Of a DNA stretch of 64,000 nucleotides, positions 1 through 64,000 are shown piece after piece. Below the pieces are notes generated by a model. It worked only from the letters and a program-made list of their open reading frames with translations, ran no database searches and had not been told where the DNA came from. The DNA is from Allocatelliglobosispora scoriae (GTDB lineage Bacteria > Actinomycetota > Actinomycetes > Mycobacteriales > Micromonosporaceae). Positions within the stretch are counted from its first letter, which is position 1; every line of letters starts with the position of its first letter. The translations under genes and the position numbers were made by a program. The stretch spans positions 2,379,001 to 2,443,000 of the forward strand of contig NZ_JACHMN010000002.1 of NCBI RefSeq assembly GCF_014204945.1, given 5' to 3'.

Positions 1-620
1 TGCTCGGCGTGCCCTACGTCTTCGTCCGCGGCAACCACGACTCGGAGGCGACCGCGCTCGCCGTGGCGGGCCAGCCCAACGCGATCGTCCTGGAGAACGG
101 CATCGTCACCGTCGGCGGCATCACCTTCGCCGGCATCGGTGATCCGCGCTTCACCCCGGACAAGCAGTCCAACGCGAGCGACTCGATCGACTCCGAGGAG
201 ACGATCGACGAGGTCACCGGCGTGGGCAAGCAGCTGGCCGAGACGATCGACAAGCAGCTGACGAAGATCAATGTGGCGCTGGTGCACGACCCGCTCTCGG
301 CCGAACCGCTGATCGGTCACTGCCCGCTGATCCTCGCCGGGCACCGGCACGAGCGTTCGGTGACGACGAAGACGAATGCCGACGGCAAGACCTCGATGGT
401 GATGGTCCAGGGCTCGACGGGCGGTGCCGGGCTACGCGGTCTGGAATCCGCCGAGCCGCTGCCGCTGGCGATGTCGGTGCTCTACTTCGACGACCAGCAC
501 ACCCTCCAGGCATACGACGACATCCGCGTCGGCGGCACCGGCCTGGCCCAGGTGAGCCTGGAACGAAAGCTCGTCCTCCCCCCGGTCCTAGCCACTCCCA
601 CTCCCACCGCCACCCGCTAA
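1..620 (+). CDS. Metallophosphoesterase, C-terminal part (5' end outside window)
   Basis: The reading frame is open from the first bases, so the gene starts upstream of the window. About 205 codons are visible. A GNHD motif near the visible N-terminus and a GHRH motif about 100 residues later match the metal-binding motifs (GNHD and GHxH) of the calcineurin-like phosphoesterase superfamily, which hydrolyse phosphomono- or phosphodiesters with a dinuclear metal centre. The substrate cannot be told. The protein ends in a short Pro/Thr tail. The TAA stop (618-620) lies inside the first arm of inverted-repeat element A1, so the mRNA 3' end would carry that hairpin. It is convergent with the next gene. 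Confidence 0.85.
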   Translation, partial: LGVPYVFVRGNHDSEATALAVAGQPNAIVLENGIVTVGGITFAGIGDPRFTPDKQSNASDSIDSEETIDEVTGVGKQLAETIDKQLTKINVALVHDPLSAEPLIGHCPLILAGHRHERSVTTKTNADGKTSMVMVQGSTGGAGLRGLESAEPLPLAMSVLYFDDQHTLQAYDDIRVGGTGLAQVSLERKLVLPPVLATPTPTATR

Positions 621-698
621 ATTCGCGTTGATCAAGGGAAGACTCGCCGCATATCGGACACCCCCGATGGTGAGTCTTCCCTTGATCAACGCGAATTT
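619..698. repeat. Intergenic inverted repeat, family A copy 1
   Basis: Two 27-base arms (619-645 and 672-698) are perfect reverse complements around a 26-base loop. Each arm contains the 8-base palindrome TTGATCAA. The element lies between convergent genes and overlaps the upstream stop codon. An almost identical copy (three differences, all in the loop) lies at 15740-15818. It could act as a bidirectional terminator, but conservation of the loop shows it is a dispersed repeat and not just a chance hairpin. Confidence 0.9.
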
Positions 699-717
699 TC
701 AGCGGCGGTGGGTCAGG

Positions 718-1800
718 TCAGTGGTCTCGGCGGGCTCTCGATAGGGAGATGAGGAAGGCGCCTGCGGCCAGCAGCAGTCCGGCCAGCAGCAGCCAGCGGG
801 CGATCGGGCCGCCGGTGACGGGCAGCGGCGGCGCGGGCGGCGGCATCGTCGGCGGCGCTGGCGCCACGGAGGGCGGCGGACCGGTCGGGCTGGGCGTCGC
901 GGATGCGCTGGACGAGGGAGCGAGCGAGCCGTTCATCGATCGTGACGGGCTGGGTGATGCGCTCGCGGAGACCGATGCGCTCGGGGAAGGGGGCGCGGTG
1001 GCCGAGCTGCTCGGCGACGCCGAGGGACTCACGGAAGAGCTCGGTGACGCCGAAACAGACGGCGAAACTGACGGCGAGACAGACGCCGAAACAGACGGCG
1101 AGACGGACGGCGAGACAGACGGCGACGGGCTCGCCGAAGCGGAGGGCGACGCTGACGGGCTCACCAGCGGCGGTCCGCAGGTCACCGACGTGATGATCAC
1201 CTCACCCACCCCGGGCGGGTCAGCGGTGAAGGTGAAGTGGACCGCGTTCACCGTCATCCCGCCCCCGGCCAGCGGAGTCTGCTCGTTGAGGATCAGCGTC
1301 CCGATCGGACTGCCGCCGAGCATCAGGTTGATCGTCGTGTTCGGCGCGGGATTCGCCGGAATGGGCACGCCGACACCGCCGATCGTCACATCGAGCGACG
1401 CGATGGCGACCTGCGGCGTGACCTGGCCGGCCGCGTAGGAGCAGACCGCCTGCGTCGAGCCGTTGGTGATGAGGACCGGCCCGGGGAAGGACGCGTTCAC
1501 GTTGGCCGCGTTGGCCTGGGCCAGCGACGACTGGCTGATCGGGTCGCTCTGGGTGATCGACTGCATCGCACCGGTCGATCCGCCCGCGAAGATCAGCGAC
1601 TGGGTCGACTCGTTGCCGGCGGCACCGCTGGCATAAGGCACCGGGCCGACGGCGGCCCCGCCGACCGTGATGAGCAGTCCGTAGGCTTCCGGTACTGCGG
1701 GCGCGGCCCAGGCGGGCCCGGTGAGCGTCATGGCGGTCATGCCGAGGGCGACGGCGGAAACGAGCGCGGCCCCTGCGGCCACAGCGATCTTGCGCAGCAT
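718..1800 (-). CDS. Secreted Ser-rich protein with LPXTG-type sortase signal
   Basis: 360 residues. The N-terminus is a signal peptide (hydrophobic stretch about 8-25, AWA-A cleavage site near 30-33). Residues about 35-210 form a globular domain that looks like the actinobacterial choice-of-anchor P-type exported proteins. A roughly 90-residue Ser/Pro/Ala/Val linker follows, then LPVTG, a hydrophobic segment and an RARR tail: a classic sortase sorting signal. The protein is therefore expected on the cell wall with the linker spanning the peptidoglycan. No sortase gene is in the window. Function is unknown. It follows gatB on the same strand but a hairpin lies between them, so it is probably transcribed on its own. 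Confidence 0.8.
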   Translation of the reverse strand: MLRKIAVAAGAALVSAVALGMTAMTLTGPAWAAPAVPEAYGLLITVGGAAVGPVPYASGAAGNESTQSLIFAGGSTGAMQSITQSDPISQSSLAQANAANVNASFPGPVLITNGSTQAVCSYAAGQVTPQVAIASLDVTIGGVGVPIPANPAPNTTINLMLGGSPIGTLILNEQTPLAGGGMTVNAVHFTFTADPPGVGEVIITSVTCGPPLVSPSASPSASASPSPSVSPSVSPSVSASVSPSVSPSVSASPSSSVSPSASPSSSATAPPSPSASVSASASPSPSRSMNGSLAPSSSASATPSPTGPPPSVAPAPPTMPPPAPPLPVTGGPIARWLLLAGLLLAAGAFLISLSRARRDH

Positions 1801-1841
1801 GCACGCACGTTATTGCACCGACATACCAGACAAACAAGACA

Positions 1842-1879
1842 CGCCCGGCGTACCTCGCTCAAGACGAGGACACCGGGCG
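1842..1879 (-). terminator. Hairpin downstream of gatB
   Basis: Outer arms CGCCCGG (1842-1848) and CCGGGCG (1873-1879) enclose an inner CCTCG/CGAGG stem (1853-1857 and 1865-1869). It follows the gatB stop by about 14 bases and precedes the next minus-strand gene, which fits a terminator. There is no clear U-tract, as is usual in high-GC actinobacteria. Confidence 0.5.
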
Positions 1880-1892
1880 CGCTGTGAGCGGG

Positions 1893-3386
1893 TTACTGCA
1901 GGCGAGAGATGATCAGCTCGCGCACGGCTGCGGCATCCGCCTGGCCGCGCGTGGCCTTCATGACAGCCCCGATGAGTACGCCGGCCGCCTCCACCTTGCC
2001 GTCGCGGATCTTGTCGGCGATCGCCGGGTTGGCGGCGATGGCGTCGTCGACGGCCTTGGTCAGCGCGCCGGTGTCGGAGACGACCTCGATGCCCCGAGCC
2101 GCCATGACCTGGATCGGACCGCCCTCACCCGCGATGACGCCCTCCAGCACCTGGCGGGCGAGCTTGTCGGTGAGCTTGCCGTCGTCGACCAGCTTCTGCA
2201 GCTCGGCGACGTGTGCCGGGGTCACGCCGACCTCGGCGAGCTCGCCGCCGGTCTCGTTGGTACGCCGGGACAGCTCACCGAGCCACCACTTGCGGGCGGC
2301 GTCGGGGGTGGTGCCCGCGGCGATGGTCGCCTCGATCAGCTCGACGGCACCGGCGTTGACGACGGACTGCATCTCCAGGTCGCTGATGTCCCAGGCGGCG
2401 CGCAGGCGCTCGCGGTGCACCCGGGGCGGCTCGGGGAGGGCCGCCTTGAGCTGCGCGACCCACTCGGCGTCGGGCGCGAGCGGCACCAGGTCGGGCTCGG
2501 GGAAGTAGCGGTAGTCCGTCGCCTCCTCCTTGGACCGTCCCGACGTGGTGTCGCCGGTGTCCTCGTGGAAGTGGCGCGTCTCCTGCGTGATCCGGCCGCC
2601 CGAGGAGAGGACGGAGGCCTGGCGGATCACCTCGGACCGCACGGCGCGCTCGACGCTGCGCAGGCTGTTGACGTTCTTCGTCTCGGTGCGGGTGCCCCAC
2701 TCGGCGCCGGGCCGGTTGAGCGAGGTGTTGACGTCGCAGCGCATCGAGCCCTGCTCCATCCGCACGTCGGAGACGCCGAGGGTGCGGATCACGTCGCGCA
2801 GCTCCGCGACGTATGCCTTCGCCACCGCCGGTGCCAGCGCACCGGTGCCGACGACCGGGCGGGTCACGATCTCGACCAGAGGGATGCCGGCCCGGTTGTA
2901 GTCAACGAGGGACTGCGTCGCGCCGTGGATGCGACCGGTCGCGCCGCCGAGGTGCAGCGTCTTGCCGGTGTCCTCCTCCAGGTGCACCCGCTCGATCTCG
3001 ACGCGCACCGTCTTGCCGTCGACCTCGACATCGAGGTAGCCGTCGACACAGAGGGGCTCGTCATACTGCGAGGTCTGGAAGTTCTTCGGCATGTCCGGGT
3101 AGAAGTAGTTCTTCCGGGCGAAGCGGCACCAGCTCGCGATGGAGCAGTTGAGCGCGAGGCCGATCCGGATCGTCGCCTCGATCGCCGCCTTGTTGGCGAC
3201 CGGCAGCGCACCCGGCAGGCCCAGGCAGACCGGGCAGACCTGGGTGTTGGGCTCGGCGCCGAACTCGGTGGGGCAACCGCAGAACATCTTGGTATTGGTG
3301 CCCAGCTCGACGTGCGTCTCCAGGCCGATCACCGGCTCGAACACGGCGATGGCGTCCTCGTATGCGGGCAGCACGGCGGTGCTCAT
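1893..3386 (-). CDS. gatB: Asp-tRNA(Asn)/Glu-tRNA(Gln) amidotransferase subunit B
   Basis: 497 residues, the usual GatB length. With GatA and GatC it converts mischarged Glu-tRNA(Gln) or Asp-tRNA(Asn) to the amidated form; GatB carries the kinase and tRNA-binding parts. The N-terminal signature around [10 protein letters not shown] (about residue 19) and the zinc-type cysteines CGCP...CPVCLG (about residues 33-54) are present, and the C-terminus is a YqeY-like helical tail domain. I chose ATG 3386 because AAGGAG lies about seven bases upstream; the longer frame adds ten unsupported residues. The gene follows era by 36 bases. gatC and gatA are not beside it. Confidence 0.96.
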
Positions 3387-3422
3387 CGGGCACTCCTTCG
3401 TCAGAACAGACTTCAAATTGTG

Positions 3423-4310
3423 TCAAAAGCCGAGACGGCGCAGGAGCTTGGGGTCGCGCTGCCACTCCTTGGCGACGCGGACGTGGAGATCCAGGTAGAC
3501 CTTGGTGCCGACGAGCTGCTCGATGTCGACCCGCGCCTTGGAGCCGACATCGCGCAGCCGCGACGCACCCGCCCCGATGACGATCGCCTTCTGGCTCGTG
3601 CGCTCCACGTAGATGTCGGCGAAGATCTTGGTCAGGTTGCCCTCGGGAATGATCTCCTCGACGAGCACCGCGATCGAGTGCGGCAGCTCGTCGCGGACGC
3701 CCTCGAGCGCCGCCTCCCGGATCATCTCCGCGATCAGCACGTGCTCGGGCTCGTCGGTGAGCATGTCGTCCGGGTAGAGCTGCGGCGAGCGCGGCAGATA
3801 TTTCAGCATCACATCGACGAGCATGTCGAGCTGGTCGCCCGCGACGGCGCTCACCGGCACGATGTCGGCGAAGTCGCCGAGCCGGCTCACCGCGAGCAGC
3901 TGCTCCGCGAGGGCCTGCTTGCCGACGAGGTCGGTCTTGGTCACGACCGCGATCACCTTCGCCTTGAGCTCGGAGATCTCGGCGGTGATGAACTTGTCAC
4001 CCTTGCCGACCGGCTCGTCGGCCGGGATGCAGAGGCCGATGACGTCGACCTCGCTCCAGGTCGAGCGGACGAGGTCGTTGAGGCGCTCGCCGAGCAGCGT
4101 CTTGGGCCGGTGCATTCCCGGCGTGTCGACGAGCACGAGCTGGGAGTCGGGCTTGTGCAGCACACCTCGGATGACGTGCCGGGTGGTCTGCGGTTTGCTC
4201 GACGTGATCGCGATCTTCTGTCCGATGATCGCGTTGGTCAGGGTGGACTTGCCGGCATTGGGTCGCCCGACGAAGCAGGCGAATCCGGCACGGTACGGCA
4301 GATCAGGCAC
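3423..4310 (-). CDS. era: GTPase Era, ribosome biogenesis
   Basis: 295 residues. Era binds the 3' end of 16S rRNA and acts in 30S subunit maturation. All GTPase motifs are visible: G1 GRPNAGKS (about residue 15), the TT of switch I, G3 DTPG (about 62), G4 TKTD (about 125) and G5 SAV. The C-terminal third is the KH RNA-binding domain. The start is GTG 4310, nine bases after the stop of the deaminase-like gene. It lies in the phoH-ybeY-CNNM-era-gatB series, a conserved actinobacterial order that groups rRNA-processing and ribosome-maturation genes. Confidence 0.96.
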   Translation of the reverse strand: MPDLPYRAGFACFVGRPNAGKSTLTNAIIGQKIAITSSKPQTTRHVIRGVLHKPDSQLVLVDTPGMHRPKTLLGERLNDLVRSTWSEVDVIGLCIPADEPVGKGDKFITAEISELKAKVIAVVTKTDLVGKQALAEQLLAVSRLGDFADIVPVSAVAGDQLDMLVDVMLKYLPRSPQLYPDDMLTDEPEHVLIAEMIREAALEGVRDELPHSIAVLVEEIIPEGNLTKIFADIYVERTSQKAIVIGAGASRLRDVGSKARVDIEQLVGTKVYLDLHVRVAKEWQRDPKLLRRLGF

Positions 4311-4319
4311 GCACTCACG

Positions 4320-4667
4320 CTACTCGGCGGTGATGGTGGCGAACGGGCGGCCTGCTGGGGTGGCGAGATGCACGGGTGCCGAGGGGGCGATATCGCGTAC
4401 CGCCGAATGGCCTGAAGCGTCCAGGGCCGACGCCTCGGTGACCACCGCCGCGGCCTCGAGCGTCGTCGCGCCGGCGGCGACCGCGGCCGCGACCGCGAGC
4501 TGCAGCGCGCCGATGCCGAAGGACGGCTGCGCGATCGTCACGCCCGTGTAGGTGCGGCCGTCGCCGTCACGCACGGCCGCGCCCTCCAGCGCGCCGATCC
4601 GGGCGCGGGCCTGGCGGGCCATCGTCACCAGCTTCGCGTCCTCGGCGACCAGCTCAATCTCGGACAT
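4320..4667 (-). CDS. Small cytidine-deaminase-like protein lacking the zinc motifs
   Basis: 115 residues. Position and composition match the small conserved protein found between CNNM/CorC and era in many actinobacteria (the Rv2365c position in Mycobacterium), often annotated as cytidine deaminase. The central TYTGVTI and the Ala-rich helix after it resemble the CDA fold. However, the catalytic HAE and the PCxxC zinc ligands of real deaminases are absent, so deamination is unlikely. ATG 4667 is preceded by AAGGAG and overlaps the end of the CNNM gene by 14 bases, which suggests translational coupling. A structural or ribosome-linked role is only inferred from the neighbours. Confidence 0.75.
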   Translation of the reverse strand: MSEIELVAEDAKLVTMARQARARIGALEGAAVRDGDGRTYTGVTIAQPSFGIGALQLAVAAAVAAGATTLEAAAVVTEASALDASGHSAVRDIAPSAPVHLATPAGRPFATITAE

Positions 4668-5946
4668 CGGCGAGCTCCTTCTGCGGCGGCTCCACGAGCA
4701 CGGTGTCAATGCGATTGCGCCGTCCGGTGGCGCCCTCCGCGGTCAGCGTCAGGCCGCCGACGGTCGCGGTCGCACCCGGGATGGGTACGCGACCGAGCGC
4801 CTGCGCCAGCAGTCCGGCGACCGTCTCCACCTCGTCGGCGGGGAGCTCCACGTCGAAGATCTCACCGAGGTCCTCGATCGGCAGCCGCGCCGAGACCCGG
4901 ACCCGGCCCTGCTCCAGGTGCTCGATCGGCGGTCGTTCCACGTCGTATTCGTCGGTGATCTCGCCGACGATCTCCTCGAGGATGTCCTCGATCGCGATCA
5001 GGCCGGCCGTGCCGCCGTATTCGTCGATGACCACGGCGATGTGGGTGCGCGCGGCCTGCATCTCCGAGAGCAGGTCGTCGACCGGCTTGGACTCGGGCAC
5101 GAAGACCGCCTCGCGCATGACCCTCGTCACCACGACCTTGTCGTCATAACCGCCGGTCAGCGAGCGTGCGATGTCCTTGAGATAGACGATGCCGAGCACG
5201 TCGTCGATCGACTCGCCGACGACCGGGATGCGGGAGAAGCCGGACTTCAACGCGAGCGCCAACGCGTGGCGAACCGTCTTGTCGGCCTCGATCCACACCA
5301 TCTCCGTCCGCGGCACCATCACCTCGCGGGCGATCGTGTCGCCGAGCGCGAAGACCGAGTTGATCATCTGACGCTCGCCGTGCTCGACGACGCCGCGCTG
5401 CTCGGCGAGGTCGACGAGCTCGCGCAGCTCCACCTGGGAGGCGAAGGGCCCCTCACGGAAGCCCTTGCCGGGGGTGAGCGCGTTGCCGAGCAGGATCAGC
5501 AGCCGGGCCAGCGGGCCGAGCGCCTTGCCCAGCCACCGCACGATCGGCGCGGCGAACCGCCCCACCGAGTAGGCATGCTGGCGACCCAGCGTCCTCGGCG
5601 CGACACCGACCACGACGAAGCAGATCAGGGTCATCGCACCGGCGGCGATCAGCGCCGAGCCCCAGCCGGCGCCGAAGGTGTCGACGGCGACGAGCGCGAC
5701 CAGCACCGTCGCGGTCAGCTCGCACGCCATCCGCAGCAGGAGCAGCAGGTTGAGGTGGCGCACCACGTCGGAGGCGACGGACTGCAGCGCGGTCGCGCCG
5801 CGAGCACCCTCCTTCGCCATCTCACCGGCGCGGGCGGCCGAGACCGCGCCGAGTGCCGCCTCGGTCATCGCCACCAGCCCGGCGAGGATCACCAGCCCCG
5901 CCGCGGTCCACAACAGGGTCCCGTCAGGAAGTCCGGCCGAGGCCAT
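4654..5946 (-). CDS. CNNM/CorC-family membrane protein with CBS domains
   Basis: 430 residues. An N-terminal DUF21 (CNNM) domain with about three to four hydrophobic helices (residues 1-190) is followed by a CBS pair (about 200-320, including PRTEMVW and DEYGGTAGLI) and a C-terminal CorC/HlyC domain (about 340-420). The family is linked to Mg2+ or Co2+ export; hemolysin is a historical label. I chose ATG 5946 because it forms a TGATG overlap with the ybeY stop; a TTG seven codons upstream is possible. The downstream deaminase-like gene overlaps its 3' end. Confidence 0.9.
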   Translation of the reverse strand: MASAGLPDGTLLWTAAGLVILAGLVAMTEAALGAVSAARAGEMAKEGARGATALQSVASDVVRHLNLLLLLRMACELTATVLVALVAVDTFGAGWGSALIAAGAMTLICFVVVGVAPRTLGRQHAYSVGRFAAPIVRWLGKALGPLARLLILLGNALTPGKGFREGPFASQVELRELVDLAEQRGVVEHGERQMINSVFALGDTIAREVMVPRTEMVWIEADKTVRHALALALKSGFSRIPVVGESIDDVLGIVYLKDIARSLTGGYDDKVVVTRVMREAVFVPESKPVDDLLSEMQAARTHIAVVIDEYGGTAGLIAIEDILEEIVGEITDEYDVERPPIEHLEQGRVRVSARLPIEDLGEIFDVELPADEVETVAGLLAQALGRVPIPGATATVGGLTLTAEGATGRRNRIDTVLVEPPQKELADVRD

Positions 5947-6464
5947 CAGCTGGCTCGCCCCCGCCAACTGGAGAGGAGCTTGGCCTGCAGGCCGAACATC
6001 TCGCGCTCCTCCTCCGGCTCGGCGTGATCGAAGCCGAGCAGGTGCAGCACGCCGTGCACGGTGAGCATCTGCAGCTCGTTGCCGGTCGTGTAGTCGGGAG
6101 AGGGGACGGGTGCGGGTGCTCCGGGGAGCCGCATCCGCGGATCGTCGCTGCCGAACTGGACGGCCTGCTTCTCGGCGATCTCGGGACAGAGCACGATGTC
6201 GCCGAGGAGCGCGGGCTCGGCCCGGCCGTCGGCGGGACCGTGGTCGATCGTCTCCTCGTCCATCGGGAAGGCGAGGACGTCCGTGGGACCCTCCCCGCCC
6301 ATCCAGCGATGGTTGAGCTCCGTCATGTAGTCGACGTCGACGAGCAGGACCGACAGCTCGGCGAGCGGGTTGACCCCCATCTCGTCGAGGGCGTGGCGCG
6401 CGACGGCGACGATCTCATCGGCGTCGACCTGGAAGCCCGACTCGTTGGCGATCTCTATGGACAC
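5946..6464 (-). CDS. ybeY: Endoribonuclease YbeY, 16S rRNA 3'-end maturation
   Basis: 172 residues. YbeY is a zinc-dependent single-strand endoribonuclease needed for 16S rRNA processing and ribosome quality control. The signature H-x3-H-x5-H is seen in [11 protein letters not shown] near residues 130-140, and the upstream [18 protein letters not shown] block is typical. The start is GTG 6464, 17 bases after the phoH stop; the stop overlaps the CNNM start (TGATG). PhoH, YbeY and Era are repeatedly found together, in line with shared roles in rRNA handling. Confidence 0.95.
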
Positions 6465-6481
6465 TGGTTCCCCTGATGAAG

Positions 6482-7534
6482 TTAGCGACGCCGTCCGGCA
6501 CGGCGCTGCGGCACGGCGTGCACGCTAGCGCCGTTGGCCTGCTCCTGCTCGTCGTCCCAGCGAGCGTACGCGTCCACGATGGCCCCGACCAAGCTGTGCC
6601 GCACCACATCGGCGCTGCTCAACTGTGAGAAGTGGACGTCCTCGACGCCCTTGAGGATCTCGCGGACGATCCGCAGCCCGCTCATCGTGCCGCCGGGCAG
6701 GTCGACCTGGGTGACGTCACCCGTGACAACGATCTTCGAGCCGAAGCCGAGCCGGGTCAGGAACATCTTCATCTGCTCGGGCGTGGTGTTCTGCGCCTCG
6801 TCGAGAATGATGAACGCGTCGTTGAGCGTGCGGCCGCGCATGTAGGCGAGCGGGGCGACCTCGATGGTGCCCTGCGTCATCAACCGGGGGATCGACTCGG
6901 GGTCGATCATGTCGTGCAGCGCGTCGTAGAGCGGCCGGAGGTAAGGATCGATCTTCTCGTTGAGTGTGCCGGGCAGGAAGCCCAGCCGCTCACCCGCCTC
7001 GACGGCGGGCCGGGTCAGGATGATCCGGGTGACCTCCTTGGCCTGCAGCGCCTGGACCGCCTTCGCCATGGCGAGGTAGGTCTTGCCGGTGCCGGCCGGG
7101 CCGATGCCGAAGTTGATCGTGTGCGCGTCGATCGCGTCCACATATCGCTTCTGGCCGATCGTCTTGGGGCGGATGGTGCGCCCGCGACGGGAGAGGATGT
7201 TGAGCGTCAACACCTCGGCCGGACGCTCGTTCTCACCGGACGTAAGCATGCCCATGCTGCGCTTCACCACATCCTCAGTCAGTGCCTCACCCTTTTGGAC
7301 CAGCTCGAGCAGCTCCATGAAGAGCCTCTCGGCGAGGGCGTTGTCGGCCGGGAATCCGGAGATGATGATCTCGTTGCCGCGCACCAGGATGTCGCTGACC
7401 AGCGCCTTTTCCAACAGTCGCAGCAGCTCGTCGCGAGGACCGAGCAGGTTGACCATGTGACGCGGGTCGGGGACCGTGAGCTTGGTCTTGACCCGCTGCG
7501 GAGTGATCTCTGAAGCTGGAACCGTGTCGGTCAT
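6482..7534 (-). CDS. PhoH-family ATPase (YbeZ type)
   Basis: 350 residues, the usual PhoH/YbeZ length. Walker A is GPAGTGKT (about residue 147) and the Walker B region is [12 protein letters not shown] (about 240). The family is a helicase-like ATPase that partners with YbeY in RNA metabolism. I chose ATG 7534 because the alignment-like start MTDTVPASE gives the family length; the open frame continues 28 codons upstream with composition that looks non-coding. No strong ribosome site is seen before either start. It is the first gene after the HIT gene and is separated from it by about 300 bases that hold hairpin D. Confidence 0.92.
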
Positions 7535-7779
7535 GGGCTGGCCCGAGGGCCTATCGCCACCTGCTCTCCACCTCGTCGCGGCGCTGACCACCACATCGTA
7601 TCCGCCCGGAGACACCATGCGCGATCACGTTCTTGCCCGCCCCTTACCGCGCCGTCGCCGCGCTACCGCCCGCCGAGGTCGCCGATCAGGGATTTTCGTG
7701 CAGGCCGGCCCTCATGGCGAGCGCCGAGATCCGCTATCCGCGGTCCCGCCAAGCGGGACAAATGGGCACACCGGCGCCG

Positions 7780-7827
7780 GATCGTGTGCGTTCTCCGTCG
7801 CCGGGACGACGGAGAACGCACACGATC
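7780..7827. repeat. Intergenic inverted repeat, family D
   Basis: Two perfect 21-base arms (7780-7800 and 7807-7827) around a 6-base loop CCGGGA. The core reads GTGTGCGTTCTCCGTCG. It starts 14 bases after the HIT stop and so can form a strong transcript hairpin ending the hrcA-to-HIT operon. A second, short hairpin (GTCCCGC/GCGGGAC, 7743-7759) lies just beyond. The rest of the 7535-7841 gap holds nothing else I can recognise, apart from the presumed phoH promoter. Confidence 0.85.
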
Positions 7828-7841
7828 GGGAAGCCGAACAC

Positions 7842-8189
7842 CTAGCGCGCGAGCATCGGGCCGAGCGGAGCACCGCCGACGACGTGGGCGTGCACATGGG
7901 CGACCTCCTGGCCGCCGTGCTCGCCGGTGTTGAAGATCGTCCGGAAACCGCCCTTGAGCAGGCCCTCCGCCTCGGCCACCGCCGCGACGGCCGCGAGCAC
8001 CTCGCCCGCGAGCCCGGGATCGGCCACGGCGAGCTCGGCCACGTCGGCGTAGTGCGCCTTCGGGATCACCAGCACGTGCGACGAGGCCTGCGGCCGGATG
8101 TCGCGGAACGCGAGCGTGGTGGCCGTCTCGTGCACCACGGTCGAGGGGATCTCACCGGCAACGATCCGGCAGAAGAGGCAATCGGTCAC
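7842..8189 (-). CDS. HIT-family nucleotide-binding hydrolase
   Basis: 115 residues. The histidine-triad motif HVHAHVVGG is at about residues 97-105 and the N-terminal CLFC (residues 4-7) is the zinc-type pair of Hint-like members. These proteins hydrolyse nucleoside phosphoramidates or related nucleotides; the physiological substrate is not known from sequence. The start is GTG 8189, 33 bases after rsmE. The position after rsmE and before phoH is conserved in actinobacteria. Confidence 0.93.
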   Translation of the reverse strand: MTDCLFCRIVAGEIPSTVVHETATTLAFRDIRPQASSHVLVIPKAHYADVAELAVADPGLAGEVLAAVAAVAEAEGLLKGGFRTIFNTGEHGGQEVAHVHAHVVGGAPLGPMLAR

Positions 8190-8222
8190 CGAAGCATCTT
8201 ATGGGCAGATTCCCCGGCAGCC

Positions 8223-8948
8223 CTACCAGCGGTCGAGCCGGGTGGCGAGCAGGGAGAGGGCCGCGACACCCGCGGTCGACGTGCGCAGAACCGTCTCCCC
8301 GAGCCGCACCGGCGTCGCTCCGGCGGCGACGAAAGCAGCCAGCTCCCGGTCGTCGATGCCACCCTCGGGGCCCACGACCAGCACGATCTCTCCCGAGTTC
8401 GGCAGGTCGACCCGGCTGAGCCGCTCGGTCGCCTCCTCGTGCAGCACGAACCCGCCGGCGAGCCGCCCGGCCGCCTGAGCTGTCGAGACATCCGGCGCAC
8501 CGCCGATCACCGGTACGAAGACCCGGCGCGCCTGCTTGGCCGCCTCCCGTGCCGTTGCGACCCACTTCTCCCGGGCCTTGGCACCCCGCTCGGCCCGCCA
8601 CTGCGCCACGGACCGCGACGCCGCCCAGGGCACGATCTCGTCGACGCCGACCTCGGTCATCGCCTGCACGGCGAGTTCACCGCGATCACCCTTGGCGATG
8701 CCCTGGATGACGACGAGCCGTGGATCGGGTGCCGCGACCGTCTGCCGGGTGAGGATCTGCAGCTCCAGGCTCGCCTTCGCGGTGGCGGTGGCCCGGGCCG
8801 TGGCCGAACCGCCGCGCCCGTCGGCAAGGATCAGCTCCTCACCGACCCGCAGCCGCTGGACGCTCGCGGCGTGATGCCCCTCGGGCCCGTCGAGCGTGCA
8901 GGTGTCCCCGCCGGGCAGCGCATCGACCAGGAAGAGCGGTGCACTCAC
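8223..8948 (-). CDS. rsmE: 16S rRNA m3U1498 methyltransferase
   Basis: 241 residues. RsmE is a SPOUT-class methyltransferase that methylates N3 of U1498 in 16S rRNA using S-adenosylmethionine. The N-terminal PUA-like part contains GHHAASVQRLRVGEELI (about residues 24-40). The C-terminal SPOUT knot shows VGPEGGIDDRE (about 170) and RLGETVLRTSTA (about 205), the diagnostic SAM-binding loops. The GTG start lies four bases after the dnaJ stop, so it is cotranscribed with the chaperone genes. Confidence 0.95.
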   Translation of the reverse strand: MSAPLFLVDALPGGDTCTLDGPEGHHAASVQRLRVGEELILADGRGGSATARATATAKASLELQILTRQTVAAPDPRLVVIQGIAKGDRGELAVQAMTEVGVDEIVPWAASRSVAQWRAERGAKAREKWVATAREAAKQARRVFVPVIGGAPDVSTAQAAGRLAGGFVLHEEATERLSRVDLPNSGEIVLVVGPEGGIDDRELAAFVAAGATPVRLGETVLRTSTAGVAALSLLATRLDRW

Positions 8949-8952
8949 CGAC

Positions 8953-10083
8953 TCAGTGGCCGTTGAACGCGTTGCGGATGCTGGTGAAGAAGCCGCCCTG
9001 CTTGGACAGCTCGGCCATCTCCTCGCCCCTGGCCTTGGCGAAGTCCCTCAGCATGCGTTCCTGGTCGGCGTCGAGCTTCGTGGGAGTCCGCACATCCAGG
9101 TGGACGAAGAGGTCGCCCCGGCCGGTGCCGCGCAGGTGCGGAACGCCCCGGCCCTTGACGCGCAGCGTGGAGCCCGGCTGGGTGCCCGACTTCACGTCGA
9201 GCGCCTCCTCGTTGTCGAGCGTCTTGATGGTGAGCCGGGTGCCGAGGGCTGCGGCGGTCATCGGGACCGTCACCTTGCAGTGCAGGTCGTCGCCCTTGCG
9301 GGCGTACACGTCGTGGGGTCGCTCGTGGATCTCGACGTACAGGTCGCCGGGCTGGCCGCCGCCGGGGCCGACCTCGCCCTGCTGGGCCAGGCGGATGCGC
9401 ATGCCGTCCTCGACCCCGGACGGGATCTTGACGGTGAGCGAGCGGCGGGTGCGGACCCGGCCGTCACCGGCACAGGTGGCGCAGGGGTGCGGGATCGTCG
9501 TGCCGTAGCCCTGGCAGGCGGCGCAGGGGCGGGAGGAGACGACCTGGCCGAGGAAGGTGCGCTGCACCGACTGCACCTCGCCCTTGCCGTGGCAGATGTC
9601 GCACTGGGCCAGGTGGGTGCCGGCGGCGGTGCCCGCACCGGCGCAGGTGGCGCAGAGCACGGCGGTGTCGACGGTGATCGGCGCCTCGACGCCGAAGGCG
9701 GTCTCGTGCAGGTCGAGGTCGAGCCGGATGATCGCGTCGGCGCCGGGGCGGGTCCGCGGGCGCGGCCCGCGCGACGAGGTGCCGCCGAAGAAGGCGTCCA
9801 TGATGTCCTGGAAGCCGACGAAGGGCCCACCGGGACCGCCGGGGCCGCCCATGCCGCCGCCGCCCGGGGCGAGCGGGTCGCCGCCGAGGTCGACCATCTG
9901 CCGCTTCTGGTCGTCGGAGAGGACCTCGTAGGCCGCGTTGATCTCCTTGAACTTCTCCTGCGAGGAGGGGTCCGGGTTGACGTCCGGATGGTACTGCCGG
10001 GCGAGCTTGCGGTAAGCGCGCTTGATGTCATCGGCCGTGGCGTCTTTGGGGACGCCGAGAATGCCGTAGTAGTCCTTAGCCAC
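8953..10083 (-). CDS. dnaJ: Chaperone DnaJ (DnaJ2 type)
   Basis: 376 residues, type I DnaJ. The J domain carries HPD at residues 32-34. A Gly/Phe-rich segment lies at about 72-105. Four CxxCxGxG-type repeats follow at about 145-215 ([32 protein letters not shown]), then the C-terminal substrate-binding domains. It stimulates DnaK ATP hydrolysis and delivers clients. The start is GTG 10083 with AGAGGA upstream; the open frame extends six codons further without support. It follows hrcA by 43 bases and is expected to be controlled by the CIRCE site upstream of hrcA. No dnaK-grpE here, so this is the second, hrcA-linked dnaJ. Confidence 0.96.
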
Positions 10084-10126
10084 GAAGATCCTCTGTCGCA
10101 ATATCGCAGGTCGCAGGTCGCTGTCG

Positions 10127-11146
10127 TTAGTGCTGTGCCAGCAGATCGCCGACGTAGCGTGCCACGGCGCGAACCGTGGCGATGGTGCCCGGATAGTCCA
10201 TGCGGGTCGGGCCGAGCACGCCCAGGCCCCCGACGACGGTGTCCCCAGGACCGTAGCCGGTGCTGACTATCGAGGTGGCACGGAGATCGACGAACTCGTT
10301 CTCGTCGCCGATCCGCACGCGTGGTGCCATCTCCTGCTCGCCGATGAGCTTGAGCAGGATGACCTCCTCCTCCAGCGCCTCGAGCACGGGGCGCAGGGAG
10401 CCGGCGAAGTCCAGGATGCCACCCCGGGTGAGGTTGGCGGTGCCGGCGAGCGCGATGCGCTCCTCGCCGCGCTCGACCAATGTCTCCAGCAGCACCGTGG
10501 CGAGCACGGTCATGCTCGCCGAGAGGTGCGCGGGCACCTCGTCCAGGAGGGCCTGGACCAGCGGCGGCGCCGCCGAGAGCTGCTTGCCGCCGAGCTTGGC
10601 GTTGACCAGCCCGCGCAGCTCGGAGACGTCCTCGGGCGGGATCGGTGTGGGCAGCTCGAGCTGGCGCTGCTCCACCCGGCCGGTATCGGTGATCATGACG
10701 ACCATCACCCGGGTGGTGCTGATCGGCACCAGCTCCAGGTGCCGGACGCTCGACCGGGAGAGTGACGGATATTGCACGACGGCGACCTGACGGGTGAGCT
10801 GCGCGAGCAGCCGGACCGTCCGATGCACGACATCATCGAGGTCGAGGGCGCCCATCAGGAATCGCTCGATCGCCCGGCGCTCGGCCGGCGAGAGCGGCTT
10901 GACCCGGGAGAGTCGATCGACGAAGAGGCGGTAGCCGCGGTCGGTCGGAACCCGGCCGGCGCTGGTGTGGGGCTGGCGGATATAGCCCTCCTCCTCCAGC
11001 ACGGCCATGTCGTTTCGCACGGTCGCGGGAGAAACGCCCAGGCTGTGGCGCTCGACCAGGGACTTGCTGCCGACCGGCTCCTGCGTGGCGACGTAGTCCT
11101 CCACGATGGCGCGCAGGACGTCCAGCTTGCGATCGTCTAGACCCAC
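10127..11146 (-). CDS. hrcA: Heat-inducible transcription repressor HrcA
   Basis: 339 residues. HrcA represses class I heat-shock genes by binding CIRCE. The N-terminal winged helix is clear ([18 protein letters not shown], about residues 40-57, then the [12 protein letters not shown] wing). I chose GTG 11146 because GGAGGG lies about seven bases upstream; the open frame begins ten codons earlier inside the operator region. A perfect CIRCE element sits 24 bases upstream, so the gene is autoregulated. The operon continues with dnaJ and rsmE. Confidence 0.96.
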
Positions 11147-11169
11147 ACCGACTCCCTCCGCACGGATGA

Positions 11170-11196
11170 CTGGCACTCTCGCTGAGCGAGTGCCAG
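11170..11196 (-). promoter_or_regulatory. CIRCE operator for HrcA
   Basis: CTGGCACTC, nine bases, GAGTGCCAG: a perfect 9-9-9 inverted repeat with the same spacing as the CIRCE consensus (TTAGCACTC-N9-GAGTGCTAA) and the same GCACTC/GAGTGC core. It lies directly upstream of hrcA. A TAGACT hexamer on the minus strand next to it could be the -10 box, so a bound repressor would block the promoter. Confidence 0.93.
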
Positions 11197-11319
11197 TCTA
11201 CTGGGGCGACGGTTCAGTGGCGACGGCAGGATTTTGATCACCATTCAACTCGGAAATGTCGGCTTTCCGTCAAGAGTGTTGTGTGGCGCTGGATGATCCA
11301 TCGTCCTACCCTGACCGGC

Positions 11320-11796
11320 ATGAGTGATACCCCCACCCCTCCGGGGCAGCCGGACCCGAATTCGCAGCCGCCGTCGGCGCCGTCGTTCGAAACCCCCCCG
11401 GCATACTCGGCGCCCTCCGCGCCGTTGGGCAACGCCGCCCCGTCGGGCTACGCCAACAGCGATGAGAAGACGTGGGCTCTCGTGGCCCACTTCGGCGGTG
11501 CCGCCGGCGCCGTCATCGGCAGTGGTGCGGGCGGCTGGGTCGCCCCGCTGATCGCGCTGCTCGCCAAGGGCAACGAGTCCCCCACGGTCCGCGCGCACGC
11601 GGTCGCCGCGCTGAACTTCCAGATCCTGGTCAGCATCATCGCGATCGTGAGCTGGATCCTGGTCTGCATCGTGATCGGCTTCGTCGGCGTCATCGCCGCC
11701 GTCATCGGTGGCGCGCTCTTCGGCATCCTCGCGGGTGTCAAGGCCAACGAAGGCGCGTTCTACAAGTACCCGATGTCCATCTCCCTGGTGAAGTGA
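11320..11796 (+). CDS. DUF4870-family membrane protein
   Basis: 158 residues. A Pro/Ser-rich N-terminal tail (about 1-50) is followed by an SDEKTWALVAHFGG start to the membrane domain, a hydrophobic stretch, the charged loop with NESPTVRAHAVAALNFQ, and one long hydrophobic region (about 105-145). This is the DUF4870 pattern; its function is unknown. ATG 11320 was preferred because the upstream extension is basic and lacks support. The stop is one base from the hemW stop, with which it is convergent, so there is no room for a terminator between them. Confidence 0.8.
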   Translation: MSDTPTPPGQPDPNSQPPSAPSFETPPAYSAPSAPLGNAAPSGYANSDEKTWALVAHFGGAAGAVIGSGAGGWVAPLIALLAKGNESPTVRAHAVAALNFQILVSIIAIVSWILVCIVIGFVGVIAAVIGGALFGILAGVKANEGAFYKYPMSISLVK

Positions 11797-11797
11797 C

Positions 11798-13006
11798 TTA
11801 CGCCAGAACCTCGCGGATAACCGCGTCGGCAAGGAGTCGGCCGCGCAGCGTCAGAGCTGCGCGGCCGTTCTTGTGCGCGGTCTCGTCGAGCAGGCCGTCG
11901 GCGAGCGCCTGTGCCACGGCGGCCGCGTCACGGATGGCGGTCAGGGGCATCCCCTCGGCCAGGCGCAGGCGCAGCATCACGTCCTCGACATAGCGGTCCT
12001 CGTCGGTGAGCAGCTCCCGGGCGTGGCCGGGCGAGACGCCGTCGTTGATGCGGTCGGCGTACGCGGCGGGGCGCTTCACGTTCCACCACCGGACGCCGCC
12101 GACGTGGCTGTGCGCGCCCGGCCCGATCCCCCACCAGTCGCCGCCGCGCCAGTAGAGCAGGTTGTGCTTGCACTGCCCGGCGGGTGTGGTCGCCCAGTTG
12201 GAGACCTCGTACCAGGAGAAGCCGGCGGCGCTGAGAGCCCGGTCGGCGGCGAGGTATCGGTCGGCCGCGACATCGTCGCTCGGCATCGGCAGGTCGCCCC
12301 GGCGCACCTGCTTCGCCAGGCGGGTGCCGTCCTCCACGATCAGGGAATAGGCACTCACGTGGTCGACTCCGGCGGCGATCGCGGAGGCGAGGGAGGCGGC
12401 GAAGTCGGCGGGGGTCTCGGTCGGCGTACCGTAGATCAAATCAAGATTGACATGCGCGAACCCGGCTTCGCGCGCCTCGGCCGCCGCGGCCCGCGCCCGG
12501 CCCGGCGTGTGGTTTCGCTCCAATATCTTGAGTACGCCCACCGCCGTCGACTGCATCCCCAGCGAGATCCGGGTGAACCCGGCCTGCCGCAGCCGCCGCA
12601 GCGAGGTGGCGTTGACCGACTCCGGATTCGCCTCCGTCGTGATCTCGGCGCCCCGAGCCAGCCCGAAGGCGTCCCCGACCGCGTCGAGCATCCGGGCGAG
12701 ATCGTCGGCCGGGAGCAGGGTCGGCGTGCCGCCGCCGATGAAGACCGTCTGCACCTCGGGTGCCGAGCCGCCCAGCACCCGCTTGGCGAACGCGATCTCC
12801 TTCAGCGCCGCGCTCACATAGTCGCTCTGATCGAGCCCGCTCTCGCTCGGCGTGTAGGTGTTGAAGTCGCAGTAGCCGCAGCGGCTGGCGCAGAACGGCA
12901 CGTGCAGATAGAAGCCGAAGCCCTTCCGACCCACGTCGGCGAGCGCGGCGTCGGGCAGCGCGCCGTCGGCCGGAACGGGCTCGCCCTCGGGAAGGTCTCC
13001 TGGCAT
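11798..13006 (-). CDS. hemW: Radical SAM heme chaperone HemW
   Basis: 402 residues. The radical-SAM cluster motif is CASRCGYCD (CxxxCxxC, about residue 38), with the GGGTP SAM motif near 85 and HNLLYWRGGDWWG near 275, the HemW-type HNxxYW element. HemW carries heme to target proteins and is often mislabelled as oxygen-independent coproporphyrinogen oxidase. ATG 13006 is chosen; the nine-codon longer frame would run into the divergent gene. Only 17 bases separate this start from the enoyl-CoA hydratase start on the other strand. Confidence 0.9.
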   Translation of the reverse strand: MPGDLPEGEPVPADGALPDAALADVGRKGFGFYLHVPFCASRCGYCDFNTYTPSESGLDQSDYVSAALKEIAFAKRVLGGSAPEVQTVFIGGGTPTLLPADDLARMLDAVGDAFGLARGAEITTEANPESVNATSLRRLRQAGFTRISLGMQSTAVGVLKILERNHTPGRARAAAAEAREAGFAHVNLDLIYGTPTETPADFAASLASAIAAGVDHVSAYSLIVEDGTRLAKQVRRGDLPMPSDDVAADRYLAADRALSAAGFSWYEVSNWATTPAGQCKHNLLYWRGGDWWGIGPGAHSHVGGVRWWNVKRPAAYADRINDGVSPGHARELLTDEDRYVEDVMLRLRLAEGMPLTAIRDAAAVAQALADGLLDETAHKNGRAALTLRGRLLADAVIREVLA

Positions 13007-13023
13007 ACCACTAGTCTGCCCTG

Positions 13024-13815
13024 GTGACCTCAAATAGCGACCAGGCGGCCCGATTCGTTACGGTGACCAGCGCCCACGGCGTGACGACGATCACCCTCGA
13101 CAGCCCGGCGAACCGCAACGCGCTCTCCATCGCGCTCATGACGCAACTGCTGGCGGCGCTCGACGAGGCGACCGCCGACGAGGCCTGCCGAGTGATCCAG
13201 CTCGATCACACGGGCCCGGTCTTCTGCTCCGGCGCGGACCTCAAGGAGACCCTCGCGTCGACCTCGGGTGGCGTACCGGTGCCGGTGTCGATGCTCGGCG
13301 ATGTGCTCCTCGCTGTCGCCCAGTGCCCCAAGCCGGTGCTCGCGGTCGTCCGCGGACCGGCTCGCGCGGGCGGGCTGGGCCTGATCGCCGCCGCCGACCT
13401 CGCGATCTGCACCGATGAGGCGACCTTCGCCTTCTCCGAGGTGCGCCTGGGCGTCGTACCAGCGGTGATCTCAGCCACCGTCCTCCCCCGCCTGACTCCG
13501 CGCGCGGCGGCGGAGCTCTTCCTCACCGGCGACGTCTTCACCGGCCGCCGGGCCGCCGAGATCGGGCTGGTCACCGCATCCGTGCCGGGAGCTGAGCTGG
13601 ACGAGGCGGCCGAGCGGCTGCGCGACTCGCTGCGGCGCGGCGGGCCGCAGGCGTTGCGCGCCACCAAGGAACTGCTGCGCGTCGACGGGCTGGCGGAGCG
13701 ACTCGCCGCGCTGACCGAGCTCTCGGTCGCGTTCTTCGGCTCCGACGAGGGCCGGGAGGGCGTCGCTGCGATCCGCGAGAAGCGCAATCCGGCATGGGTG
13801 AGCCAAGGCCACTAA
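13024..13815 (+). CDS. Enoyl-CoA hydratase/isomerase family protein
   Basis: 263 residues with the crotonase fold pattern: ANRNALS near residue 22-28, the oxyanion-hole segments CSGADLK (about 70) and ARAGGLGLIAAADLAI (about 117-132), and a C-terminal helical region. Members hydrate or isomerise acyl-CoA thioesters. The substrate cannot be given; the Gly-Leu in place of the usual catalytic Glu pair at the second active-site loop makes the exact reaction uncertain. The GTG start is very near the hemW start, so an internal GTG at 13063 is a possible alternative. Confidence 0.85.
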   Translation: MTSNSDQAARFVTVTSAHGVTTITLDSPANRNALSIALMTQLLAALDEATADEACRVIQLDHTGPVFCSGADLKETLASTSGGVPVPVSMLGDVLLAVAQCPKPVLAVVRGPARAGGLGLIAAADLAICTDEATFAFSEVRLGVVPAVISATVLPRLTPRAAAELFLTGDVFTGRRAAEIGLVTASVPGAELDEAAERLRDSLRRGGPQALRATKELLRVDGLAERLAALTELSVAFFGSDEGREGVAAIREKRNPAWVSQGH

Positions 13816-13824
13816 ACTGACGCC

Positions 13825-14706
13825 GTGGTGGCGAAACGGCGCAAGGGTGCGGGCACGGTCTTCCTCGTGGTGGTCGCCCTCCTCGTCGCCGGTGGTTTCG
13901 CCGCCTATCTCGCCGGCCGCGATGGTGCCAAGCTGCCATTCCCACTGCCCAAGCTGTCCGGGTGCGTCGTCACGGCGGCCAACGACACGGGTCGCGACTC
14001 CTGGGCGCTCGACGTGACCCAGATGGCCAACGCGGCCACGATCGCCGCCGTCGGCATCCGCAAGAAGGTCCCCGACAAGGCGATCATCGTGGCGCTCGCC
14101 ACCGCCCTGCAGGAGTCCAAGCTCGAAAACCTCGGCGGCGGCGACCGCGACTCCGTCGGTCTCTTCCAGCAGCGGCCCAGCCAGGGCTGGGGGACGGCGC
14201 AGCAGATCAGCGATCCGCGTTACGCCTCGACGAAGTTCTACAACGCGCTCGCCAAGGTGAAGGGCTGGGAGAAGCTCCGGGTCACCGAGGCGGCGCAGAA
14301 GGTGCAGCGCTCGGCCTTCCCCGAGGCGTACCAGAAGTGGGAGGACGAGGCCTCCGTTCTCGCCATGGCCCTGCTCGGCGGTGCCAAGGGTGCCGTGAGC
14401 TGCAACCTCCCGGACGACGATCCGGTCGTCAAGGGCTCCGCCGCCGTCGACCACGTCCTCACCGCGCTCGCGGCCGACTGGGCCGGCACAGCCACCACCT
14501 CCGCCGAGCCGGGCCTGCAGGGTGTCCGCATCGCCGCCGCCGACAACAAGCGCGGCTGGCAGCTCGCCCACTGGACCGTGGCCCAGGCCGCGGAGAACGG
14601 CGTGACCCGGGTCGCCTTCGACGGCCGGGAGTGGAGTACGGAATCAGGCGAATGGCGCGAATCCCAAGCCGTTGCGTCACATGTCCTCGTCGAGGTGTTT
14701 GCCTGA
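13825..14706 (+). CDS. Membrane-anchored lysozyme-like (SLT-type) protein
   Basis: 293 residues. A basic start and a hydrophobic segment (about 11-28) give a signal anchor. The central domain (about 55-185) has ALQESKLEN followed by DRDSVGLFQQRPSQGWGT and a late FPEAYQKWEDEA. The catalytic-type Glu and the S-x-GLFQ loop resemble soluble lytic transglycosylases, so cleavage of peptidoglycan is plausible but not shown. The same domain occurs in the protein at 42854-43633. A second domain (about 195-293) is not recognised. It starts nine bases after the hydratase stop, so the two are probably cotranscribed. Confidence 0.7.
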   Translation: MVAKRRKGAGTVFLVVVALLVAGGFAAYLAGRDGAKLPFPLPKLSGCVVTAANDTGRDSWALDVTQMANAATIAAVGIRKKVPDKAIIVALATALQESKLENLGGGDRDSVGLFQQRPSQGWGTAQQISDPRYASTKFYNALAKVKGWEKLRVTEAAQKVQRSAFPEAYQKWEDEASVLAMALLGGAKGAVSCNLPDDDPVVKGSAAVDHVLTALAADWAGTATTSAEPGLQGVRIAAADNKRGWQLAHWTVAQAAENGVTRVAFDGREWSTESGEWRESQAVASHVLVEVFA

Positions 14707-14710
14707 TCGT

Positions 14711-14729
14711 GCCCTGGTGGGGCCAGGGC
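14711..14729 (+). terminator. Short hairpin after the lysozyme-like gene
   Basis: GCCCTGG and CCAGGGC arms (seven bases) around a TGGGG loop, four bases past the stop codon. A further dyad, CGCGAGA/TCTCGCG (14745-14768), lies between it and the next gene and could be an operator or a second terminator. Confidence 0.5.
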
Positions 14730-14823
14730 GGCATGCTCCGGAAACGCGAGATACCATCGGCTCTCGCGTGCCTGCACCCTCTTATTGTCGTGGGCTCGAC
14801 CGGACACACCCCTAGGGGAGGAC

Positions 14824-15732
14824 ATGTCGAATTCGTCTTACTACGGCGACCTGACCGGTTATGAGCCGATCAGTGAAGTCGACCGCAAGGAGTTCCACGA
14901 GCAGGGCTTCCTGCTGCTGCGCAACGTTCTGACCGAGGAGCACCGGGCGGCCCTGGAGACAGCGGTCGACCGCGTCTACGCCGAGGAGGTGGCGGCCGGC
15001 AACGACAAGAACGGCACCGTCCACCTGCTGGGCTTCCTCAACCGTGACGAGCTCTTCGGCGAGCTGCTGACGCACCCGAAGGTGCTGCCCTACATGTGGG
15101 GCCTGGCGGGGTGGAACATCTACTCCCACCACAACCACCTCGACGTCACGCCCCCGGCCAAGGAGCCGGAGAAGCCCTACTGGGGCTGGCACCAGGACGG
15201 TTACCGGCAGAACTCCGACCCCGAGACCATGGACCCCAACCTGCCTCGGCCGATGTTCTCGCTGAAGATCGCCTATGTCCTCTCCGACCTGTCGGAGAAC
15301 GGCCGCGGCGCCACCAAGGTCATCCCCGGCAGCCACCTGAAGAACTCGCTGCCGCGCCCGGCCGACCTGAGCGTGCACAACCCCGACCCCGAGGGCACCG
15401 TGGAGATCACGGCGAACCCGGGTGACGCGTTCATCTTCGACCGCCGCCAGTGGCACTCCCGCTCGACGAACCTGTCGACGATCACGCGCAAGATGCTCTT
15501 CGTCGGCTACACCTACCGCTGGATCCGTCACCTGGACGCGATCGATTTCGACCCCAACGGCGAGTGGTACGCCAACCGCACCCCCGTCCAGCGCCAACTC
15601 CTGGGCGAGGCCCCCCACAGCGCGAACTACTGGGGCATCAACTGGGACGGCTACGTGGACGACGAAATCCCCCTCCGCAAGGAACTTAAGACCAGAGGCC
15701 TACTAGACCGCAACATCCCCTGGCTGAGGTAA
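14824..15732 (+). CDS. Phytanoyl-CoA dioxygenase (PhyH) family oxygenase
   Basis: 302 residues. This is a non-heme Fe(II)/2-oxoglutarate oxygenase. The HxD iron ligands are in WHQDGY (about residue 122-126), the distal His in RRQWHSRST (about 210), with the arginine next to it for 2-oxoglutarate. Its overall pattern resembles ectoine hydroxylase-like PhyH proteins but the substrate is unknown. ATG 14824 is preceded by GGGGAGG at ideal distance; this ribosome site is part of a CCCCTAGGGG palindrome (14809-14818). It ends next to repeat A2 and is convergent with the chaplin-like genes. Confidence 0.85.
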   Translation: MSNSSYYGDLTGYEPISEVDRKEFHEQGFLLLRNVLTEEHRAALETAVDRVYAEEVAAGNDKNGTVHLLGFLNRDELFGELLTHPKVLPYMWGLAGWNIYSHHNHLDVTPPAKEPEKPYWGWHQDGYRQNSDPETMDPNLPRPMFSLKIAYVLSDLSENGRGATKVIPGSHLKNSLPRPADLSVHNPDPEGTVEITANPGDAFIFDRRQWHSRSTNLSTITRKMLFVGYTYRWIRHLDAIDFDPNGEWYANRTPVQRQLLGEAPHSANYWGINWDGYVDDEIPLRKELKTRGLLDRNIPWLR

Positions 15733-15739
15733 GCCCCCA

Positions 15740-15818
15740 AAATTCGCGTTGATCAAGGGAAGACTCGCCGCATATCGGGCACCCGGGATGGTGAGTCTTC
15801 CCTTGATCAACGCGAATT
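15740..15818. repeat. Intergenic inverted repeat, family A copy 2
   Basis: Arms 15740-15766 and 15793-15818 around a 26-base loop. Arm sequence is the same as in copy 1 at 619-698, and the loop differs at three positions. As in copy 1 it lies between convergent genes, seven bases after the PhyH stop codon. Confidence 0.9.
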
Positions 15819-15822
15819 GATA

Positions 15823-15862
15823 CGACGGCCCCCGCGCACCGGTAGGTGTGCGGGGGCCGTCG
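15823..15862 (-). terminator. Hairpin terminator of the chaplin-like gene A
   Basis: 18-base arms (15823-15840 and 15845-15862) with one G-T pair and a 4-base GGTA loop. It starts 11 bases beyond the minus-strand stop codon at 15874. It abuts repeat A2, so two strong hairpins separate this gene from the convergent PhyH gene. Confidence 0.8.
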
Positions 15863-15873
15863 CGGTGTTCAGG

Positions 15874-16761
15874 TCAGCTGCCGTTGGTGATCAGCGAACC
15901 CTTGTCACAGCCACCGAAGACGTTGGCGGGGCTGTTGATGGCCGGAGACAGACCGACGATGCCGAGGAGCGAGTCCGACGCGCAGACCTGGATCGGCACC
16001 AGGTTGACGCCGGTGTTGCTGAGCAGCGGGATGACCGCCTGCTGCTCCCGGTCCTCGATGGTGGTCATGGCGTCCGTGCAGCTGCCGACGACGGTCGTCG
16101 GCGAGTTGAAGCCGGCCGCGGCGCCCACGCCCATCACCGCGGTCGAACCGCAGGTCTGCCAGGCGAGCGCGTCGAGCGAGGAGCCGCTGAAGAGCGAGAG
16201 CAGGCTCTTCGGCCCGTGCTCGTGATCCGGCGCCGTGATCTTGGTGCTGGCGTTGTCGCAGTCACCGGTGACGGTGTTGGGGGAGTTCAGCGCCACGGTG
16301 GCACCGACGCCGCCGACGACCGTCGAACCGCAGACCTGCCACGGCGCGAGGTTGACCGAGCTGTCGTCGAAGAGCGAGATCAGGGCCGGTGCCGTGTCCT
16401 GCTTGAGCTTCACGTTGGCGTTGGTGCAGTCGCCGAGGACGGTGTTGGGCGACGAAGCGGCGACGGCCGCACCGACCCCCGCCGTCGCGGTCGAGCCGCA
16501 GAACTGCCACGGCGCCACCAGCAGCGAAGACCCGCCGAAGACGGAGAGCAGCGGCTGCACCGTGTCGTTGGCGCCCAGACCGAACGCGTTCTTGGTGACC
16601 GCCTTCGTGATCGCCTGCGCACTCGAGTTCGGCGCGGTGAGCACCGACGCGGAGCCGAGCTGGGCCGGACCGGTGGTGGGCGAGGCAGCGGCCGAGGTAC
16701 CCATCGCGGCTACCGTCGCGATCGCACCGACGGCGACAGCCCCCGCCTTCTTTATCTGCAT
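15874..16761 (-). CDS. Secreted protein with four chaplin-like Cys-Cys repeats (A)
   Basis: 295 residues. It begins MQIKKAGAVAVGAIATVAAMG with an ASA-A type cleavage site near residue 25, a Sec signal peptide. Four repeats of about 50-58 residues follow (starting near 70, 125, 182 and 240). Each has a LLSVF-like start, a hydrophobic PWQxC, then GSTxxxGVG, SPNTV and GDC, giving two cysteines per repeat about 23 residues apart. The arrangement, mainly the last repeat (PIQVCASDSLLGIVGL), recalls the chaplin domain of Streptomyces aerial-hypha coat proteins, but the spacing is longer. No wall-sorting signal or membrane helix follows. A role in a hydrophobic surface layer is an inference. ATG 16761 has AGGAGTG upstream. 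Confidence 0.7.
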   Translation of the reverse strand: MQIKKAGAVAVGAIATVAAMGTSAAASPTTGPAQLGSASVLTAPNSSAQAITKAVTKNAFGLGANDTVQPLLSVFGGSSLLVAPWQFCGSTATAGVGAAVAASSPNTVLGDCTNANVKLKQDTAPALISLFDDSSVNLAPWQVCGSTVVGGVGATVALNSPNTVTGDCDNASTKITAPDHEHGPKSLLSLFSGSSLDALAWQTCGSTAVMGVGAAAGFNSPTTVVGSCTDAMTTIEDREQQAVIPLLSNTGVNLVPIQVCASDSLLGIVGLSPAINSPANVFGGCDKGSLITNGS

Positions 16762-16835
16762 ACTCACTCCTATTTGGACAGGCCGCCCCGGCTGAGCACG
16801 CGCGGATAGCCAGAGCGGTGAACACTGCACACTGC

Positions 16836-16863
16836 GTAACGATGCTTGATCGTTGGAGTTACT
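16836..16863 (-). promoter_or_regulatory. Putative ECF-type promoter of chaplin-like gene A
   Basis: On the minus strand AGTAAC (16863-16858), 16 bases, CGTTAC (16841-16836). The same two hexamers with the same spacer length stand before gene B, and both lie about 75 bases upstream of their ATG. The pattern is close to the CGTAAC-N16-CGTTGA type consensus I recall for sigma-BldN of Streptomyces, which drives chaplin and rodlin genes. A GCAGTGTT box follows seven bases downstream in both. Confidence 0.65.
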
Positions 16864-16880
16864 CAACGTTGTGAAATGCA

Positions 16881-16915
16881 GTACGGGGCGAGTCCACAAG
16901 GGACTCGCCCCGTAC
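16881..16915 (-). terminator. Hairpin terminator of chaplin-like gene B
   Basis: Perfect 15-base arms (16881-16895 and 16901-16915) with an ACAAG loop, 22 bases beyond the stop codon of gene B and just upstream of the gene A promoter. This indicates that A and B are transcribed separately in spite of their same orientation. Confidence 0.85.
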
Positions 16916-16937
16916 GGGCGTTGCCACAGACCCCGAA

Positions 16938-17993
16938 CTAGTCGATCGTCACGTTGGCGTTGTTGCAGTTGCCGAAGACGGTGTTCGGCGACTGCAGCGA
17001 AACGCCGGCCGCGATGACTCCGCCACCGATGGTGGAGCCACAGACCTGCCACGGCGCGATGTTGACCGAGGAGTTGTCGAGCACCGAGATGAGTGCCGTC
17101 GGGTCGTCCTGGTCGATCCACACGTTGGCGTTGTTGCAGTCCGAGAGGACCGTGTTCGGCGAGCTGGCCGAGGCCGCGACGGCGATGACGCCCATGCCGG
17201 CGGTCGAGGCGCAGACCTGCCAGCTCAGCGCCTGAGCCGCACTGCCGGTGCCGACCGACAGGAAGGTCATCGGCTCGACGTCCCACGGCGCGTCCCAGCC
17301 GCCGTGACGCGAGGCAGCCGCCGGAGCGGCCTTCGTCGCACCCCAGGTGTTGTAGCCACGGGTGGTCGCCGCCTTGACGGCCGGAACCTTCCGCAGTGCG
17401 GTCGCGTTCGCGACCTCCTCGAGGCTGGCGCTCTCCTCGTGGTGGGTGTTGTAGCCGTGGTCGTGCGTGATCACGATGTTGCTGTTGTCGCAAGAGCCCA
17501 GCACCGTGTTGGGCGACTGCAGCGCGGCACCAACGGCGATGACGCCGCCACCGATGACCGAGCCACAGGACTGCCACGACGCGACGGAGACCGCCGTGTC
17601 GCTGAGAACGCTGACGACGCCCGGGATGGTGTCCTGGCTCAGCTTGATGTTGGCGTTGGCGCAGTCACCAACGACCGTGTTCGGCGAGCTGGCTGCCACG
17701 CCTGCGGCGATGACGCCCCAGCCGCCGACGCCGCCACAGGCCTGCCACGAGGCTGCGGTCAGAGCGCTGCCCGTGCCGACCGAGAGCAGCGCCTGCTGCT
17801 CCTGGTCCCACGGCGCGTCCCAGCCGCCACGAGCGGTGCCGCCGCCGAGGAACTGGCTGCCCAGCGCCCGCATGGCCTGCGCCTTGTCCGCGGTGGGGGC
17901 GTGGCCATAGGTAGTGGCGGCGGCGGGCGCACCCATTGCCGCAACGGTCGCGAGCGCGCCAACGGCGACGGCCCCGGCCTTCTTGATCTGCAT
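16938..17993 (-). CDS. Secreted protein with four chaplin-like Cys-Cys repeats (B)
   Basis: 351 residues, paralogue of the neighbouring gene A. The first 20 residues are almost the same (MQIKKAGAVAVGALATVAAMG), giving a signal peptide cleaved near AAA-T. Four repeats contain SWQxC or PWQVC, then SPNTVxGDC/SDC/NC and a NANxxID/KL end. Repeats 1 and 3 are each preceded by GGWDAPWD, and a His-rich HDHGYNTHHEE segment lies in the middle, so the gene arose by internal duplication of a two-repeat unit. ATG 17993 has AAGGAG upstream. The promoter at 18068-18095 overlaps the Nudix stop codon. Function is not known; a hydrophobic surface coat role is inferred. Confidence 0.7.
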   Translation of the reverse strand: MQIKKAGAVAVGALATVAAMGAPAAATTYGHAPTADKAQAMRALGSQFLGGGTARGGWDAPWDQEQQALLSVGTGSALTAASWQACGGVGGWGVIAAGVAASSPNTVVGDCANANIKLSQDTIPGVVSVLSDTAVSVASWQSCGSVIGGGVIAVGAALQSPNTVLGSCDNSNIVITHDHGYNTHHEESASLEEVANATALRKVPAVKAATTRGYNTWGATKAAPAAASRHGGWDAPWDVEPMTFLSVGTGSAAQALSWQVCASTAGMGVIAVAASASSPNTVLSDCNNANVWIDQDDPTALISVLDNSSVNIAPWQVCGSTIGGGVIAAGVSLQSPNTVFGNCNNANVTID

Positions 17994-18067
17994 TGTCACT
18001 CCTTGTGCACATAGGACCGCCCTCGACCCGGTCATATCGGACGAAAGCGGCAAACACTGCACTTTGG

Positions 18068-18095
18068 GTAACGATGAGTTCAGAACCCCGTTACT
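18068..18095 (-). promoter_or_regulatory. Putative ECF-type promoter of chaplin-like gene B
   Basis: Minus strand AGTAAC (18095-18090), 16 bases, CGTTAC (18073-18068), then GCAGTGTT. Matches the promoter of gene A in both hexamers, spacer length and distance to the start codon, while the spacer sequence differs apart from the three bases CAT just before CGTTAC. The -35 hexamer contains the TAA stop of the Nudix gene. Confidence 0.65.
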
Positions 18096-18621
18096 CTCTG
18101 CGTGATCCTTTTTTGACCGTCGCACCGGCGACCATCGCCGCCGCGTCGCGCAGGGCGCGGTCCATGGTGCGGAAGGCCATCGCGGGCGGAGCGGCGAGCG
18201 GCAGCCACGACATCTCCGACGCCTCATCCGGGTCCAGCGTGATCGTCTCCCCCGGTGCCAGGGTCGCCAGCCAGAACGAGTCCAGCACCGGCAGCAGCTC
18301 GTCCTGGTAGAGGTACTCCCCCACGTACATGCCGACGAAGTCATGCAGGACCACCGCGGCGCCGAGCTCCTCGCGGCCCTCGCGCATCGCGGCGTCGAAG
18401 GGGGCTTCGAAGCCGTCGCAGAAGCCGCCGGGCAGCTCCCAGAGGCCCCGCTGAGGCTCGCGGGCGCGCAGCAACGACAGGAAGCACCCGGCGCCGTCCA
18501 GCAGGATCAGCGAGCCCGTGGGCCTGGCGTTGAGAAACATCCAGTAACCGCAGAGCGCGCAGGAGGCCGGCAGCTCAGCCCCGACCGACCCGCCGCACCG
18601 CGAGCAGAAGTTGACCCTCAC
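18091..18621 (-). CDS. Nudix hydrolase with N-terminal zinc ribbon
   Basis: 176 residues. The Nudix box G-x5-E-x7-REUxEExGU is seen as GGFCDGFEAPFDAAMREGREELG (written here only as the family motif, about residues 65-87). An N-terminal CSRC...CALC pair (residues 6-24) forms a zinc ribbon as in NudC-like members, but this protein is shorter than NudC. It hydrolyses some nucleoside diphosphate derivative; the substrate is not predictable. The GTG start is seven bases after the lepA stop, so it is probably cotranscribed with lepA. Confidence 0.88.
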   Translation of the reverse strand: MRVNFCSRCGGSVGAELPASCALCGYWMFLNARPTGSLILLDGAGCFLSLLRAREPQRGLWELPGGFCDGFEAPFDAAMREGREELGAAVVLHDFVGMYVGEYLYQDELLPVLDSFWLATLAPGETITLDPDEASEMSWLPLAAPPAMAFRTMDRALRDAAAMVAGATVKKGSRRE

Positions 18622-18628
18622 ACCAACC

Positions 18629-20503
<1,875 letters not shown>

Positions 20504-20711
20504 GGGGTGTCCGTTTCGTCGTCTTCTAACTCGTCAGGCGCGCCGTCGGCGCGACCTACATCGTCCCATAGTCTCCGGCGCGCCCTGCGGGGCTTCGGTC
20601 GCTGCGCTCCCTGCACTCCTCGTGCCAGCGCCACAGTCCCCGGCGCGTCCTGCGGGGCTTACTCCCGATATCGGTTGCCACGGCATCACCCGGTCGTCGA
20701 CCCTTTCAGGC

Positions 20712-21641
20712 ATGACGGGGATCCCTTACACGCGTACCGCCCAGCGCCCCTCGTGGGAGTCCCTGCCGCAGGCGCTGCGCGATGCCGTCACCGCGCGGCT
20801 CGGCGCCCCGGTGGTCACCGCCCGCTCGGCGGGCGGCGGCTTCACCCCCGGCTTCGCCGCAACCCTGACCACCGCGGATGGTCGCGCTCATTTCGTCAAG
20901 GCAGCGCCGCTCGACTCCGACATCTCCGGCTGGTACGCCACCGAAGCCCGCATCACCGCCGCGCTCCCGGCGAGCATCCCCACCGCCCGGCTCCGCTGGA
21001 CCGCCGAGCTCGCCGATCACCGGGTCCTCTGCCTCGACGCCATCGACGGCGCGATGCCCTCGCTGCCGTGGCAGCCCGCCCAGCTCGCCGCCGCCCTCGA
21101 CGCCCAAGCGGTGATCGCCGAGGCTTTCGCGGCGGTCCCGGCCGAGCTGGAGCCGCTGGTGACGACCTCGTGGGCGGAGCGGATGACCGGCACGCTGGAC
21201 CGCTGGCGCGACCCGGCCGGACCACCCGCCGCCGCGCCCGCCTGGGCGCTCGCCCGAGCCGACGAGCTGGCCGAGTTGGAGGGCGTGTTCTGGAACTTCG
21301 CCACGACCGCCGCCGGGCTGATCCACTGTGATCTGCGACTCGACAATGTCGTCATCGACGCGGCCGGGAAGGCCTGGGTCTGCGACTGGAACTTCCTCAC
21401 CCGCGGCCCGGCGCTCCTGGACGCGATCTCCCTGCTTCTGACCGCGGTCCCCGACCACGACGTCGACGCCCTGGTCGCCGGGGAGGATCCGGTTCTGGTG
21501 GACGGTGCACTGGTCGCGTTCTCCGGGTACTACCTGACGGCAGGCGCCCGCGAGGAGATCCCCACGTCGCCGCACGTCCGTTCCCACCAGCGCTACTACG
21601 CGGAGCTGGCGCTGAGGTGGTTGTCCGCGCGGCGCCCCTGA
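20712..21641 (+). CDS. Aminoglycoside phosphotransferase-like kinase
   Basis: 309 residues. The kinase catalytic loop is IHCDLRLDNVV (about residue 204-214) and the metal-binding loop is VCDWNF (about 223), the Brenner-type motifs of the APH/choline-kinase fold. The N-terminal GGGFTPGFAATL (about 39-50) is the nucleotide loop. Such kinases act on small hydroxylated compounds or antibiotics; resistance cannot be claimed from sequence. ATG 20712 is chosen; the open frame extends far upstream over lepA but has no coding character there. It is divergent from lepA. Confidence 0.82.
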   Translation: MTGIPYTRTAQRPSWESLPQALRDAVTARLGAPVVTARSAGGGFTPGFAATLTTADGRAHFVKAAPLDSDISGWYATEARITAALPASIPTARLRWTAELADHRVLCLDAIDGAMPSLPWQPAQLAAALDAQAVIAEAFAAVPAELEPLVTTSWAERMTGTLDRWRDPAGPPAAAPAWALARADELAELEGVFWNFATTAAGLIHCDLRLDNVVIDAAGKAWVCDWNFLTRGPALLDAISLLLTAVPDHDVDALVAGEDPVLVDGALVAFSGYYLTAGAREEIPTSPHVRSHQRYYAELALRWLSARRP

Positions 21642-21684
21642 ACTTTAATGCCGGACACGCCGCCGCAGCCTCTCGCGCTGCGCA

Positions 21685-22059
21685 TGATCGCGTTGTTTCC
21701 GCGAAACTGTCCCCTCAACACCGAGCGGAGGGCGTTGTTTCCGGGAAGCAACGCGATCAAGCGTTCCACGCTCACCCCACCGCAGCCGCCGCGACAGGCT
21801 CGCCTACCCGGACTGCCCCCGCTGGCTTGCGCCACGGGCGGAGCGCAGCGTGCTTGATCGCGCTGTTTCCCGGAAGCAAGCCCTTCAACGCCGGGGTGAA
21901 GGGGCTGTTCCGGCAAGCAGCGCGATCAAGCACGCAAGGAGAGCGCCCCGCCACGCTCACCTGATCTGAGCGCAGCGAGCATGATCGCGTTACTTCCCGG
22001 AAGCTGGCCGGTCGGCGACGGGGTGAGGGGACTGTTTCCCGGAAACACTGTGATCATGC
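21685..22059. repeat. Cluster of three imperfect inverted repeats, family E
   Basis: Three units lie in the non-coding gap between the APH-like gene and rpsT: 21685-21759, 21851-21932 and 21979-22059. Each has outer arms that read TGATCGCGTTGTTTCCCGGAA or a close variant and its reverse complement, so six half-sites exist. Arms differ from each other at a few positions. Each half-site has an inner TTTCC(C/G)(G/C)GAA dyad. The whole 21642-22100 gap shows no coding bias and no other feature apart from these repeats. Confidence 0.8.
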
Positions 22060-22100
22060 GCGCCGAGTAGGGTGGCCACAGGGCGGGCGCGGGGGCCGTT

Positions 22101-22130
22101 TTGGCTGTCCGGGGCCCGGCCTGGTAATCT
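22101..22130 (+). promoter_or_regulatory. Putative rpsT promoter
   Basis: TTGGCT (22101-22106), 18 bases, TAATCT (22125-22130), similar to a vegetative-type -35/-10 pair. It is 76 bases before the rpsT start and downstream of the family E repeats. Confidence 0.5.
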
Positions 22131-22205
22131 GGCACGTCGCGGCTGGTGGTCAAACGCCGGCCCATTCCTAGCAATCACCCGAAACGAGCAGGACGAGGCT
22201 GTCGC

Positions 22206-22469
22206 GTGGCGAACATCAAGTCCCAGATCAAGCGCAACCGGCAGAACGAAAAGGCCCGGCTGCGCAACAAGTCGGTCAAGTCGTCGCTGAAGACCGCCAT
22301 CCGCAAGTTCAACGAGGCTTTCGCGGCGGGCGACGCCGAGCTGGCCAACACGCTTCAGCGTGATGCCGCTCGTGCACTCGACAAGGCCGCGAGCAAGGGC
22401 GTCATTCACAAGAACCAGGCGGCCAACCGTAAGTCGGCCATCGCCAAGAAGGTCGCCACTCCCGCCTGA
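22206..22469 (+). CDS. rpsT: 30S ribosomal protein S20
   Basis: 87 residues, usual S20 size. The sequence [20 protein letters not shown] with Lys/Arg-rich helices and the ending [16 protein letters not shown] is typical. S20 binds 16S rRNA early in 30S assembly. I chose GTG 22206; the open frame runs 20 codons further upstream without homology. The gene is monocistronic, with its own promoter candidate and a hairpin after it. The divergent order rpsT/holA is common in bacteria. Confidence 0.96.
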
Positions 22470-22480
22470 ACAGGCATTTC

Positions 22481-22516
22481 GATGCCCGGGCCACGCTCAG
22501 CGTGATCCCGGGCATC
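22481..22516 (+). terminator. rpsT terminator hairpin
   Basis: GATGCCCGGG and CCCGGGCATC arms (22481-22490 and 22507-22516), extended by an inner CACGCT/AGCGTG pairing, 11 bases after the rpsT stop. Confidence 0.8.
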
Positions 22517-22550
22517 GGCGTTTCCCGACGCGCCCCCGGACGGGGAGGGC

Positions 22551-23147
22551 TCACTCGTAGCGGTACATCGCCGACTGGCGTGCCCGCTGTGCGGGATCGA
22601 GCGCCTCCAGCGGCTCATTGCGCTGGCGGGTGGGGCGCGAGGACTCCTCGTACTCGAAGGAGTCAGGATCGGCCTCGTCCTCCCGGTAGTCGGTGACTCC
22701 GCGATCGTCGTAGGCTGCCGCGCCGTTGTCGTGCTCTCCAGCACCGCCGTCAAAGTCGTCAGCAGCATTGTCGTAGTCGGGGACGACTCGGGAGGTGACG
22801 ACGACCGCACGACCGGTCGCCGAGCGGTTACGCGGAGCGCGGACCTTCGGCACCGAGGGAGTCGACGTCGAGGGAGCACCCGCACCGGCTATCACGTCGT
22901 TGATCTTCACCATCACGGCGATCGCCAGCGGCAGCACTCCCACCGCGATCCAGTCGACGAGCTCCGCCAACGCGAGCAGCACCGCGAGCGCCACCGAGCC
23001 CTCGAAGAAGAAGAAGCACATCACGCCGCTGGGCCGGATGTGCTTGAGCTTCAACACCCGAGCGTAGAGCGGCTGCTGGCGCACCGCACCGGCATTGCCC
23101 GCCGCTCGCCGTGCTGCTCGTGCCTGGGATGATCGAATCTCGCTCAT
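22551..23147 (-). CDS. Membrane protein of unknown function coupled to holA
   Basis: 198 residues. A basic N-terminus (about 1-35, with ARAARRAAGNAG) precedes two close hydrophobic segments (about 40-58 and 60-85), then a long acidic, Asp/Tyr-rich and low-complexity C-terminal tail. I do not recognise a family. The ATG overlaps the holA stop as ATGA, so translation is coupled to the DNA polymerase III delta subunit. The hydrophobic part contains a run of four Phe (CFFFFEG). Whether it works in replication or is just cotranscribed cannot be told. Confidence 0.65.
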   Translation of the reverse strand: MSEIRSSQARAARRAAGNAGAVRQQPLYARVLKLKHIRPSGVMCFFFFEGSVALAVLLALAELVDWIAVGVLPLAIAVMVKINDVIAGAGAPSTSTPSVPKVRAPRNRSATGRAVVVTSRVVPDYDNAADDFDGGAGEHDNGAAAYDDRGVTDYREDEADPDSFEYEESSRPTRQRNEPLEALDPAQRARQSAMYRYE

Positions 23148-24106
23148 CGCCCGCCTCCCGCCTTCGCTGAGGCCACCGCCACAACCGCCCGCTCCAGCGC
23201 GTATCCCCGGTCGTCCGAGGCGCCCTTGACCGCCGCGTTGCATTCGGCCGCCGCCGTCATCGCATCCACCAGGCCCTCCGGACTCCAGCCCCGGGCGACC
23301 CTCTGCGCCTTCTCCACCTTCCAGGCGGGCATGCCGAGCCCGCTGGCCAGTTGATAAGCGTTGCCTCGCCCGGCCGACGCGACCCGCGCGATCGTCCGAA
23401 CACCGTCGGCCAGCGCGTCCGCGATCGGCACTGGATCGACCCCCGTCGCCAGCGCCCAACGCAAAGCTTCCAACGCTGCGGGGACGTCTCCGGCAACGGC
23501 TGCGTCGGCAACGGCGAATCCGCTCACCTCCGCGCGACCCCGGTAGTAACGCTGGACCGTCGCGATCTCGATGTGGCCATCGGTGTCCGCCATGAGCTGC
23601 GCGGCGGCTGCGGCCAGCTCGCGGAGGTCGTTGCCGACCGCGTCGAGCAGGGCTTCAGCGGCATCGCCGGAGCATTTGCCGCCGAGTCGCCGGATCTCAC
23701 CGCGGATGAACTCGACCTTGTCGCCGTGGCGGGACAGCTTCGCGGCGGGCAGGACGGTGACACCGGCCTTCTGCAGTCCGTCGGCGAACGCCTTTCCCTT
23801 GACGCCGCCGGCATGGCAGACGACCAGGGTCACCTCGGGGTCCGGCGCCGCGACATAGGCCATGACGGCCGTGACCAGCTCCTTCTTGGCGTCCTGGGCG
23901 CTGCGGAGAACCGCGACCCGGCGCCCGCCGAACAGCGACGGGCTCAGCATCTCGGCCAGCTCGCCAGGGTGCGTGCTGCTCGCCTCGAACTCACGAACGT
24001 CAGCGACCGGGTCGGCGGCGCGAGCAGCGGCTGCCGTCTCCGCCACCGCACGGGCGACCAGCAGCTCCTCATCGCCGAGCACGAGGAGTAAAGCGGGGGG
24101 ATTCAC
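23144..24106 (-). CDS. holA: DNA polymerase III subunit delta
   Basis: 320 residues. The delta subunit is the wrench of the clamp loader that opens the beta clamp. The N-terminal LVLGDEELLVARAV (about residues 8-21), SLFGGRRVAVL (about 56-66) and the later AVGNDLRELAAAAAQL (about 152-167) are typical of HolA. The start is GTG 24106. It lies 63 bases after comEC, an arrangement conserved from actinobacteria to firmicutes, and overlaps the membrane-protein gene at its 3' end. Confidence 0.93.
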   Translation of the reverse strand: MNPPALLLVLGDEELLVARAVAETAAAARAADPVADVREFEASSTHPGELAEMLSPSLFGGRRVAVLRSAQDAKKELVTAVMAYVAAPDPEVTLVVCHAGGVKGKAFADGLQKAGVTVLPAAKLSRHGDKVEFIRGEIRRLGGKCSGDAAEALLDAVGNDLRELAAAAAQLMADTDGHIEIATVQRYYRGRAEVSGFAVADAAVAGDVPAALEALRWALATGVDPVPIADALADGVRTIARVASAGRGNAYQLASGLGMPAWKVEKAQRVARGWSPEGLVDAMTAAAECNAAVKGASDDRGYALERAVVAVASAKAGGGR

Positions 24107-24169
24107 TGAGTAATCGTCGCACGAGGACCCGACACACCACGAGCGGTCACTCCTATGGGTCGCTGAGAC

Positions 24170-26647
24170 CTATCCATGGGTCACCACGCCCAGTTGCCCG
24201 GTGACCAGCCGGACCACCGCGATGTCTCCGTCGAGGTCGGTCCGGACGACGCGCGCACCGGCCCTGGTGAGACGGGTGAGCAGTGCCACGTTCGGGTGCC
24301 CGTAGTCGTTGCCGGTGCCGACGCTGACCAGCGCCACTCGGGGCGCCGAGGCGTCGAGCAGCTCCGGTGACTGGAATGCCGACCCGTGATGTGCCGTCTT
24401 CAACACGTCCACCCGGCCGACCACGCCGACCAGCTCCTCCTGCTCCTCGGTCTCGGCGTCCCCGGTGAGCAGGATGCCCACCCCGGCGACCGTGGCGTGC
24501 ACGACGAGGGAGTTGTTGTTGGGGTCCGATCTGGTCCCGTGCAGCGGGACGACCGGGCCGACGACCCGCAGCGTCACCTCGCCGACGGTCAGCACCTCCC
24601 CCGCCACCCCGACGCGCAGGGCGGCCCCGCCGGCCGCAGCGGCACGGGCCACCGACTCCCGGCCCTCGACCGGTTCCGGCCAGCCGGTGGTGAGCACGGC
24701 ACTCACTCGGCGACCGGCGAAGACACCGGCGATGCCACCGATGTGATCGAGGTGGAAATGGCTGACTATCAGCAGCGGGACTTCGGTGATGTCGAGCGCG
24801 TCGAGGCAGCTCTCGACGGCGGCCCGGTCCGGTCCGGCGTCGATCACGATCGCCCGGCCGGGTCCGGCGGGCAGCACCAGTGCGTCACCCTGACCGACGT
24901 CACACGCGACGACCACCCATCCCTCGGGTGGCCAACCGGGTGCCAGCAACCGGATCGGCAGCGCGCCCACGACACCGGCGAGGAGCACCACAACGGCGAG
25001 GCGGCGCAGGATCCGGTGCCGGAAGCCCAGCATCGCCAGGACCGTGACACCGGCGAGGAGCAGCGCGCCCGGCGTACCGTCGGGCCACGGCACGAGGCCG
25101 CCGGGCACGTCCGCGCCGGTGCCCGCCACCAGCACCAGCCCCCAGCACGGCCACCCGCCCAGCCAGGCGACGAAGGCCGCGCCCGTCGGCCAGACCGTCG
25201 AGAGCGCCGCCGCGGCGACACCGAGCACCGTGGCCGGTGCGATCGCCATCGTGGCGATCAGGTTGGCGGGAATCGCGACGAGGCTGACCGAGGCGGAGAT
25301 CGCGGCGACCACCGGCGCGCACGCCACCTGGGCCGCGGCGGGCACGGCGACCGCCTCTGCGACGGCTCGCGGCCAGCGCCGTGCCACGAGGGCATCCCGC
25401 CAGCCCGGCGCGATCAGCAGGATTCCCGCCGTCGCGCAGACACTCAGGGCGAATCCGGCATCGGCCGCGAGCTCCGGGTCGGCCACGATCAGCAGGGTGA
25501 TCGTGGCGGCCAGGGCCGGTAACGCCGCCCTGTTGCGCCCGCTGGAGAGCGCTATCAGCGCCAGGCCGCCCATCACGGCAGCTCGCAGCACACTCGGTGA
25601 CGGCCGAGCGAGGATGACGAAGCCGACGACACCGATGGCGCAGATCATCGCGGTCAGCGCCGGACCGGCTCGGCACCAGCGGGCGAGCAGGAGCAGCGCG
25701 CCCACCACGATCGCGACGTTGCTGCCGCTGACTGCGGTGAGGTGGGTCATTCCGGTGTCGACGAAGTCCTGCGCGACCTCCGGGGAGAGCCGCGAGACGT
25801 CACCGACCACGAGCCCGGGAAGCAGGCCGCCCGGCCGCGGATCCAGCCCCGCACAGGCCTGGCGGAGCCCTTCCCGCAACCCTCCTGCCGCCCGCTGCAC
25901 CCATGGCGCCGCGCCCATCAGCATCGGTTCGGCGGAGACGGTCACGACGGCGGCGCGCAGGTCGCCTCCGCGTGCGGCACCGAGGCGACCGGTGGTACGC
26001 ACCCGCTGGCCGGGCAGCAGGCCCTCCCAGCGCGGATCCGTCGCCAGCAGCAGGACACTGGCTGCGATCCGCAGCGGCGGACGGTCCGGTGGCTCGACGA
26101 CGACCAGGCGCGCGGGAACGGCCCAGCTCGCCTGCCGACCCGCCGTGAGATGCGGATCGTCGGAGACGACGAGCTCCAGACCGACCGTCGCCCGGGTCGA
26201 GATCAGCTCGTGGAGCGCGGGCGAGTCGCGGGTGACGAGTCGCGCACCGGTCGCGACGGCGCCGATCACCAGACCCAACAGCGCGGCCGCGGCGATGGAA
26301 TGCCAGCCGCCCGGACCCGCACCGACGGCGGGCTCCGCGCTCTCGAGTCCGCTCGGGGCGTCCGCCAACGAGCGCTCGGCGGCGTTGCTCGTCGCCGTGG
26401 GTGCAGAACGCGCACGCGGCGGCACCGGGCGCCCTGCCGGCCACCCGCCGACGGACCTTCTCCCTCTCCGCGAGGTCGTCGGCCGAGCCGCGAAGCGCCA
26501 CTGCCACCAGCCGATGACGCCTGCCGAGGCACCCGCGACCCCCGCACCGGCGAAGGCGGCCCACGCGGTGCCGTGCAGCGCCGCGTAGCCGCCGATCCAC
26601 GCACCCAGCGCGATCGGTGCGAGCCGCAGATCGAGCCCGCCCGTCAC
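24170..26647 (-). CDS. comEC: ComEC/Rec2-type DNA uptake channel protein
   Basis: 825 residues. It has an N-terminal hydrophobic region, an OB-like soluble segment (about 90-230), the ComEC competence domain with about eight to ten transmembrane helices (GMTHLTAVSGSNVAI near residue 300 is the family signature) and a C-terminal metallo-beta-lactamase domain with SHFHLDHIGG (about 620-630). In competent bacteria ComEC forms the inner-membrane channel for single-stranded DNA. The GTG start overlaps the comEA stop (GTGA). No pilus or ComF genes are in view, so natural competence is not established. Confidence 0.92.
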   Translation of the reverse strand: MTGGLDLRLAPIALGAWIGGYAALHGTAWAAFAGAGVAGASAGVIGWWQWRFAARPTTSRRGRRSVGGWPAGRPVPPRARSAPTATSNAAERSLADAPSGLESAEPAVGAGPGGWHSIAAAALLGLVIGAVATGARLVTRDSPALHELISTRATVGLELVVSDDPHLTAGRQASWAVPARLVVVEPPDRPPLRIAASVLLLATDPRWEGLLPGQRVRTTGRLGAARGGDLRAAVVTVSAEPMLMGAAPWVQRAAGGLREGLRQACAGLDPRPGGLLPGLVVGDVSRLSPEVAQDFVDTGMTHLTAVSGSNVAIVVGALLLLARWCRAGPALTAMICAIGVVGFVILARPSPSVLRAAVMGGLALIALSSGRNRAALPALAATITLLIVADPELAADAGFALSVCATAGILLIAPGWRDALVARRWPRAVAEAVAVPAAAQVACAPVVAAISASVSLVAIPANLIATMAIAPATVLGVAAAALSTVWPTGAAFVAWLGGWPCWGLVLVAGTGADVPGGLVPWPDGTPGALLLAGVTVLAMLGFRHRILRRLAVVVLLAGVVGALPIRLLAPGWPPEGWVVVACDVGQGDALVLPAGPGRAIVIDAGPDRAAVESCLDALDITEVPLLIVSHFHLDHIGGIAGVFAGRRVSAVLTTGWPEPVEGRESVARAAAAGGAALRVGVAGEVLTVGEVTLRVVGPVVPLHGTRSDPNNNSLVVHATVAGVGILLTGDAETEEQEELVGVVGRVDVLKTAHHGSAFQSPELLDASAPRVALVSVGTGNDYGHPNVALLTRLTRAGARVVRTDLDGDIAVVRLVTGQLGVVTHG

Positions 26648-27429
26648 ACCGTCACCAGCTCTTTGAGGTCGTCGAACTTGGCCTCGCCGATGCCCTCGAC
26701 CTGGCGGAGATCGGTGACGCTGCGGAAGCCGCCGCGTTTGTCGCGCCAGTCGATGATCCGCTGGGCGAGGACCGGCCCGACGCCGGGCAGCCCGTCGAGC
26801 TGCGCCAGGGTGGCGAGGTTGAGGTTGACCTTGCCACCACCAGCCACACCGCCGCCTCCACCGGCCACGCCACCGCCCCCGGCGGCACCGCCCGCCGGAG
26901 CTCCCACGGTGATGAGCTCGCCGTCGACGACCTTGCGGGCGAGGTTGAGGCCGGTCAGATCGGTCCCGGGCAGCACACCACCGGCGGCGGTGATCGCGTC
27001 GGCGACCCGCGAACCGGGGGTCAGGCGAACCAGACCCGGCGTCTTGACCTTGCCGCCGACCGCGACGACGAGCGCCACGCCGACATCGGCGGGAGCGGAG
27101 GCGGCGGTCGAGAAGGAGGGTGCCGGCGCGACCGGCTGCGCCGTCGGCCTGGTCCACCAGACGAAGGCCGCCGCGCCCACCACCACGACGGCAGCCACCG
27201 CAGCCAGTGCCTTCAGCCCAGGCCTGCCCGGATCGAAAGCGCCCGGCAGCGTTGTGGCGCCGGCCGTCCCATCGGCCCCTCTCCCATGGGACGGCCGGCC
27301 GCCGTGCGGAGATCCATCGCGATCGGGGACTCCTGCTTGGCCCTGAGCACCGCGGATGCCAGAGGCACCGCCGACCACGGCGTCGAGCCGGCGGCTCACC
27401 CAGTCATCGCGTTCCACCGAATCCCGCAC
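26644..27429 (-). CDS. comEA: ComEA-like helix-hairpin-helix DNA-binding protein
   Basis: 261 residues. An N-terminal soluble tail of about 85 residues is followed by one transmembrane helix (about 93-112), a SLBB domain (about 130-185, with TPGLVRLTPGSRVADAITAAGG), a Gly-rich linker of about 20 residues and a C-terminal helix-hairpin-helix pair (NLNLATLAQLDGLPGVGPVLAQRI). The HhH domain binds double-stranded DNA outside the membrane. The start is GTG 27429. It overlaps comEC and so is translationally coupled. Confidence 0.9.
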   Translation of the reverse strand: MRDSVERDDWVSRRLDAVVGGASGIRGAQGQAGVPDRDGSPHGGRPSHGRGADGTAGATTLPGAFDPGRPGLKALAAVAAVVVVGAAAFVWWTRPTAQPVAPAPSFSTAASAPADVGVALVVAVGGKVKTPGLVRLTPGSRVADAITAAGGVLPGTDLTGLNLARKVVDGELITVGAPAGGAAGGGGVAGGGGGVAGGGKVNLNLATLAQLDGLPGVGPVLAQRIIDWRDKRGGFRSVTDLRQVEGIGEAKFDDLKELVTV

Positions 27430-27519
27430 ACCGAGGACGCTAGGCGGGGCTACCCGATGGGCGACAGCGGAGAAACACGCCGCCTGTGGACAACGGAGCT
27501 ATGTGGACAACGCGAAAGA

Positions 27520-28365
27520 TCAGGCGCTGCGGCGGTGTATCACTATTCCTGCGACGCCCGGTCCGACGTGAGCGGCGATCGTCGCGCTGATCTCCGTCAC
27601 GTGCAGGTCGCGGATGCGATCGCCGAGGCGGGCGCGGATGGCGTCGACGAGGAGGGAGGCACGATCGGGTGAGTCGAGATGCTGCACGGCGACATCGACC
27701 GGAGAGTCCTTCGCCGCCAGGGCGGCGAGGTCGACGAGGCGGTCGAGGGCCTTGGCCGTGGTGCGGACCCGGTCGCAGGAGACGATCGTGCCGTCCTCCA
27801 CGTGCAGGATGGGCTTGACGGCGAGCGCGGTGCCGACGAGCTTCGACGCGGCGCCGATGCGCCCGCCCTGGCGCAGGTGCTCCAGGGTGTCGACATAGAA
27901 GTAGACATCGGTCTCCGAGGCCGCGAGCTCGGCGGCCCGACGGACGGCGGCGATCTCCTGCCCGAGGGCGGCTGCCGCCTGCGCCTCGATCGCGGCGAAG
28001 CCGAGACCCATGCCCGTCGACCCCGAGTCGACCACCTCGATCGCACCGCCGACCTCCGCCGCGGCGAGGTGTGCGGCCTCGATGGTGCCGGAGAGCCGGG
28101 CGGAGATGTGCACGGAGACGATCCCGGTCGCACCGGCCTCGAAGGCTGCGCGATAGGCGGCGGCGAACTCGCCCGGGGTCGGGCGCGAGGTGGTTATCTT
28201 CGTACGCCTGTCGGCGAGTGCCTTCGCCACCCCGACAGGCGTGACGTCGATCCCCTCCCGACCGGCCTGATCGTTGATGACCACCGAGAGCGGGACGACC
28301 GTTATCGACCCATTAGCCCCGGCAGGCAGCGCAGACGTGGAGTCAGTGACCACCGCGACCGTCAT
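27520..28365 (-). CDS. DegV-family fatty-acid-binding protein
   Basis: 281 residues. The start TVAVVTDSTSALP and the later TSRPTPGEFAAAYRAAFEAGA (split motif about residues 75-95) followed by SVHISARLSGT are characteristic of DegV. In firmicutes the related FakB proteins present fatty acids to the kinase FakA; no FakA is in this window. ATG 28365 is chosen over a TTG three codons upstream. The gene is about 18 bases after the preceding lipoprotein start region on the same strand, so both can be in one unit, followed by comEA 90 bases downstream. Confidence 0.88.
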   Translation of the reverse strand: MTVAVVTDSTSALPAGANGSITVVPLSVVINDQAGREGIDVTPVGVAKALADRRTKITTSRPTPGEFAAAYRAAFEAGATGIVSVHISARLSGTIEAAHLAAAEVGGAIEVVDSGSTGMGLGFAAIEAQAAAALGQEIAAVRRAAELAASETDVYFYVDTLEHLRQGGRIGAASKLVGTALAVKPILHVEDGTIVSCDRVRTTAKALDRLVDLAALAAKDSPVDVAVQHLDSPDRASLLVDAIRARLGDRIRDLHVTEISATIAAHVGPGVAGIVIHRRSA

Positions 28366-28383
28366 GGACGACAACGTAGCCGA

Positions 28384-28788
28384 TCAAGCCGCCCTTGCCG
28401 AGAGCACCTCCAGCGGCGTCCCAATCTGGCATATCGTCGCGAGGTCGCTGCGGACCACACCGCGCACGACGACATCGGCGCCGTCACTGAGGATCGCGCG
28501 GTCGCCGCCGAGCAATTCATAGGTCTTGGTGCCGACCTTGAGCCCCCAGCAGCCGCCCTCGACCCCGGAGAAGACCACGGTGCCGGTGAGCGTGACCTCG
28601 CCGGCCACCGGCGAAGCGGCCGAAGGCGCTGCGGTCGGCGACGACATGGAAGGCTGCGAGCTGGGTGGACCGGTCACGATGCCTCCGGTGGGGGAGGGTG
28701 ATCCCGTGGCCGACGGCGATGCCTGCTGGCAGGCCGCGACCGCGAGACCGGTGATCAGGAGAGCGACGGTGCTCCGACCGAGCTTCAT
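28384..28788 (-). CDS. Small lipoprotein with Ser/Pro linker
   Basis: 134 residues. The signal ends in the lipobox LAVAAC (Cys at about 20), so it is lipid-anchored outside the membrane. A Ser/Pro/Thr-rich linker (about 22-65) leads to a small beta-rich domain (about 68-130) with CWGLKVGTKTYELLGG and a second Cys near the end (ATICQIG), which may form a disulfide. The domain looks like a short OB-fold, but I cannot name the family. ATG 28788 is chosen by the signal peptide; the longer frame starts with ten unsupported residues. Confidence 0.7.
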   Translation of the reverse strand: MKLGRSTVALLITGLAVAACQQASPSATGSPSPTGGIVTGPPSSQPSMSSPTAAPSAASPVAGEVTLTGTVVFSGVEGGCWGLKVGTKTYELLGGDRAILSDGADVVVRGVVRSDLATICQIGTPLEVLSARAA

Positions 28789-28837
28789 ACCTCGCAGACT
28801 ACCTCGCGGAACCGGCAAGGGCAGCGGACGGACAGCG

Positions 28838-28869
28838 GGGAGGCCGGCACCGGAGAGCGCCGACCTCCC
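28838..28869 (-). terminator. Terminator hairpin after the NAD-GDH gene
   Basis: Arms GGGAGGCCGGC (28838-28848) and GCCGACCTCCC (28859-28869), one mismatch, loop of ten. It starts 15 bases beyond the stop codon at 28884. Confidence 0.65.
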
Positions 28870-28883
28870 GCCGACAGGAACCC

Positions 28884-31800
28884 TTACCGCGTCACGACGA
28901 GCTGACGGATCTGGCGCAGCAGCACCGACAGCGCCGCCAGGTCCGCCCGAATGCCGTCGAGTTCACCGATGGCGTTCCGCGTACGCTGGATCGCCGAGTC
29001 GTTGAGCTGCTCCCACTTGTCCACCCTGGTGTGCGGGTCGTCCTCCGCCGAGCCGACCGCGAGCACCTCCGTGGTGAGCGCGGCGAGTGCGGCGTAGAGG
29101 TCGTAGCGCAGCGCCATCCGGGCCAGTGTCTGCCACCGGTCCTGCCGCGGCAGCATCGAGATCTTGGTGAGCAGGTCGTCGACCCGGAACCGCTCCGACA
29201 GGACGAAGTAGACACCCGCCACCTCCTCGACCGCGCGACCGGTGGCGATCGACACCTCGACGACATCGAGCAGGCAGAAGCTGTGCAGGATCCGGGTGCC
29301 CCAGTCGGCGAGCTTCACCGGCACACCACCCTCGACGAGCCGGGCCGCGTGGGCGACGATCGCCTCCCGCTCGGCACCGAGGAAGAGGGTGTCGAGGCGT
29401 GGCATGAGCGCCGCGACGCCGGGGTGGAGCCGCTCGACCTCGCCGGGCACGTCCATCGGCGAGCGCCGGGACTGGACGAGCCACCGCGAGGCGCGGTCCA
29501 TCAGCCGTCGGGCTTCCAGGTAGATCGAGGTCTGCGCCTCGGTCGGCACCTGGTTGTCGAGCTTCTCGACCTCGTGCCACAGCGCGGGCAGGTCGTAGAC
29601 GTCGCGGACCACGGCGTACGAGCGCAGCACGTCGGCGGCGGTTGCTCCGGTCTCCTCGACCGTCCGGAAGACCCAGGAGATGCCGCCCCGGTTGACCGCT
29701 TCGTTGACCATGACCGTGGTGACGATCTCCCGGCGCAGCGGGTGGTTCGCCATCGCACCGGCGTAGCGTTCCCGCAGCGGCGTGGGGAAGTAGTCCCGCA
29801 GCAGGTCGAAGGTCCACGCGTCGTCGGGCAGGCTGGAGTGCAGGATCTCCTCTTCGAGGGCGATCTTGACGTATGCCATGAGGACGGCGAACTCGGGACC
29901 GGTGAGCCCCTGCCCGGCCGCACCGCGGGCGGCGAGTTCCTCGTCGGTGGGGAGCGCCTCGAGTGCCCGGTTGAGCTTGCCGGACTGCTCCAGCGAGGTG
30001 ATGAGCCGCCGGTGCACGGGGAGCAGAGAGTGCGCCTGCGCGTGCGCGTTGCCGAGTGCCGTGGCCTGCAGGTAGTTGTCCCGCAGCACCAGCGCCGCGA
30101 CCTCGTCGGTCATCTCGGCGAGCAGCGCGTTGCGGTCCTCGGTCGCGAGGGAGGTGTCCGACGCGAGCAGGATCTTGATGTTGACCTCGTGGTCGGAGCA
30201 GTCGACACCCGCCGAGTTGTCGATGAAGTCGGCGAAGACGTGGCCGCCCGCCTGGGCGTACTCGATGCGGCCTTTTTGGGTGAGGCCGAGGTTGCCGCCC
30301 TCGCCGACCACCCGGGCGCGCAGATGCGCGCCGTTGACGCGGATGGCGTCGTTGGCCTTGTCGCCCACGTCGGCGTGCGACTCGGCGGCGGCCTTGACGT
30401 AGGTGCCGATGCCGCCGTTCCAGAGCAGGTCGACGGGGGCGAGCAGGATCGCCTTCATCAATTCGGGCGGGCTCATCGCGTCGACCCCGGCGCCGAGGCC
30501 GAGCGCGGCCCGGACCTCGGGGCTGATCGGGATCGATTTGGCCGTCCGCGGGAAGATGCCGCCGCCGGCCGAGATGAGCGTCTTGTCGTAGTCGTCCCAC
30601 GAGGAGCGGGACAGCGCGAACATGCGGCGCCGCTCGGCGATCGAGGTCGCCGCGTCGGGGGTGGGGTCGAGGAAGATGTGCCGGTGGTCGAAGGCCGCGA
30701 CGAGGCGGATGTGCTCGGAGAGCAGCATGCCGTTGCCGAAGACGTCGCCGGACATGTCGCCGACGCCGACCACGGTGAAGTCCTGCGTCTGGATGTCGGT
30801 GCCGAGGTCGCGGAAGTGCCGCTTCACCGACTCCCAGGCACCCTTCGCGGTGATCCCCATCCCCTTGTGGTCATAACCGGCCGAGCCTCCGGAAGCGAAC
30901 GCGTCACCGAGCCAGTGGCCGTAGGCGACGGAGATCTCGTTGGCGATGTCGCTGAAGGTCGCCGTGCCCTTGTCGGCCGCGACGACCAGGTAGGCGTCGT
31001 CGCCGTCGTGGCGCACGACATCCTTGGGCGGCACGATCTCGCCGCCGACCAGGTTGTCGGTCACGTCGAGCAGCGCCGCGATGAAGAGCCGATAGCAGGT
31101 CACGCCCTCGGCCATGAACGCGTCGCGGTCCGACGACGGCGGCGCCTGCTTGAGCACGAAACCGCCCTTCGCGCCGACCGGCACGATCACCGCGTTCTTC
31201 ACCATCTGGGCCTTGACCAGGCCCAAGACCTCGGTCCGGAAGTCGTCGCGCCGGTCGGACCAGCGCAGGCCGCCGCGCGCCACCGAACCGAACCGGAGGT
31301 GTACGCCTTCGAAGCGCGGCGAATACACGAAGATCTCGTACTTCGGCCGGGGTGCGGGCAGCTCCGGGATCGCCTGCGGGTCCAGCTTGAAGGCGACGTA
31401 GGACTTGGGCCGCGAGTCGTTGCCCTTCTGATAGAAGCTGGTCCGCAGCGTCGCTTGGATCAGGGTGAGGTAGTTGCGCAGGATCCGGTCCTGGTCGAGG
31501 CTGGTCACGGCGTCGAGCTGCCGACCGATCGCCGCGACGAGCTCCTTGCTCTGCACCGACCGGTCCTCGGGCGTGAGGTCGAGACCGGGATCGAAGCGGG
31601 TCTCGAAGAGCGCGACGAGCTGCGCCGCGATCACCGGGTAGGTGACGAAGGTCGTCTCCATCGACTCCTGCGTGAAGACCGTGCCGGTCTGCCGGAGATA
31701 TTTCGCGTAGGCGCGCAGCACCACGACCTGCCGCCATGTCAGACCGGCCCGGACGAGCAGCTCGTTGAAGCCGTCGACCTCCGCCTCGTCGCGCCAGGCG

Positions 31801-33797
31801 GCGCCGAACGCGTTCTCCACGTGCGCCCGGACACCGGTCAGCTCCCGTGCCCCCTCGGGCAGCCGCAGCCCGAAGTCGTAGAGGAAGACCCGGCCGTCGG
31901 AGCGGGACACCTCGTAGGGGCGCTCGTCGATCACCTTCACGCCGAGCGAGTGGAGCACGGGCAGGACGGAGGAGAGCATCATCGGCTCGCCGTACCGGAA
32001 GATCTTGAAACGGACGTCGGAGTCGTCCTTGCGGCGCCGGAACAGGTGCAGTTCCAGCTGTCCAGGTTCCTCCAGCAGTTCGAGTTTCGCCAGGTCCTGG
32101 ACGGCCTCGTAGGCGTTGTAACCGTCCTTGTAGGTTTCCGGCAGCGCGTCGGCGTAGCGGTGGAACAGCGCCTTGCCGTGCTCGTCGCCGAGCTTGTGCG
32201 ACAGCACGATCTTGAAGTCGTCGTCCCAGGAGCGGGTGGCGTCGGCGAGCAGCTCGGCGAGGCGGTCGGTGTCGATCTCCCCCGGCGGCTCGTTGGGGTC
32301 GACCCGCACGATGAAGTGTGCTCTGGCCAGCGCGGACTCGCTCACCCGGGTGGTGTAGTCGAGCCCGACGCCGTTGAGCTCGCGCAGCAGGATGTCCTGC
32401 ATCGCGAGGCGGTGCGCGGTGGTGAACCGGTCGCGCGGCAGGTAGACCAGGCACGAGATGAACCGGCCGTAGGCGTCCTTGCGCAGGAACAGCCGCAGCT
32501 GCCGGCGCCCGGCCATCCGCAGCACGCCCACCGAGGCCTGGAAGAGGTCGTCGGTGCCGATCTGGAAGAGCTCGTCGCGCGGGTAGCTCTCCAGGATCTC
32601 CAGCAGGTCCTTGCCGGAGTGGCTGCGCGGGCTGAGCCCCGACCGGTCCAGGACCGCCGCGACCTTCCGCTTCACCACGGGCAGGTCCCGCACGCTGGTG
32701 CGATATGCCGCCGACGAGAAGAGTCCCAGGAAGCGGCGCTCCCCCACGACCTCGCCGTTGCCGTCGAAGATCTTGAAGCCGATGTAGTCGAGGTAGGCGG
32801 ATCGGTGCACGGTGGCCCGGGAATTGGCCTTCGTGATGATCAGCAGCCGCTTCTCCAGCGCCTTGCGATAGGCCTCCGGCGTCATCGAGTCCAGCTCGCG
32901 CGGCGCGAGCTGGTCCGCCCGCAGGATCCCCAACCCCGTGCCGGGTACGGCGGTGAGCAGGTGCTCGTCGACGAGCTTGTACTCCCGGTACCCCAGGAAG
33001 GTGAAGTGGTTGTCGGCGAGCCACCGCAGCAGCTCCACCGAGTCGGTGATGTCCTTGTCCGGCACCGGCAGCACTGCGGCGGTCAGCTCGTCGGCGAGCC
33101 CCAGCGCCTGTGCGCGCATCTTCGGCCAGTCCTCGACCGCGTCGCGCACGTCGCCCAGCACCCGGCGCAGCTCGCGCTCCAGGTGCTCCGCCTCGTCGGG
33201 ATCGCGGACCGGATCCACCTCCAGGCGCATCCAGCTCTCGACGAGGTCGCCGTGGATCGCGTCGTCGGGCTCGACATCGGCGCAGACCTCGGTCAGCTCG
33301 CCGCCCGCCTCGCGACGGACCACGATCACCGGGTGCACCAGCAGGTGCACGTCGAGGTTGCGCGCGCTGAGCGCGGCGGTGATCGAGTCGACCAGGAACG
33401 GCATGTCGTCGACGACGACCTCGATCGCCGTGTGGTGCCCGTCGGAGGTGAGTCCCGTGCGCAGCTTCAGCTCACCGGCGACCCGCTGCCGGGCCAGCTC
33501 ACGGTGCCCGCGCGCGGCCGAGAGCAGCTCGGACGGCGAGAGGCCGACCATCTCCTCGTCGGGGGCGAAGCGCCAGAACCGGCCCACCAGGTTGGCGTCG
33601 TCGAGATTGTCCCCGGCCAGGGCGACCGCGTCCGCGACGAGCCGCTCGGTACTGGGCATCTCCTCGCCGAGGTCATCGTCGCCGTCCGCCTCGTCCATCA
33701 GCGGTTCGACGCCGTCCCACTCCGGAGAGTCCTCGCTCGTGCCCGTATGCACGACTTCGGCTCGCTCCGTCAGCTCGTCCGCACCGTTCGGTGCCAT
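28884..33797 (-). CDS. gdh: NAD-dependent glutamate dehydrogenase, 180-kDa class
   Basis: 1637 residues, in the 1600-1650 range of the large NAD-GDH first described in Streptomyces. It deaminates glutamate to 2-oxoglutarate and ammonia with NAD+. The N-terminal ACT-like regulatory regions (about 60-700) precede the catalytic domain, where KGGFVLKQ (about 885) carries the active-site Lys and a GVGDMSGDVFGNGML stretch (about 1010) is the dinucleotide fold. A long C-terminal helical domain ends the protein. ATG 33797 has GAGGGGAG upstream. Very long antisense frames over this gene are compositional shadows. It stands alone and is divergent from the PBP gene. Confidence 0.95.
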   Translation of the reverse strand: MAPNGADELTERAEVVHTGTSEDSPEWDGVEPLMDEADGDDDLGEEMPSTERLVADAVALAGDNLDDANLVGRFWRFAPDEEMVGLSPSELLSAARGHRELARQRVAGELKLRTGLTSDGHHTAIEVVVDDMPFLVDSITAALSARNLDVHLLVHPVIVVRREAGGELTEVCADVEPDDAIHGDLVESWMRLEVDPVRDPDEAEHLERELRRVLGDVRDAVEDWPKMRAQALGLADELTAAVLPVPDKDITDSVELLRWLADNHFTFLGYREYKLVDEHLLTAVPGTGLGILRADQLAPRELDSMTPEAYRKALEKRLLIITKANSRATVHRSAYLDYIGFKIFDGNGEVVGERRFLGLFSSAAYRTSVRDLPVVKRKVAAVLDRSGLSPRSHSGKDLLEILESYPRDELFQIGTDDLFQASVGVLRMAGRRQLRLFLRKDAYGRFISCLVYLPRDRFTTAHRLAMQDILLRELNGVGLDYTTRVSESALARAHFIVRVDPNEPPGEIDTDRLAELLADATRSWDDDFKIVLSHKLGDEHGKALFHRYADALPETYKDGYNAYEAVQDLAKLELLEEPGQLELHLFRRRKDDSDVRFKIFRYGEPMMLSSVLPVLHSLGVKVIDERPYEVSRSDGRVFLYDFGLRLPEGARELTGVRAHVENAFGAAWRDEAEVDGFNELLVRAGLTWRQVVVLRAYAKYLRQTGTVFTQESMETTFVTYPVIAAQLVALFETRFDPGLDLTPEDRSVQSKELVAAIGRQLDAVTSLDQDRILRNYLTLIQATLRTSFYQKGNDSRPKSYVAFKLDPQAIPELPAPRPKYEIFVYSPRFEGVHLRFGSVARGGLRWSDRRDDFRTEVLGLVKAQMVKNAVIVPVGAKGGFVLKQAPPSSDRDAFMAEGVTCYRLFIAALLDVTDNLVGGEIVPPKDVVRHDGDDAYLVVAADKGTATFSDIANEISVAYGHWLGDAFASGGSAGYDHKGMGITAKGAWESVKRHFRDLGTDIQTQDFTVVGVGDMSGDVFGNGMLLSEHIRLVAAFDHRHIFLDPTPDAATSIAERRRMFALSRSSWDDYDKTLISAGGGIFPRTAKSIPISPEVRAALGLGAGVDAMSPPELMKAILLAPVDLLWNGGIGTYVKAAAESHADVGDKANDAIRVNGAHLRARVVGEGGNLGLTQKGRIEYAQAGGHVFADFIDNSAGVDCSDHEVNIKILLASDTSLATEDRNALLAEMTDEVAALVLRDNYLQATALGNAHAQAHSLLPVHRRLITSLEQSGKLNRALEALPTDEELAARGAAGQGLTGPEFAVLMAYVKIALEEEILHSSLPDDAWTFDLLRDYFPTPLRERYAGAMANHPLRREIVTTVMVNEAVNRGGISWVFRTVEETGATAADVLRSYAVVRDVYDLPALWHEVEKLDNQVPTEAQTSIYLEARRLMDRASRWLVQSRRSPMDVPGEVERLHPGVAALMPRLDTLFLGAEREAIVAHAARLVEGGVPVKLADWGTRILHSFCLLDVVEVSIATGRAVEEVAGVYFVLSERFRVDDLLTKISMLPRQDRWQTLARMALRYDLYAALAALTTEVLAVGSAEDDPHTRVDKWEQLNDSAIQRTRNAIGELDGIRADLAALSVLLRQIRQLVVTR

Positions 33798-33975
33798 CGC
33801 TCGCGCTCCCCTCACCCACCACGCTGTGGGCTAACTGATCCGACCCCAGCCTATGACAGTCTTCCCCAGCCGCCATTGCGACCATGCGCTCATACCCTGT
33901 CGGGTCTAGGCGCCACTAACGATCGAGGGCCGAACGGGGTCGCGGTCACGCGTACCCGTGCAGCAGAATCAAAAC

Positions 33976-35880
33976 GTGTTGAAGCGAGCAGCCGCCCTGG
34001 CGTGCACCCTGATCCTGTCCACAGCAACCCTGGTGGGGTGCTCGGACGACCCCAGCCCGGACGACCCGCTGGCGCTCTTCGCCGCAGGCTGGTCGGCGGG
34101 GCAGTTCGACAGCAAGCTCGCCTTCGCCTCGCCGACGGGCCAGGCGGTCAACCCGAGCACGGTCGCTGACGAGCTCAAGGCGTACGGCGGGACGCTGGGC
34201 AAACCTGTGGTCAAGGTCACCGGCAAGGCGACCGGCTCCGAGACCGCGGTCACCGGCCCGATCACCGTCGACTGGGCGCTGCCCGGTGGTCAGCACTGGA
34301 CCTACCCCTCGCAGGTACGCCTGACGAAAGCCGGCGAGAACTGGCAGGTCGTGTGGGAGCCGAAGATCGTGCACGAGAAGCTGAACCCCGGTGACTCCTT
34401 CGCCACCCGCAGCCTCACCGCCCTGCGCGGCGACGTGATCGACGCCAAGGGCCAGCCGATCGTCAGCAAGCAGCCCGTCGTCACCGTGGGCATCGAGCCC
34501 CGGAAGGTGAAGGACCTCCCCACCCTGCTCCTGGTCCTCGACGGCGAGTTCAAGAAGGTCGGCATCACCCTCGACTTCGCCGACGTGCCGGCCCGGGTCA
34601 AGGCGGCCAAGCCGGACGGCTTCGTCGAGCTGGTGACCCTGCGCCGCCCCGCCTACATGACGATCCGCGACATCATCCAGCCGCTGGAGGGCACCGCCTT
34701 CATCGAGGGCGAGCTGCCGCTGGCGCCGAGCCGGGTCTACGCCCGCGCGCTGCTCGGCTCCGTCGGCGACGTGACCAAGGAGATGATGGACGCCGCCCCC
34801 GGCAAGTACGAGATCGGTGACCAGGTCGGCATGGGCGGCCTGCAGAAGAAGTACGACGACAGGCTGCGCGGCACCGAGGGAGCCCGGGTCGTCATCAGCC
34901 ACAAGGGTGCCGACGGCGGCGTCGTCGACATCACCGCGCACGAGGTCGCGGCGGTCAACGGGAGCCCGCTGAAGCTCACCCTCGACGCGAAGACCCAGAA
35001 CGCGGCCGACAAGGCGCTCGCGGGCAAGAAGGACCGGCGTACCTCCATCGTCGCGATCCGGATCAGCGACGGCCAGGTGCTGGCCGCGGCGAACGGGCCC
35101 GACGGCGGCGGGGAGAACCTGGCCTTCACCGCGCAGGTCCCGCCGGGCTCGACCTTCAAGGTCGTCTCCGCGTTCGGGCTGGTCGACAACGGATCCGTCA
35201 CTCCCGACACGATCGTGGCATGCCCCAAGGAGTTCAGCGTCTCCGGCCGCGTCTTCCACAACGCGCACGACTTCGAGCTCGGTGACGTGGCCTTCCGCCT
35301 GGACATGGCGAAGTCCTGCAACACCGCCTTCGCCTCGCTCGCCCCCAAGCTCGGCCCCGACGGCCTCGCCTCTGCGGGCATGGCGCTGGGCCTGGGGACG
35401 CCGTGGGATCTGGGCGCCGATGCGTTCAGCGGCGCGGTCTCGACCGGCGGCTCCGACGTCGAGCGGGCTGCCGCGTCGTTCGGGCAGGGTACGACCGTGG
35501 TCTCGCCGATCGCGATGGCCGGTGCGGTCGCCGGGATCGCTCGGGGACAGTGGAAGCAGCCGACGCTCGTGCTCGATCCGGCTCCGGCCAAGCCCGCGCC
35601 GGATGGTGCGGCGTTGAAGCCGGCGACGGTGGACGCGCTGAAGCTGATGCTGCGCGAGGTCGTGACGATGGGGACCGGCAAGACGCTCTCGGATGTGCCG
35701 GGCGGCCCGGTGTACGGCAAGACCGGGACGGCCGAGTTCGACGGTGACCCTTCGCATACGCACGCCTGGTTCGTGGGGTGGCAGGGTGACGTGGCGTTTG
35801 CGGTGTTCGTGGAGAACGGCGGGGACAGCACGTCCAGCGCTGTGCCGTTGACCGAGGCGTTTTTGCGGGCGTTGCGCTGA
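33976..35880 (+). CDS. Penicillin-binding protein with MecA-like N-terminal domain (lipoprotein)
   Basis: 634 residues. The start MLKRAAALACTLILSTATLVGC is a lipoprotein signal with LVGC lipobox. An NTF2-like MecA N-terminal domain (about 30-140) and a PBP dimerisation region (about 145-320) come before the transpeptidase domain. The three active-site motifs are all present: SxxK as STFK (Ser near 392), SxN as SCN (near 447) and KTG (near 582). It is therefore a class B type PBP that cross-links peptidoglycan. Such MecA-like proteins can have low beta-lactam affinity, but that is not visible. GTG 33976 was chosen by the signal peptide; GTG 33958 is an alternative. Confidence 0.9.
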   Translation: MLKRAAALACTLILSTATLVGCSDDPSPDDPLALFAAGWSAGQFDSKLAFASPTGQAVNPSTVADELKAYGGTLGKPVVKVTGKATGSETAVTGPITVDWALPGGQHWTYPSQVRLTKAGENWQVVWEPKIVHEKLNPGDSFATRSLTALRGDVIDAKGQPIVSKQPVVTVGIEPRKVKDLPTLLLVLDGEFKKVGITLDFADVPARVKAAKPDGFVELVTLRRPAYMTIRDIIQPLEGTAFIEGELPLAPSRVYARALLGSVGDVTKEMMDAAPGKYEIGDQVGMGGLQKKYDDRLRGTEGARVVISHKGADGGVVDITAHEVAAVNGSPLKLTLDAKTQNAADKALAGKKDRRTSIVAIRISDGQVLAAANGPDGGGENLAFTAQVPPGSTFKVVSAFGLVDNGSVTPDTIVACPKEFSVSGRVFHNAHDFELGDVAFRLDMAKSCNTAFASLAPKLGPDGLASAGMALGLGTPWDLGADAFSGAVSTGGSDVERAAASFGQGTTVVSPIAMAGAVAGIARGQWKQPTLVLDPAPAKPAPDGAALKPATVDALKLMLREVVTMGTGKTLSDVPGGPVYGKTGTAEFDGDPSHTHAWFVGWQGDVAFAVFVENGGDSTSSAVPLTEAFLRALR

Positions 35881-35900
35881 GGCGTTTTTGGTCGCGCTTA

Positions 35901-35977
35901 GCGGTTTCTGGGGCGGCGTCACCCACTCTGGGCGGTCAGGCTTGATCCCGACGTGGGTGACGCCGCCCAGAAACCGC
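35901..35977. repeat. Intergenic inverted repeat, family C
   Basis: Arms of 26 and 25 bases (35901-35926 and 35953-35977) are complementary apart from one extra G, with a 26-base loop. Core is GGCGGCGTCACCCAC. The element lies 20 bases after the PBP stop and between convergent genes. The rest of the gap to 36055 holds nothing I recognise. Confidence 0.85.
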
Positions 35978-36055
35978 GTTGTGGTGGCGCACGGCTGGGA
36001 GGGTTGCGGCTTGACGGCTGATATGGACCGTTAGGAACTTCTCGTTGGTGCTGTG

Positions 36056-36808
36056 TTACTGCACGGCGGGGAGGGTGGCGGCTTGACTGTTGAGGAAGAT
36101 CGGTAGGACCTCTTTGAGGTGGAAGAGGAGCTCTACGCCGTGGACCGAGGTGCCGGGCAGCCTTAGTGTCTTGTGGCTGGACGGGCACAGGTCGTAGAGG
36201 GTTTTGGCGTCCTCGGTGAATCCGCCCTCGCGGATGCCTGCTGCTATGAGGACTGGCATCGTGAGCGTTTTTGCTGCTGCCCTGCCGTCAACGCCTGAGT
36301 AGGTTGCCGGGGCGGAGAGGGTCACCACGCCGTCCACCGGGGGTTGGATCTGGCTGGCTGCCTGGAGGGCCATCGTTCCGCCGCGGGAGGCGCCGATGAT
36401 AATCAGCTTCTTGGCGCCGGTGTTTCTGAGGTAGGTGGCGGCGGCCACGGCGTAACGCCAGGAGGTGCTGTCGCCGATGTCGATGGGGAGGGACCGGATG
36501 TTCTGGGTGGCCAGGTCCTGGGCGTAGGGGACCCATTGGCAGAGTCCTGCCTCGGCCTCGTGGAGGAGGATGACCGCAGTGTCGCCCTGGCCGATGGGGT
36601 AACCGACCGTGAGCTCGTGGTCGGGGGTTTCGAGGGTGATGAGGGTCTTCTCGCGGTCGGGACCGGCGCAATCGGCGTTGGCGGAGGCTAGCTTGGCCGT
36701 GCGGGCCTGGGCTGCGGCGTCGAAGGACGGCTCCGGGGCCGGGTTGCCGCCGCAGGCGGAGAGCGCGAGGGCGCCGAGCATCGCGGTGAGCTGGATGATC
36801 CGCTTCAT
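36056..36808 (-). CDS. Alpha/beta-hydrolase-like lipoprotein
   Basis: 250 residues. The signal ends in LALSAC, a lipobox, so the protein is anchored on the outer face of the membrane. The fold pattern is that of an alpha/beta hydrolase: an oxyanion strand VILLHEAEAG (about residue 80-89), the nucleophile elbow GASRGG (about 142-147, Ser as GxSxG) and a late His in SVHGVEL (about 222). Substrate unknown; the family includes dienelactone-hydrolase-like and acyl esterases. An upstream ATG at 36850 would add 14 residues; I prefer 36808 because it gives a proper signal peptide. GC content is slightly lower than in the neighbours. Confidence 0.75.
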   Translation of the reverse strand: MKRIIQLTAMLGALALSACGGNPAPEPSFDAAAQARTAKLASANADCAGPDREKTLITLETPDHELTVGYPIGQGDTAVILLHEAEAGLCQWVPYAQDLATQNIRSLPIDIGDSTSWRYAVAAATYLRNTGAKKLIIIGASRGGTMALQAASQIQPPVDGVVTLSAPATYSGVDGRAAAKTLTMPVLIAAGIREGGFTEDAKTLYDLCPSSHKTLRLPGTSVHGVELLFHLKEVLPIFLNSQAATLPAVQ

Positions 36809-36924
36809 ATGGAGTCGACGCGTCGGGGCGGGCCGAGCGTTGTCGCTCATTAAGGCTTCTTTACTGTAACGGCTGAGAGTGTCGAGCGTTTTGTTCATAC
36901 TTGTGGCGCTTACTCTGACCAACT

Positions 36925-39429
36925 GTGATCCATCGCCGTCGAGTTCTGGCCGCCGTGTCCGCGCTGACCGCCGCATTCACCTCTCTGCTGGCGGGGGTGC
37001 CCGCGGTGGCGGCCGAGCGGGCTTTCACGCTGCGATACAGCCACAACGCCTGGGGCAATGTGGAGCAGGCGGGCAACACGCTGATGACCTGCCCGCCGGG
37101 GCCGGCCTGCGACGCAGCGCATACCGGGACGGCCAACAACAACGGCTTCGCGATGCAGTGGGTCGATGTGGACGGCGATCCGTCGACCTTCAACTCCAGT
37201 TCGGCTCGGATCCAGGTGCCGCCGGGCGCCGAGATCGACTGGGTGGGGCTCTACTGGGGCGGCGACACCGGGACGCCCAACTCCTCCGGCCGGGCGGGCT
37301 GCGTGGACCTCACCTCCACCGGCAAGGTCACCCTGCCGCCAGATCGCACCAAGGCCAACATCGCCCGGGTGAAGGTCGGGACCGCCGCCTATGTCGACGT
37401 GACGGCCGACAGCTTCGATCTGGTGCCGAGCAGCATCGGCGGCGACGGTTTCCAGGGGTTCGCCGAGATCACCGAGCTGTTCGCGCCCTATGAGGCACCG
37501 GCGGCGCTGACCTCCGTCGACATCACCGTCGCCGATGTGCAGCTCGCGCGGGGGCTCAACTGCGGCGGCGGATGGTCGGCCGTCCTCTCCTACGAATACC
37601 CGGTCGGCCCGGATCCGCTGGTGTCGCCGAACCCGACCTACGCGCCGGACTACCGGAACATCTCGATCTTCGACGGTTTCACGCTGATCAACGGGACCAC
37701 CTCGCGGTCGGTCACGCTGAGCGGCTTCGAGACCGCCTCGACGGGCCCGGTCGACGCCTGGGTGGGTGTCGTCGGCTACGAGGGCGACCGCTCCACCACC
37801 GGCGACAAGCTCCTGCTCAACGATGTGGCGATCGCCACGAACGCGGGCAGCGCCAACAACTTCTTCGACTCGGCGATCCGCGGCAAGACCTACGCCGTCC
37901 CCAGCGCCACCCTGCCCGGCGTCGGCCAGGTGGACCCGGTCTTCGAGAACAACCTGGGCGTGGACGCGGAGGCCGTGCCGGTCCCGGCGGCGATCGTGCC
38001 CAACAGCGCGACCTCGGTGAAGGCCACCTTCACCACCAACGGCGACACCTACTACCCCGGCGCCTTCATCTTCACGGCGCGGATCGTGCCGCGGCACAAC
38101 TTCGTCAAGTCGGTGCAGCGGGCCGACGGGTCCGACGGCGAGTTCGACCCGGTCGGCTCGGGCGAGAAGCTGACCATGACGCTCACGCTCAAGGCGATCG
38201 GCGATCAACCCCTCAGCGGTGCGGTCGTGACCGATCCCGTCCCCGCCGGGTTCACCCCCGTGCCCAACTCGTCGACCGTCGACGGGGCACCGCAGACCGA
38301 CGCGGGTGACGGCGACAAGGCCACCCTCACCGGCAAGAACTACCGCTGGACGCTGGGCGATGTGCCCGACGGCAACACCGTGATCATCAAGTTCCAGGTC
38401 ATCGTGAACCCGACCGCCCCGACCGGCGAGCCGATCGTCAACCGGGCCGACCTCGCCTATCAGATCGGCGGCAACACCTTCACCGGCCAATCCCGGACGG
38501 AGGTGACGCCCGGCCCCGTCGACGTGGCGATCGCCAAGACCGCAGCACCCGTCGTCGTGCACGTCAACGGCGAGACGACCTTCACGCTGACGGTCACCAA
38601 CACCGGCAAGGGCACCGCGACCGGCATCGTCGTCACCGACAAGCTGCCGGCCGGGCTCTCCCCGCTGGAGAACACACCCAGCCAGGGCACCTATGCCAAG
38701 GCGACCGGCGTGTGGACCGTCGGCACGCTCGCCGAGGGTGCGACCGCGACGCTGACGATGCAGGCCCGCGTCGACGCGCTCGGCGGGACCGGCAACACCG
38801 CGCGGATCACCGCGACCGACCAGACCGACGCCGATCCCGGCAACGACACGGCGACGGCGAGCGTGACCGGGATCAACGCCGCGCTCGTCACCGACCTGAC
38901 GATCACGGAGACCGATCCGGCGCCGCCGCAGCAGCAGGGCGACACGATCACCATCACCCTCGACCCGGGCAACAACGGCCCCACCGACGCGACCGATGTC
39001 CGGGTGGTCGACACTCCCCCGGCGGGTTGGGTGCCGGTCTCGGCGACCGGTGCCGGCTGGACCTGCACGGTCAAACCCAAGCAGCTCGAGTGCCTGACCC
39101 AGCGAATCCCGGCCGGCCAGCAGGGCGAGCCGATCACGATCACGCTGCGGATCCCGGCCGACGCACCGGCGGGCACGGCCGTCAACCGCGCGGTCGTGAG
39201 CAGCGGTGTCGACGAGTCCGATCCGGACAACAACACGGCCGCGGGCAGCTTCACCCTGCCGGAGCTCCCACCGCCGCCGCCCTCGCCGTCGGGCTCGGCC
39301 GGCCCGGACATGCCCGACACCGGGCAGCCGAATGTGCCGCTCATCGCTCTCGGCGGTGCCGCCGCCCTCGTCGCGGGTGCGCTGCTCATCACGGTGACGG
39401 CGATCCGGCTACCGGGCAGGAGCCGCTGA
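36925..39429 (+). CDS. Large secreted DUF11-repeat protein with sortase-type C-terminus
   Basis: 834 residues. Residues 1-30 are a signal peptide (VPAVAA-E). The N-terminal part (about 30-380) is a globular domain of the DUF3344-like or choice-of-anchor type with a conserved CGGGWSAVLSYEYP. Three DUF11-type beta-sandwich repeats follow (about 395-530, 535-660, 665-775), each with VTDxxPAGxxP or similar. A Pro/Ser linker leads to MPDTG, a hydrophobic helix and an RLPGRSR tail. This is a variant sortase signal, so it is probably wall-linked. DUF11 repeats act as stalks in surface adhesins. Its role as adhesin or sheath protein is inferred. GTG 36925; divergent from the hydrolase gene. Confidence 0.82.
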   Translation: MIHRRRVLAAVSALTAAFTSLLAGVPAVAAERAFTLRYSHNAWGNVEQAGNTLMTCPPGPACDAAHTGTANNNGFAMQWVDVDGDPSTFNSSSARIQVPPGAEIDWVGLYWGGDTGTPNSSGRAGCVDLTSTGKVTLPPDRTKANIARVKVGTAAYVDVTADSFDLVPSSIGGDGFQGFAEITELFAPYEAPAALTSVDITVADVQLARGLNCGGGWSAVLSYEYPVGPDPLVSPNPTYAPDYRNISIFDGFTLINGTTSRSVTLSGFETASTGPVDAWVGVVGYEGDRSTTGDKLLLNDVAIATNAGSANNFFDSAIRGKTYAVPSATLPGVGQVDPVFENNLGVDAEAVPVPAAIVPNSATSVKATFTTNGDTYYPGAFIFTARIVPRHNFVKSVQRADGSDGEFDPVGSGEKLTMTLTLKAIGDQPLSGAVVTDPVPAGFTPVPNSSTVDGAPQTDAGDGDKATLTGKNYRWTLGDVPDGNTVIIKFQVIVNPTAPTGEPIVNRADLAYQIGGNTFTGQSRTEVTPGPVDVAIAKTAAPVVVHVNGETTFTLTVTNTGKGTATGIVVTDKLPAGLSPLENTPSQGTYAKATGVWTVGTLAEGATATLTMQARVDALGGTGNTARITATDQTDADPGNDTATASVTGINAALVTDLTITETDPAPPQQQGDTITITLDPGNNGPTDATDVRVVDTPPAGWVPVSATGAGWTCTVKPKQLECLTQRIPAGQQGEPITITLRIPADAPAGTAVNRAVVSSGVDESDPDNNTAAGSFTLPELPPPPPSPSGSAGPDMPDTGQPNVPLIALGGAAALVAGALLITVTAIRLPGRSR

Positions 39430-39449
39430 CCGGGCGTACAGTGGGGCGG

Positions 39450-40079
39450 GTGCGATTGATCAAATACACCCACGCCTGCGTACGCGTCGAGCACGAGGGA
39501 CGCCATCTCGTCATCGATCCCGGCGTCTGGGCGGAGCCCGCAGCGCTGCAGGGGGTGAGCGACGTGCTCGTCACCCACGAGCACTTCGATCACGTCAACG
39601 CCGACACCCTCGCCGCCGCGATCAAGCTCAACCCGGTGCTGAAGGTCTACACCCATCAATCGGTCGCCGAGCAGCTCGCCGTGCTCGGGGATGCCATCGT
39701 CGCGGTGGCGCCCGGCGAGACCTTCACCGCGGCCGGATTCACCGTCCGGGTCGTCGGCGGCGAGCACGCCGAGATCTACGACGGGCTGCCCGGCTGCGCC
39801 AACATCGGGTTCATCATCGACGAGAACGTCTACCACCCCGGCGATTCGTTCTTCGTCCCGCAGGGGCAGGTGCAGACTCTGCTCGTACCCGCGAGTGCCC
39901 CTTGGTTGAAGCTCTCGGAGGCGCTGGACTTCGCGCGCGCGGTGAAGCCGGCGCGCGCGATCCCGATCCATGACGCGATGCTCAGCCAGCTCGGTCTGGA
40001 CAATTTCGACCGCTGGATGGGGATGAAGGCCGACACCGAATACTCCCGGGTGCCGATCGGCGGATCCATCGAGATCTGA
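39450..40079 (+). CDS. MBL-fold metal-dependent hydrolase
   Basis: 209 residues. The metal motif is THEHFDHV (about residues 44-51), with a second His in GGEHAEIY (about 110) and Asp in HPGDSFF (about 131). The short length and the start RLIKYTHACVRVE match the UlaG-like group of the metallo-beta-lactamase superfamily. Substrate unknown. The GTG start is 20 bases after the DUF11 gene, so they can be cotranscribed, but no functional link is evident. Confidence 0.85.
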   Translation: MRLIKYTHACVRVEHEGRHLVIDPGVWAEPAALQGVSDVLVTHEHFDHVNADTLAAAIKLNPVLKVYTHQSVAEQLAVLGDAIVAVAPGETFTAAGFTVRVVGGEHAEIYDGLPGCANIGFIIDENVYHPGDSFFVPQGQVQTLLVPASAPWLKLSEALDFARAVKPARAIPIHDAMLSQLGLDNFDRWMGMKADTEYSRVPIGGSIEI

Positions 40080-40083
40080 CACG

Positions 40084-40116
40084 GCGGCGGCGGGGTGCAC
40101 CGCACCCCGCCGCCGC
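40084..40116. terminator. Bidirectional terminator hairpin
   Basis: Perfect 15-base GC-rich arms (40084-40098 and 40102-40116) with a 3-base loop between two convergent genes, four bases after one stop and 14 before the other. Confidence 0.85.
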
Positions 40117-40129
40117 TGTGGTTGTCGCG

Positions 40130-41530
40130 TCAGTGCAGGACCGGGCCCAGCGCGGTGATCAGCGCGTGGTCGTTGGAGTCCTGGCTGATCTCCCACACCA
40201 TCGCGCCACGCAGCCCGAGCAGCTTGATGAGCGTGGTGCGCTCAGCGATCGACTTCGGGTCGGAGTAGACGATGGTGGTGGCCGTGGTGAGCGGGCCACC
40301 GTCGAGCTGGTGCGGCGCGGCCGGGTTGAAGAGCCACGGCTCACCGGCGAGGACGTTCCAGCTCTTCGTGTAGCCGAGCTTGCCCTTGCCGTCCGAGCCC
40401 AGGATCCCGGCCACATCGACCAGGTCGTGATAGGACGGCTGCGGCTTCTGATCCCACTGGATCGAGTCCGCGTTGAGGCCCGCGTTGTTGAACGGCCCGT
40501 AGAGGCCCGCGTCGGAGCGGATGTACTGGTTGCCGTAGAACGGCACCCCGACGACGATCTTCTTGGCGGGTACGCCCTGAAGCAGGTAATAGCCGACCGT
40601 GCCGAGCGTGTTCCAGGTCGGGTCACTCGCACCCGCGTCGCGCGGGTCCCACGAGAACAGCGTGTTCGGCGCGGCCTTCGTGCCGCCGGGCACGTTGTAG
40701 TCGTAGGTCATGATGTTGGCCCAGTCGAGCTGCTTCACGAAGTCCGCGAGCTCGAAGTACTTCGTGGAGCTCTTCGCCGCCGGCAGCGCCGCGGTGAGCA
40801 GGTAGTGCTTGCCCTTCTCCGCGCCGATCTGGTCCAGCTGCCTACGGAACTCCTTCGCCAGCAGCGTGGCGTTGTGCCGGTCCTCGGGACCGTAGTTGAT
40901 GTTGCCGTCGGCCTTCTGGGTCGGGTACTCCCAGTCCAGGTCGATGCCGTCGAAGACACCCTCGGCGACGCCGAGGCCACCCGCGTTCTCCGGCCAGCCG
41001 CCCGTCGGGAGGTTGCCCCGGATGAAGGTGTCGATGCAGGACTTCACGAACGCCTTGCGGCGCACGTCGGTCCTCGCCACCTCGGCGAACCAGGTGGACT
41101 TGGTCCAGCCGCCGAGCGAGATCTCCACGCGGAGGTTGGGGTTGGCCGCCTTCAACTTCTTGAGCTGGTTGAAGTTGCCGTAGAGCTTCTGGTCCGGGTA
41201 GTTGTCCCCGAGCCCGTCCACCGAGTTGGTGCCGTCCCAGTAGACCTGCTGAAAATCAGCCCACGGGTCGAGCACGCTGCAACCGGGCGTCTCGGTCGCG
41301 GCATCGAAGGTGGGTACGCCGAAGGCGTACTGGATGACGTTGAGCTTGTCGACGGGGATGTCCTTGACGAAGTAACCCCGTCCGTAGACGTCCCAGTCGG
41401 CGAAGTAGGCCGAGATGACCTTCTGCGGCGCCTGGTTGGCCGAGTTCTGCGTAGCAGCGGGCGCGGCCATAGCCGGTGTCGCCGCGAACACGGTGGCTGT
41501 GGCGGCCACGGCGAGCAGAGAACGGAACAT
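40130..41530 (-). CDS. Secreted GH18 chitinase
   Basis: 466 residues. Signal peptide (about 1-24, MAA-A). The rest is one GH18 catalytic domain: SLGGWTKST (about 145-153) and the catalytic DxxDxDxE seen as DGIDLDWEYP (about 195-204, Glu as the acid), then MTYDYNVPGG (about 268) and WEISQDS near the end, with an alpha+beta insertion between. It hydrolyses chitin with retention through substrate-assisted catalysis. There is no carbohydrate-binding module. ATG 41530 has AGGGGAG upstream. The 265 bases to the divergent deacetylase gene contain the promoters; I found no clear operator there. Confidence 0.93.
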   Translation of the reverse strand: MFRSLLAVAATATVFAATPAMAAPAATQNSANQAPQKVISAYFADWDVYGRGYFVKDIPVDKLNVIQYAFGVPTFDAATETPGCSVLDPWADFQQVYWDGTNSVDGLGDNYPDQKLYGNFNQLKKLKAANPNLRVEISLGGWTKSTWFAEVARTDVRRKAFVKSCIDTFIRGNLPTGGWPENAGGLGVAEGVFDGIDLDWEYPTQKADGNINYGPEDRHNATLLAKEFRRQLDQIGAEKGKHYLLTAALPAAKSSTKYFELADFVKQLDWANIMTYDYNVPGGTKAAPNTLFSWDPRDAGASDPTWNTLGTVGYYLLQGVPAKKIVVGVPFYGNQYIRSDAGLYGPFNNAGLNADSIQWDQKPQPSYHDLVDVAGILGSDGKGKLGYTKSWNVLAGEPWLFNPAAPHQLDGGPLTTATTIVYSDPKSIAERTTLIKLLGLRGAMVWEISQDSNDHALITALGPVLH

Positions 41531-41795
41531 GCACGCTCCCCTTGATTGGGTGTGGGGCGGCACAGACTTGCATGCCGCAATCTGGTGTCACGGTGTCGCA
41601 GGCCACACCTATCTGTCAAGAGTCCTTACAGTTCGTTTCGTCGTTGGACACCGGTAAGCGCGTCCGCCAATCGGCGGCTGGCAAGGCGTACGGCGCCGAC
41701 GTGTGCGCATTTTGCACACGAGGTGACGAGCAGCGCCGCCAGCGGTCGATCGGCGAACGCGCGAAGAAGATCGGCACCGACCTGACGGATGTGAC

Positions 41796-42704
41796 ATGGC
41801 ACTTGGTAAAGGCACTCGCTCGCTGTTGGCGGCAGCGGCGATCGCGGCGGCGATCCTCGGCAGCGGTCACGTGATGGGCCGGCTGACCGCGCCGGATCCG
41901 GAGAAGAAGGTCGCTGCTCCAACGCAGTCACCCGGCAACGACTCGCCGGGATCCGGCCCCGGCCGCACGGTCACGCGGCCCAACCTTTCGCAGGTCGCCC
42001 GGATCAGCCCGATCACCGGCCCCAACCGGCCACCGCTCCCGGCGGAGCGCGGTGGCCCGTTCGGCAGCCGGAAGTCGACCGGCTTCGCCGATGTGGCGCT
42101 CACCTTCGACGACGGCCCCGATCCGGACTGGACGCCGAAGGTCCTGGAGCTGCTGCGGAAATACCAGATCAAGGCGACCTTCTGCGTCATCGGCGTCAAC
42201 GTCGACGAGTTCCCGCAGGTTCTGCGCCAGATCGTGGCGGAGGGCCACACGCTCTGCAACCACTCCTACAACCACGACATCGGGCTCGGCATGCTCAGCG
42301 CGGAGTCGATCCGGGCCAACCTGGTGCGTACCAACAACGCGATCCAGCGCGCCGCACCGGGGACCCGGGTCTCCTACTACCGCCAGCCCGGCGGGGCCTG
42401 GACGCCGACGGTCGTCGCGGTCGCCAAGCAGTTGGGGATGAGTTCACTGCACTGGCGGGTCGATCCGCAGGACTGGCGCAAGCCCGGCTCGACCTATATC
42501 TCCAGCTACATCGCGGCCGATGTGACGGCGGGGGCGATCGTGCTGATGCACGACGGCGGCGGTGACCGCCGGGGCACGGTCGACGCGCTCCGCTCGCTGC
42601 TGCCCAACCTCGTCTCGCGCTTCATCCTCAGCGCCCTGCCCCCGGGCGTCGACCCGCCGCGGCTCTTCGGCATCGACCGCCCCCTCCACCCCGGCCAGGA
42701 GTAG
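41796..42704 (+). CDS. NodB-type polysaccharide deacetylase, secreted or membrane-anchored
   Basis: 302 residues. An N-terminal hydrophobic segment (about 9-27) acts as signal or anchor, followed by a Pro/Ser linker to about residue 85. The NodB domain has motif 1 TFDDGPD (about 103-109), motif 2 HSYNHD (about 155-160), motif 3 RQPGGAWT (about 192) and VLMHDGGG near the end. Members remove N-acetyl groups from chitin oligomers or peptidoglycan in a metal-dependent way. It stands divergently beside a chitinase, which suggests chitin use, but peptidoglycan is equally possible. The TAG stop is next to repeat B1. Confidence 0.9.
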   Translation: MALGKGTRSLLAAAAIAAAILGSGHVMGRLTAPDPEKKVAAPTQSPGNDSPGSGPGRTVTRPNLSQVARISPITGPNRPPLPAERGGPFGSRKSTGFADVALTFDDGPDPDWTPKVLELLRKYQIKATFCVIGVNVDEFPQVLRQIVAEGHTLCNHSYNHDIGLGMLSAESIRANLVRTNNAIQRAAPGTRVSYYRQPGGAWTPTVVAVAKQLGMSSLHWRVDPQDWRKPGSTYISSYIAADVTAGAIVLMHDGGGDRRGTVDALRSLLPNLVSRFILSALPPGVDPPRLFGIDRPLHPGQE

Positions 42705-42705
42705 C

Positions 42706-42784
42706 CCAAGATCGCCGCAACTCTTCAAGAGTTGGTCCTAACGGGGTTTTAGGACCAACTCTTGAAGAGTTGCGGCGATCTTGG
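42706..42784. repeat. Intergenic inverted repeat, family B copy 1
   Basis: Perfect 35-base arms (42706-42740 and 42750-42784) with a 9-base loop. The core is GCAACTCTTCAAGAGTTGGT, which contains its own dyad AACTCTT-C-AAGAGTT. It begins one base after the deacetylase stop, between convergent genes. Confidence 0.93.
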
Positions 42785-42853
42785 CGCAAGCGCCACCGAG
42801 CGCGGATTGAAGCGCAAGCAAGGTGCGTGAGCGCAGCGAAGCGACCCAGAAAC

Positions 42854-43633
42854 TCAGAAGAAGGCGTTGACGATCGTCGTGGCGCGGGACTCGTGCTTGG
42901 CGTAGGCGTCGGGGTACGCCGAGACCTGCACGGTCTGCGCGGCCCGGGTGACCGACATGTTCTGCCAGTCGATCTCCTTCAGTGCGTTGAAGAAGTTCCG
43001 GGCCTGGTAACGCGGGTTCATCAGGTTCTTGATCGAGCCCCAGCCGGAGCTGGTCCGCTGCTGGAAGACGCCGACGGAGTCATAGTCGACACTCGATCCC
43101 TCGTGCGGGTAGTTCAGCGACTCCGGCACCGCCTCGCTGGCGTTGTTGTAGAGGTCGCTCTCCTGCATCCCGGTCGCGACCGCGATGATCATCGCGCGCT
43201 TGGGCATGCTCATCGCGCGAGCCACCTCGACGATGATCGCCGCATTGTTCATCTGCGTCTTGTCGAGCCCGGCCACCGGCGCCGGGTTGGTCTTGACGGT
43301 CGCCTTCGGTTTGGCGGTCGGGCTCGCCGACGGGCTCACCTTCGGCGCCACCGACGCGCTCGCGGAGGGCGCGGCCGACCGGTCCAGGGACCGGTTGGCG
43401 GCGTCCGCCGCGTCCGCGCGGTCGGCCGAGACGGCCGCCAGCTCCGTGGGGGCGGGGGATCCCGACCGGGCCATCGAGGTGCCCGCTCCGGCGATCGCCA
43501 GCGCGCCCGCGAGGCCGGCCGTGACCAGTGCCTTGCGGGATGTGAGGACTTTGAAGGAGACCCGGGGGAGAGTCTGGCCTTCGGCTCGATGACGGGGGAC
43601 GTCGTTCGCTTCGTGTGCTCCGTTGCCACGCAT
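42854..43633 (-). CDS. Secreted lysozyme-like (SLT-type) protein
   Basis: 259 residues. A hydrophobic segment (about 34-52, ending SMA-R) after a long basic N-terminus gives a signal peptide. An Ala/Ser/Pro linker runs to about 115. The C-terminal domain has ATGMQESDLYNN, then YDSVGVFQQRTSSGWG, FNAL and SAYPDAYAKHE, matching motif by motif the protein at 13825-14706. The Glu-Ser and GVFQ loops recall lytic transglycosylases. It likely cleaves peptidoglycan, not proven. Start ATG 43633. The gap upstream holds two palindromes. The domain ends the protein, so the extra C-terminal part of the paralogue is absent. Confidence 0.72.
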   Translation of the reverse strand: MRGNGAHEANDVPRHRAEGQTLPRVSFKVLTSRKALVTAGLAGALAIAGAGTSMARSGSPAPTELAAVSADRADAADAANRSLDRSAAPSASASVAPKVSPSASPTAKPKATVKTNPAPVAGLDKTQMNNAAIIVEVARAMSMPKRAMIIAVATGMQESDLYNNASEAVPESLNYPHEGSSVDYDSVGVFQQRTSSGWGSIKNLMNPRYQARNFFNALKEIDWQNMSVTRAAQTVQVSAYPDAYAKHESRATTIVNAFF

Positions 43634-43670
43634 TCGCCGACTCTAGGCAGGTCAAACATGGTGTGCCCAC

Positions 43671-43693
43671 CCCCTAGGGGTGACGGCCGTCAC
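43671..43693. promoter_or_regulatory. Two adjoining palindromes upstream of the lysozyme-like gene
   Basis: CCCCTAGGGG (43671-43680) is followed by the perfect 14-base palindrome GTGACGGCCGTCAC (43680-43693). They lie 38-60 bases upstream of the start codon, a position fit for an operator. CCCCTAGGGG also occurs at 14809-14818 and 51544-51553. Confidence 0.45.
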
Positions 43694-43754
43694 TATTTAG
43701 TACCACAAAAGCCACCTATCATTTCAAGCCCGGCTCATCACTAACGGTCGGCAC

Positions 43755-43834
43755 CCCAAGATCGCCGCAACTCTTCCAGAGTTGGTCCCAAAACCCGCTA
43801 GGACCAACTCTGGAAGAGTTGCGGCGATCTTGGG
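43755..43834. repeat. Intergenic inverted repeat, family B copy 2
   Basis: Perfect 34-base arms (43755-43788 and 43801-43834), 12-base loop. Same sequence as copy 1 but with CTCTTCCAGAG in the centre of the arm, and the other arm carries the matching CTCTGGAAGAG. The compensating change keeps the stem perfect. It abuts the stop codon of the following minus-strand gene. Confidence 0.93.
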
Positions 43835-45007
43835 TTAGCGGATGTTGCTCGTGTGGCCCAGGGAGTAGCGGCCGGGCTGGGGCCAGATCGTCAGGCCGTG
43901 CGGCCCGTCGCCGACCGGGATCCGGGCCAGCAGCTTGCCGGTCTCCGTGCTGATCGCGTAGACCTCGCCGTGGTAGCGCCCGGTCAGCCACAGGGTCTTG
44001 CCGTCGGCGGAGACGCCGCCCATGTCCGGGCTGCCGCCGCCCGGGATCCACCACTTGGTCCGGGGCTTGCGGGTCGCCAGGTCCAGCACGGTGATGCTGC
44101 CCTCGCCCCGGTTGGAGACGTAGGCGACCGAGGCGTCCCGGCTGAAGTAGATGCCGTGCGTACCCCGGCCGGTCTTGATGAAGCCGGTACGCCTCGTCGC
44201 CGTGCCGTCGAAGACGTAGACCCCGTCGGCGTGCATGTCGGCGACGAGGAACGACGTGCCGTCCGGGGTGAGCCGGGTGTCCTGGGGCATCCCGTTGATC
44301 GACGGATCCAGGTCGAACTGGCGCAGCTTCTTGCCGGTCACCGCGTCGATCGCGAGCATCCGGTTGGCGAACTCGCAGCTGAACAGCATCGTCTTGCCGT
44401 CGACCGTGTAGTCCATGTGGTTGATGCCCTCGCACTCGGGATAGTGGAAGGACTTGACCCGCTTCCACGTCACCGGGTCGTAGTAGTCGAGCCGCTGGTA
44501 GGCCTCGGCCACGACGATGGCATAGCGGCCGTCGGGGGTGAAGTAGAGGTTGTAGACGTCCTCGACGGGGATCACCTTGCGCGCCTTGCCCGTACGCGGG
44601 TCGATCGGCAGGATCGTGCCGCCCGGGATCCGGCTGCCGGTGACGAAGAGCGTGCGCATGTCGTAGGCGGGCACCACGTGCTGCGGCTCGTCCCCGCCCG
44701 GGAACCTCGCGACGATCTTGTAGGTCACCGGATCGATGACGAAGACCTCGTCGCTGTTGGTGTTGGGCACGTAGACGAGTTCCCGGTCGCTCGCCACGTC
44801 GGCACGCAGCATGCCGGCCCCGGCAGCCGCGTAGACGTTGGTCGCGGAGACGTAGGCCGGCATACCCGGATAGAGCGCCACCGGCACGGGCTGCGCGGAG
44901 GCAGCAGGAGGCACGGCCTCGGCCGCCGTGATCGACGCGGGCTGCCGGGCGCACCCGGCGAGCACCGCGCAGGCGACGGCGAACGACACCAGACCAGCTC
45001 TGACCAT
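43835..45007 (-). CDS. YncE-like beta-propeller lipoprotein
   Basis: 390 residues. The signal peptide ends in the lipobox VLAGC (Cys about 19). The body is made of seven or so repeats with YVPNTNSDEVFVID, TPDGRYAIVV, TPDGTSFLVAD, SRDASVAYVSN and SADGKTLWLTG, the blades of a YncE/cytochrome-d1-like beta-propeller. It lacks a CxxCH heme site, so it is not a cytochrome. Such proteins bind ligands or partners outside the membrane; the role is unknown. It is 58 bases after glutathione peroxidase on the same strand, with an AT-rich promoter-like stretch between. Confidence 0.8.
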   Translation of the reverse strand: MVRAGLVSFAVACAVLAGCARQPASITAAEAVPPAASAQPVPVALYPGMPAYVSATNVYAAAGAGMLRADVASDRELVYVPNTNSDEVFVIDPVTYKIVARFPGGDEPQHVVPAYDMRTLFVTGSRIPGGTILPIDPRTGKARKVIPVEDVYNLYFTPDGRYAIVVAEAYQRLDYYDPVTWKRVKSFHYPECEGINHMDYTVDGKTMLFSCEFANRMLAIDAVTGKKLRQFDLDPSINGMPQDTRLTPDGTSFLVADMHADGVYVFDGTATRRTGFIKTGRGTHGIYFSRDASVAYVSNRGEGSITVLDLATRKPRTKWWIPGGGSPDMGGVSADGKTLWLTGRYHGEVYAISTETGKLLARIPVGDGPHGLTIWPQPGRYSLGHTSNIR

Positions 45008-45034
45008 GCTGGCAGTCTATGAAGCAAAAGCGGA

Positions 45035-45062
45035 TAAATAATCGCTTTCGCCGCAAAAGCAA
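45035..45062 (-). promoter_or_regulatory. Putative promoter of the beta-propeller gene
   Basis: Minus strand TTGCTT (45062-45057), 16 bases, TATTTA (45040-45035), in an AT-rich island, 28 bases before the ATG. It also contains an AAAGCG/CGCTTT dyad. Confidence 0.4.
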
Positions 45063-45065
45063 TAT

Positions 45066-45551
45066 CTAGGCGAGGGCCTTCTCGATCGCCTCGGTGATCA
45101 TCGGGTCGGCCGGGGTGACCGCCGGGTTGAACCTGGTGATGACCTCGCCGTCGCGTCCGATGAGGAACTTCTCGAAGTTCCACCGGATGTCGCCGCTGTG
45201 GCCGGTCACGTCGGCGGTGCCGACGAGCAGGTCGTAGAGCGGGTGTCGGCCGGGGCCGTTGACGTCGACCTTCTCGGTGATCGGGAAGGTCACGCCGTAG
45301 TTCACCGAGCAGAACTCGGCGATCTCGGCGTCGGTGCCGGGCTCCTGCATGCCGAACTGGTTGCACGGCACGCCGAGCACGACGAGGCCACGCTCGGCGT
45401 AGGTGTCGGCGAGCTCCTGCAGGCCCGCGTACTGCGGGGTGAGGCCGCACTGGGAGGCCACGTTGACGATCAGCACCACGCTGCCGCGGTAGGCGTCGAG
45501 GTTGGCCGGTCCGCCACCGAGGGCGTTGATCTGCACGTCGAAGACTGTCAC
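45066..45551 (-). CDS. Glutathione peroxidase family thiol peroxidase
   Basis: 161 residues. The peroxidatic Cys is in NVASQCGLT (about residue 35), followed by the family patterns VPCNQFGMQEPG (about 61-72, with a second Cys) and IRWNFEKFLI (about 127-136, with the Trp-Asn of the active site). Bacterial members with Cys instead of Sec usually use thioredoxin instead of glutathione, and the NQFG cysteine neighbourhood is the usual place of the resolving residue. It reduces hydrogen and lipid peroxides. Start GTG 45551. It is divergent from the LuxR gene with a 272-base gap that could contain an N-terminal extension of that gene. Confidence 0.92.
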   Translation of the reverse strand: MTVFDVQINALGGGPANLDAYRGSVVLIVNVASQCGLTPQYAGLQELADTYAERGLVVLGVPCNQFGMQEPGTDAEIAEFCSVNYGVTFPITEKVDVNGPGRHPLYDLLVGTADVTGHSGDIRWNFEKFLIGRDGEVITRFNPAVTPADPMITEAIEKALA

Positions 45552-45823
45552 GACGCCAACCTACCTCGCCGCAGGCCCTTGACCATCCCTTGCAGGGGTG
45601 GCGAACCCTTCAGCTCGATGCGTTTCCCGTTCTAGCGTGAGCGATGGCAACCGCCACACAAGATCTTTCGCGGCGAACGGCGCGCCGAGGCACCCCCTTG
45701 GCTGGCCAGGGCACCAACCACGAGTCGAGCCAACCGTCCGTCTCCGCTCCCATGGCGGGCCGTCCGCACAGACAGCCCGCCATGGTCTTTCTCTCCGGCG
45801 GTTTTGTCGGCACACTTCACCGG

Positions 45824-48544
45824 ATGAGGCCTGCACCTTCCGTCCTGGGACGCGAGGAGGAGCGAGACCGTGCTCGGGAGCGCCTGCGCTCCGGTGGCGG
45901 CGTGCTCTTCTGCGGTCCCGGCGGCATCGGCAAGTCGACCCTGATGGAGTCGCTCGCCGCCGAGGCTGCCGAGGCCGGTGAGCTCGTGCTGCGCACGTGC
46001 CCCAACGCGGCCGAGGCCGGTCTGCCCTATCTCGCCCTCATCGACCTCTTCGGCGCGGTGCTGCCGGAGATCTCGGCCGGCCTCCCCGACCACCTGCGCA
46101 CCGCGCTGGAGAGCGCGCTGCTGCACGCCGCGCCACCGCCCGGCACCGCCACCGACCAGCTCGCGATCCGGGTCGCCGTGGTCGAGATGCTGCGCGGGCT
46201 CGCCGCCGTGCGCCCCGTCCTGCTCGTGCTCGACGACGCCCACTGGATCGACCCGCCGAGCGCCGAGGTGCTCGCCTTCGCCGCCCGCCGCCTCGCCGGG
46301 ACCCGGGTCCGGGTCCTCGCCGCCGAGCGGATGGACGAGCACGGCACGCCACGGCATGCTCAGCTCAGCCCGACGCCGGTCGCGGAGATCATGCTCTCGG
46401 CGCTGCCCGCCCCGCTCCTCAAGGAGCTGGTGCACCGCCGGATGCCGGAGACGCCGACCGGCTCGACGCTCGACCGGATCTGCGCGGCGAGCGGCGGCAA
46501 CCCGCTCTACGCGCTGGAGCTGGCCCGCACGCTCGCCCATGCCGGGCCCGCCGACCGGCCCGACGACCCCCTCCCCGTCCCCGAGCGGCTGCGGCACCTG
46601 CTCGCCGACCGGCTCAGCGCCCTGCCCCCGGTGGCGGGTCCGGTGCTGCTGCTCGTCGCGGCCTCCGCCCGCCCCGGTCGCGAGCTCCTGCCGGAGAACG
46701 ACCCCGGCCTCACCGCCGCCCTGCACGCGGGCATCCTGCTCGCCGAGGCCGACGGTTCGCTGCGCTTCAGCCACCCGCTCCTGGCCGAGCTGGTCTACGG
46801 CGACGCGGCACCGAGGGCTCGGCGAGCTGCGCATACGCGGCTCGCCACGCTCGTGGACGACCCGGTCGAGCGCTCCCGGCACCGGGCGCTCGCGACCACC
46901 CGCCCGGACGCGGGCCTCGCCGACGAGCTCGTCGCCGCCGCCGGGCTCGCCCGCAGCCGGGGCGCCCCCGCCATCGCGGCCGCCCTGTGCCGGTTGGCGG
47001 CGGCAAGGACACCGGACCCGACGCTCGCCGCGCGGCGGCTGCTGGAGGCGGCCGAGCACGCCTGGGCGGCCGGACTGCACGAGCAGGCCCGCGCGACCTG
47101 TGCAGCCGTGCTGCGGCGCAGCGACCCCGCCGCCCGGGTCGGTGCCAGGATGCTCCTCGTCGACCTCTCCTCGGGCCCGCTCAGCTCGATCCACTCCCTG
47201 CTCGACGCGGCCGCCGACGACGCGCAGGGCGATGTCCTGCTGATGGCCCGGGCGCACTGCATGCGCGCCGATGTCACGTTCCGGGCGATCGGCGTCGTCG
47301 GCGCGATGGACGAGGTGCGGGAGGCCGAGCGGCTGGCCCGGCTCGCGGGCGACGACGACGTGCTCATCGAGGTGCTCGCGCAGCGGGTCCAGATCGAGAT
47401 CCAGGACGACACCGGCGGCGAGCTGCCCGCCCTCGCGGAGGCCCTGGAGCTGGCCGAACGCCGTCCGCTCAGCGGCGCGTCGGCGTGGATCCGGCAGGGC
47501 CACGCCGTGGTGCAGATGCGCCGGGGCGAGACGGCGGCAGCGGTCGAGACGGTCCGCCGGCTCGTCGCCGATGTGGAGCGCGCCGGACGCACCCGTGACC
47601 TGGCCCGGGTGCTCTACACGGCGAGCTCCGCATACAACCGGGCGGGCCGCTGCCGGGACTCGGCCGAGGCCGGTCGGCTCTGCGCGCTGCTCTGGAACGA
47701 GGTGGGGCTGCCACCCACCGGCAGCCTCGCCATGCGCGGCTCGGCGGAGCTCAACGCGGGCACGGTGGAGGCGGCCGTCGAGACGCTCGAAGCCGCCGTC
47801 GCGATGGGCGAGTCCTCCAAGGACCCCGAGTGGGAGGCCTACTCACTGATCTTCCTCGGCCGCGCCGAGCTGCTGCGCCGCAACTCCGCCGCCGCCGCCC
47901 GGCACCTCGGCCGGGGCCGGGAGATGCTGCACGAGCTGGGCTACTTCGACCCGACGATGATCCTGCTCCACGCCGACCTCGCCGAGGCGCTGGCGATGGA
48001 GGGCGACGTCGAGGCGGCTCGCGAGGTGATCAACGAGGCGCACTCCGCGGTGCAGCGCCAGCACCGGCACGTCATCCTGCTCGGGCTCGACCGGGTGTCG
48101 GCCCTGATCGACGGGTTCGTCGACGATCCCCGGCTCGCCGCCGACCGGCTGCGGGAGGCGATGAGCGTGGAGCACGCGTACCCCCTGGAGCTCGCGAGGT
48201 GCGCGCTCACCCTGGCCACGCTGGAGCGACGGGCCCGGCGGCGGGCGGCGGCCAGGTCCGCGCTCGCCGAGGCGATCCGGCGGTACGCCGACGCCGGCTG
48301 CACGCCCTACCTCCGCCACGCGCAGGAGGAGCTGACGAGGCTGGACGCCGCCGACAGCGGAGTCAGCGATCTGGACCGCCGCCTGGTGGAGCTGGTCCGC
48401 GACGGTGCCACCAACCGGGCGATAGCCGGTGCCCTGCACCTGTCGGTGAAGGCGGTCGAGGCCAACCTGACCAGGCTCTACCGCCGATTCGGCGTGACGA
48501 GCCGAGCCGAACTCGCCCGCGCCACCAGCACCCTCGACGCGTGA
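45824..48544 (+). CDS. LAL-type LuxR-family regulator with AAA ATPase domain
   Basis: 906 residues. An N-terminal AAA-type ATPase has Walker A CGPGGIGKST (about residue 29-38) and Walker B VLLVLDDAHWID (about 132-143). A long helical TPR-like middle region follows (about 330-830) and a C-terminal LuxR helix-turn-helix (about 845-903: VRDGATNRAIAGALHLSVKAVEANLTRLYRRF). This is the large ATP-binding LuxR (LAL/MalT-like) architecture, which activates pathways in response to ligands. The target is unknown; it is near glycoside hydrolase genes. ATG 45824 was chosen because the ATPase domain begins shortly after; ATGs at 45644 and 45783 are possible. No strong ribosome site was seen. Confidence 0.88.
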   Translation: MRPAPSVLGREEERDRARERLRSGGGVLFCGPGGIGKSTLMESLAAEAAEAGELVLRTCPNAAEAGLPYLALIDLFGAVLPEISAGLPDHLRTALESALLHAAPPPGTATDQLAIRVAVVEMLRGLAAVRPVLLVLDDAHWIDPPSAEVLAFAARRLAGTRVRVLAAERMDEHGTPRHAQLSPTPVAEIMLSALPAPLLKELVHRRMPETPTGSTLDRICAASGGNPLYALELARTLAHAGPADRPDDPLPVPERLRHLLADRLSALPPVAGPVLLLVAASARPGRELLPENDPGLTAALHAGILLAEADGSLRFSHPLLAELVYGDAAPRARRAAHTRLATLVDDPVERSRHRALATTRPDAGLADELVAAAGLARSRGAPAIAAALCRLAAARTPDPTLAARRLLEAAEHAWAAGLHEQARATCAAVLRRSDPAARVGARMLLVDLSSGPLSSIHSLLDAAADDAQGDVLLMARAHCMRADVTFRAIGVVGAMDEVREAERLARLAGDDDVLIEVLAQRVQIEIQDDTGGELPALAEALELAERRPLSGASAWIRQGHAVVQMRRGETAAAVETVRRLVADVERAGRTRDLARVLYTASSAYNRAGRCRDSAEAGRLCALLWNEVGLPPTGSLAMRGSAELNAGTVEAAVETLEAAVAMGESSKDPEWEAYSLIFLGRAELLRRNSAAAARHLGRGREMLHELGYFDPTMILLHADLAEALAMEGDVEAAREVINEAHSAVQRQHRHVILLGLDRVSALIDGFVDDPRLAADRLREAMSVEHAYPLELARCALTLATLERRARRRAAARSALAEAIRRYADAGCTPYLRHAQEELTRLDAADSGVSDLDRRLVELVRDGATNRAIAGALHLSVKAVEANLTRLYRRFGVTSRAELARATSTLDA

Positions 48545-48552
48545 CGCAGAAG

Positions 48553-48617
48553 GCGCAACTCTTCAAGAGTTGGTGCTAAGCGACCAGGCTTCAGCACCAA
48601 CTCTTGAAGAGGTGCGC
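48553..48617. repeat. Intergenic inverted repeat, family B copy 3
   Basis: 25-base arms (48553-48577 and 48593-48617) with one mismatch and a 15-base loop. Core CAACTCTTCAAGAGTTGGTG. It lies between the convergent LuxR and mannanase genes, nine bases after the LuxR stop. Confidence 0.88.
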
Positions 48618-48631
48618 CGATCATCGACCAG

Positions 48632-50290
48632 CTAGGCGGCGGCGATGGCGCAGGTCACGCCGTTGAGCTTGTATCCGGTCGGTGCCGTGGTGGACGGACC
48701 GTTGCCCGTGTAGGCGGGACTCCACGACGCACCCGGCGCGAGGTTGGGCGCCCAGCCCGGTGCCTTCACCGTGAAGGTCGGTGCCGCGAAGGTCCAGGTG
48801 GCGTTCCAGCCGTTGCCGAGCGAGACCCCGGTCGGTGCCGTGAAGGTGAGCGTCCAGTTGTTGACGGCGGTCGTGCCGGTGTTGCGGACGGTGACGGTGG
48901 CGTTGAAGCCCGTCCCCCACGAGTTGTCCACCTTGTAGACGACCTGGCAGGCCCCGGTCCCGCCGGGAGACGGCGAGGTCGAGGGCGACGTGGACGCCGA
49001 CGGGGAGGGTGACGGCGAGGTGGAGCGCGACGGTGACGGGGAGGCCGACGGCGAGCGGGTCACCGAGGGCGAGACCGACGGCGGGATGCCCGTCGACTTG
49101 GCAGCCATCGCCGCCGAGTGGGCACGGAAGATCGAGAGCTGCGCCGCGCCGTAGACCGTGTCGTGGCCACCGCCGCCGCTACCGTCCTTGTACCACCAGA
49201 AGCCGCTGCCGTCGCCGCCCGCCGCCTCGAACTCGGCGTAGATCTGGGTCCACCAGTTGGACCAGTCCGACTTGACGTTCCACTCGCCCATGTAGAACGG
49301 CTTGCCGACGACGTCGTGCGAGTCGCTGATCCAGGCCCGGATCAGCGTCTTCGTCTTCGGGATGTCGAGCGCCGCCCAGCTCTCGTCCGGGTATGGATGC
49401 GCCGAGGTGAAGTCGATGTACGGCGACTGGTGGATGTAGACGAACGGGTTGCCCTCGTTGCCGCCGAAACCGTAACGCGCCTCGTGCCCCTCCAGTCCCG
49501 TACCCAGAAGGTGGTTGGGGTCGATGCTCTTGACGTATGCGCCCATCTCGTCGACCCAGGCCCGCAGCGTGGCGCCGGAGGCGTTCTCCGCCGTGCTCAC
49601 ATCCTGGTAGCGGGGCTCGTTCATGAGCTCCCAGGCGAAGATCGTCGGGTCGTCCTTGTACTTGACCCCGCTGTAGTGGTTGGTGCGGTTGAGCGCGTAG
49701 TTCACGTAGTTCTTGTAGGAGGTGAAGCAGCCCGGGCACTGCGTCTTGTTGAAGAACTTCGCGCGGCCGGGGTGCCCGCCGGAGAGTCCCTCCCAGGCGA
49801 GCCGGGTGTCGATGCCGCCGTAGGCCTCCCAGTAGTTCTCGAAGACCGGGATGAGCATCAGGTTGTGGGCCTTCGCCGACACGATGGCGTAGTCGAAGAG
49901 CGCGAACTGCTGGTCGTTGTAGACACCCTTCGCGGTCTCGAAGCCGTGCCAGCTCTCGTGGCTGAACATCCACAGCCGCAGCACGGAGACCTTGTCGGCC
50001 TGCAGGTGGGCGAAGTGCGCGTCGATCCGCGCCTTGTCCATGTACTGCGTCTCGGTGTCGCCGTAGCTGCCACCGTAGGTGAAGACGTCGTAGGTGTTGG
50101 CACCCGCGAAGTAGTAGGGCTTGCCGTCGAAGCAGAAGTGGATGCCGCACCGCTGGGCGAACGGCGACACCGCCGCTCCGGCACGGGTGATCAGGGTCAG
50201 GCTGGCGAGCACCAGCGTGACGACGATGGCGAGGACTATCGCGACCGGGCGGAGCCCGGATCGCAGGGTCGGAGCCAGAGGGGCGTTCAT
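48632..50290 (-). CDS. Secreted GH5 beta-mannanase-like glycosidase with CBM2
   Basis: 552 residues. A signal or anchor helix lies at about 15-38. The GH5 catalytic domain spans about 45-395: FAGANTYDVFTYGG at the start, the acid/base Glu in WELMNEP (about 223) and the nucleophile Glu in YMGEWNV (about 335). FAGANTYD and the overall pattern resemble GH5_7 type mannan endo-1,4-beta-mannosidases. A Ser/Pro linker (about 405-445) leads to a CBM2 (about 448-552) with two Cys at its ends, which binds cellulose or chitin. ATG 50290 has AGGAG upstream. A CebR-like operator lies 43 bases before the start. Activity on cellulose instead of mannan cannot be excluded. Confidence 0.9.
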   Translation of the reverse strand: MNAPLAPTLRSGLRPVAIVLAIVVTLVLASLTLITRAGAAVSPFAQRCGIHFCFDGKPYYFAGANTYDVFTYGGSYGDTETQYMDKARIDAHFAHLQADKVSVLRLWMFSHESWHGFETAKGVYNDQQFALFDYAIVSAKAHNLMLIPVFENYWEAYGGIDTRLAWEGLSGGHPGRAKFFNKTQCPGCFTSYKNYVNYALNRTNHYSGVKYKDDPTIFAWELMNEPRYQDVSTAENASGATLRAWVDEMGAYVKSIDPNHLLGTGLEGHEARYGFGGNEGNPFVYIHQSPYIDFTSAHPYPDESWAALDIPKTKTLIRAWISDSHDVVGKPFYMGEWNVKSDWSNWWTQIYAEFEAAGGDGSGFWWYKDGSGGGGHDTVYGAAQLSIFRAHSAAMAAKSTGIPPSVSPSVTRSPSASPSPSRSTSPSPSPSASTSPSTSPSPGGTGACQVVYKVDNSWGTGFNATVTVRNTGTTAVNNWTLTFTAPTGVSLGNGWNATWTFAAPTFTVKAPGWAPNLAPGASWSPAYTGNGPSTTAPTGYKLNGVTCAIAAA

Positions 50291-50332
50291 AGCTCTCCTA
50301 GGTGGACGCTGAGCCGAACCGGTTAAGCATTG

Positions 50333-50346
50333 TGGGAGCGCTTCCA
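50333..50346 (-). promoter_or_regulatory. CebR-like operator upstream of the GH5 gene
   Basis: TGGGAGCGCTTCCA differs by one base from the perfect palindrome TGGGAGCGCTCCCA, the known binding site of the LacI-family regulator CebR in Streptomyces and Thermobifida. It lies just upstream of the signal-peptide-bearing glycosidase, so cello-oligosaccharide control is likely. A cebR gene is not in the window. Confidence 0.75.
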
Positions 50347-50361
50347 AGCTAGCCCCCAGGG

Positions 50362-50426
50362 CGCAACTCTTCAAGAGTCGGTGCTTCAGGCCGCCGACCC
50401 TTGACACCAACTCTTGAAGAGTTGCG
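50362..50426. repeat. Intergenic inverted repeat, family B copy 4
   Basis: 22-base arms (50362-50383 and 50405-50426), one mismatch, 21-base loop. The stem core is the same CAACTCTTCAAGAGT sequence. It lies 10 bases after the stop codon of the 2OG oxygenase gene and upstream of the GH5 operator. Confidence 0.88.
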
Positions 50427-50436
50427 TCGAAACCGG

Positions 50437-51372
50437 TCAGAGAACGTCGGACCGCAGCTGCGGGAACACCTTGCCGACCTTGCCGAGCAGGTAGTCGCCG
50501 TAGGTACCGGTGAAGGCCTGCAGGTCCTGGCCGTCCCAGCGGTCCCGGCCGTCGTCGCCCACCCTGGCGGCGCCCGGCAGCGGCGGCACCTCGGCGGTGA
50601 AGTCGGGGTCGAAGAAGAAGGGGAACGAGAGGCGGTCGTTGCCGCTGACGTTGCGTACGCGGTGCGGGGTCGACCGGTAGTAACCGCCCGTCAACCGGTC
50701 CAGCATGTCGCCGATGTTGCAGACGAACGTGCCCGGGATCGGCGGCGCGTCGATCCAGCCGCCCGCCGTGCGTACCTGGAGGCCGCCGTTGTCGTCCTGG
50801 GCGAGCAGGGTGAGCAGCCCGTAGTCGGTGTGCTCCCCCACGCCCCAGCCGTCGTCACCCGCGGGCGCCGGCGGGTAGTGGAAGATCCGGAACAGCACCG
50901 TCGGATCGGCGGTGTATCCGGCCGAGAAGTAGTCCGCGGGCAGGTCGAGGCTGACCGCGACTCCGCTCAGGACCGTCTGCGCCACGGCGGTCAGCCGGTC
51001 GAGGTAGTCGAGCACCGCCGGACCGAGGTCGGGCACGTCGGCCGGGAAGAGGTTGGCGCCCTGCAGCGGTCGGGTGCTCACCGCCGACTCGGTGCCGAAG
51101 TAGAGCCCCTCCTTGAGGTCCGGCCGCCCCGAGGTCAGCTCGCCGCCGACCGGGAACCAGCCCCGCCAGGCCCGGCCGCCGCGCGCCATCGAGATCTCCG
51201 CCTTGCGCTCCTCGGGCAGGGCGAAGAACTCCCGCGCGGCCTGGTCGACCCGCTTGAGCACCTCATCGGGTACGCCATGCCCGCTCACGTAGAAGAACCC
51301 GGACTCCCGGCAGGCGGCCCGAATCCCGTCAGCCGCCCCACTGGATGAGATATCGATAACCGGCAAGCTCAT
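50437..51372 (-). CDS. Isopenicillin-N-synthase-like 2OG-Fe(II) oxygenase
   Basis: 311 residues. The N-terminal DIOX_N region (PVIDIS...[11 protein letters not shown], about residues 4-35) is followed by a 2OG-Fe(II) domain. The iron ligands are His and Asp in GEHTDYG (about 182-185) and His in STPHRVRN (about 235), and the 2-oxoglutarate binding R-x-S is RLSF (about 245). Substrate unknown. Related proteins act on small molecules such as secondary metabolites, but no biosynthetic cluster surrounds it. ATG 51372. The B4 repeat is on its 3' side and B5 on its 5' side. Confidence 0.88.
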
Positions 51373-51415
51373 GCCGCCACCTCCCGCTTCCCGAGATCAC
51401 CCGGTCCAAGATCGT

Positions 51416-51520
51416 CGCAACTCTTGAAGAGTTGGTGTTTTGCAGCGACGCCCGGCTCCGAGATGCCTAGCTCCATCGGATGGTACCGAGCCCGTTCGGA
51501 CCAACTCTTCAAGAGTTGCG
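51416..51520. repeat. Intergenic inverted repeat, family B copy 5 (long loop)
   Basis: Perfect 21-base arms (51416-51436 and 51500-51520) with a 63-base loop, the longest of the family. The arm has CTCTTGAAGAG in the orientation opposite to copies 1, 3 and 4. Only the left arm has the CCAAGATCG extension. It lies between divergent genes, unlike the others. The loop shows no coding sign. Confidence 0.85.
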
Positions 51521-51622
51521 GCGGTCGACAAAGGGGCAGGCGACCCCTAGGGGTTACCGACCGGGATAAGGCCGGGGAAAGTCCCGATGCGGACATGGCG
51601 GACATCGCCTAACGTTGATCGC

Positions 51623-51832
51623 ATGACGAACCTCAACCGCCCCATCAACGGCCGCATGATCGCCGGTGTCTGTGCCGGGCTCGCCCAGCGCTTCGGCTGG
51701 TCGCCTGGTCTCGTCCGGCTCCTCTTCGTCCTGTCCTGTCTGCTTCCGGGTCCCCAGGTCGTCATCTACCTGGCGCTCTGGATCATCGTGCCGAGCGAGA
51801 CCAAGGTCATCAGCGGCTACGGCACCCACTGA
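51623..51832 (+). CDS. PspC-domain small membrane protein
   Basis: 69 residues. The PspC pattern is complete: NRPINGRMIAGVCAGLAQRFGWSPGLVRLLFVL, with a hydrophobic stretch and the ending ALWIIVPSE (positions about 6-60, given in pieces). PspC proteins are linked to envelope stress response in other bacteria. No PspA or LiaFSR gene is nearby. CCCCTAGGGG is about 70 bases upstream of its ATG. Confidence 0.9.
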   Translation: MTNLNRPINGRMIAGVCAGLAQRFGWSPGLVRLLFVLSCLLPGPQVVIYLALWIIVPSETKVISGYGTH

Positions 51833-51881
51833 TCTCGCCGGAGCGGTGGCGGCGGCACCCAACTGCGGGCAGAGTGAATCC

Positions 51882-52064
51882 ATGAGCTACTACTGGTGCC
51901 TGAAGCACACCCGGGTCGAGACCGATGCCGACAAGTGTCCGGAGGATCGGCTACTCGGCCCATATCCCACCCATGCCGACGCCGCCGCAGGCCTCCAGCG
52001 GGTGCACGAACGCAACGATAAGTACGACGCGGACGACGCCAGGTGGTCAAATGGATCACCGTAG
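51882..52064 (+). CDS. Small conserved-looking cytosolic protein
   Basis: 60 residues, beginning MSYYWCLKHTRVETDADKC and containing LGPYPTHADA, ending in an Asp/Arg-rich stretch. Two Cys, about 13 residues apart, may bind metal. I recall similar short proteins in actinobacteria without a function. It has no signal peptide. It starts 49 bases after the PspC gene. The composition agrees with coding use. Its function is unknown. Confidence 0.65.
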   Translation: MSYYWCLKHTRVETDADKCPEDRLLGPYPTHADAAAGLQRVHERNDKYDADDARWSNGSP

Positions 52065-52107
52065 GACAGCCATGTCTATTACGAGTTTGTTGCCATAGTG
52101 TGGCGGG

Positions 52108-52860
52108 ATGCGAGTACGAGGCTACGCGCCGGCCACCCCCTGCTGGTCGGAGTATGTTGCGGCTGATCAAGGTGCCGCTACGGCGTTCTACTGTGGCCTG
52201 TTCGGCTGGTCCGCCGACGCCACCTTCACCATGAACGGGCGCGCGGTTGCCGGGCTGCGGCCCGGTGCACCCGGCCAGCCCTCCGCGTGGTTGACCTACA
52301 TCGCCACCGACGATGCAGCCGCCACCGCCGACGCCGTGCAGGACGCCGGCGGTGGCGTGCTCATGCCGCCCACCGACCTCGGCCCCGCCGGCCGGGCCGC
52401 GCTGCTGCGGGACTCCGCCGGTGCCGTCTTCGGTGCCTGGCAGCACGGCACCCTCGCCGGCGCCGAGCTCAACAGCGAGCCCAACACCGTCTGCTGGTCC
52501 GAGGTCGTCACCCGCGACGGCACCCAGGCCACCGAGTTCTACGGCAAGGCGTTCGGCTGGGTCGACCGGCAGAGCGAGCTCGCGCCGGGCCTGGAGTACA
52601 CGGAGTGGGTGCACGGCAGCCGGGTCGTCGGCGGGCTGAGCATCATGGACGAGCGTTACCCCGCCGATGTGCCGTCGCACTGGCGCACGACCTTCGAGGT
52701 CTCCGACTGCGCCGAGACGATGACCCGCGCGGCCGCGCTGGGCGCCACGATCCTGATGCCGCCGATGGACGTGGGTGTCGGCACCTATGCCCAGCTCCTC
52801 GACTCCCTGGGTGGCACCTTCAGCATCATCGAGGTCGTCCCGGAGCTCCGGTCCTGGTAG
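52108..52860 (+). CDS. Two-domain VOC (glyoxalase-like) protein
   Basis: 250 residues. Two tandem vicinal-oxygen-chelate domains: one from about 10-118 (CWSEYVAADQGAATAFYCGLFGW) and one from about 130-245 (CWSEVVTRDGTQATEFYGKAFGW), quoted here as separate repeat starts. Members bind metal and act on small molecules or bind drugs; here the metal-ligand pattern is partly altered (CWSE instead of H at the first ligand position), so function is unclear. ATG 52108 is preceded by GGCGGGAT. It is followed by the palindrome before the second chitinase. Confidence 0.82.
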   Translation: MRVRGYAPATPCWSEYVAADQGAATAFYCGLFGWSADATFTMNGRAVAGLRPGAPGQPSAWLTYIATDDAAATADAVQDAGGGVLMPPTDLGPAGRAALLRDSAGAVFGAWQHGTLAGAELNSEPNTVCWSEVVTRDGTQATEFYGKAFGWVDRQSELAPGLEYTEWVHGSRVVGGLSIMDERYPADVPSHWRTTFEVSDCAETMTRAAALGATILMPPMDVGVGTYAQLLDSLGGTFSIIEVVPELRSW

Positions 52861-52884
52861 CAGCGATCTCCTTGACTTTTATTG

Positions 52885-52929
52885 GAAATCTCCTTAACTA
52901 TTAAGAATCTAAATAGTTAAGGAGATTTC
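52885..52929 (+). promoter_or_regulatory. 18-bp inverted repeat over the ribosome site of chitinase 2
   Basis: Perfect 18-base arms (52885-52902 and 52912-52929) with a 9-base loop. The second arm ends one base before the ATG and contains the AAGGAG ribosome site. TTGACT (52872-52877), 17 bases, TAACTA (52895-52900) fits a promoter whose start would fall near 52907 in the loop. In that case only the right arm is transcribed and the palindrome is a DNA operator; otherwise it is an RNA hairpin hiding the ribosome site. The stretch is very AT-rich for this genome. Confidence 0.75.
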
Positions 52930-52930
52930 T

Positions 52931-54271
52931 ATGAAGACTCTCCGCACGGCGTTAACCGCGCTCCTGGTCGGCACCGTCGCCGCCACCGCCGCGCTCGTCG
53001 CCAGCCCCGCTTACGCCGGGACCGTCACGGCCGCGTTCAGCAAGGACTCCGACTGGGGTACGGCCTACCAGGCGAAATACACGATCACCAACGGTTCCGC
53101 CGTCGCCATCTCCAGCTGGACGATCATCTTCGACCTGCCCGCCGGGCACACGATCGGCAGCTTCTGGGACGTCGCGATCACCACCAGCGGACAGCGCGTC
53201 ACCGCGAAGAACAAGGGCTACAACGGCACCGTCGCGCCCAACGCGAGCGTCTCCTTCGGCTTCATCGTCAACGGCGGCTCCGGTGTGCCCACCGGCTGCA
53301 CCATCAACGGCGTCGCCTGCGCAGGTGGCCCGAGCAGCCCGTCACCCAGCTCGCCCCAGTCGCCCAGCCCGACGCCGTCCGTGCCGCCGCTGCCGGTCAG
53401 CCTGCCCGTGGCGCCCTATGTGGACATGGGATCGTGGCCGACACCGTCGCTCACCGCGATGGCGAGCGCCGGCAACCTCAAGAGCTTCACGCTCGCCTTC
53501 ATCACCGCCTCGGCCTGCAAGGCGATGTGGTTCAACGCCTACGACCCGCGCCAGGCATGGGCCAAGGACCAGATCGACGCGATCCGGGCGGGCGGCGGGG
53601 ACGTGAAGATCTCCTTCGGGGGCGCCTCCGGTGCGGAGCTCGCGCAGGCATGCACCTCGGTCAGCGCGCTGCAGGCGGAGTACCAGGCGGTTGTCACGGC
53701 GTACAACCTGCGGTATTTGGACATGGACATCGAGGGAGCCGCAGCGGCCGAACCGGCCTCGATCGCGCGGCGCTCGGCCGCCCTGAAGGGTCTGCAGACC
53801 GCGAACCCCAACCTGAAGATCTCGCTGACCCTGCCGGTGCTGCCGGAGGGTCTCACCGCCGACGGGCTCAACGTGGTGCGCTCCGCCCGTGACGCCGGGG
53901 TCAACCTGGACCTCGTCAACATCATGGCGATGGACTACTACCGCGCCGGCGACTACGGCGACCTCGCCGTGCAGGCGGCGAACTCCACCTTCGCCCAGCT
54001 CAAGACGCTCTACCCGGGCAAGACCGACGCGCAGGTCTGGCGGATGGTCGGCATCACGCCGATGCTCGGCACCAACGACGACCAGCACATCTACAACCAG
54101 GACGACGCACGGCAGCTCGTCACCTTCGCCAAGGGCAAGCACCTGGGCCTGCTCGCCTTCTGGGAGATGACCCGCGACCGCAACGCCTGCAACGGCGCGC
54201 TCTACATGTGCACCAACATCCCGCAGACGCCCTACGAGTTCAGCAAGATCTTCGCCGGTTACACCGGCTGA
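52931..54271 (+). CDS. Secreted GH18 chitinase with N-terminal CBM2
   Basis: 446 residues. Signal peptide (about 1-29, AYA-G). A CBM2 (about 30-133, with WGTAYQAKYTITN and Cys pair at the C-terminal end) is joined by a Ser/Pro linker to a GH18 domain (about 158-446). The catalytic DxDxE is in LRYLDMDIEGA (about 260-270), with ISFGGASG (about 230) and NIMAMDYY (about 330) as further GH18 elements. The domain type is close to the short bacterial chitinases (ChiD/C-like), different from the first chitinase in this window. CBM2 targets chitin or cellulose. Regulation is probably through the palindrome upstream of the start. Confidence 0.93.
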   Translation: MKTLRTALTALLVGTVAATAALVASPAYAGTVTAAFSKDSDWGTAYQAKYTITNGSAVAISSWTIIFDLPAGHTIGSFWDVAITTSGQRVTAKNKGYNGTVAPNASVSFGFIVNGGSGVPTGCTINGVACAGGPSSPSPSSPQSPSPTPSVPPLPVSLPVAPYVDMGSWPTPSLTAMASAGNLKSFTLAFITASACKAMWFNAYDPRQAWAKDQIDAIRAGGGDVKISFGGASGAELAQACTSVSALQAEYQAVVTAYNLRYLDMDIEGAAAAEPASIARRSAALKGLQTANPNLKISLTLPVLPEGLTADGLNVVRSARDAGVNLDLVNIMAMDYYRAGDYGDLAVQAANSTFAQLKTLYPGKTDAQVWRMVGITPMLGTNDDQHIYNQDDARQLVTFAKGKHLGLLAFWEMTRDRNACNGALYMCTNIPQTPYEFSKIFAGYTG

Positions 54272-54276
54272 TCGAC

Positions 54277-54314
54277 GGGGTGGCCGGGGTCGCTTCGGCG
54301 GATCCGGCCACCCC
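54277..54314. terminator. Bidirectional terminator hairpin
   Basis: GGGGTGGCCGG (54277-54287) and CCGGCCACCCC (54304-54314), perfect 11-base arms with a 16-base loop, between the convergent chitinase and permease genes. Confidence 0.8.
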
Positions 54315-54323
54315 TGGAACCCG

Positions 54324-55580
54324 CTAGCTGCGCAGGCTGGTCGCGGGGGCCACCCGGCTCGCCGCCCAGGCGGGGTAGAGCCCGGCGAGCGCGCCCACGG
54401 CCAGGCCGACCAGCGGGCCGGCGGCGATGAGCGGCGGCTCCAGCACGATCAACCAGCCCTTGACGAGGGCGACGGCGACGGTGATGTTCACTCCGATGAT
54501 CGTGCCCAGGACGCCGCCGGCCAGGCCGAGCAGCACGCTCTCGAAGAGGAATTGGCCGCCGACCGCCCGCCGGGACGCGCCGACCGCCCGGCGCAGGCCG
54601 ATCTCCGCCCGGCGCTCCAGCACCGAGATGAGCGTGGTGTTCGAGACACCGAGAGCGCCGATGATCAGGGAGACCACCGCGAGGCCGAGGAAGAGCGCCC
54701 GGGTGTCCCCCTCCACGCCGGTCCGGAAGGTACGCAGATCCGGCGGCACGAGGGCGATCACGGCATCCGGGTCCTGCGGCGACAGGGCCAGTGGCGCCTC
54801 GTCGGCCACCTGATCGGCGGCGCCGAGACTGGTCCGGATCACCATCTCCGGCGGAGCCATCACGTCGGCCGCGCCGGGGGCGAGACACGTCTCGTAGGGC
54901 AGGATCACCGCCCCGGTCAGCCGCGTCTCCCCGGGCGGCGCCGCGTAGACACCCAGCACCGCGACCGATCGGCCGTCGATGAAGATCAGCATCGGCGCGG
55001 CCGGTCCGGCAGCGGTCTCCACGCCGAGCTCCTCAGCGGCGACGGTGTCGAGCAACGCCACCGGTTCCCGCCGCGCGCCGTGACCGTCGTCGAAGAAACG
55101 GCCGCTGACCAGGGTCGCCCCCAGCGCGGTCAGCGCACCGGGCTGCGCCGCCGCCACGGTGACCCGCTTGTTCTCGCCGCCGACCCTGACCCGGCTCGCC
55201 GACCGGTCCTGGCGGCCCGGGCAGAAGAGTCCGGCGGCGACGACGCCGTTGAGGCGGGCCACCCGCTGAGCGGTGTCGGTGACCGGCCGTGCCGCGTCCT
55301 CGCCATAGCGCATCGTCACCAGCGTCGCCCGGACCGCGTCGAACTTGTCGGAGATCGCGGCGCTGGCACTGGCGGTGACGCCGACCGTGGCCACGGTCGC
55401 CGCGATGCCGAGGCCGATGCCCGCTGCCGTCAGCATCGACCTGCTCCGACGGCCGATGACCGCGCGAGCGGCGTGGGCGAGAACGTCGATCACCGCCGTC
55501 CTCGGTCGGCGGGGCGGTTGCTCACCGGGCTTCGAGCGCACGGTCGGGAACTCGGCCGTGGGCAGATCAGCCGTAGACAT
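54324..55580 (-). CDS. MacB-like ABC transporter permease
   Basis: 418 residues. A cytoplasmic N-terminus of about 65 residues, a first helix (about 68-92, [19 protein letters not shown]), a large extracellular MacB-type core (about 95-285), then three helices (about 300-325, 350-372, 385-405) with [28 protein letters not shown], the FtsX-like signature, divided here. Permeases of this class transmit motion instead of making a pore, moving substrates out from the outer leaflet. ATG 55580 overlaps the ATPase stop by 14 bases. With the ATPase and adaptor it forms a tripartite unit. Confidence 0.88.
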
Positions 55581-56238
55581 GGCCGTCCACCACCTCCACC
55601 GCACGATCGGCGCGGTCCCTGACATATGACTCATGGGTCACCACGACCACGGCCCGGGAGCCGGTGACCATGCGGCGCAGCAGGTCCAGGATCGCCTCGG
55701 TGTTCTCGCTGTCCAGGTTGCCGGTCGGCTCGTCGCAGAGGAGCAGCGCGGGCTCGTGCACGATCGCCCGGGCGATCGCCACCCGCTGCTGCTCGCCCCC
55801 GGAGAGGGTGGCCGGTCGAGCACTCAGCCGGTGCCCGAGCCCGACCGTCGTCAACGCGGTGACGGCGAGGTCGCGGCGGAGCTGCCGGGGGAAGCCCTGA
55901 TGGGTCAGCGGCAGCGTCACATTGGCGACGCAGTCCAGGTAGGGCACGAGGTGGAACGACTGGAAGACGAAGCCGAGCCGGGTGGCCCGCAGTGCCGTCC
56001 GGTCGCGGTCGGACAGGACGGAGGTGTCGACACCGGCGAGCATCCGGACCCCGCTGGTCGGCTCGTCGAGCAGCCCGAGGATGTTGAGCAGGGTCGACTT
56101 GCCGGAGCCGGAGGGTCCGACGATCGCCACCATCTCACCGCCGTGGATCGTCAGGTTGGCGTCTCGCAACGCCGTGACAGCCGGTGGCCCCGGGTAGGTC
56201 CGGGTCACCGACGCCAGTGCCAGCAGTGGCTCAGCCAC
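55567..56238 (-). CDS. ABC transporter ATPase (MacB/LolD-like)
   Basis: 223 residues, a complete nucleotide-binding domain: Walker [10 protein letters not shown] (about 37-45), the Q loop [17 protein letters not shown] (about 86-102), signature [14 protein letters not shown] (about 143-156), Walker [13 protein letters not shown] (about 164-175) and the H-loop VVVVTHES (about 198). I chose GTG 56238, eight bases inside the end of the adaptor gene, because the family starts with such a short lead. The longer frame is Arg/Ser-rich and overlaps the adaptor. Energises the neighbouring permease. Confidence 0.9.
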
Positions 56239-57436
56239 GCGGACCGCCGGTGGCGGAGACGAGCACCTGGTCTCCTGCTGCGAGGGCGCCGCCGACCGGG
56301 CTGACCGCGACCTGCCCGACGACTGTGACCAGCACATTCACCGTCACCTCCCGGCGTTGCCCGCCGTTGGTGACCACGGTGACGGTGACGGTGCCGTCCG
56401 CAGCGGTCCACAGCGCGGAGACCGGGACGACGAGGGCACCGTCCGGGCTCTTCGCCTTCTCCACGACCACCTGCTGCGGGTCGCCGGGCGGTGCGCCGAC
56501 GGAGCCGCCGACCTCGAAGATCGCGACCCGCTGACCGGCCTGTCCGAGCGGCCCCGCCGCACCGTCCGTGCCGCCGGTCGGGGGCGGGCTGTCGCGTACC
56601 TCCACCAGGCGGGTGCCCCGCTGTGACAGGGGGCCCTCGCCGAAACGCAGCGCCGTGGTCGGCGGCAACGCGCTCAGCGCTCGCTCCGTCGCGTCGTCGA
56701 CCGTGACGTGCACCTGCCACGCCCCCGAGGCGAGCACGACCAGCGAGGCACCGGCGGTCGCGCCGACCGAGGCCGGGACGCTGGTCACCATCGCCGGCAG
56801 CGTCGGGACGAAGGCGATCTCGCCCGCCGGGACGACCATCCGGGTCGTCGGTGTCGTCGGCGGAGGGCTGGCCGGCGTGGTGCTCGCGCTCGCCTCGACC
56901 GGTCTGCGCACCGGTTGGTACCCGGCCGCGGTGTAGAGCTTGCGCAGGTCGGACTCGGTGCGGCCGTCGAAGACACCGGTGATCGGCGTGTTGTATCTCG
57001 CGCGCAGACCGCGCTGCAACTGCGTCACGTCCGGGCCGCGATCCCCCCGAGCGATATCCCGGTACGCCGGGAAGGCCCCCGCCAGCGCGATCACCGGTCG
57101 ACCGGAGACCACGGCCAGCACCTTGCCCGCATTGACGGTGTCGCCCGCCTTGACCGGCACCTTGGTGATCACGAGCTTCGTGGCCCCCTCGACGGCCGTC
57201 GGCCCGGGAACCACCACGGTGGCGGACCGGGCCAGAACGCCGTCGAGAAGCAGCTGGTCGACGATGCGGTCGCTGGTGACGGGAGCTGTGATCATCGACC
57301 GGCTGGGCGGTGCGGCCTGCGCGGCTCGCTGGCCCGGCGTCCGAGCGGTGGTGGCGGCGATCCATGCCACGACGGTGGCGGCGACGAGCACGGCCGCTCC
57401 CCCACCGAGAGCGATCATCCTGGCTCGCGGTCGCAT
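56231..57436 (-). CDS. Membrane-fusion-like adaptor with peptidoglycan-binding domain
   Basis: 401 residues. One N-terminal membrane helix (about 8-28) is followed by an HlyD/RND-adaptor-type structure: a first biotinyl-lipoyl-like segment (about 60-115), a PG_binding_1 domain (about 125-172, with GDRGPDVTQLQRGL and GVFDGRTESDLRKLYTAAG) and a beta-barrel C-terminal half (about 200-401). In Gram-positives such adaptors couple MacB-like pumps to the envelope; the PG-binding insert suggests direct docking on the wall. ATG 57436 has AAGGAGG upstream, a strong site, so it is the first gene of the adaptor-ATPase-permease operon. Confidence 0.85.
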   Translation of the reverse strand: MRPRARMIALGGGAAVLVAATVVAWIAATTARTPGQRAAQAAPPSRSMITAPVTSDRIVDQLLLDGVLARSATVVVPGPTAVEGATKLVITKVPVKAGDTVNAGKVLAVVSGRPVIALAGAFPAYRDIARGDRGPDVTQLQRGLRARYNTPITGVFDGRTESDLRKLYTAAGYQPVRRPVEASASTTPASPPPTTPTTRMVVPAGEIAFVPTLPAMVTSVPASVGATAGASLVVLASGAWQVHVTVDDATERALSALPPTTALRFGEGPLSQRGTRLVEVRDSPPPTGGTDGAAGPLGQAGQRVAIFEVGGSVGAPPGDPQQVVVEKAKSPDGALVVPVSALWTAADGTVTVTVVTNGGQRREVTVNVLVTVVGQVAVSPVGGALAAGDQVLVSATGGPRG

Positions 57437-57485
57437 GGTCCTCCTTCAATCGGCGTTGGCGGGAAACCGGCGGAGCTGAGCCGCA

Positions 57486-58427
57486 TCAGGACGCTAGCAA
57501 CTGCTGAGCCTTGCCGAGTGCCGCACGCAGGGTCTCCTGATCCGCCACGAGCTGGACTTCGTGGTCGGCGAGGTACTTGTCGACCTGGGCACGGTAGGCC
57601 TGCTGCTGCGCGTCGTGGATCTTCGCCTCGCCCGAGCACGCGACATCGGCGACGGCGAGCTGGATCTCCTTGGTCAGCGCCTCGGCCTTGGGCAGGGCGG
57701 GGCCGCTGCGGGGCCAGTAGTAGCGCAGTGCCCGCTCCGTCGCCTCCTCGGGCTTGGCGAGATCGGCGGCTCCCTTGCCCTTCATACACGACGACCAGGA
57801 CTTGTAGGCCTTGACCAGGGCGGGGTCCTCCTCGATCGCGGCGGCCACGGCGTTGGCGGCGTCCGGTCCGACCGTCAGCAGGCGGACATAGGTCTCCCGG
57901 TCGCCGAAGACGGTGACGATCGACTTCTCATAGCAGCCGCCGACATAGAAGCGCGCCTTCTCGCCGCTGCCCAGCGTGACGACGGTCAGCTTGCCCAGGG
58001 CCTGCTGGTACTTCTCGACATCGGCTGCGGCCATGCCGGCCTGCGGGTTCGGCTTGTTCGCGGGCCCGCTCGGGGTGGGCCGCACCGTCTCCCTGCCGAA
58101 TCCGTAGCCGAAGTTCTTCGCCTCGTCGGCGGTGAGGGTGTCGTCGGAGGGGGCCACCGGGAGCGAGGAGCTCTGCTCCCAGACGAGCCCGGGCAGGTGG
58201 CGGGTGAAGCCCTTCGCCTCCATGCACTTGACGATCGCCTTGTTGGTGGCGTTGATCGCCTGGTCGGCGAGGGCGACGGTCTGCGCCAGCACGGCGGAGC
58301 CCGAGGCGGCCGCGCGAGACTGCTCGGGTCCAGCCGTGCCGCCGGGCTCGGCGGAGGTGCCGGGGTCGGTCGTGCATGCCGACACCAGGAGCAGCAGAGA
58401 CAACCCTATGAGGTGCTGGGCCTTCAT
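57486..58427 (-). CDS. Lipoprotein with conserved Cys pattern, paralogue of 58988-59959
   Basis: 313 residues. Signal peptide with lipobox LLLVSAC (Cys about 18). No known domain recognised. It shares an ordered motif series with the protein at 58988-59959: a CM after a helix (KCMEAKGF), NFGYGFGRE, a YQQALG stretch, GGCYEKS...FGD, WSSCMKGKG and VADVACSGE. The cysteines recur at matching places, so disulfides are likely. The gene lies 49 bases before the ABC adaptor on the same strand and may be in the same operon. ATG 58427 with AAAGG upstream. Function unknown; an envelope sensor or cargo role is only a hypothesis. Confidence 0.7.
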   Translation of the reverse strand: MKAQHLIGLSLLLLVSACTTDPGTSAEPGGTAGPEQSRAAASGSAVLAQTVALADQAINATNKAIVKCMEAKGFTRHLPGLVWEQSSSLPVAPSDDTLTADEAKNFGYGFGRETVRPTPSGPANKPNPQAGMAAADVEKYQQALGKLTVVTLGSGEKARFYVGGCYEKSIVTVFGDRETYVRLLTVGPDAANAVAAAIEEDPALVKAYKSWSSCMKGKGAADLAKPEEATERALRYYWPRSGPALPKAEALTKEIQLAVADVACSGEAKIHDAQQQAYRAQVDKYLADHEVQLVADQETLRAALGKAQQLLAS

Positions 58428-58468
58428 GACATGCCTTTCCGTCACGGAGTTGGGTTAGACGTGCGTAT

Positions 58469-58496
58469 GGTGGTGCCACCGATCGGCGGCACCACC
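58469..58496 (-). terminator. Terminator hairpin after the I36-like gene
   Basis: GGTGGTGCCACC (58469-58480), loop GATC, GGCGGCACCACC (58485-58496), one G-T pair. It lies between the I36-like gene and the lipoprotein gene and separates them into two units. Confidence 0.75.
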
Positions 58497-58550
58497 ACCT
58501 AGCTAGTCATAACGCAGGCGAACCCGGGCGGGTTGCATTGCGAGTGGACC

Positions 58551-58988
58551 CTAAAGGACGACGTACCCGTTGCAGGAGTTCTTCCAGACATGGCCCTCGA
58601 CATCGTTGTCGATGTCGATGTTCCCACCCAGGGTGTAGCCCTTCTTGAGGCAGCGGAAGATCGCGTTGCCCGGGGCGCCGTTGATCGTGAAGAAGACGAC
58701 GTTGCCGTAGGTGCTCGTGCCGTGGTTCTCCCACGACTCCGAGCGGTTGTCCATGTAGCGGAACTGCGATGCGACCGAGCCGCCGAGGTAGTCCCACTCG
58801 TCGTCGAAGTAGCCGACGCCGCTGCCACCCCAGTTGATGTAGTCGAAGTCGCAGACGTAACCCGCGTTGCAGTCCAGGTCACCGGTGGCGTCGTACTCGC
58901 CGGCCTGGGCCGGCTGTCCGCTGATCGCCAGGACGACTGCCGCGGCGGTGCCGGCGATGGCGGCTGCGAGCTTAGTGCGCATGAACAT
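58551..58988 (-). CDS. Small secreted beta-gamma-crystallin/I36-like protein
   Basis: 145 residues. Signal peptide (about 3-29, AQA-G). The mature part (about 115 residues) is rich in Trp, Tyr, Gly and Asp: CNAGYVCDFDYINWGG, DDEWDYLGG and NRSESWENHG resemble the peptidase inhibitor family I36 (SMPI-like, a beta-gamma-crystallin fold). Four Cys are present, enough for two disulfides. Protease inhibition is a family-based guess. The first ATG, 58988, overlaps the preceding stop as TGATG and has AAGGGA upstream; ATG 58982 is an alternative. A terminator hairpin follows it. Confidence 0.75.
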   Translation of the reverse strand: MFMRTKLAAAIAGTAAAVVLAISGQPAQAGEYDATGDLDCNAGYVCDFDYINWGGSGVGYFDDEWDYLGGSVASQFRYMDNRSESWENHGTSTYGNVVFFTINGAPGNAIFRCLKKGYTLGGNIDIDNDVEGHVWKNSCNGYVVL

Positions 58989-59959
58989 CACTTCCCTTTC
59001 TCTATAAGGGCATTTACCATCGACCGCGCGCGTTGGACGGCGCCTGTCCGCAACGTGCGGTAGCTCTCTATCTCCCCCGCGCTGTCGCGGAGCAGGCCCT
59101 TGAGGTGTCGGGCCTGAAGTCGATCTCCAATGGTGCGCAATCGCGATTGGACGACACAGGTGGCATCGGCGGTCGCCATCGCTCGCTCGGCAGCCCATGC
59201 GGGCTCGAATTCCATCGCCGAATAGAGGGCTCTCGCCTTGTCCCGGGCATCGGTCGGATTCTCGACGGAATGACCCGCCCGCCCCATGCAGGCCCGCCAT
59301 TCGGCGAGACTCGCCTTGACCTCGGGCTCGGCGAGAACCAGGGGGATCACCTCCCCGTCGATGCCGCTGAACCGGACATCGAGCGGAACCCAGCGCGCCA
59401 GGTCGCCGAAGAGCGTGCGGCGGGCGTCGGCGAGACAGCCGGTGCTGCTGGTGCTCACCTCCGCGCCATCGGCTCGCTTCACCGTCACCACGGTCTGGCG
59501 GTCGCCGAAGAAGTCCTGCGTGTAGCGCTGCTCCTGCGGCTTGGTCAGGGTCTTGGTGTATGCCTGGTTGGCGTCCGCGTAGGAGCCCTTTCCACCGGCC
59601 CGCCGTGCCGGACCCCAGCCGTATCCATCGCGCTGAGCTGCGGCGATGTCGCTGCTGCCGTAGGGCACCACCATCGGAATCCGCGCCGACGGGTCGTTGA
59701 CCCAGTCCACGGTGAACTCGTGGCCGTGTGCCGCCATGCACTCGCCGGCGAGCAGCAGCTCGGCCCAGTCGATGAGCTCGCTCTCCGTGGCCCCCGCGTC
59801 GGGCAGCGTGCCGATGTGCAGCGCTCCGGACTTCGCCGCCGACGGCTGGGCTCCGCTGAACAGGTAGGCGGCGCTGCCCGCCGCCACCACCAGGACCACC
59901 GCGCAGATCGCGGTCCAGCGCCACCGGCGACTGCCCCCGCGCTGCTCGTTGTCGCCCAC
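58988..59959 (-). CDS. Membrane-anchored exported protein, paralogue of 57486-58427
   Basis: 323 residues. One N-terminal membrane helix (about 14-34) after a charged start, then an extracellular domain. Motifs in order: GECMAAHGH, DGYGWGPAR, PQEQRYTQDFFGD, TGCLADARRTLFGD, WRACMGRAGH, TADATCV. These match the Cys-containing motifs of the lipoprotein at 57486-58427, although that one is anchored by lipid and this one by a helix. No known domain. It is translationally coupled to the I36-like gene (TGATG). Start GTG 59959. The 185-base gap upstream is divergent and AT-rich around 60100. Confidence 0.7.
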   Translation of the reverse strand: MGDNEQRGGSRRWRWTAICAVVLVVAAGSAAYLFSGAQPSAAKSGALHIGTLPDAGATESELIDWAELLLAGECMAAHGHEFTVDWVNDPSARIPMVVPYGSSDIAAAQRDGYGWGPARRAGGKGSYADANQAYTKTLTKPQEQRYTQDFFGDRQTVVTVKRADGAEVSTSSTGCLADARRTLFGDLARWVPLDVRFSGIDGEVIPLVLAEPEVKASLAEWRACMGRAGHSVENPTDARDKARALYSAMEFEPAWAAERAMATADATCVVQSRLRTIGDRLQARHLKGLLRDSAGEIESYRTLRTGAVQRARSMVNALIEKGK

Positions 59960-60144
59960 CGTGCCCCCTCACCAGCCGTCGACAGCCGCATCGCTGCGAA
60001 CTCGATGGGCTTGGTCGAAAGCTTGCCTCCGGTGGTGCGGCCACGTAACTGGAAGGTTCCAGGGGAGGCGGGGTGGACAGTCAGATGGCGTCGTGATATG
60101 CAAATAAATACACAGACCAGCTTACGCAGCCACGGGGGAACAAG

Positions 60145-60849
60145 GTGCGCGATGCGGTTACGGTGGAGATTGCTGTCCAACAACTACCAGGGGGGCCCGG
60201 AAGACCGTCCACGGTCATTGGTTTGCGGAGCGGTCAATCGGCCGTTCTCGGTTGGTGCGGTTGCGGTCGTTGCCAGGGCATCCACCGCATTCCACAGGAG
60301 CACGGCATTACCGTTCGGATCACGGCGGAGCAGGACCAATGGCGACTGTGCAACCTGTCGACCATGCCCATCGTCGTCGAAGACATGGAAGATCCCGACC
60401 TCGTCATCACCATCCCGGCCGATCGGCGACTGGTCGCCGTGACGATCGAGCTGGCGCAGGTGCGGGCCCTGCATCGCGGTTTCGCCCAGCCCGCACTGAA
60501 GATCTTCGGACCGGCCCAGAGATCAGTCGATGAACCGACAGTCTGTGCCGCGCCGACACATCACTCGCCCCAACTCAACGAGGACACCCGCTACTTCGCC
60601 ACGCTGGTCGCCCTGTGCGCACCACGGCTGCGGGAGAGCCCGGTCGCGACGCTGCCCACCGCGCGGGAGATCGCCGAGATGTTCACGGCGATCGGCCAGC
60701 CGACCACGCAGCGAGCGGTCGATTCACACCTGGACGCGATCCGGGCGCGGTTGAAATTGATCGGCGAGCCTCGGGAAGCGCTCGCCACCGAGGCGATCCG
60801 CTGCGGCATCGTCCGCCGCGATCACCTCGACATCTTGCCCACTCCCTGA
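60145..60849 (+). CDS. FHA-like protein with C-terminal winged-helix domain
   Basis: 234 residues. The N-terminal half (about 1-110) has a CGCGRC zinc-like Cys cluster, then QWRLCNLSTMPIVVEDME and a VTIELAQV strand, a pattern I know from actinobacterial proteins annotated as FHA-like. The canonical FHA GR and SxxH residues are not obvious. The C-terminal half (about 135-234) has PTAREIAEMFTAIGQPTTQRAV and DAIRARLKL, a winged helix. It may join phosphothreonine or partner recognition with DNA binding. GTG start with GGGGGAA upstream. It is convergent with the MEDS gene. Confidence 0.55.
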   Translation: MRDAVTVEIAVQQLPGGPGRPSTVIGLRSGQSAVLGWCGCGRCQGIHRIPQEHGITVRITAEQDQWRLCNLSTMPIVVEDMEDPDLVITIPADRRLVAVTIELAQVRALHRGFAQPALKIFGPAQRSVDEPTVCAAPTHHSPQLNEDTRYFATLVALCAPRLRESPVATLPTAREIAEMFTAIGQPTTQRAVDSHLDAIRARLKLIGEPREALATEAIRCGIVRRDHLDILPTP

Positions 60850-60884
60850 CGGCCGCCGCATCGGAGGCGAGGGGTCGACACCGC

Positions 60885-61859
60885 TCAGTCGAGATCCGGA
60901 CCGGGCTCCACGGAGTCCGGTCCGGCGACCGGCAGCCAGAATCGGATCAGCGTGCCGTCCGACCCCGTCTGCACCCGCACCAGGTCGCAGAGCCCGTTGA
61001 GCAGCAGCAGACCCCGCCCGCTGAGGCTGTGCGGGTCGGCGAGCAGGCGCCCGGCGAGCACGTTGTGCAGCAGGCGCGGCGATTCCACCTCGCCGACGAC
61101 GTAGCTCTCCTCGCGCCAGACCCGCAGCACACCGGAGCCGCCACCGTGCTCGATGGCGTTGATCGAGAGCTCGCTCACCGCTATCTGCAGCATCGCGAGG
61201 TTGTCGGCGGCGATGCCCAGATCCGTGATGAGCCGGCGGACCTCGCGCAGCCCGTCACCGTCGAAGGCGAGTGAGATCGCCACCGCGGGCGGCTTGGGCA
61301 GCTGCTGGTCGAAGAGGAGCGAGGCCTCGTCGTCGTGCGGGTACCGCGCGCTGCGGCGGACCACACCGCGCGCGTCGAGCAGTGTCGGGTGGGTCAGCTC
61401 CGCGTCGGCGATCCGGTCGGGCTGCAGGCTGTCGAGGTCATAGGGGCAGAGCACGGTCACGTCCTGCCCGGTCAGGGCCAGGTTGATCAGCATCTCGTGC
61501 TCGAAGCAGGCCGGGTACTCCAGGTCGGTGCGGTCGGCCCAGATCGGCTCGCCGATGATCCGGGCGCGTCGATCCCCCGCCTCCTGCACGAAGGCGTCCA
61601 GAACCAGCGGCAGGATGCGGCCGGGATTGCGCCCCGCGACGCTCATGTCGGCGAATCGCAGACCGGGGATCTCCTCCGGGCCCATCGCCAGGCGCAGCGC
61701 GGCGAGATTCGCCGGGGGCAGGGCGGCGAGGACGGGTTCGCCCTCGGCGAGACCCGCTTTGATGAACGGGATCAGGGAAGCGACCAGCGCATCCCGGCCC
61801 CGGTAGAAGAGGGCGGGATGGTCCAGCGTGCCTCGCACGCGAGGGTGCTTGGTCAACAT
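60885..61859 (-). CDS. MEDS-domain/HATPase anti-sigma regulator-like protein
   Basis: 324 residues. The N-terminal part (about 1-190) has HPALFYRGRDALVASLIPFI and CPYDL near 165, matching the MEDS (DcmR-like) sensory domain. The C-terminal part (about 195-310) is an RsbW-type HATPase: VSELSINAIEHGGGSG (N box) and SGRGLLLLNGLCD (G box). This combination is known in actinobacterial RsbA-like anti-sigma regulators of stress sigma factors. ATG 61859 has GAGGAAG upstream; the longer frame adds 16 basic residues. No sigma factor or anti-anti-sigma gene is adjacent. Confidence 0.85.
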   Translation of the reverse strand: MLTKHPRVRGTLDHPALFYRGRDALVASLIPFIKAGLAEGEPVLAALPPANLAALRLAMGPEEIPGLRFADMSVAGRNPGRILPLVLDAFVQEAGDRRARIIGEPIWADRTDLEYPACFEHEMLINLALTGQDVTVLCPYDLDSLQPDRIADAELTHPTLLDARGVVRRSARYPHDDEASLLFDQQLPKPPAVAISLAFDGDGLREVRRLITDLGIAADNLAMLQIAVSELSINAIEHGGGSGVLRVWREESYVVGEVESPRLLHNVLAGRLLADPHSLSGRGLLLLNGLCDLVRVQTGSDGTLIRFWLPVAGPDSVEPGPDLD

Positions 61860-61918
61860 GGCGTTCTTCCTCAGCCGCAAGAGGAGTTGCCTAATCCTTC
61901 CAGGCACCCGGCGCGGCG

Positions 61919-63220
61919 TCAGTCAGACAGGCGGCCAAGCACCCGATCGAGGTAGTCGTTGGCGAACAGGTGATCGGGATCGAGACGCTTCCGAGCGGCG
62001 AGGAAGTCTCCGAACCGGGGGTAGCGAAGGCTCAGCGACTCGGCGTCCTGATAGTGAATCTTACCCCAATGAGGACGACCCTCATATGACCGGAAAATTC
62101 GCTCAACTGCCTGAAAGTACTCATGGTGATTCTCCCGGAAATAGCGGTGAATAGCTATATATCCGGTGTCGCGACCGTGGCCGGTGGAGAGCCAGATGTC
62201 GTCGGGGGCGGCGACCCGGACCTCCAGGGGGAAGGAGATGCGCCAGCCGCGCGCGGTGATGAGCTTGTCGATCTCCCGCAAGGCATCGGTGATCGCGGCC
62301 CTGGGCAGGGCGTACTCCATCTCGCGGAAGCGTACCCGGCGCTCGGTGGTGAAGACGCCGGTCGAGATGTCGGTGAATTCGCGGTTGCCGGTGAGCCGCT
62401 GCGCCAACCGGTTGACCGGCGGGATGAGCGGCGGCACGGCACGGCCGAGGCCGCAGACGCCGGCGAAGACCCGGTTGGACATCAGGTCGTCGTCGATCCA
62501 GCGCTTCACCTTGCCCAGCGGCCGGCTCTCCGCCGAGAGCGGCAGCCGGGTGTTCGTCTTCGTCAGCGCGGTCGTCGTGTGCGGGAACCAGTAGAACTCG
62601 AAGTGGTCGGCGGCCGCGGCCCGCTCCAGGAACGATTCGAGTACGCCGTCGAGCCGCTCCGGCCGCTCCACCGCGTGCAGCTTGAACGCCGGTACGCAGC
62701 GCAGGGTGATCTCGACGAGCACCCCGAGCGCACCCAGCCCGAGCCGCGCCGCGTTGAAGAGCTCGTGATCGGCGTCGATCCGCAGCACGGACCCGTCGGC
62801 GGTCACCAGGGTCACCGCGGCGACCTGGTTGGCGAGCCCGGCGAATCTGGCGCCCGTGCCGTGCGTTCCGGTCGAGGTGGCGCCCGCGAGGGTCTGCGCG
62901 TCGATGTCGCCGAGGTTCTCCATCGCCAGCTCATAGGGTGCGAGCAGGGCCGGGACCTGGTGCAGCGCCGTGCCCGCCGCGAAGGTGGCGAGGTTGCCGT
63001 CGACCGAGATCAGACCGGAGAGCCGGGCCAACCCCAGCTGTACGCCGGGCGCGACCGCGATGCCGGTGAAGCTGTGACCGGCGCCGATCGGCTTGACCCG
63101 CAACCCGTCCCGGCGCGCGCCCGCGACCGCGGCCACCACCGCGTCCACTGTCGACGGATGCTCCACCCGGGCCGGGGTGACGCTCTCGCTGCGACCCCAG
63201 TTCTGCCACGTGCCGCTCAC
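61919..63220 (-). CDS. D-arabinono-1,4-lactone oxidase-family FAD enzyme
   Basis: 433 residues. An FAD-binding type 4 domain at the N-terminus has IGAGHSFTGI (about residues 44-53), where the His is the usual covalent flavin ligand, and STGTHGTGARF (about 110-120). The C-terminal ALO domain includes RPHWGKIHY (about 388-396), which is typical of the group. It oxidises an aldonolactone such as L-gulono- or D-arabinono-lactone; the real substrate is not known. The GTG start overlaps the end of the PLP enzyme gene (GTGA), a coupling that suggests a common pathway. Confidence 0.9.
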   Translation of the reverse strand: MSGTWQNWGRSESVTPARVEHPSTVDAVVAAVAGARRDGLRVKPIGAGHSFTGIAVAPGVQLGLARLSGLISVDGNLATFAAGTALHQVPALLAPYELAMENLGDIDAQTLAGATSTGTHGTGARFAGLANQVAAVTLVTADGSVLRIDADHELFNAARLGLGALGVLVEITLRCVPAFKLHAVERPERLDGVLESFLERAAAADHFEFYWFPHTTTALTKTNTRLPLSAESRPLGKVKRWIDDDLMSNRVFAGVCGLGRAVPPLIPPVNRLAQRLTGNREFTDISTGVFTTERRVRFREMEYALPRAAITDALREIDKLITARGWRISFPLEVRVAAPDDIWLSTGHGRDTGYIAIHRYFRENHHEYFQAVERIFRSYEGRPHWGKIHYQDAESLSLRYPRFGDFLAARKRLDPDHLFANDYLDRVLGRLSD

Positions 63221-64000
63221 AGGAACGCCTTTCCCTCGCCGCGATAGGTGGCGACCGTGCCGACCACCGCATCGCCGTCCACCACATGGAGCTCGTTGGC
63301 GTGCTCGCTCAGCTCGCCCGCCTTCGTGTGCCGCAGCCACACCCGGTCACCGATGCGCAGCTTCCCTGCCGCCGCGCCGACGACGGGGGTCTGCACCTCG
63401 CCCGCCATCTCCCGGTCGACCATCGTCAGCCCCTGCGGCCAGGCGATCTGCGGCAGCCGGTCCCTCCCCGGCGGGCCCGACGCGATCCAGCCGCCGCCGA
63501 GGAGCGTCACTCGATCGGGGGCCGGGCGGCGTACCACCGGAAGGGCGAAAGCGGCGGCCGGAGCGGGAGTGAAGTGCTGGTAGTTGTCGAACAGATGCGG
63601 GCCGAACAGGCCCGAACCGGCCGCGACCTCGGTGACCGACGGGTCGGCGCTGGTGCGTTCGATGCTGCCGGTGCCGCCGCCGTTGACGAACTCCAGCGTC
63701 GTGAGCTGCGAGACCGCGTGGACGGCGGCGGTTCGCCGCTCGACCAGCTCCGCCATCGAGGAGCGCTGGATCGCCCGCACCACGCGCGCCATCAGCGGTT
63801 TCCCGGCAGGAGCGTTGCCGAGCCCGGCGATCTGCGCCTCGTAGCCCATCATGCCGACGAGTGTGAACCCCGGCCGCCCCACGATCGCCTCGGCGAGCTT
63901 GCGGGCCTGGTCGGCGGTGTGGATCGGCGAGCGCCAGACGCCGATGTGGCCCAGGACGCGGGCGTTCCAGGAGGCGTCGAGCTCGATGCAGACCCGGATC
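63217..64000 (-). CDS. Amino acid deaminase/aldolase, PLP type, partial (N-terminus outside window)
   Basis: About 260 codons are visible; the frame is open to the window end, so the 5' part is missing. The visible start CIELDASW, then a barrel part with GMMGYEAQIAGL and EFVNGGGTGS, is the alanine racemase-like barrel of D-threonine aldolase and D-serine dehydratase-like proteins. The C-terminal domain has RHTKAGELSEHANELHVVDG, near the metal-binding His region of that group. It cleaves or deaminates a D- or hydroxyl amino acid; the substrate cannot be told. It overlaps the lactone oxidase start by four bases, so they form one operon. Confidence 0.85.
   Translation of the reverse strand, partial: IRVCIELDASWNARVLGHIGVWRSPIHTADQARKLAEAIVGRPGFTLVGMMGYEAQIAGLGNAPAGKPLMARVVRAIQRSSMAELVERRTAAVHAVSQLTTLEFVNGGGTGSIERTSADPSVTEVAAGSGLFGPHLFDNYQHFTPAPAAAFALPVVRRPAPDRVTLLGGGWIASGPPGRDRLPQIAWPQGLTMVDREMAGEVQTPVVGAAAGKLRIGDRVWLRHTKAGELSEHANELHVVDGDAVVGTVATYRGEGKAFL

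Follow-up and report, generated by a model that had tools for sequence, protein, structure and literature searches.

A paired, secreted four-repeat protein family of Micromonosporaceae with a sigma-BldN-type promoter: a probable surface sheath distinct from the chaplins

The chaplins and the rodlins are described as key targets of sigma-BldN in S. venezuelae (PMC4125116, PMC4255298), where the rsbN promoter is also reported to be BldN-dependent (PMC4255298). The sigma-BldN motif known from bldM is given as CGTAACN16CGTTGA (PMC2375139). Chaplins are defined in one report by three GN motifs 12-13 residues apart, and the same source describes CwpA and CwpB of Actinoplanes missouriensis as hydrophobic, non-chaplin surface proteins, CwpB being essential for sporangium formation (PMC13251363). 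Here we compare with these systems a pair of adjacent genes, A and B, in the window, the stretch of 64,000 nucleotides of DNA that was analysed. The data suggest that A and B belong to a secreted, hydrophobic surface-sheath family that is distinct from the chaplins and under sigma-BldN, a reading to which we give a probability of about 0.58. A limited literature search returned no published description of this family, which is not proof of absence.

Both genes were found exactly where the first-pass annotation had placed its pair of secreted four-repeat proteins that share nearly the same signal peptide. The features of the locus are as follows, with the basis of each assignment in brackets:

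16938..17993, minus strand: gene A, secreted-type protein of 351 aa (alignment and repeat profile)
15874..16761, minus strand: gene B, secreted-type protein of 295 aa with four repeats (alignment and repeat profile)
17913..17993, minus strand: signal peptide of A, about 27 residues (alignment; cleavage site by eye)
16681..16761, minus strand: signal peptide of B, about 27 residues (alignment; cleavage site by eye)
17631..17795, minus strand: A repeat 1 (profile match)
17463..17624, minus strand: A repeat 2 (profile match)
17106..17264, minus strand: A repeat 3 (profile match)
16941..17096, minus strand: A repeat 4 (profile match)
16396..16557, minus strand: B repeat 1 (profile match)
16234..16389, minus strand: B repeat 2 (profile match)
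16051..16206, minus strand: B repeat 3 (profile match)
15889..16041, minus strand: B repeat 4, the most divergent (profile match)
18068..18094, minus strand: putative sigma-BldN-type promoter of A, GTAAC-N16-CGTTAC (both boxes without variation across the relatives examined)
16836..16862, minus strand: putative sigma-BldN-type promoter of B, GTAAC-N16-CGTTAC (motif match)
17994..18067, minus strand: leader of A with the conserved block AGTGCAGTGTTTGCCGCTTTCG (upstream alignment)
16881..16915, unstranded: hairpin between A and B, terminator-like, with a perfect 15-bp stem
15823..15862, unstranded: hairpin past B, terminator-like, with 18-nt arms that are 94% complementary

The signal peptides of A and B, MQIKKAGAVAVGALATVAAMG and MQIKKAGAVAVGAIATVAAMG, are near-identical, and four repeats were detected in each protein. 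A repeat HMM built from relatives only, with the window sequences excluded, recovered all eight window repeats (i-E 1.1e-20 to 5.4e-29), and all 28 repeat-versus-repeat scores exceeded those of shuffles by 6.0 to 17.7 SD; the repeats are therefore not a product of chance. Each runs from a hydrophobic strand through [WILVF]Q-x-C-G-S and a Gly/Ala/Val-rich stretch to SPxTV, GxC and N-x-N. Among 70 non-redundant repeats, only positions Q18, C20 and C45 were invariant, while S22, S37, P38, V41 and G43 were nearly so. The second Cys lies 24-25 positions after the first in all eight window repeats, that is, with 23-24 residues between them, in agreement with the spacing of about 23 proposed earlier. 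Exactly eight Cys were counted in 32 of 33 protein rows (two from the window and 31 from relatives; the rows are not all independent, L044 and L054 being the same contig), and the sole exception, L053, is truncated at a contig end. In repeat 1 of A, an insertion brings the C-to-C distance to 37-42 in eight rows, every one of them from genus g16. In A, a linker separates two pairs of repeats, and the motif GGWDAPWD precedes repeats 1 and 3. The repeats most alike within A are 1 and 3, and 2 and 4 (scores 168 and 169), so that A looks like a doubled two-repeat unit. AlphaFold models (15 sequences each) had a mean pLDDT of 41 for B and 32 for A, too low for a fold search; in the best B model (the other four models, about 28), repeats 1 to 3 each received six strands and repeat 4 received four, and the A model had none.

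With A as the query, the family was found in 19 of 150 Micromonosporaceae genomes, and the repeat profile (E 1e-6) returned the same 19 genomes among 354, which fall in six of 44 genera. Named relatives were Rhizocola hellebori, Catelliglobosispora koreensis and one Hamadaea bin; these three form globose bodies or short chains of spores and not sporangia of the classic type, and the first-pass description "sporangiate" was not borne out. Neighbourhoods were read at 16 loci from 15 other genomes, and the neighbours were named from Pfam. The pair lies between NUDIX-lepA on one side and PhyH-orf-ECH-hemW on the other (the orf, at 13825, is without a Pfam match), and all six neighbours were matched at 12 of the 16 loci. 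The neighbourhoods of L052, L053 and L054 are interrupted by contig ends. At L058, lepA, the orf, ECH and hemW were matched, and NUDIX and PhyH were not; this genome holds four repeats in total, the equivalent of one gene and not two. The conserved gene place argues for vertical inheritance with duplication, or loss in L058, rather than recent import.

Across 394 genomes of the class, the repeat profile also matched short proteins in genomes of another actinomycete family, f17, at E values down to 2.3e-9 (loci L095-L105, L107 and L126); the other class-wide matches, with E above about 5e-4 and many of them short and partial, were taken as chance. The f17 proteins are about 80 residues long with a signal-like start and a single repeat, some bear His-rich tails, and several of the genes stand in tandem at many loci. 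The profiles of the window-type repeat and the f17 repeat matched with an HH probability of 96.7%, and none of 60 Cys-held shuffles scored as high. Copy number is thus arranged in two ways: one repeat per gene and several genes in f17, four repeats per gene in A and B. Four f17 proteins were tested and showed no Pfam or NCBIfam family above cut-off. Their genes apparently have a TTGACA-type promoter (read by eye at three loci), so a developmental role would not be a trait of the whole repeat family.

Pfam gave no domain above cut-off in A or B, and no NCBIfam match to either was found at E values up to 10. A simple pattern scan covering the C-terminal 60 residues of each of the 33 rows found no sortase signal there; its sole match was an internal LSNTG string in B. 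The earlier statement that the pair carries neither an anchor nor a catalytic motif holds for these searches. Several weak matches were taken as chance: TFX_C in A (E 0.0071, 16.7 bits versus a cut-off of 27), DUF1161 (E 0.22, below cut-off), and an Rfam match on the palindrome at 15745-15813 (34 bits versus a gathering score of 90). When the PDB was searched by sequence, with A as the sole query, only thrombospondin chains were returned (E 4.3 and 9.9). It is unlikely that A and B serve in binding or adhesion, as secreted proteins made during development that are directed to a substrate, the wall or a metal and are not part of a structural coat. The His/Gly-rich linker of A in some species and the His-rich tails of some single-repeat relatives would fit such a role, but these stretches differ among species and are absent from the B alignment, and the domain searches returned nothing above cut-off that binds, anchors to the wall or catalyses.

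For the comparison with chaplins, 53 PF03777-type domains were collected, comprising short chaplins from genus g63, which we took to be Streptomyces because it has chaplins, rodlins and BldM, and others. The PF03777 profile matched neither A nor B at E values up to 10, and in the window's own genome it located chaplins at three loci, none of them at A/B (nine matches reached the cut-off, one of these only together with its neighbours), which bears out the first-pass view that the repeats are not covered by the chaplin model. The spacing of 23-24 residues between the Cys in A/B differs from the 17 typical of chaplins, which was found in 29 of the 53 domains (the other 24 had a different number). 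No GN motif is present in seven of the eight window repeats and one is present in the remaining repeat; family-wide, at least one was found in 34 of 125 repeats and three in 2 of 125, whereas the chaplin domains had three in 30 and two or more in 49 of the 53. On profile, GN motifs and Cys spacing, we rejected filing A and B as chaplins.

Profile-profile scores were also low. The window-type repeat matched the short chaplins with an HH probability of 1.8% (7 of 60 Cys-held shuffles as good) and the other chaplins with 0.8% (9 of 60), whereas the control of short versus other chaplins reached 98.8% (0 of 60). The single-repeat f17 set gave 16.9% against the short chaplins (1 of 60) and 5.9% against the others (4 of 60); in unshuffled runs with other settings against all 53 domains its probability was 43.0% one way and 4.2% when the direction was reversed. 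A merged profile of 112 sequences scored 13.8% against the 53 domains, with 2 of 200 Cys-held shuffles as good and an alignment of 28 columns around the first Cys, a hint of possible shared ancestry in that segment. The pattern P-[hydrophobic]-[QN]-[hydrophobic]-C-[GN] around the first Cys is likewise common to the A/B repeats and the chaplins. These likenesses would be expected if A and B were true, very divergent chaplins, the repeat being a chaplin domain with an extended inter-Cys loop; we consider this quite improbable in view of the low HH probabilities beside the control pair, the near lack of GN and the PF03777 chaplins elsewhere in the same genome. "Chaplin-like", used in the earlier annotation, was not borne out as a statement of homology. 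A and B share with chaplins a conserved signal-like N-terminus and a hydrophobic mature domain, the window repeats having a mean GRAVY of 0.50 with 6.7% charged residues, and the two chaplin sets a GRAVY of 0.46 and 0.48 with 3.2% and 7.5%.

Kinship with rodlins, bridged by the single-repeat f17 proteins (of which VPILSPQTTGDC resembles the rodlin VPVLSSPQNQQC), is very improbable: rodlins, too, occur as pairs, and the single-repeat profile against rodlins exceeded all 60 Cys-held shuffles, though at a probability of 9.2%, but the window-type repeat reached only 0.4% with 15 of 60 shuffles as good, the merged profile was equalled by 51 of 200, and the rodlin segments, with a GRAVY of 0.00 and 12.8% charged residues, are not hydrophobic overall. 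The rodlin profile NF041022 was confined to one genus (9 of 148 class genomes) and was not found in the window's own genome at E 0.01. On the profile search and the profile-profile scores, we rejected filing A and B as rodlins.

The strongest lead towards a chaplin-like role is the putative promoter. The string GTAAC-N16-CGTTAC stands 5' of A in all 17 rows, which comprise 14 distinct upstream sequences, at 100-117 nt before the start codon; these promoters are homologous to one another and do not count as 17 independent cases. Identity among them was 100% in the boxes, 72% in the spacer and 57% in the next 60 nt upstream, and these invariant boxes with a variable spacer and a poorly conserved upstream form the footprint of a -35/-10 pair. 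The same string was found 5' of B in 6 of 16 rows, those of the window's own genome and the Hamadaea-type; B lies closely downstream of A in the same direction, with the hairpin between. The exact form occurs at three places in the 9.15-Mb genome, two of which are A and B; the reversed control pattern was matched there once per strand. A looser core, GTAAC-N15-17-CGTT, was present in 28 of 1832 background windows. Within the window it gave four matches versus 0.22 expected; three are the two A/B promoters, one of them read on both strands, and the fourth is at 36866. Relative to the published sigma-BldN motif, the -10 box ends in AC and not GA, and the leading C is absent in the window.

In one g63 genome (L161), the published motif was found in exact form 5' of a response regulator of 203 residues, which we take to be BldM from its sequence. 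Strings with zero or one mismatch to it were present in all six g63 genomes, the downstream gene having been read only for L161, and with one mismatch allowed there were 13-18 matches per g63 genome versus 3-12 in the reversed control. The BldN query was 93% and 96% identical to the sequences of two g63 genomes. With it, bldN orthologues were found in all 10 Micromonosporaceae examined at 61-70% identity, 69% in the window's own genome. Directly after bldN, where rsbN is the gene expected, GTAAC-N15-17-CGTT was present at 11 of 12 loci (two g63 and 10 Micromonosporaceae), the own genome having AGTT; with a [CA]GTT core, a class widened after this AGTT was seen, the count was 12 of 12. The A promoter is thus like the one that follows bldN. 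A longer form that adds N6-[AG]GTGC, a pattern devised after both sets had been seen, was matched at 7 of 10 Micromonosporaceae bldN loci and in 16 of the 17 A rows. Its 17 matches in 769,364 nt of Micromonosporaceae DNA (strands summed) were all A or B promoters.

The core was not found at three more distant BldN-like loci (L189-L191). It was also found in none of 38 upstreams of g63 chaplin and rodlin genes (start codons placed at a constant offset), although these are reported sigma-BldN targets, and the motif therefore marks the sigma-BldN regulon incompletely; a looser form was not enriched there (5 of 38 versus 68 of 774), and a word count on these upstreams gave nothing clear. A search for BldM at E 1e-50 in 10 Micromonosporaceae, run without a positive-control genome, gave no match. 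The PF03777 chaplins in the window's own genome are without a sigma-BldN-type promoter, the core not being found within 600 nt of the three chaplin genes. The core 5' of A in every row and 5' of B in part of them suggests that sigma-BldN activates both genes.

On the reading of A and B as a surface sheath, the Sec signal peptide would export both proteins, which, having no anchor, may self-assemble on the wall, each repeat probably being closed by its own Cys-Cys bridge across the 23-24-residue Gly/Ala/Val-rich loop. If transcribed from a sigma-BldN promoter, they would be made when aerial or reproductive growth begins. As hydrophobic, beta-prone repeat proteins, they may then cover hyphae as these emerge or sporulate and function like the chaplin/rodlin sheath, from a sequence family of their own. 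The first-pass proposal of "surface coat protein" receives indirect support from the sigma-BldN-type promoter and the chaplin-like hydropathy; the coat role itself is what we infer from them. More tentatively, and as something possible rather than probable, the pair may represent a class of developmental sheath proteins that evolved independently, a third beside chaplins and rodlins, and that in one Micromonosporaceae branch assumed the coat role under sigma-BldN.

The water-repellency of reproductive cells outside Streptomyces is poorly known, and a syntenic gene pair with its promoter gives a direct handle on it. Two predictions follow from the sheath reading: that members of this family are the proteins coating the spores of these genera, and that a coat from an unrelated protein family can be driven by sigma-BldN. 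The two-cysteine repeat could also be set beside that of chaplins in asking what makes a functional bacterial amyloid.

Among known systems, the chaplins (PF03777; ChpA-C/DUF320; ChpA-H of Streptomyces) are like A and B in being secreted and hydrophobic, in having two Cys in each domain and one domain or more in each protein, in their hydropathy and, probably, in their control by sigma-BldN. A and B are unlike them in having no match to the profile, 23-24 residues between the Cys versus 17 or fewer, and almost no GN, and the chaplins of the same genome are separate genes without a GTAAC-N16-CGTTAC promoter. The rodlins (NF041022, RdlA/RdlB) resemble the pair as two secreted proteins encoded together and expected in the same regulon, and they share an SP-x-x-x-C-like motif with the single-repeat relatives, but they give no profile match, are single-unit and not hydrophobic overall, and occurred here in one genus. 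CwpA and CwpB, which we compared by their description only, are likewise hydrophobic, non-chaplin and from a member of the Micromonosporaceae; they differ, as described, in being sortase-anchored, CwpA having four widely spaced Cys. The closest are the f17 proteins, which have the same repeat but carry one per protein, in tandem genes with an apparently housekeeping-type promoter.

Directly 3' of the -10 box of the promoter of A, the gene for one of the two neighbouring four-repeat secreted-type proteins A and B, the leader carries a block resembling AGTGCAGTGTTTTGCCGCTTTCGCCCGAT (window 18035-18067), and this block was kept across genera at the equivalent position in relatives. In 7 of 10 Micromonosporaceae, the motif [AG]GTGC was found at an equal distance downstream of the promoter that follows bldN. 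The A. scoriae assembly encodes, at G000:C2:2470620-2471243(-), a second sigma factor that resembles BldN (50% identity); its gene is some 75 kb away from A and B.

A gene adjoining the A/B pair:

14785-15732, + strand, PhyH-type dioxygenase

Identity of this dioxygenase was 93-98% at loci L050, L051, L052 and L054, 78% at L045 and L049, and 54-56% in g16, a genus bearing A/B; this spread across loci differs from that of the adjoining genes.

Some single-repeat relatives from another actinomycete family, f17 (L107, L096 and L100), end in His/Gly-rich C-terminal tails, such as HHHGHHGHHGHHY in L107, whose composition suggests putative metal binding.

A dispersed palindrome was also observed, with two copies in the window (15741-15818 and 627-690) and more across the genome. 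Its near-perfect arms, AATTCGCGTTGATCAAGGGAAGACTCGCC and its complement, flank a centre of about 20 nt. Among 22 copies read, the arms were almost the same, and the inner 20 nt occurred in either orientation. The 17-mer core GTTGATCAAGGGAAGAC yielded 89 matches per strand in the genome (at most one mismatch), while its reversed control yielded 0 at the same setting; nearly all core places among the matches listed were paired at 47 bp spacing. One copy, at C2:3589210, lies about 1 kb upstream of a chaplin gene.

Three chaplins are encoded in the same genome:

L061, G000:C2:3799343-3800197, chaplin
L062, C2:3590222-3590923, chaplin
L063, C3:294760-295620, chaplin

No sortase signal was seen in these three proteins on inspection by eye. 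In each, two chaplin domains with cysteines are followed by a long linker and then by a final chaplin-like domain in which the paired domain cysteines are missing.
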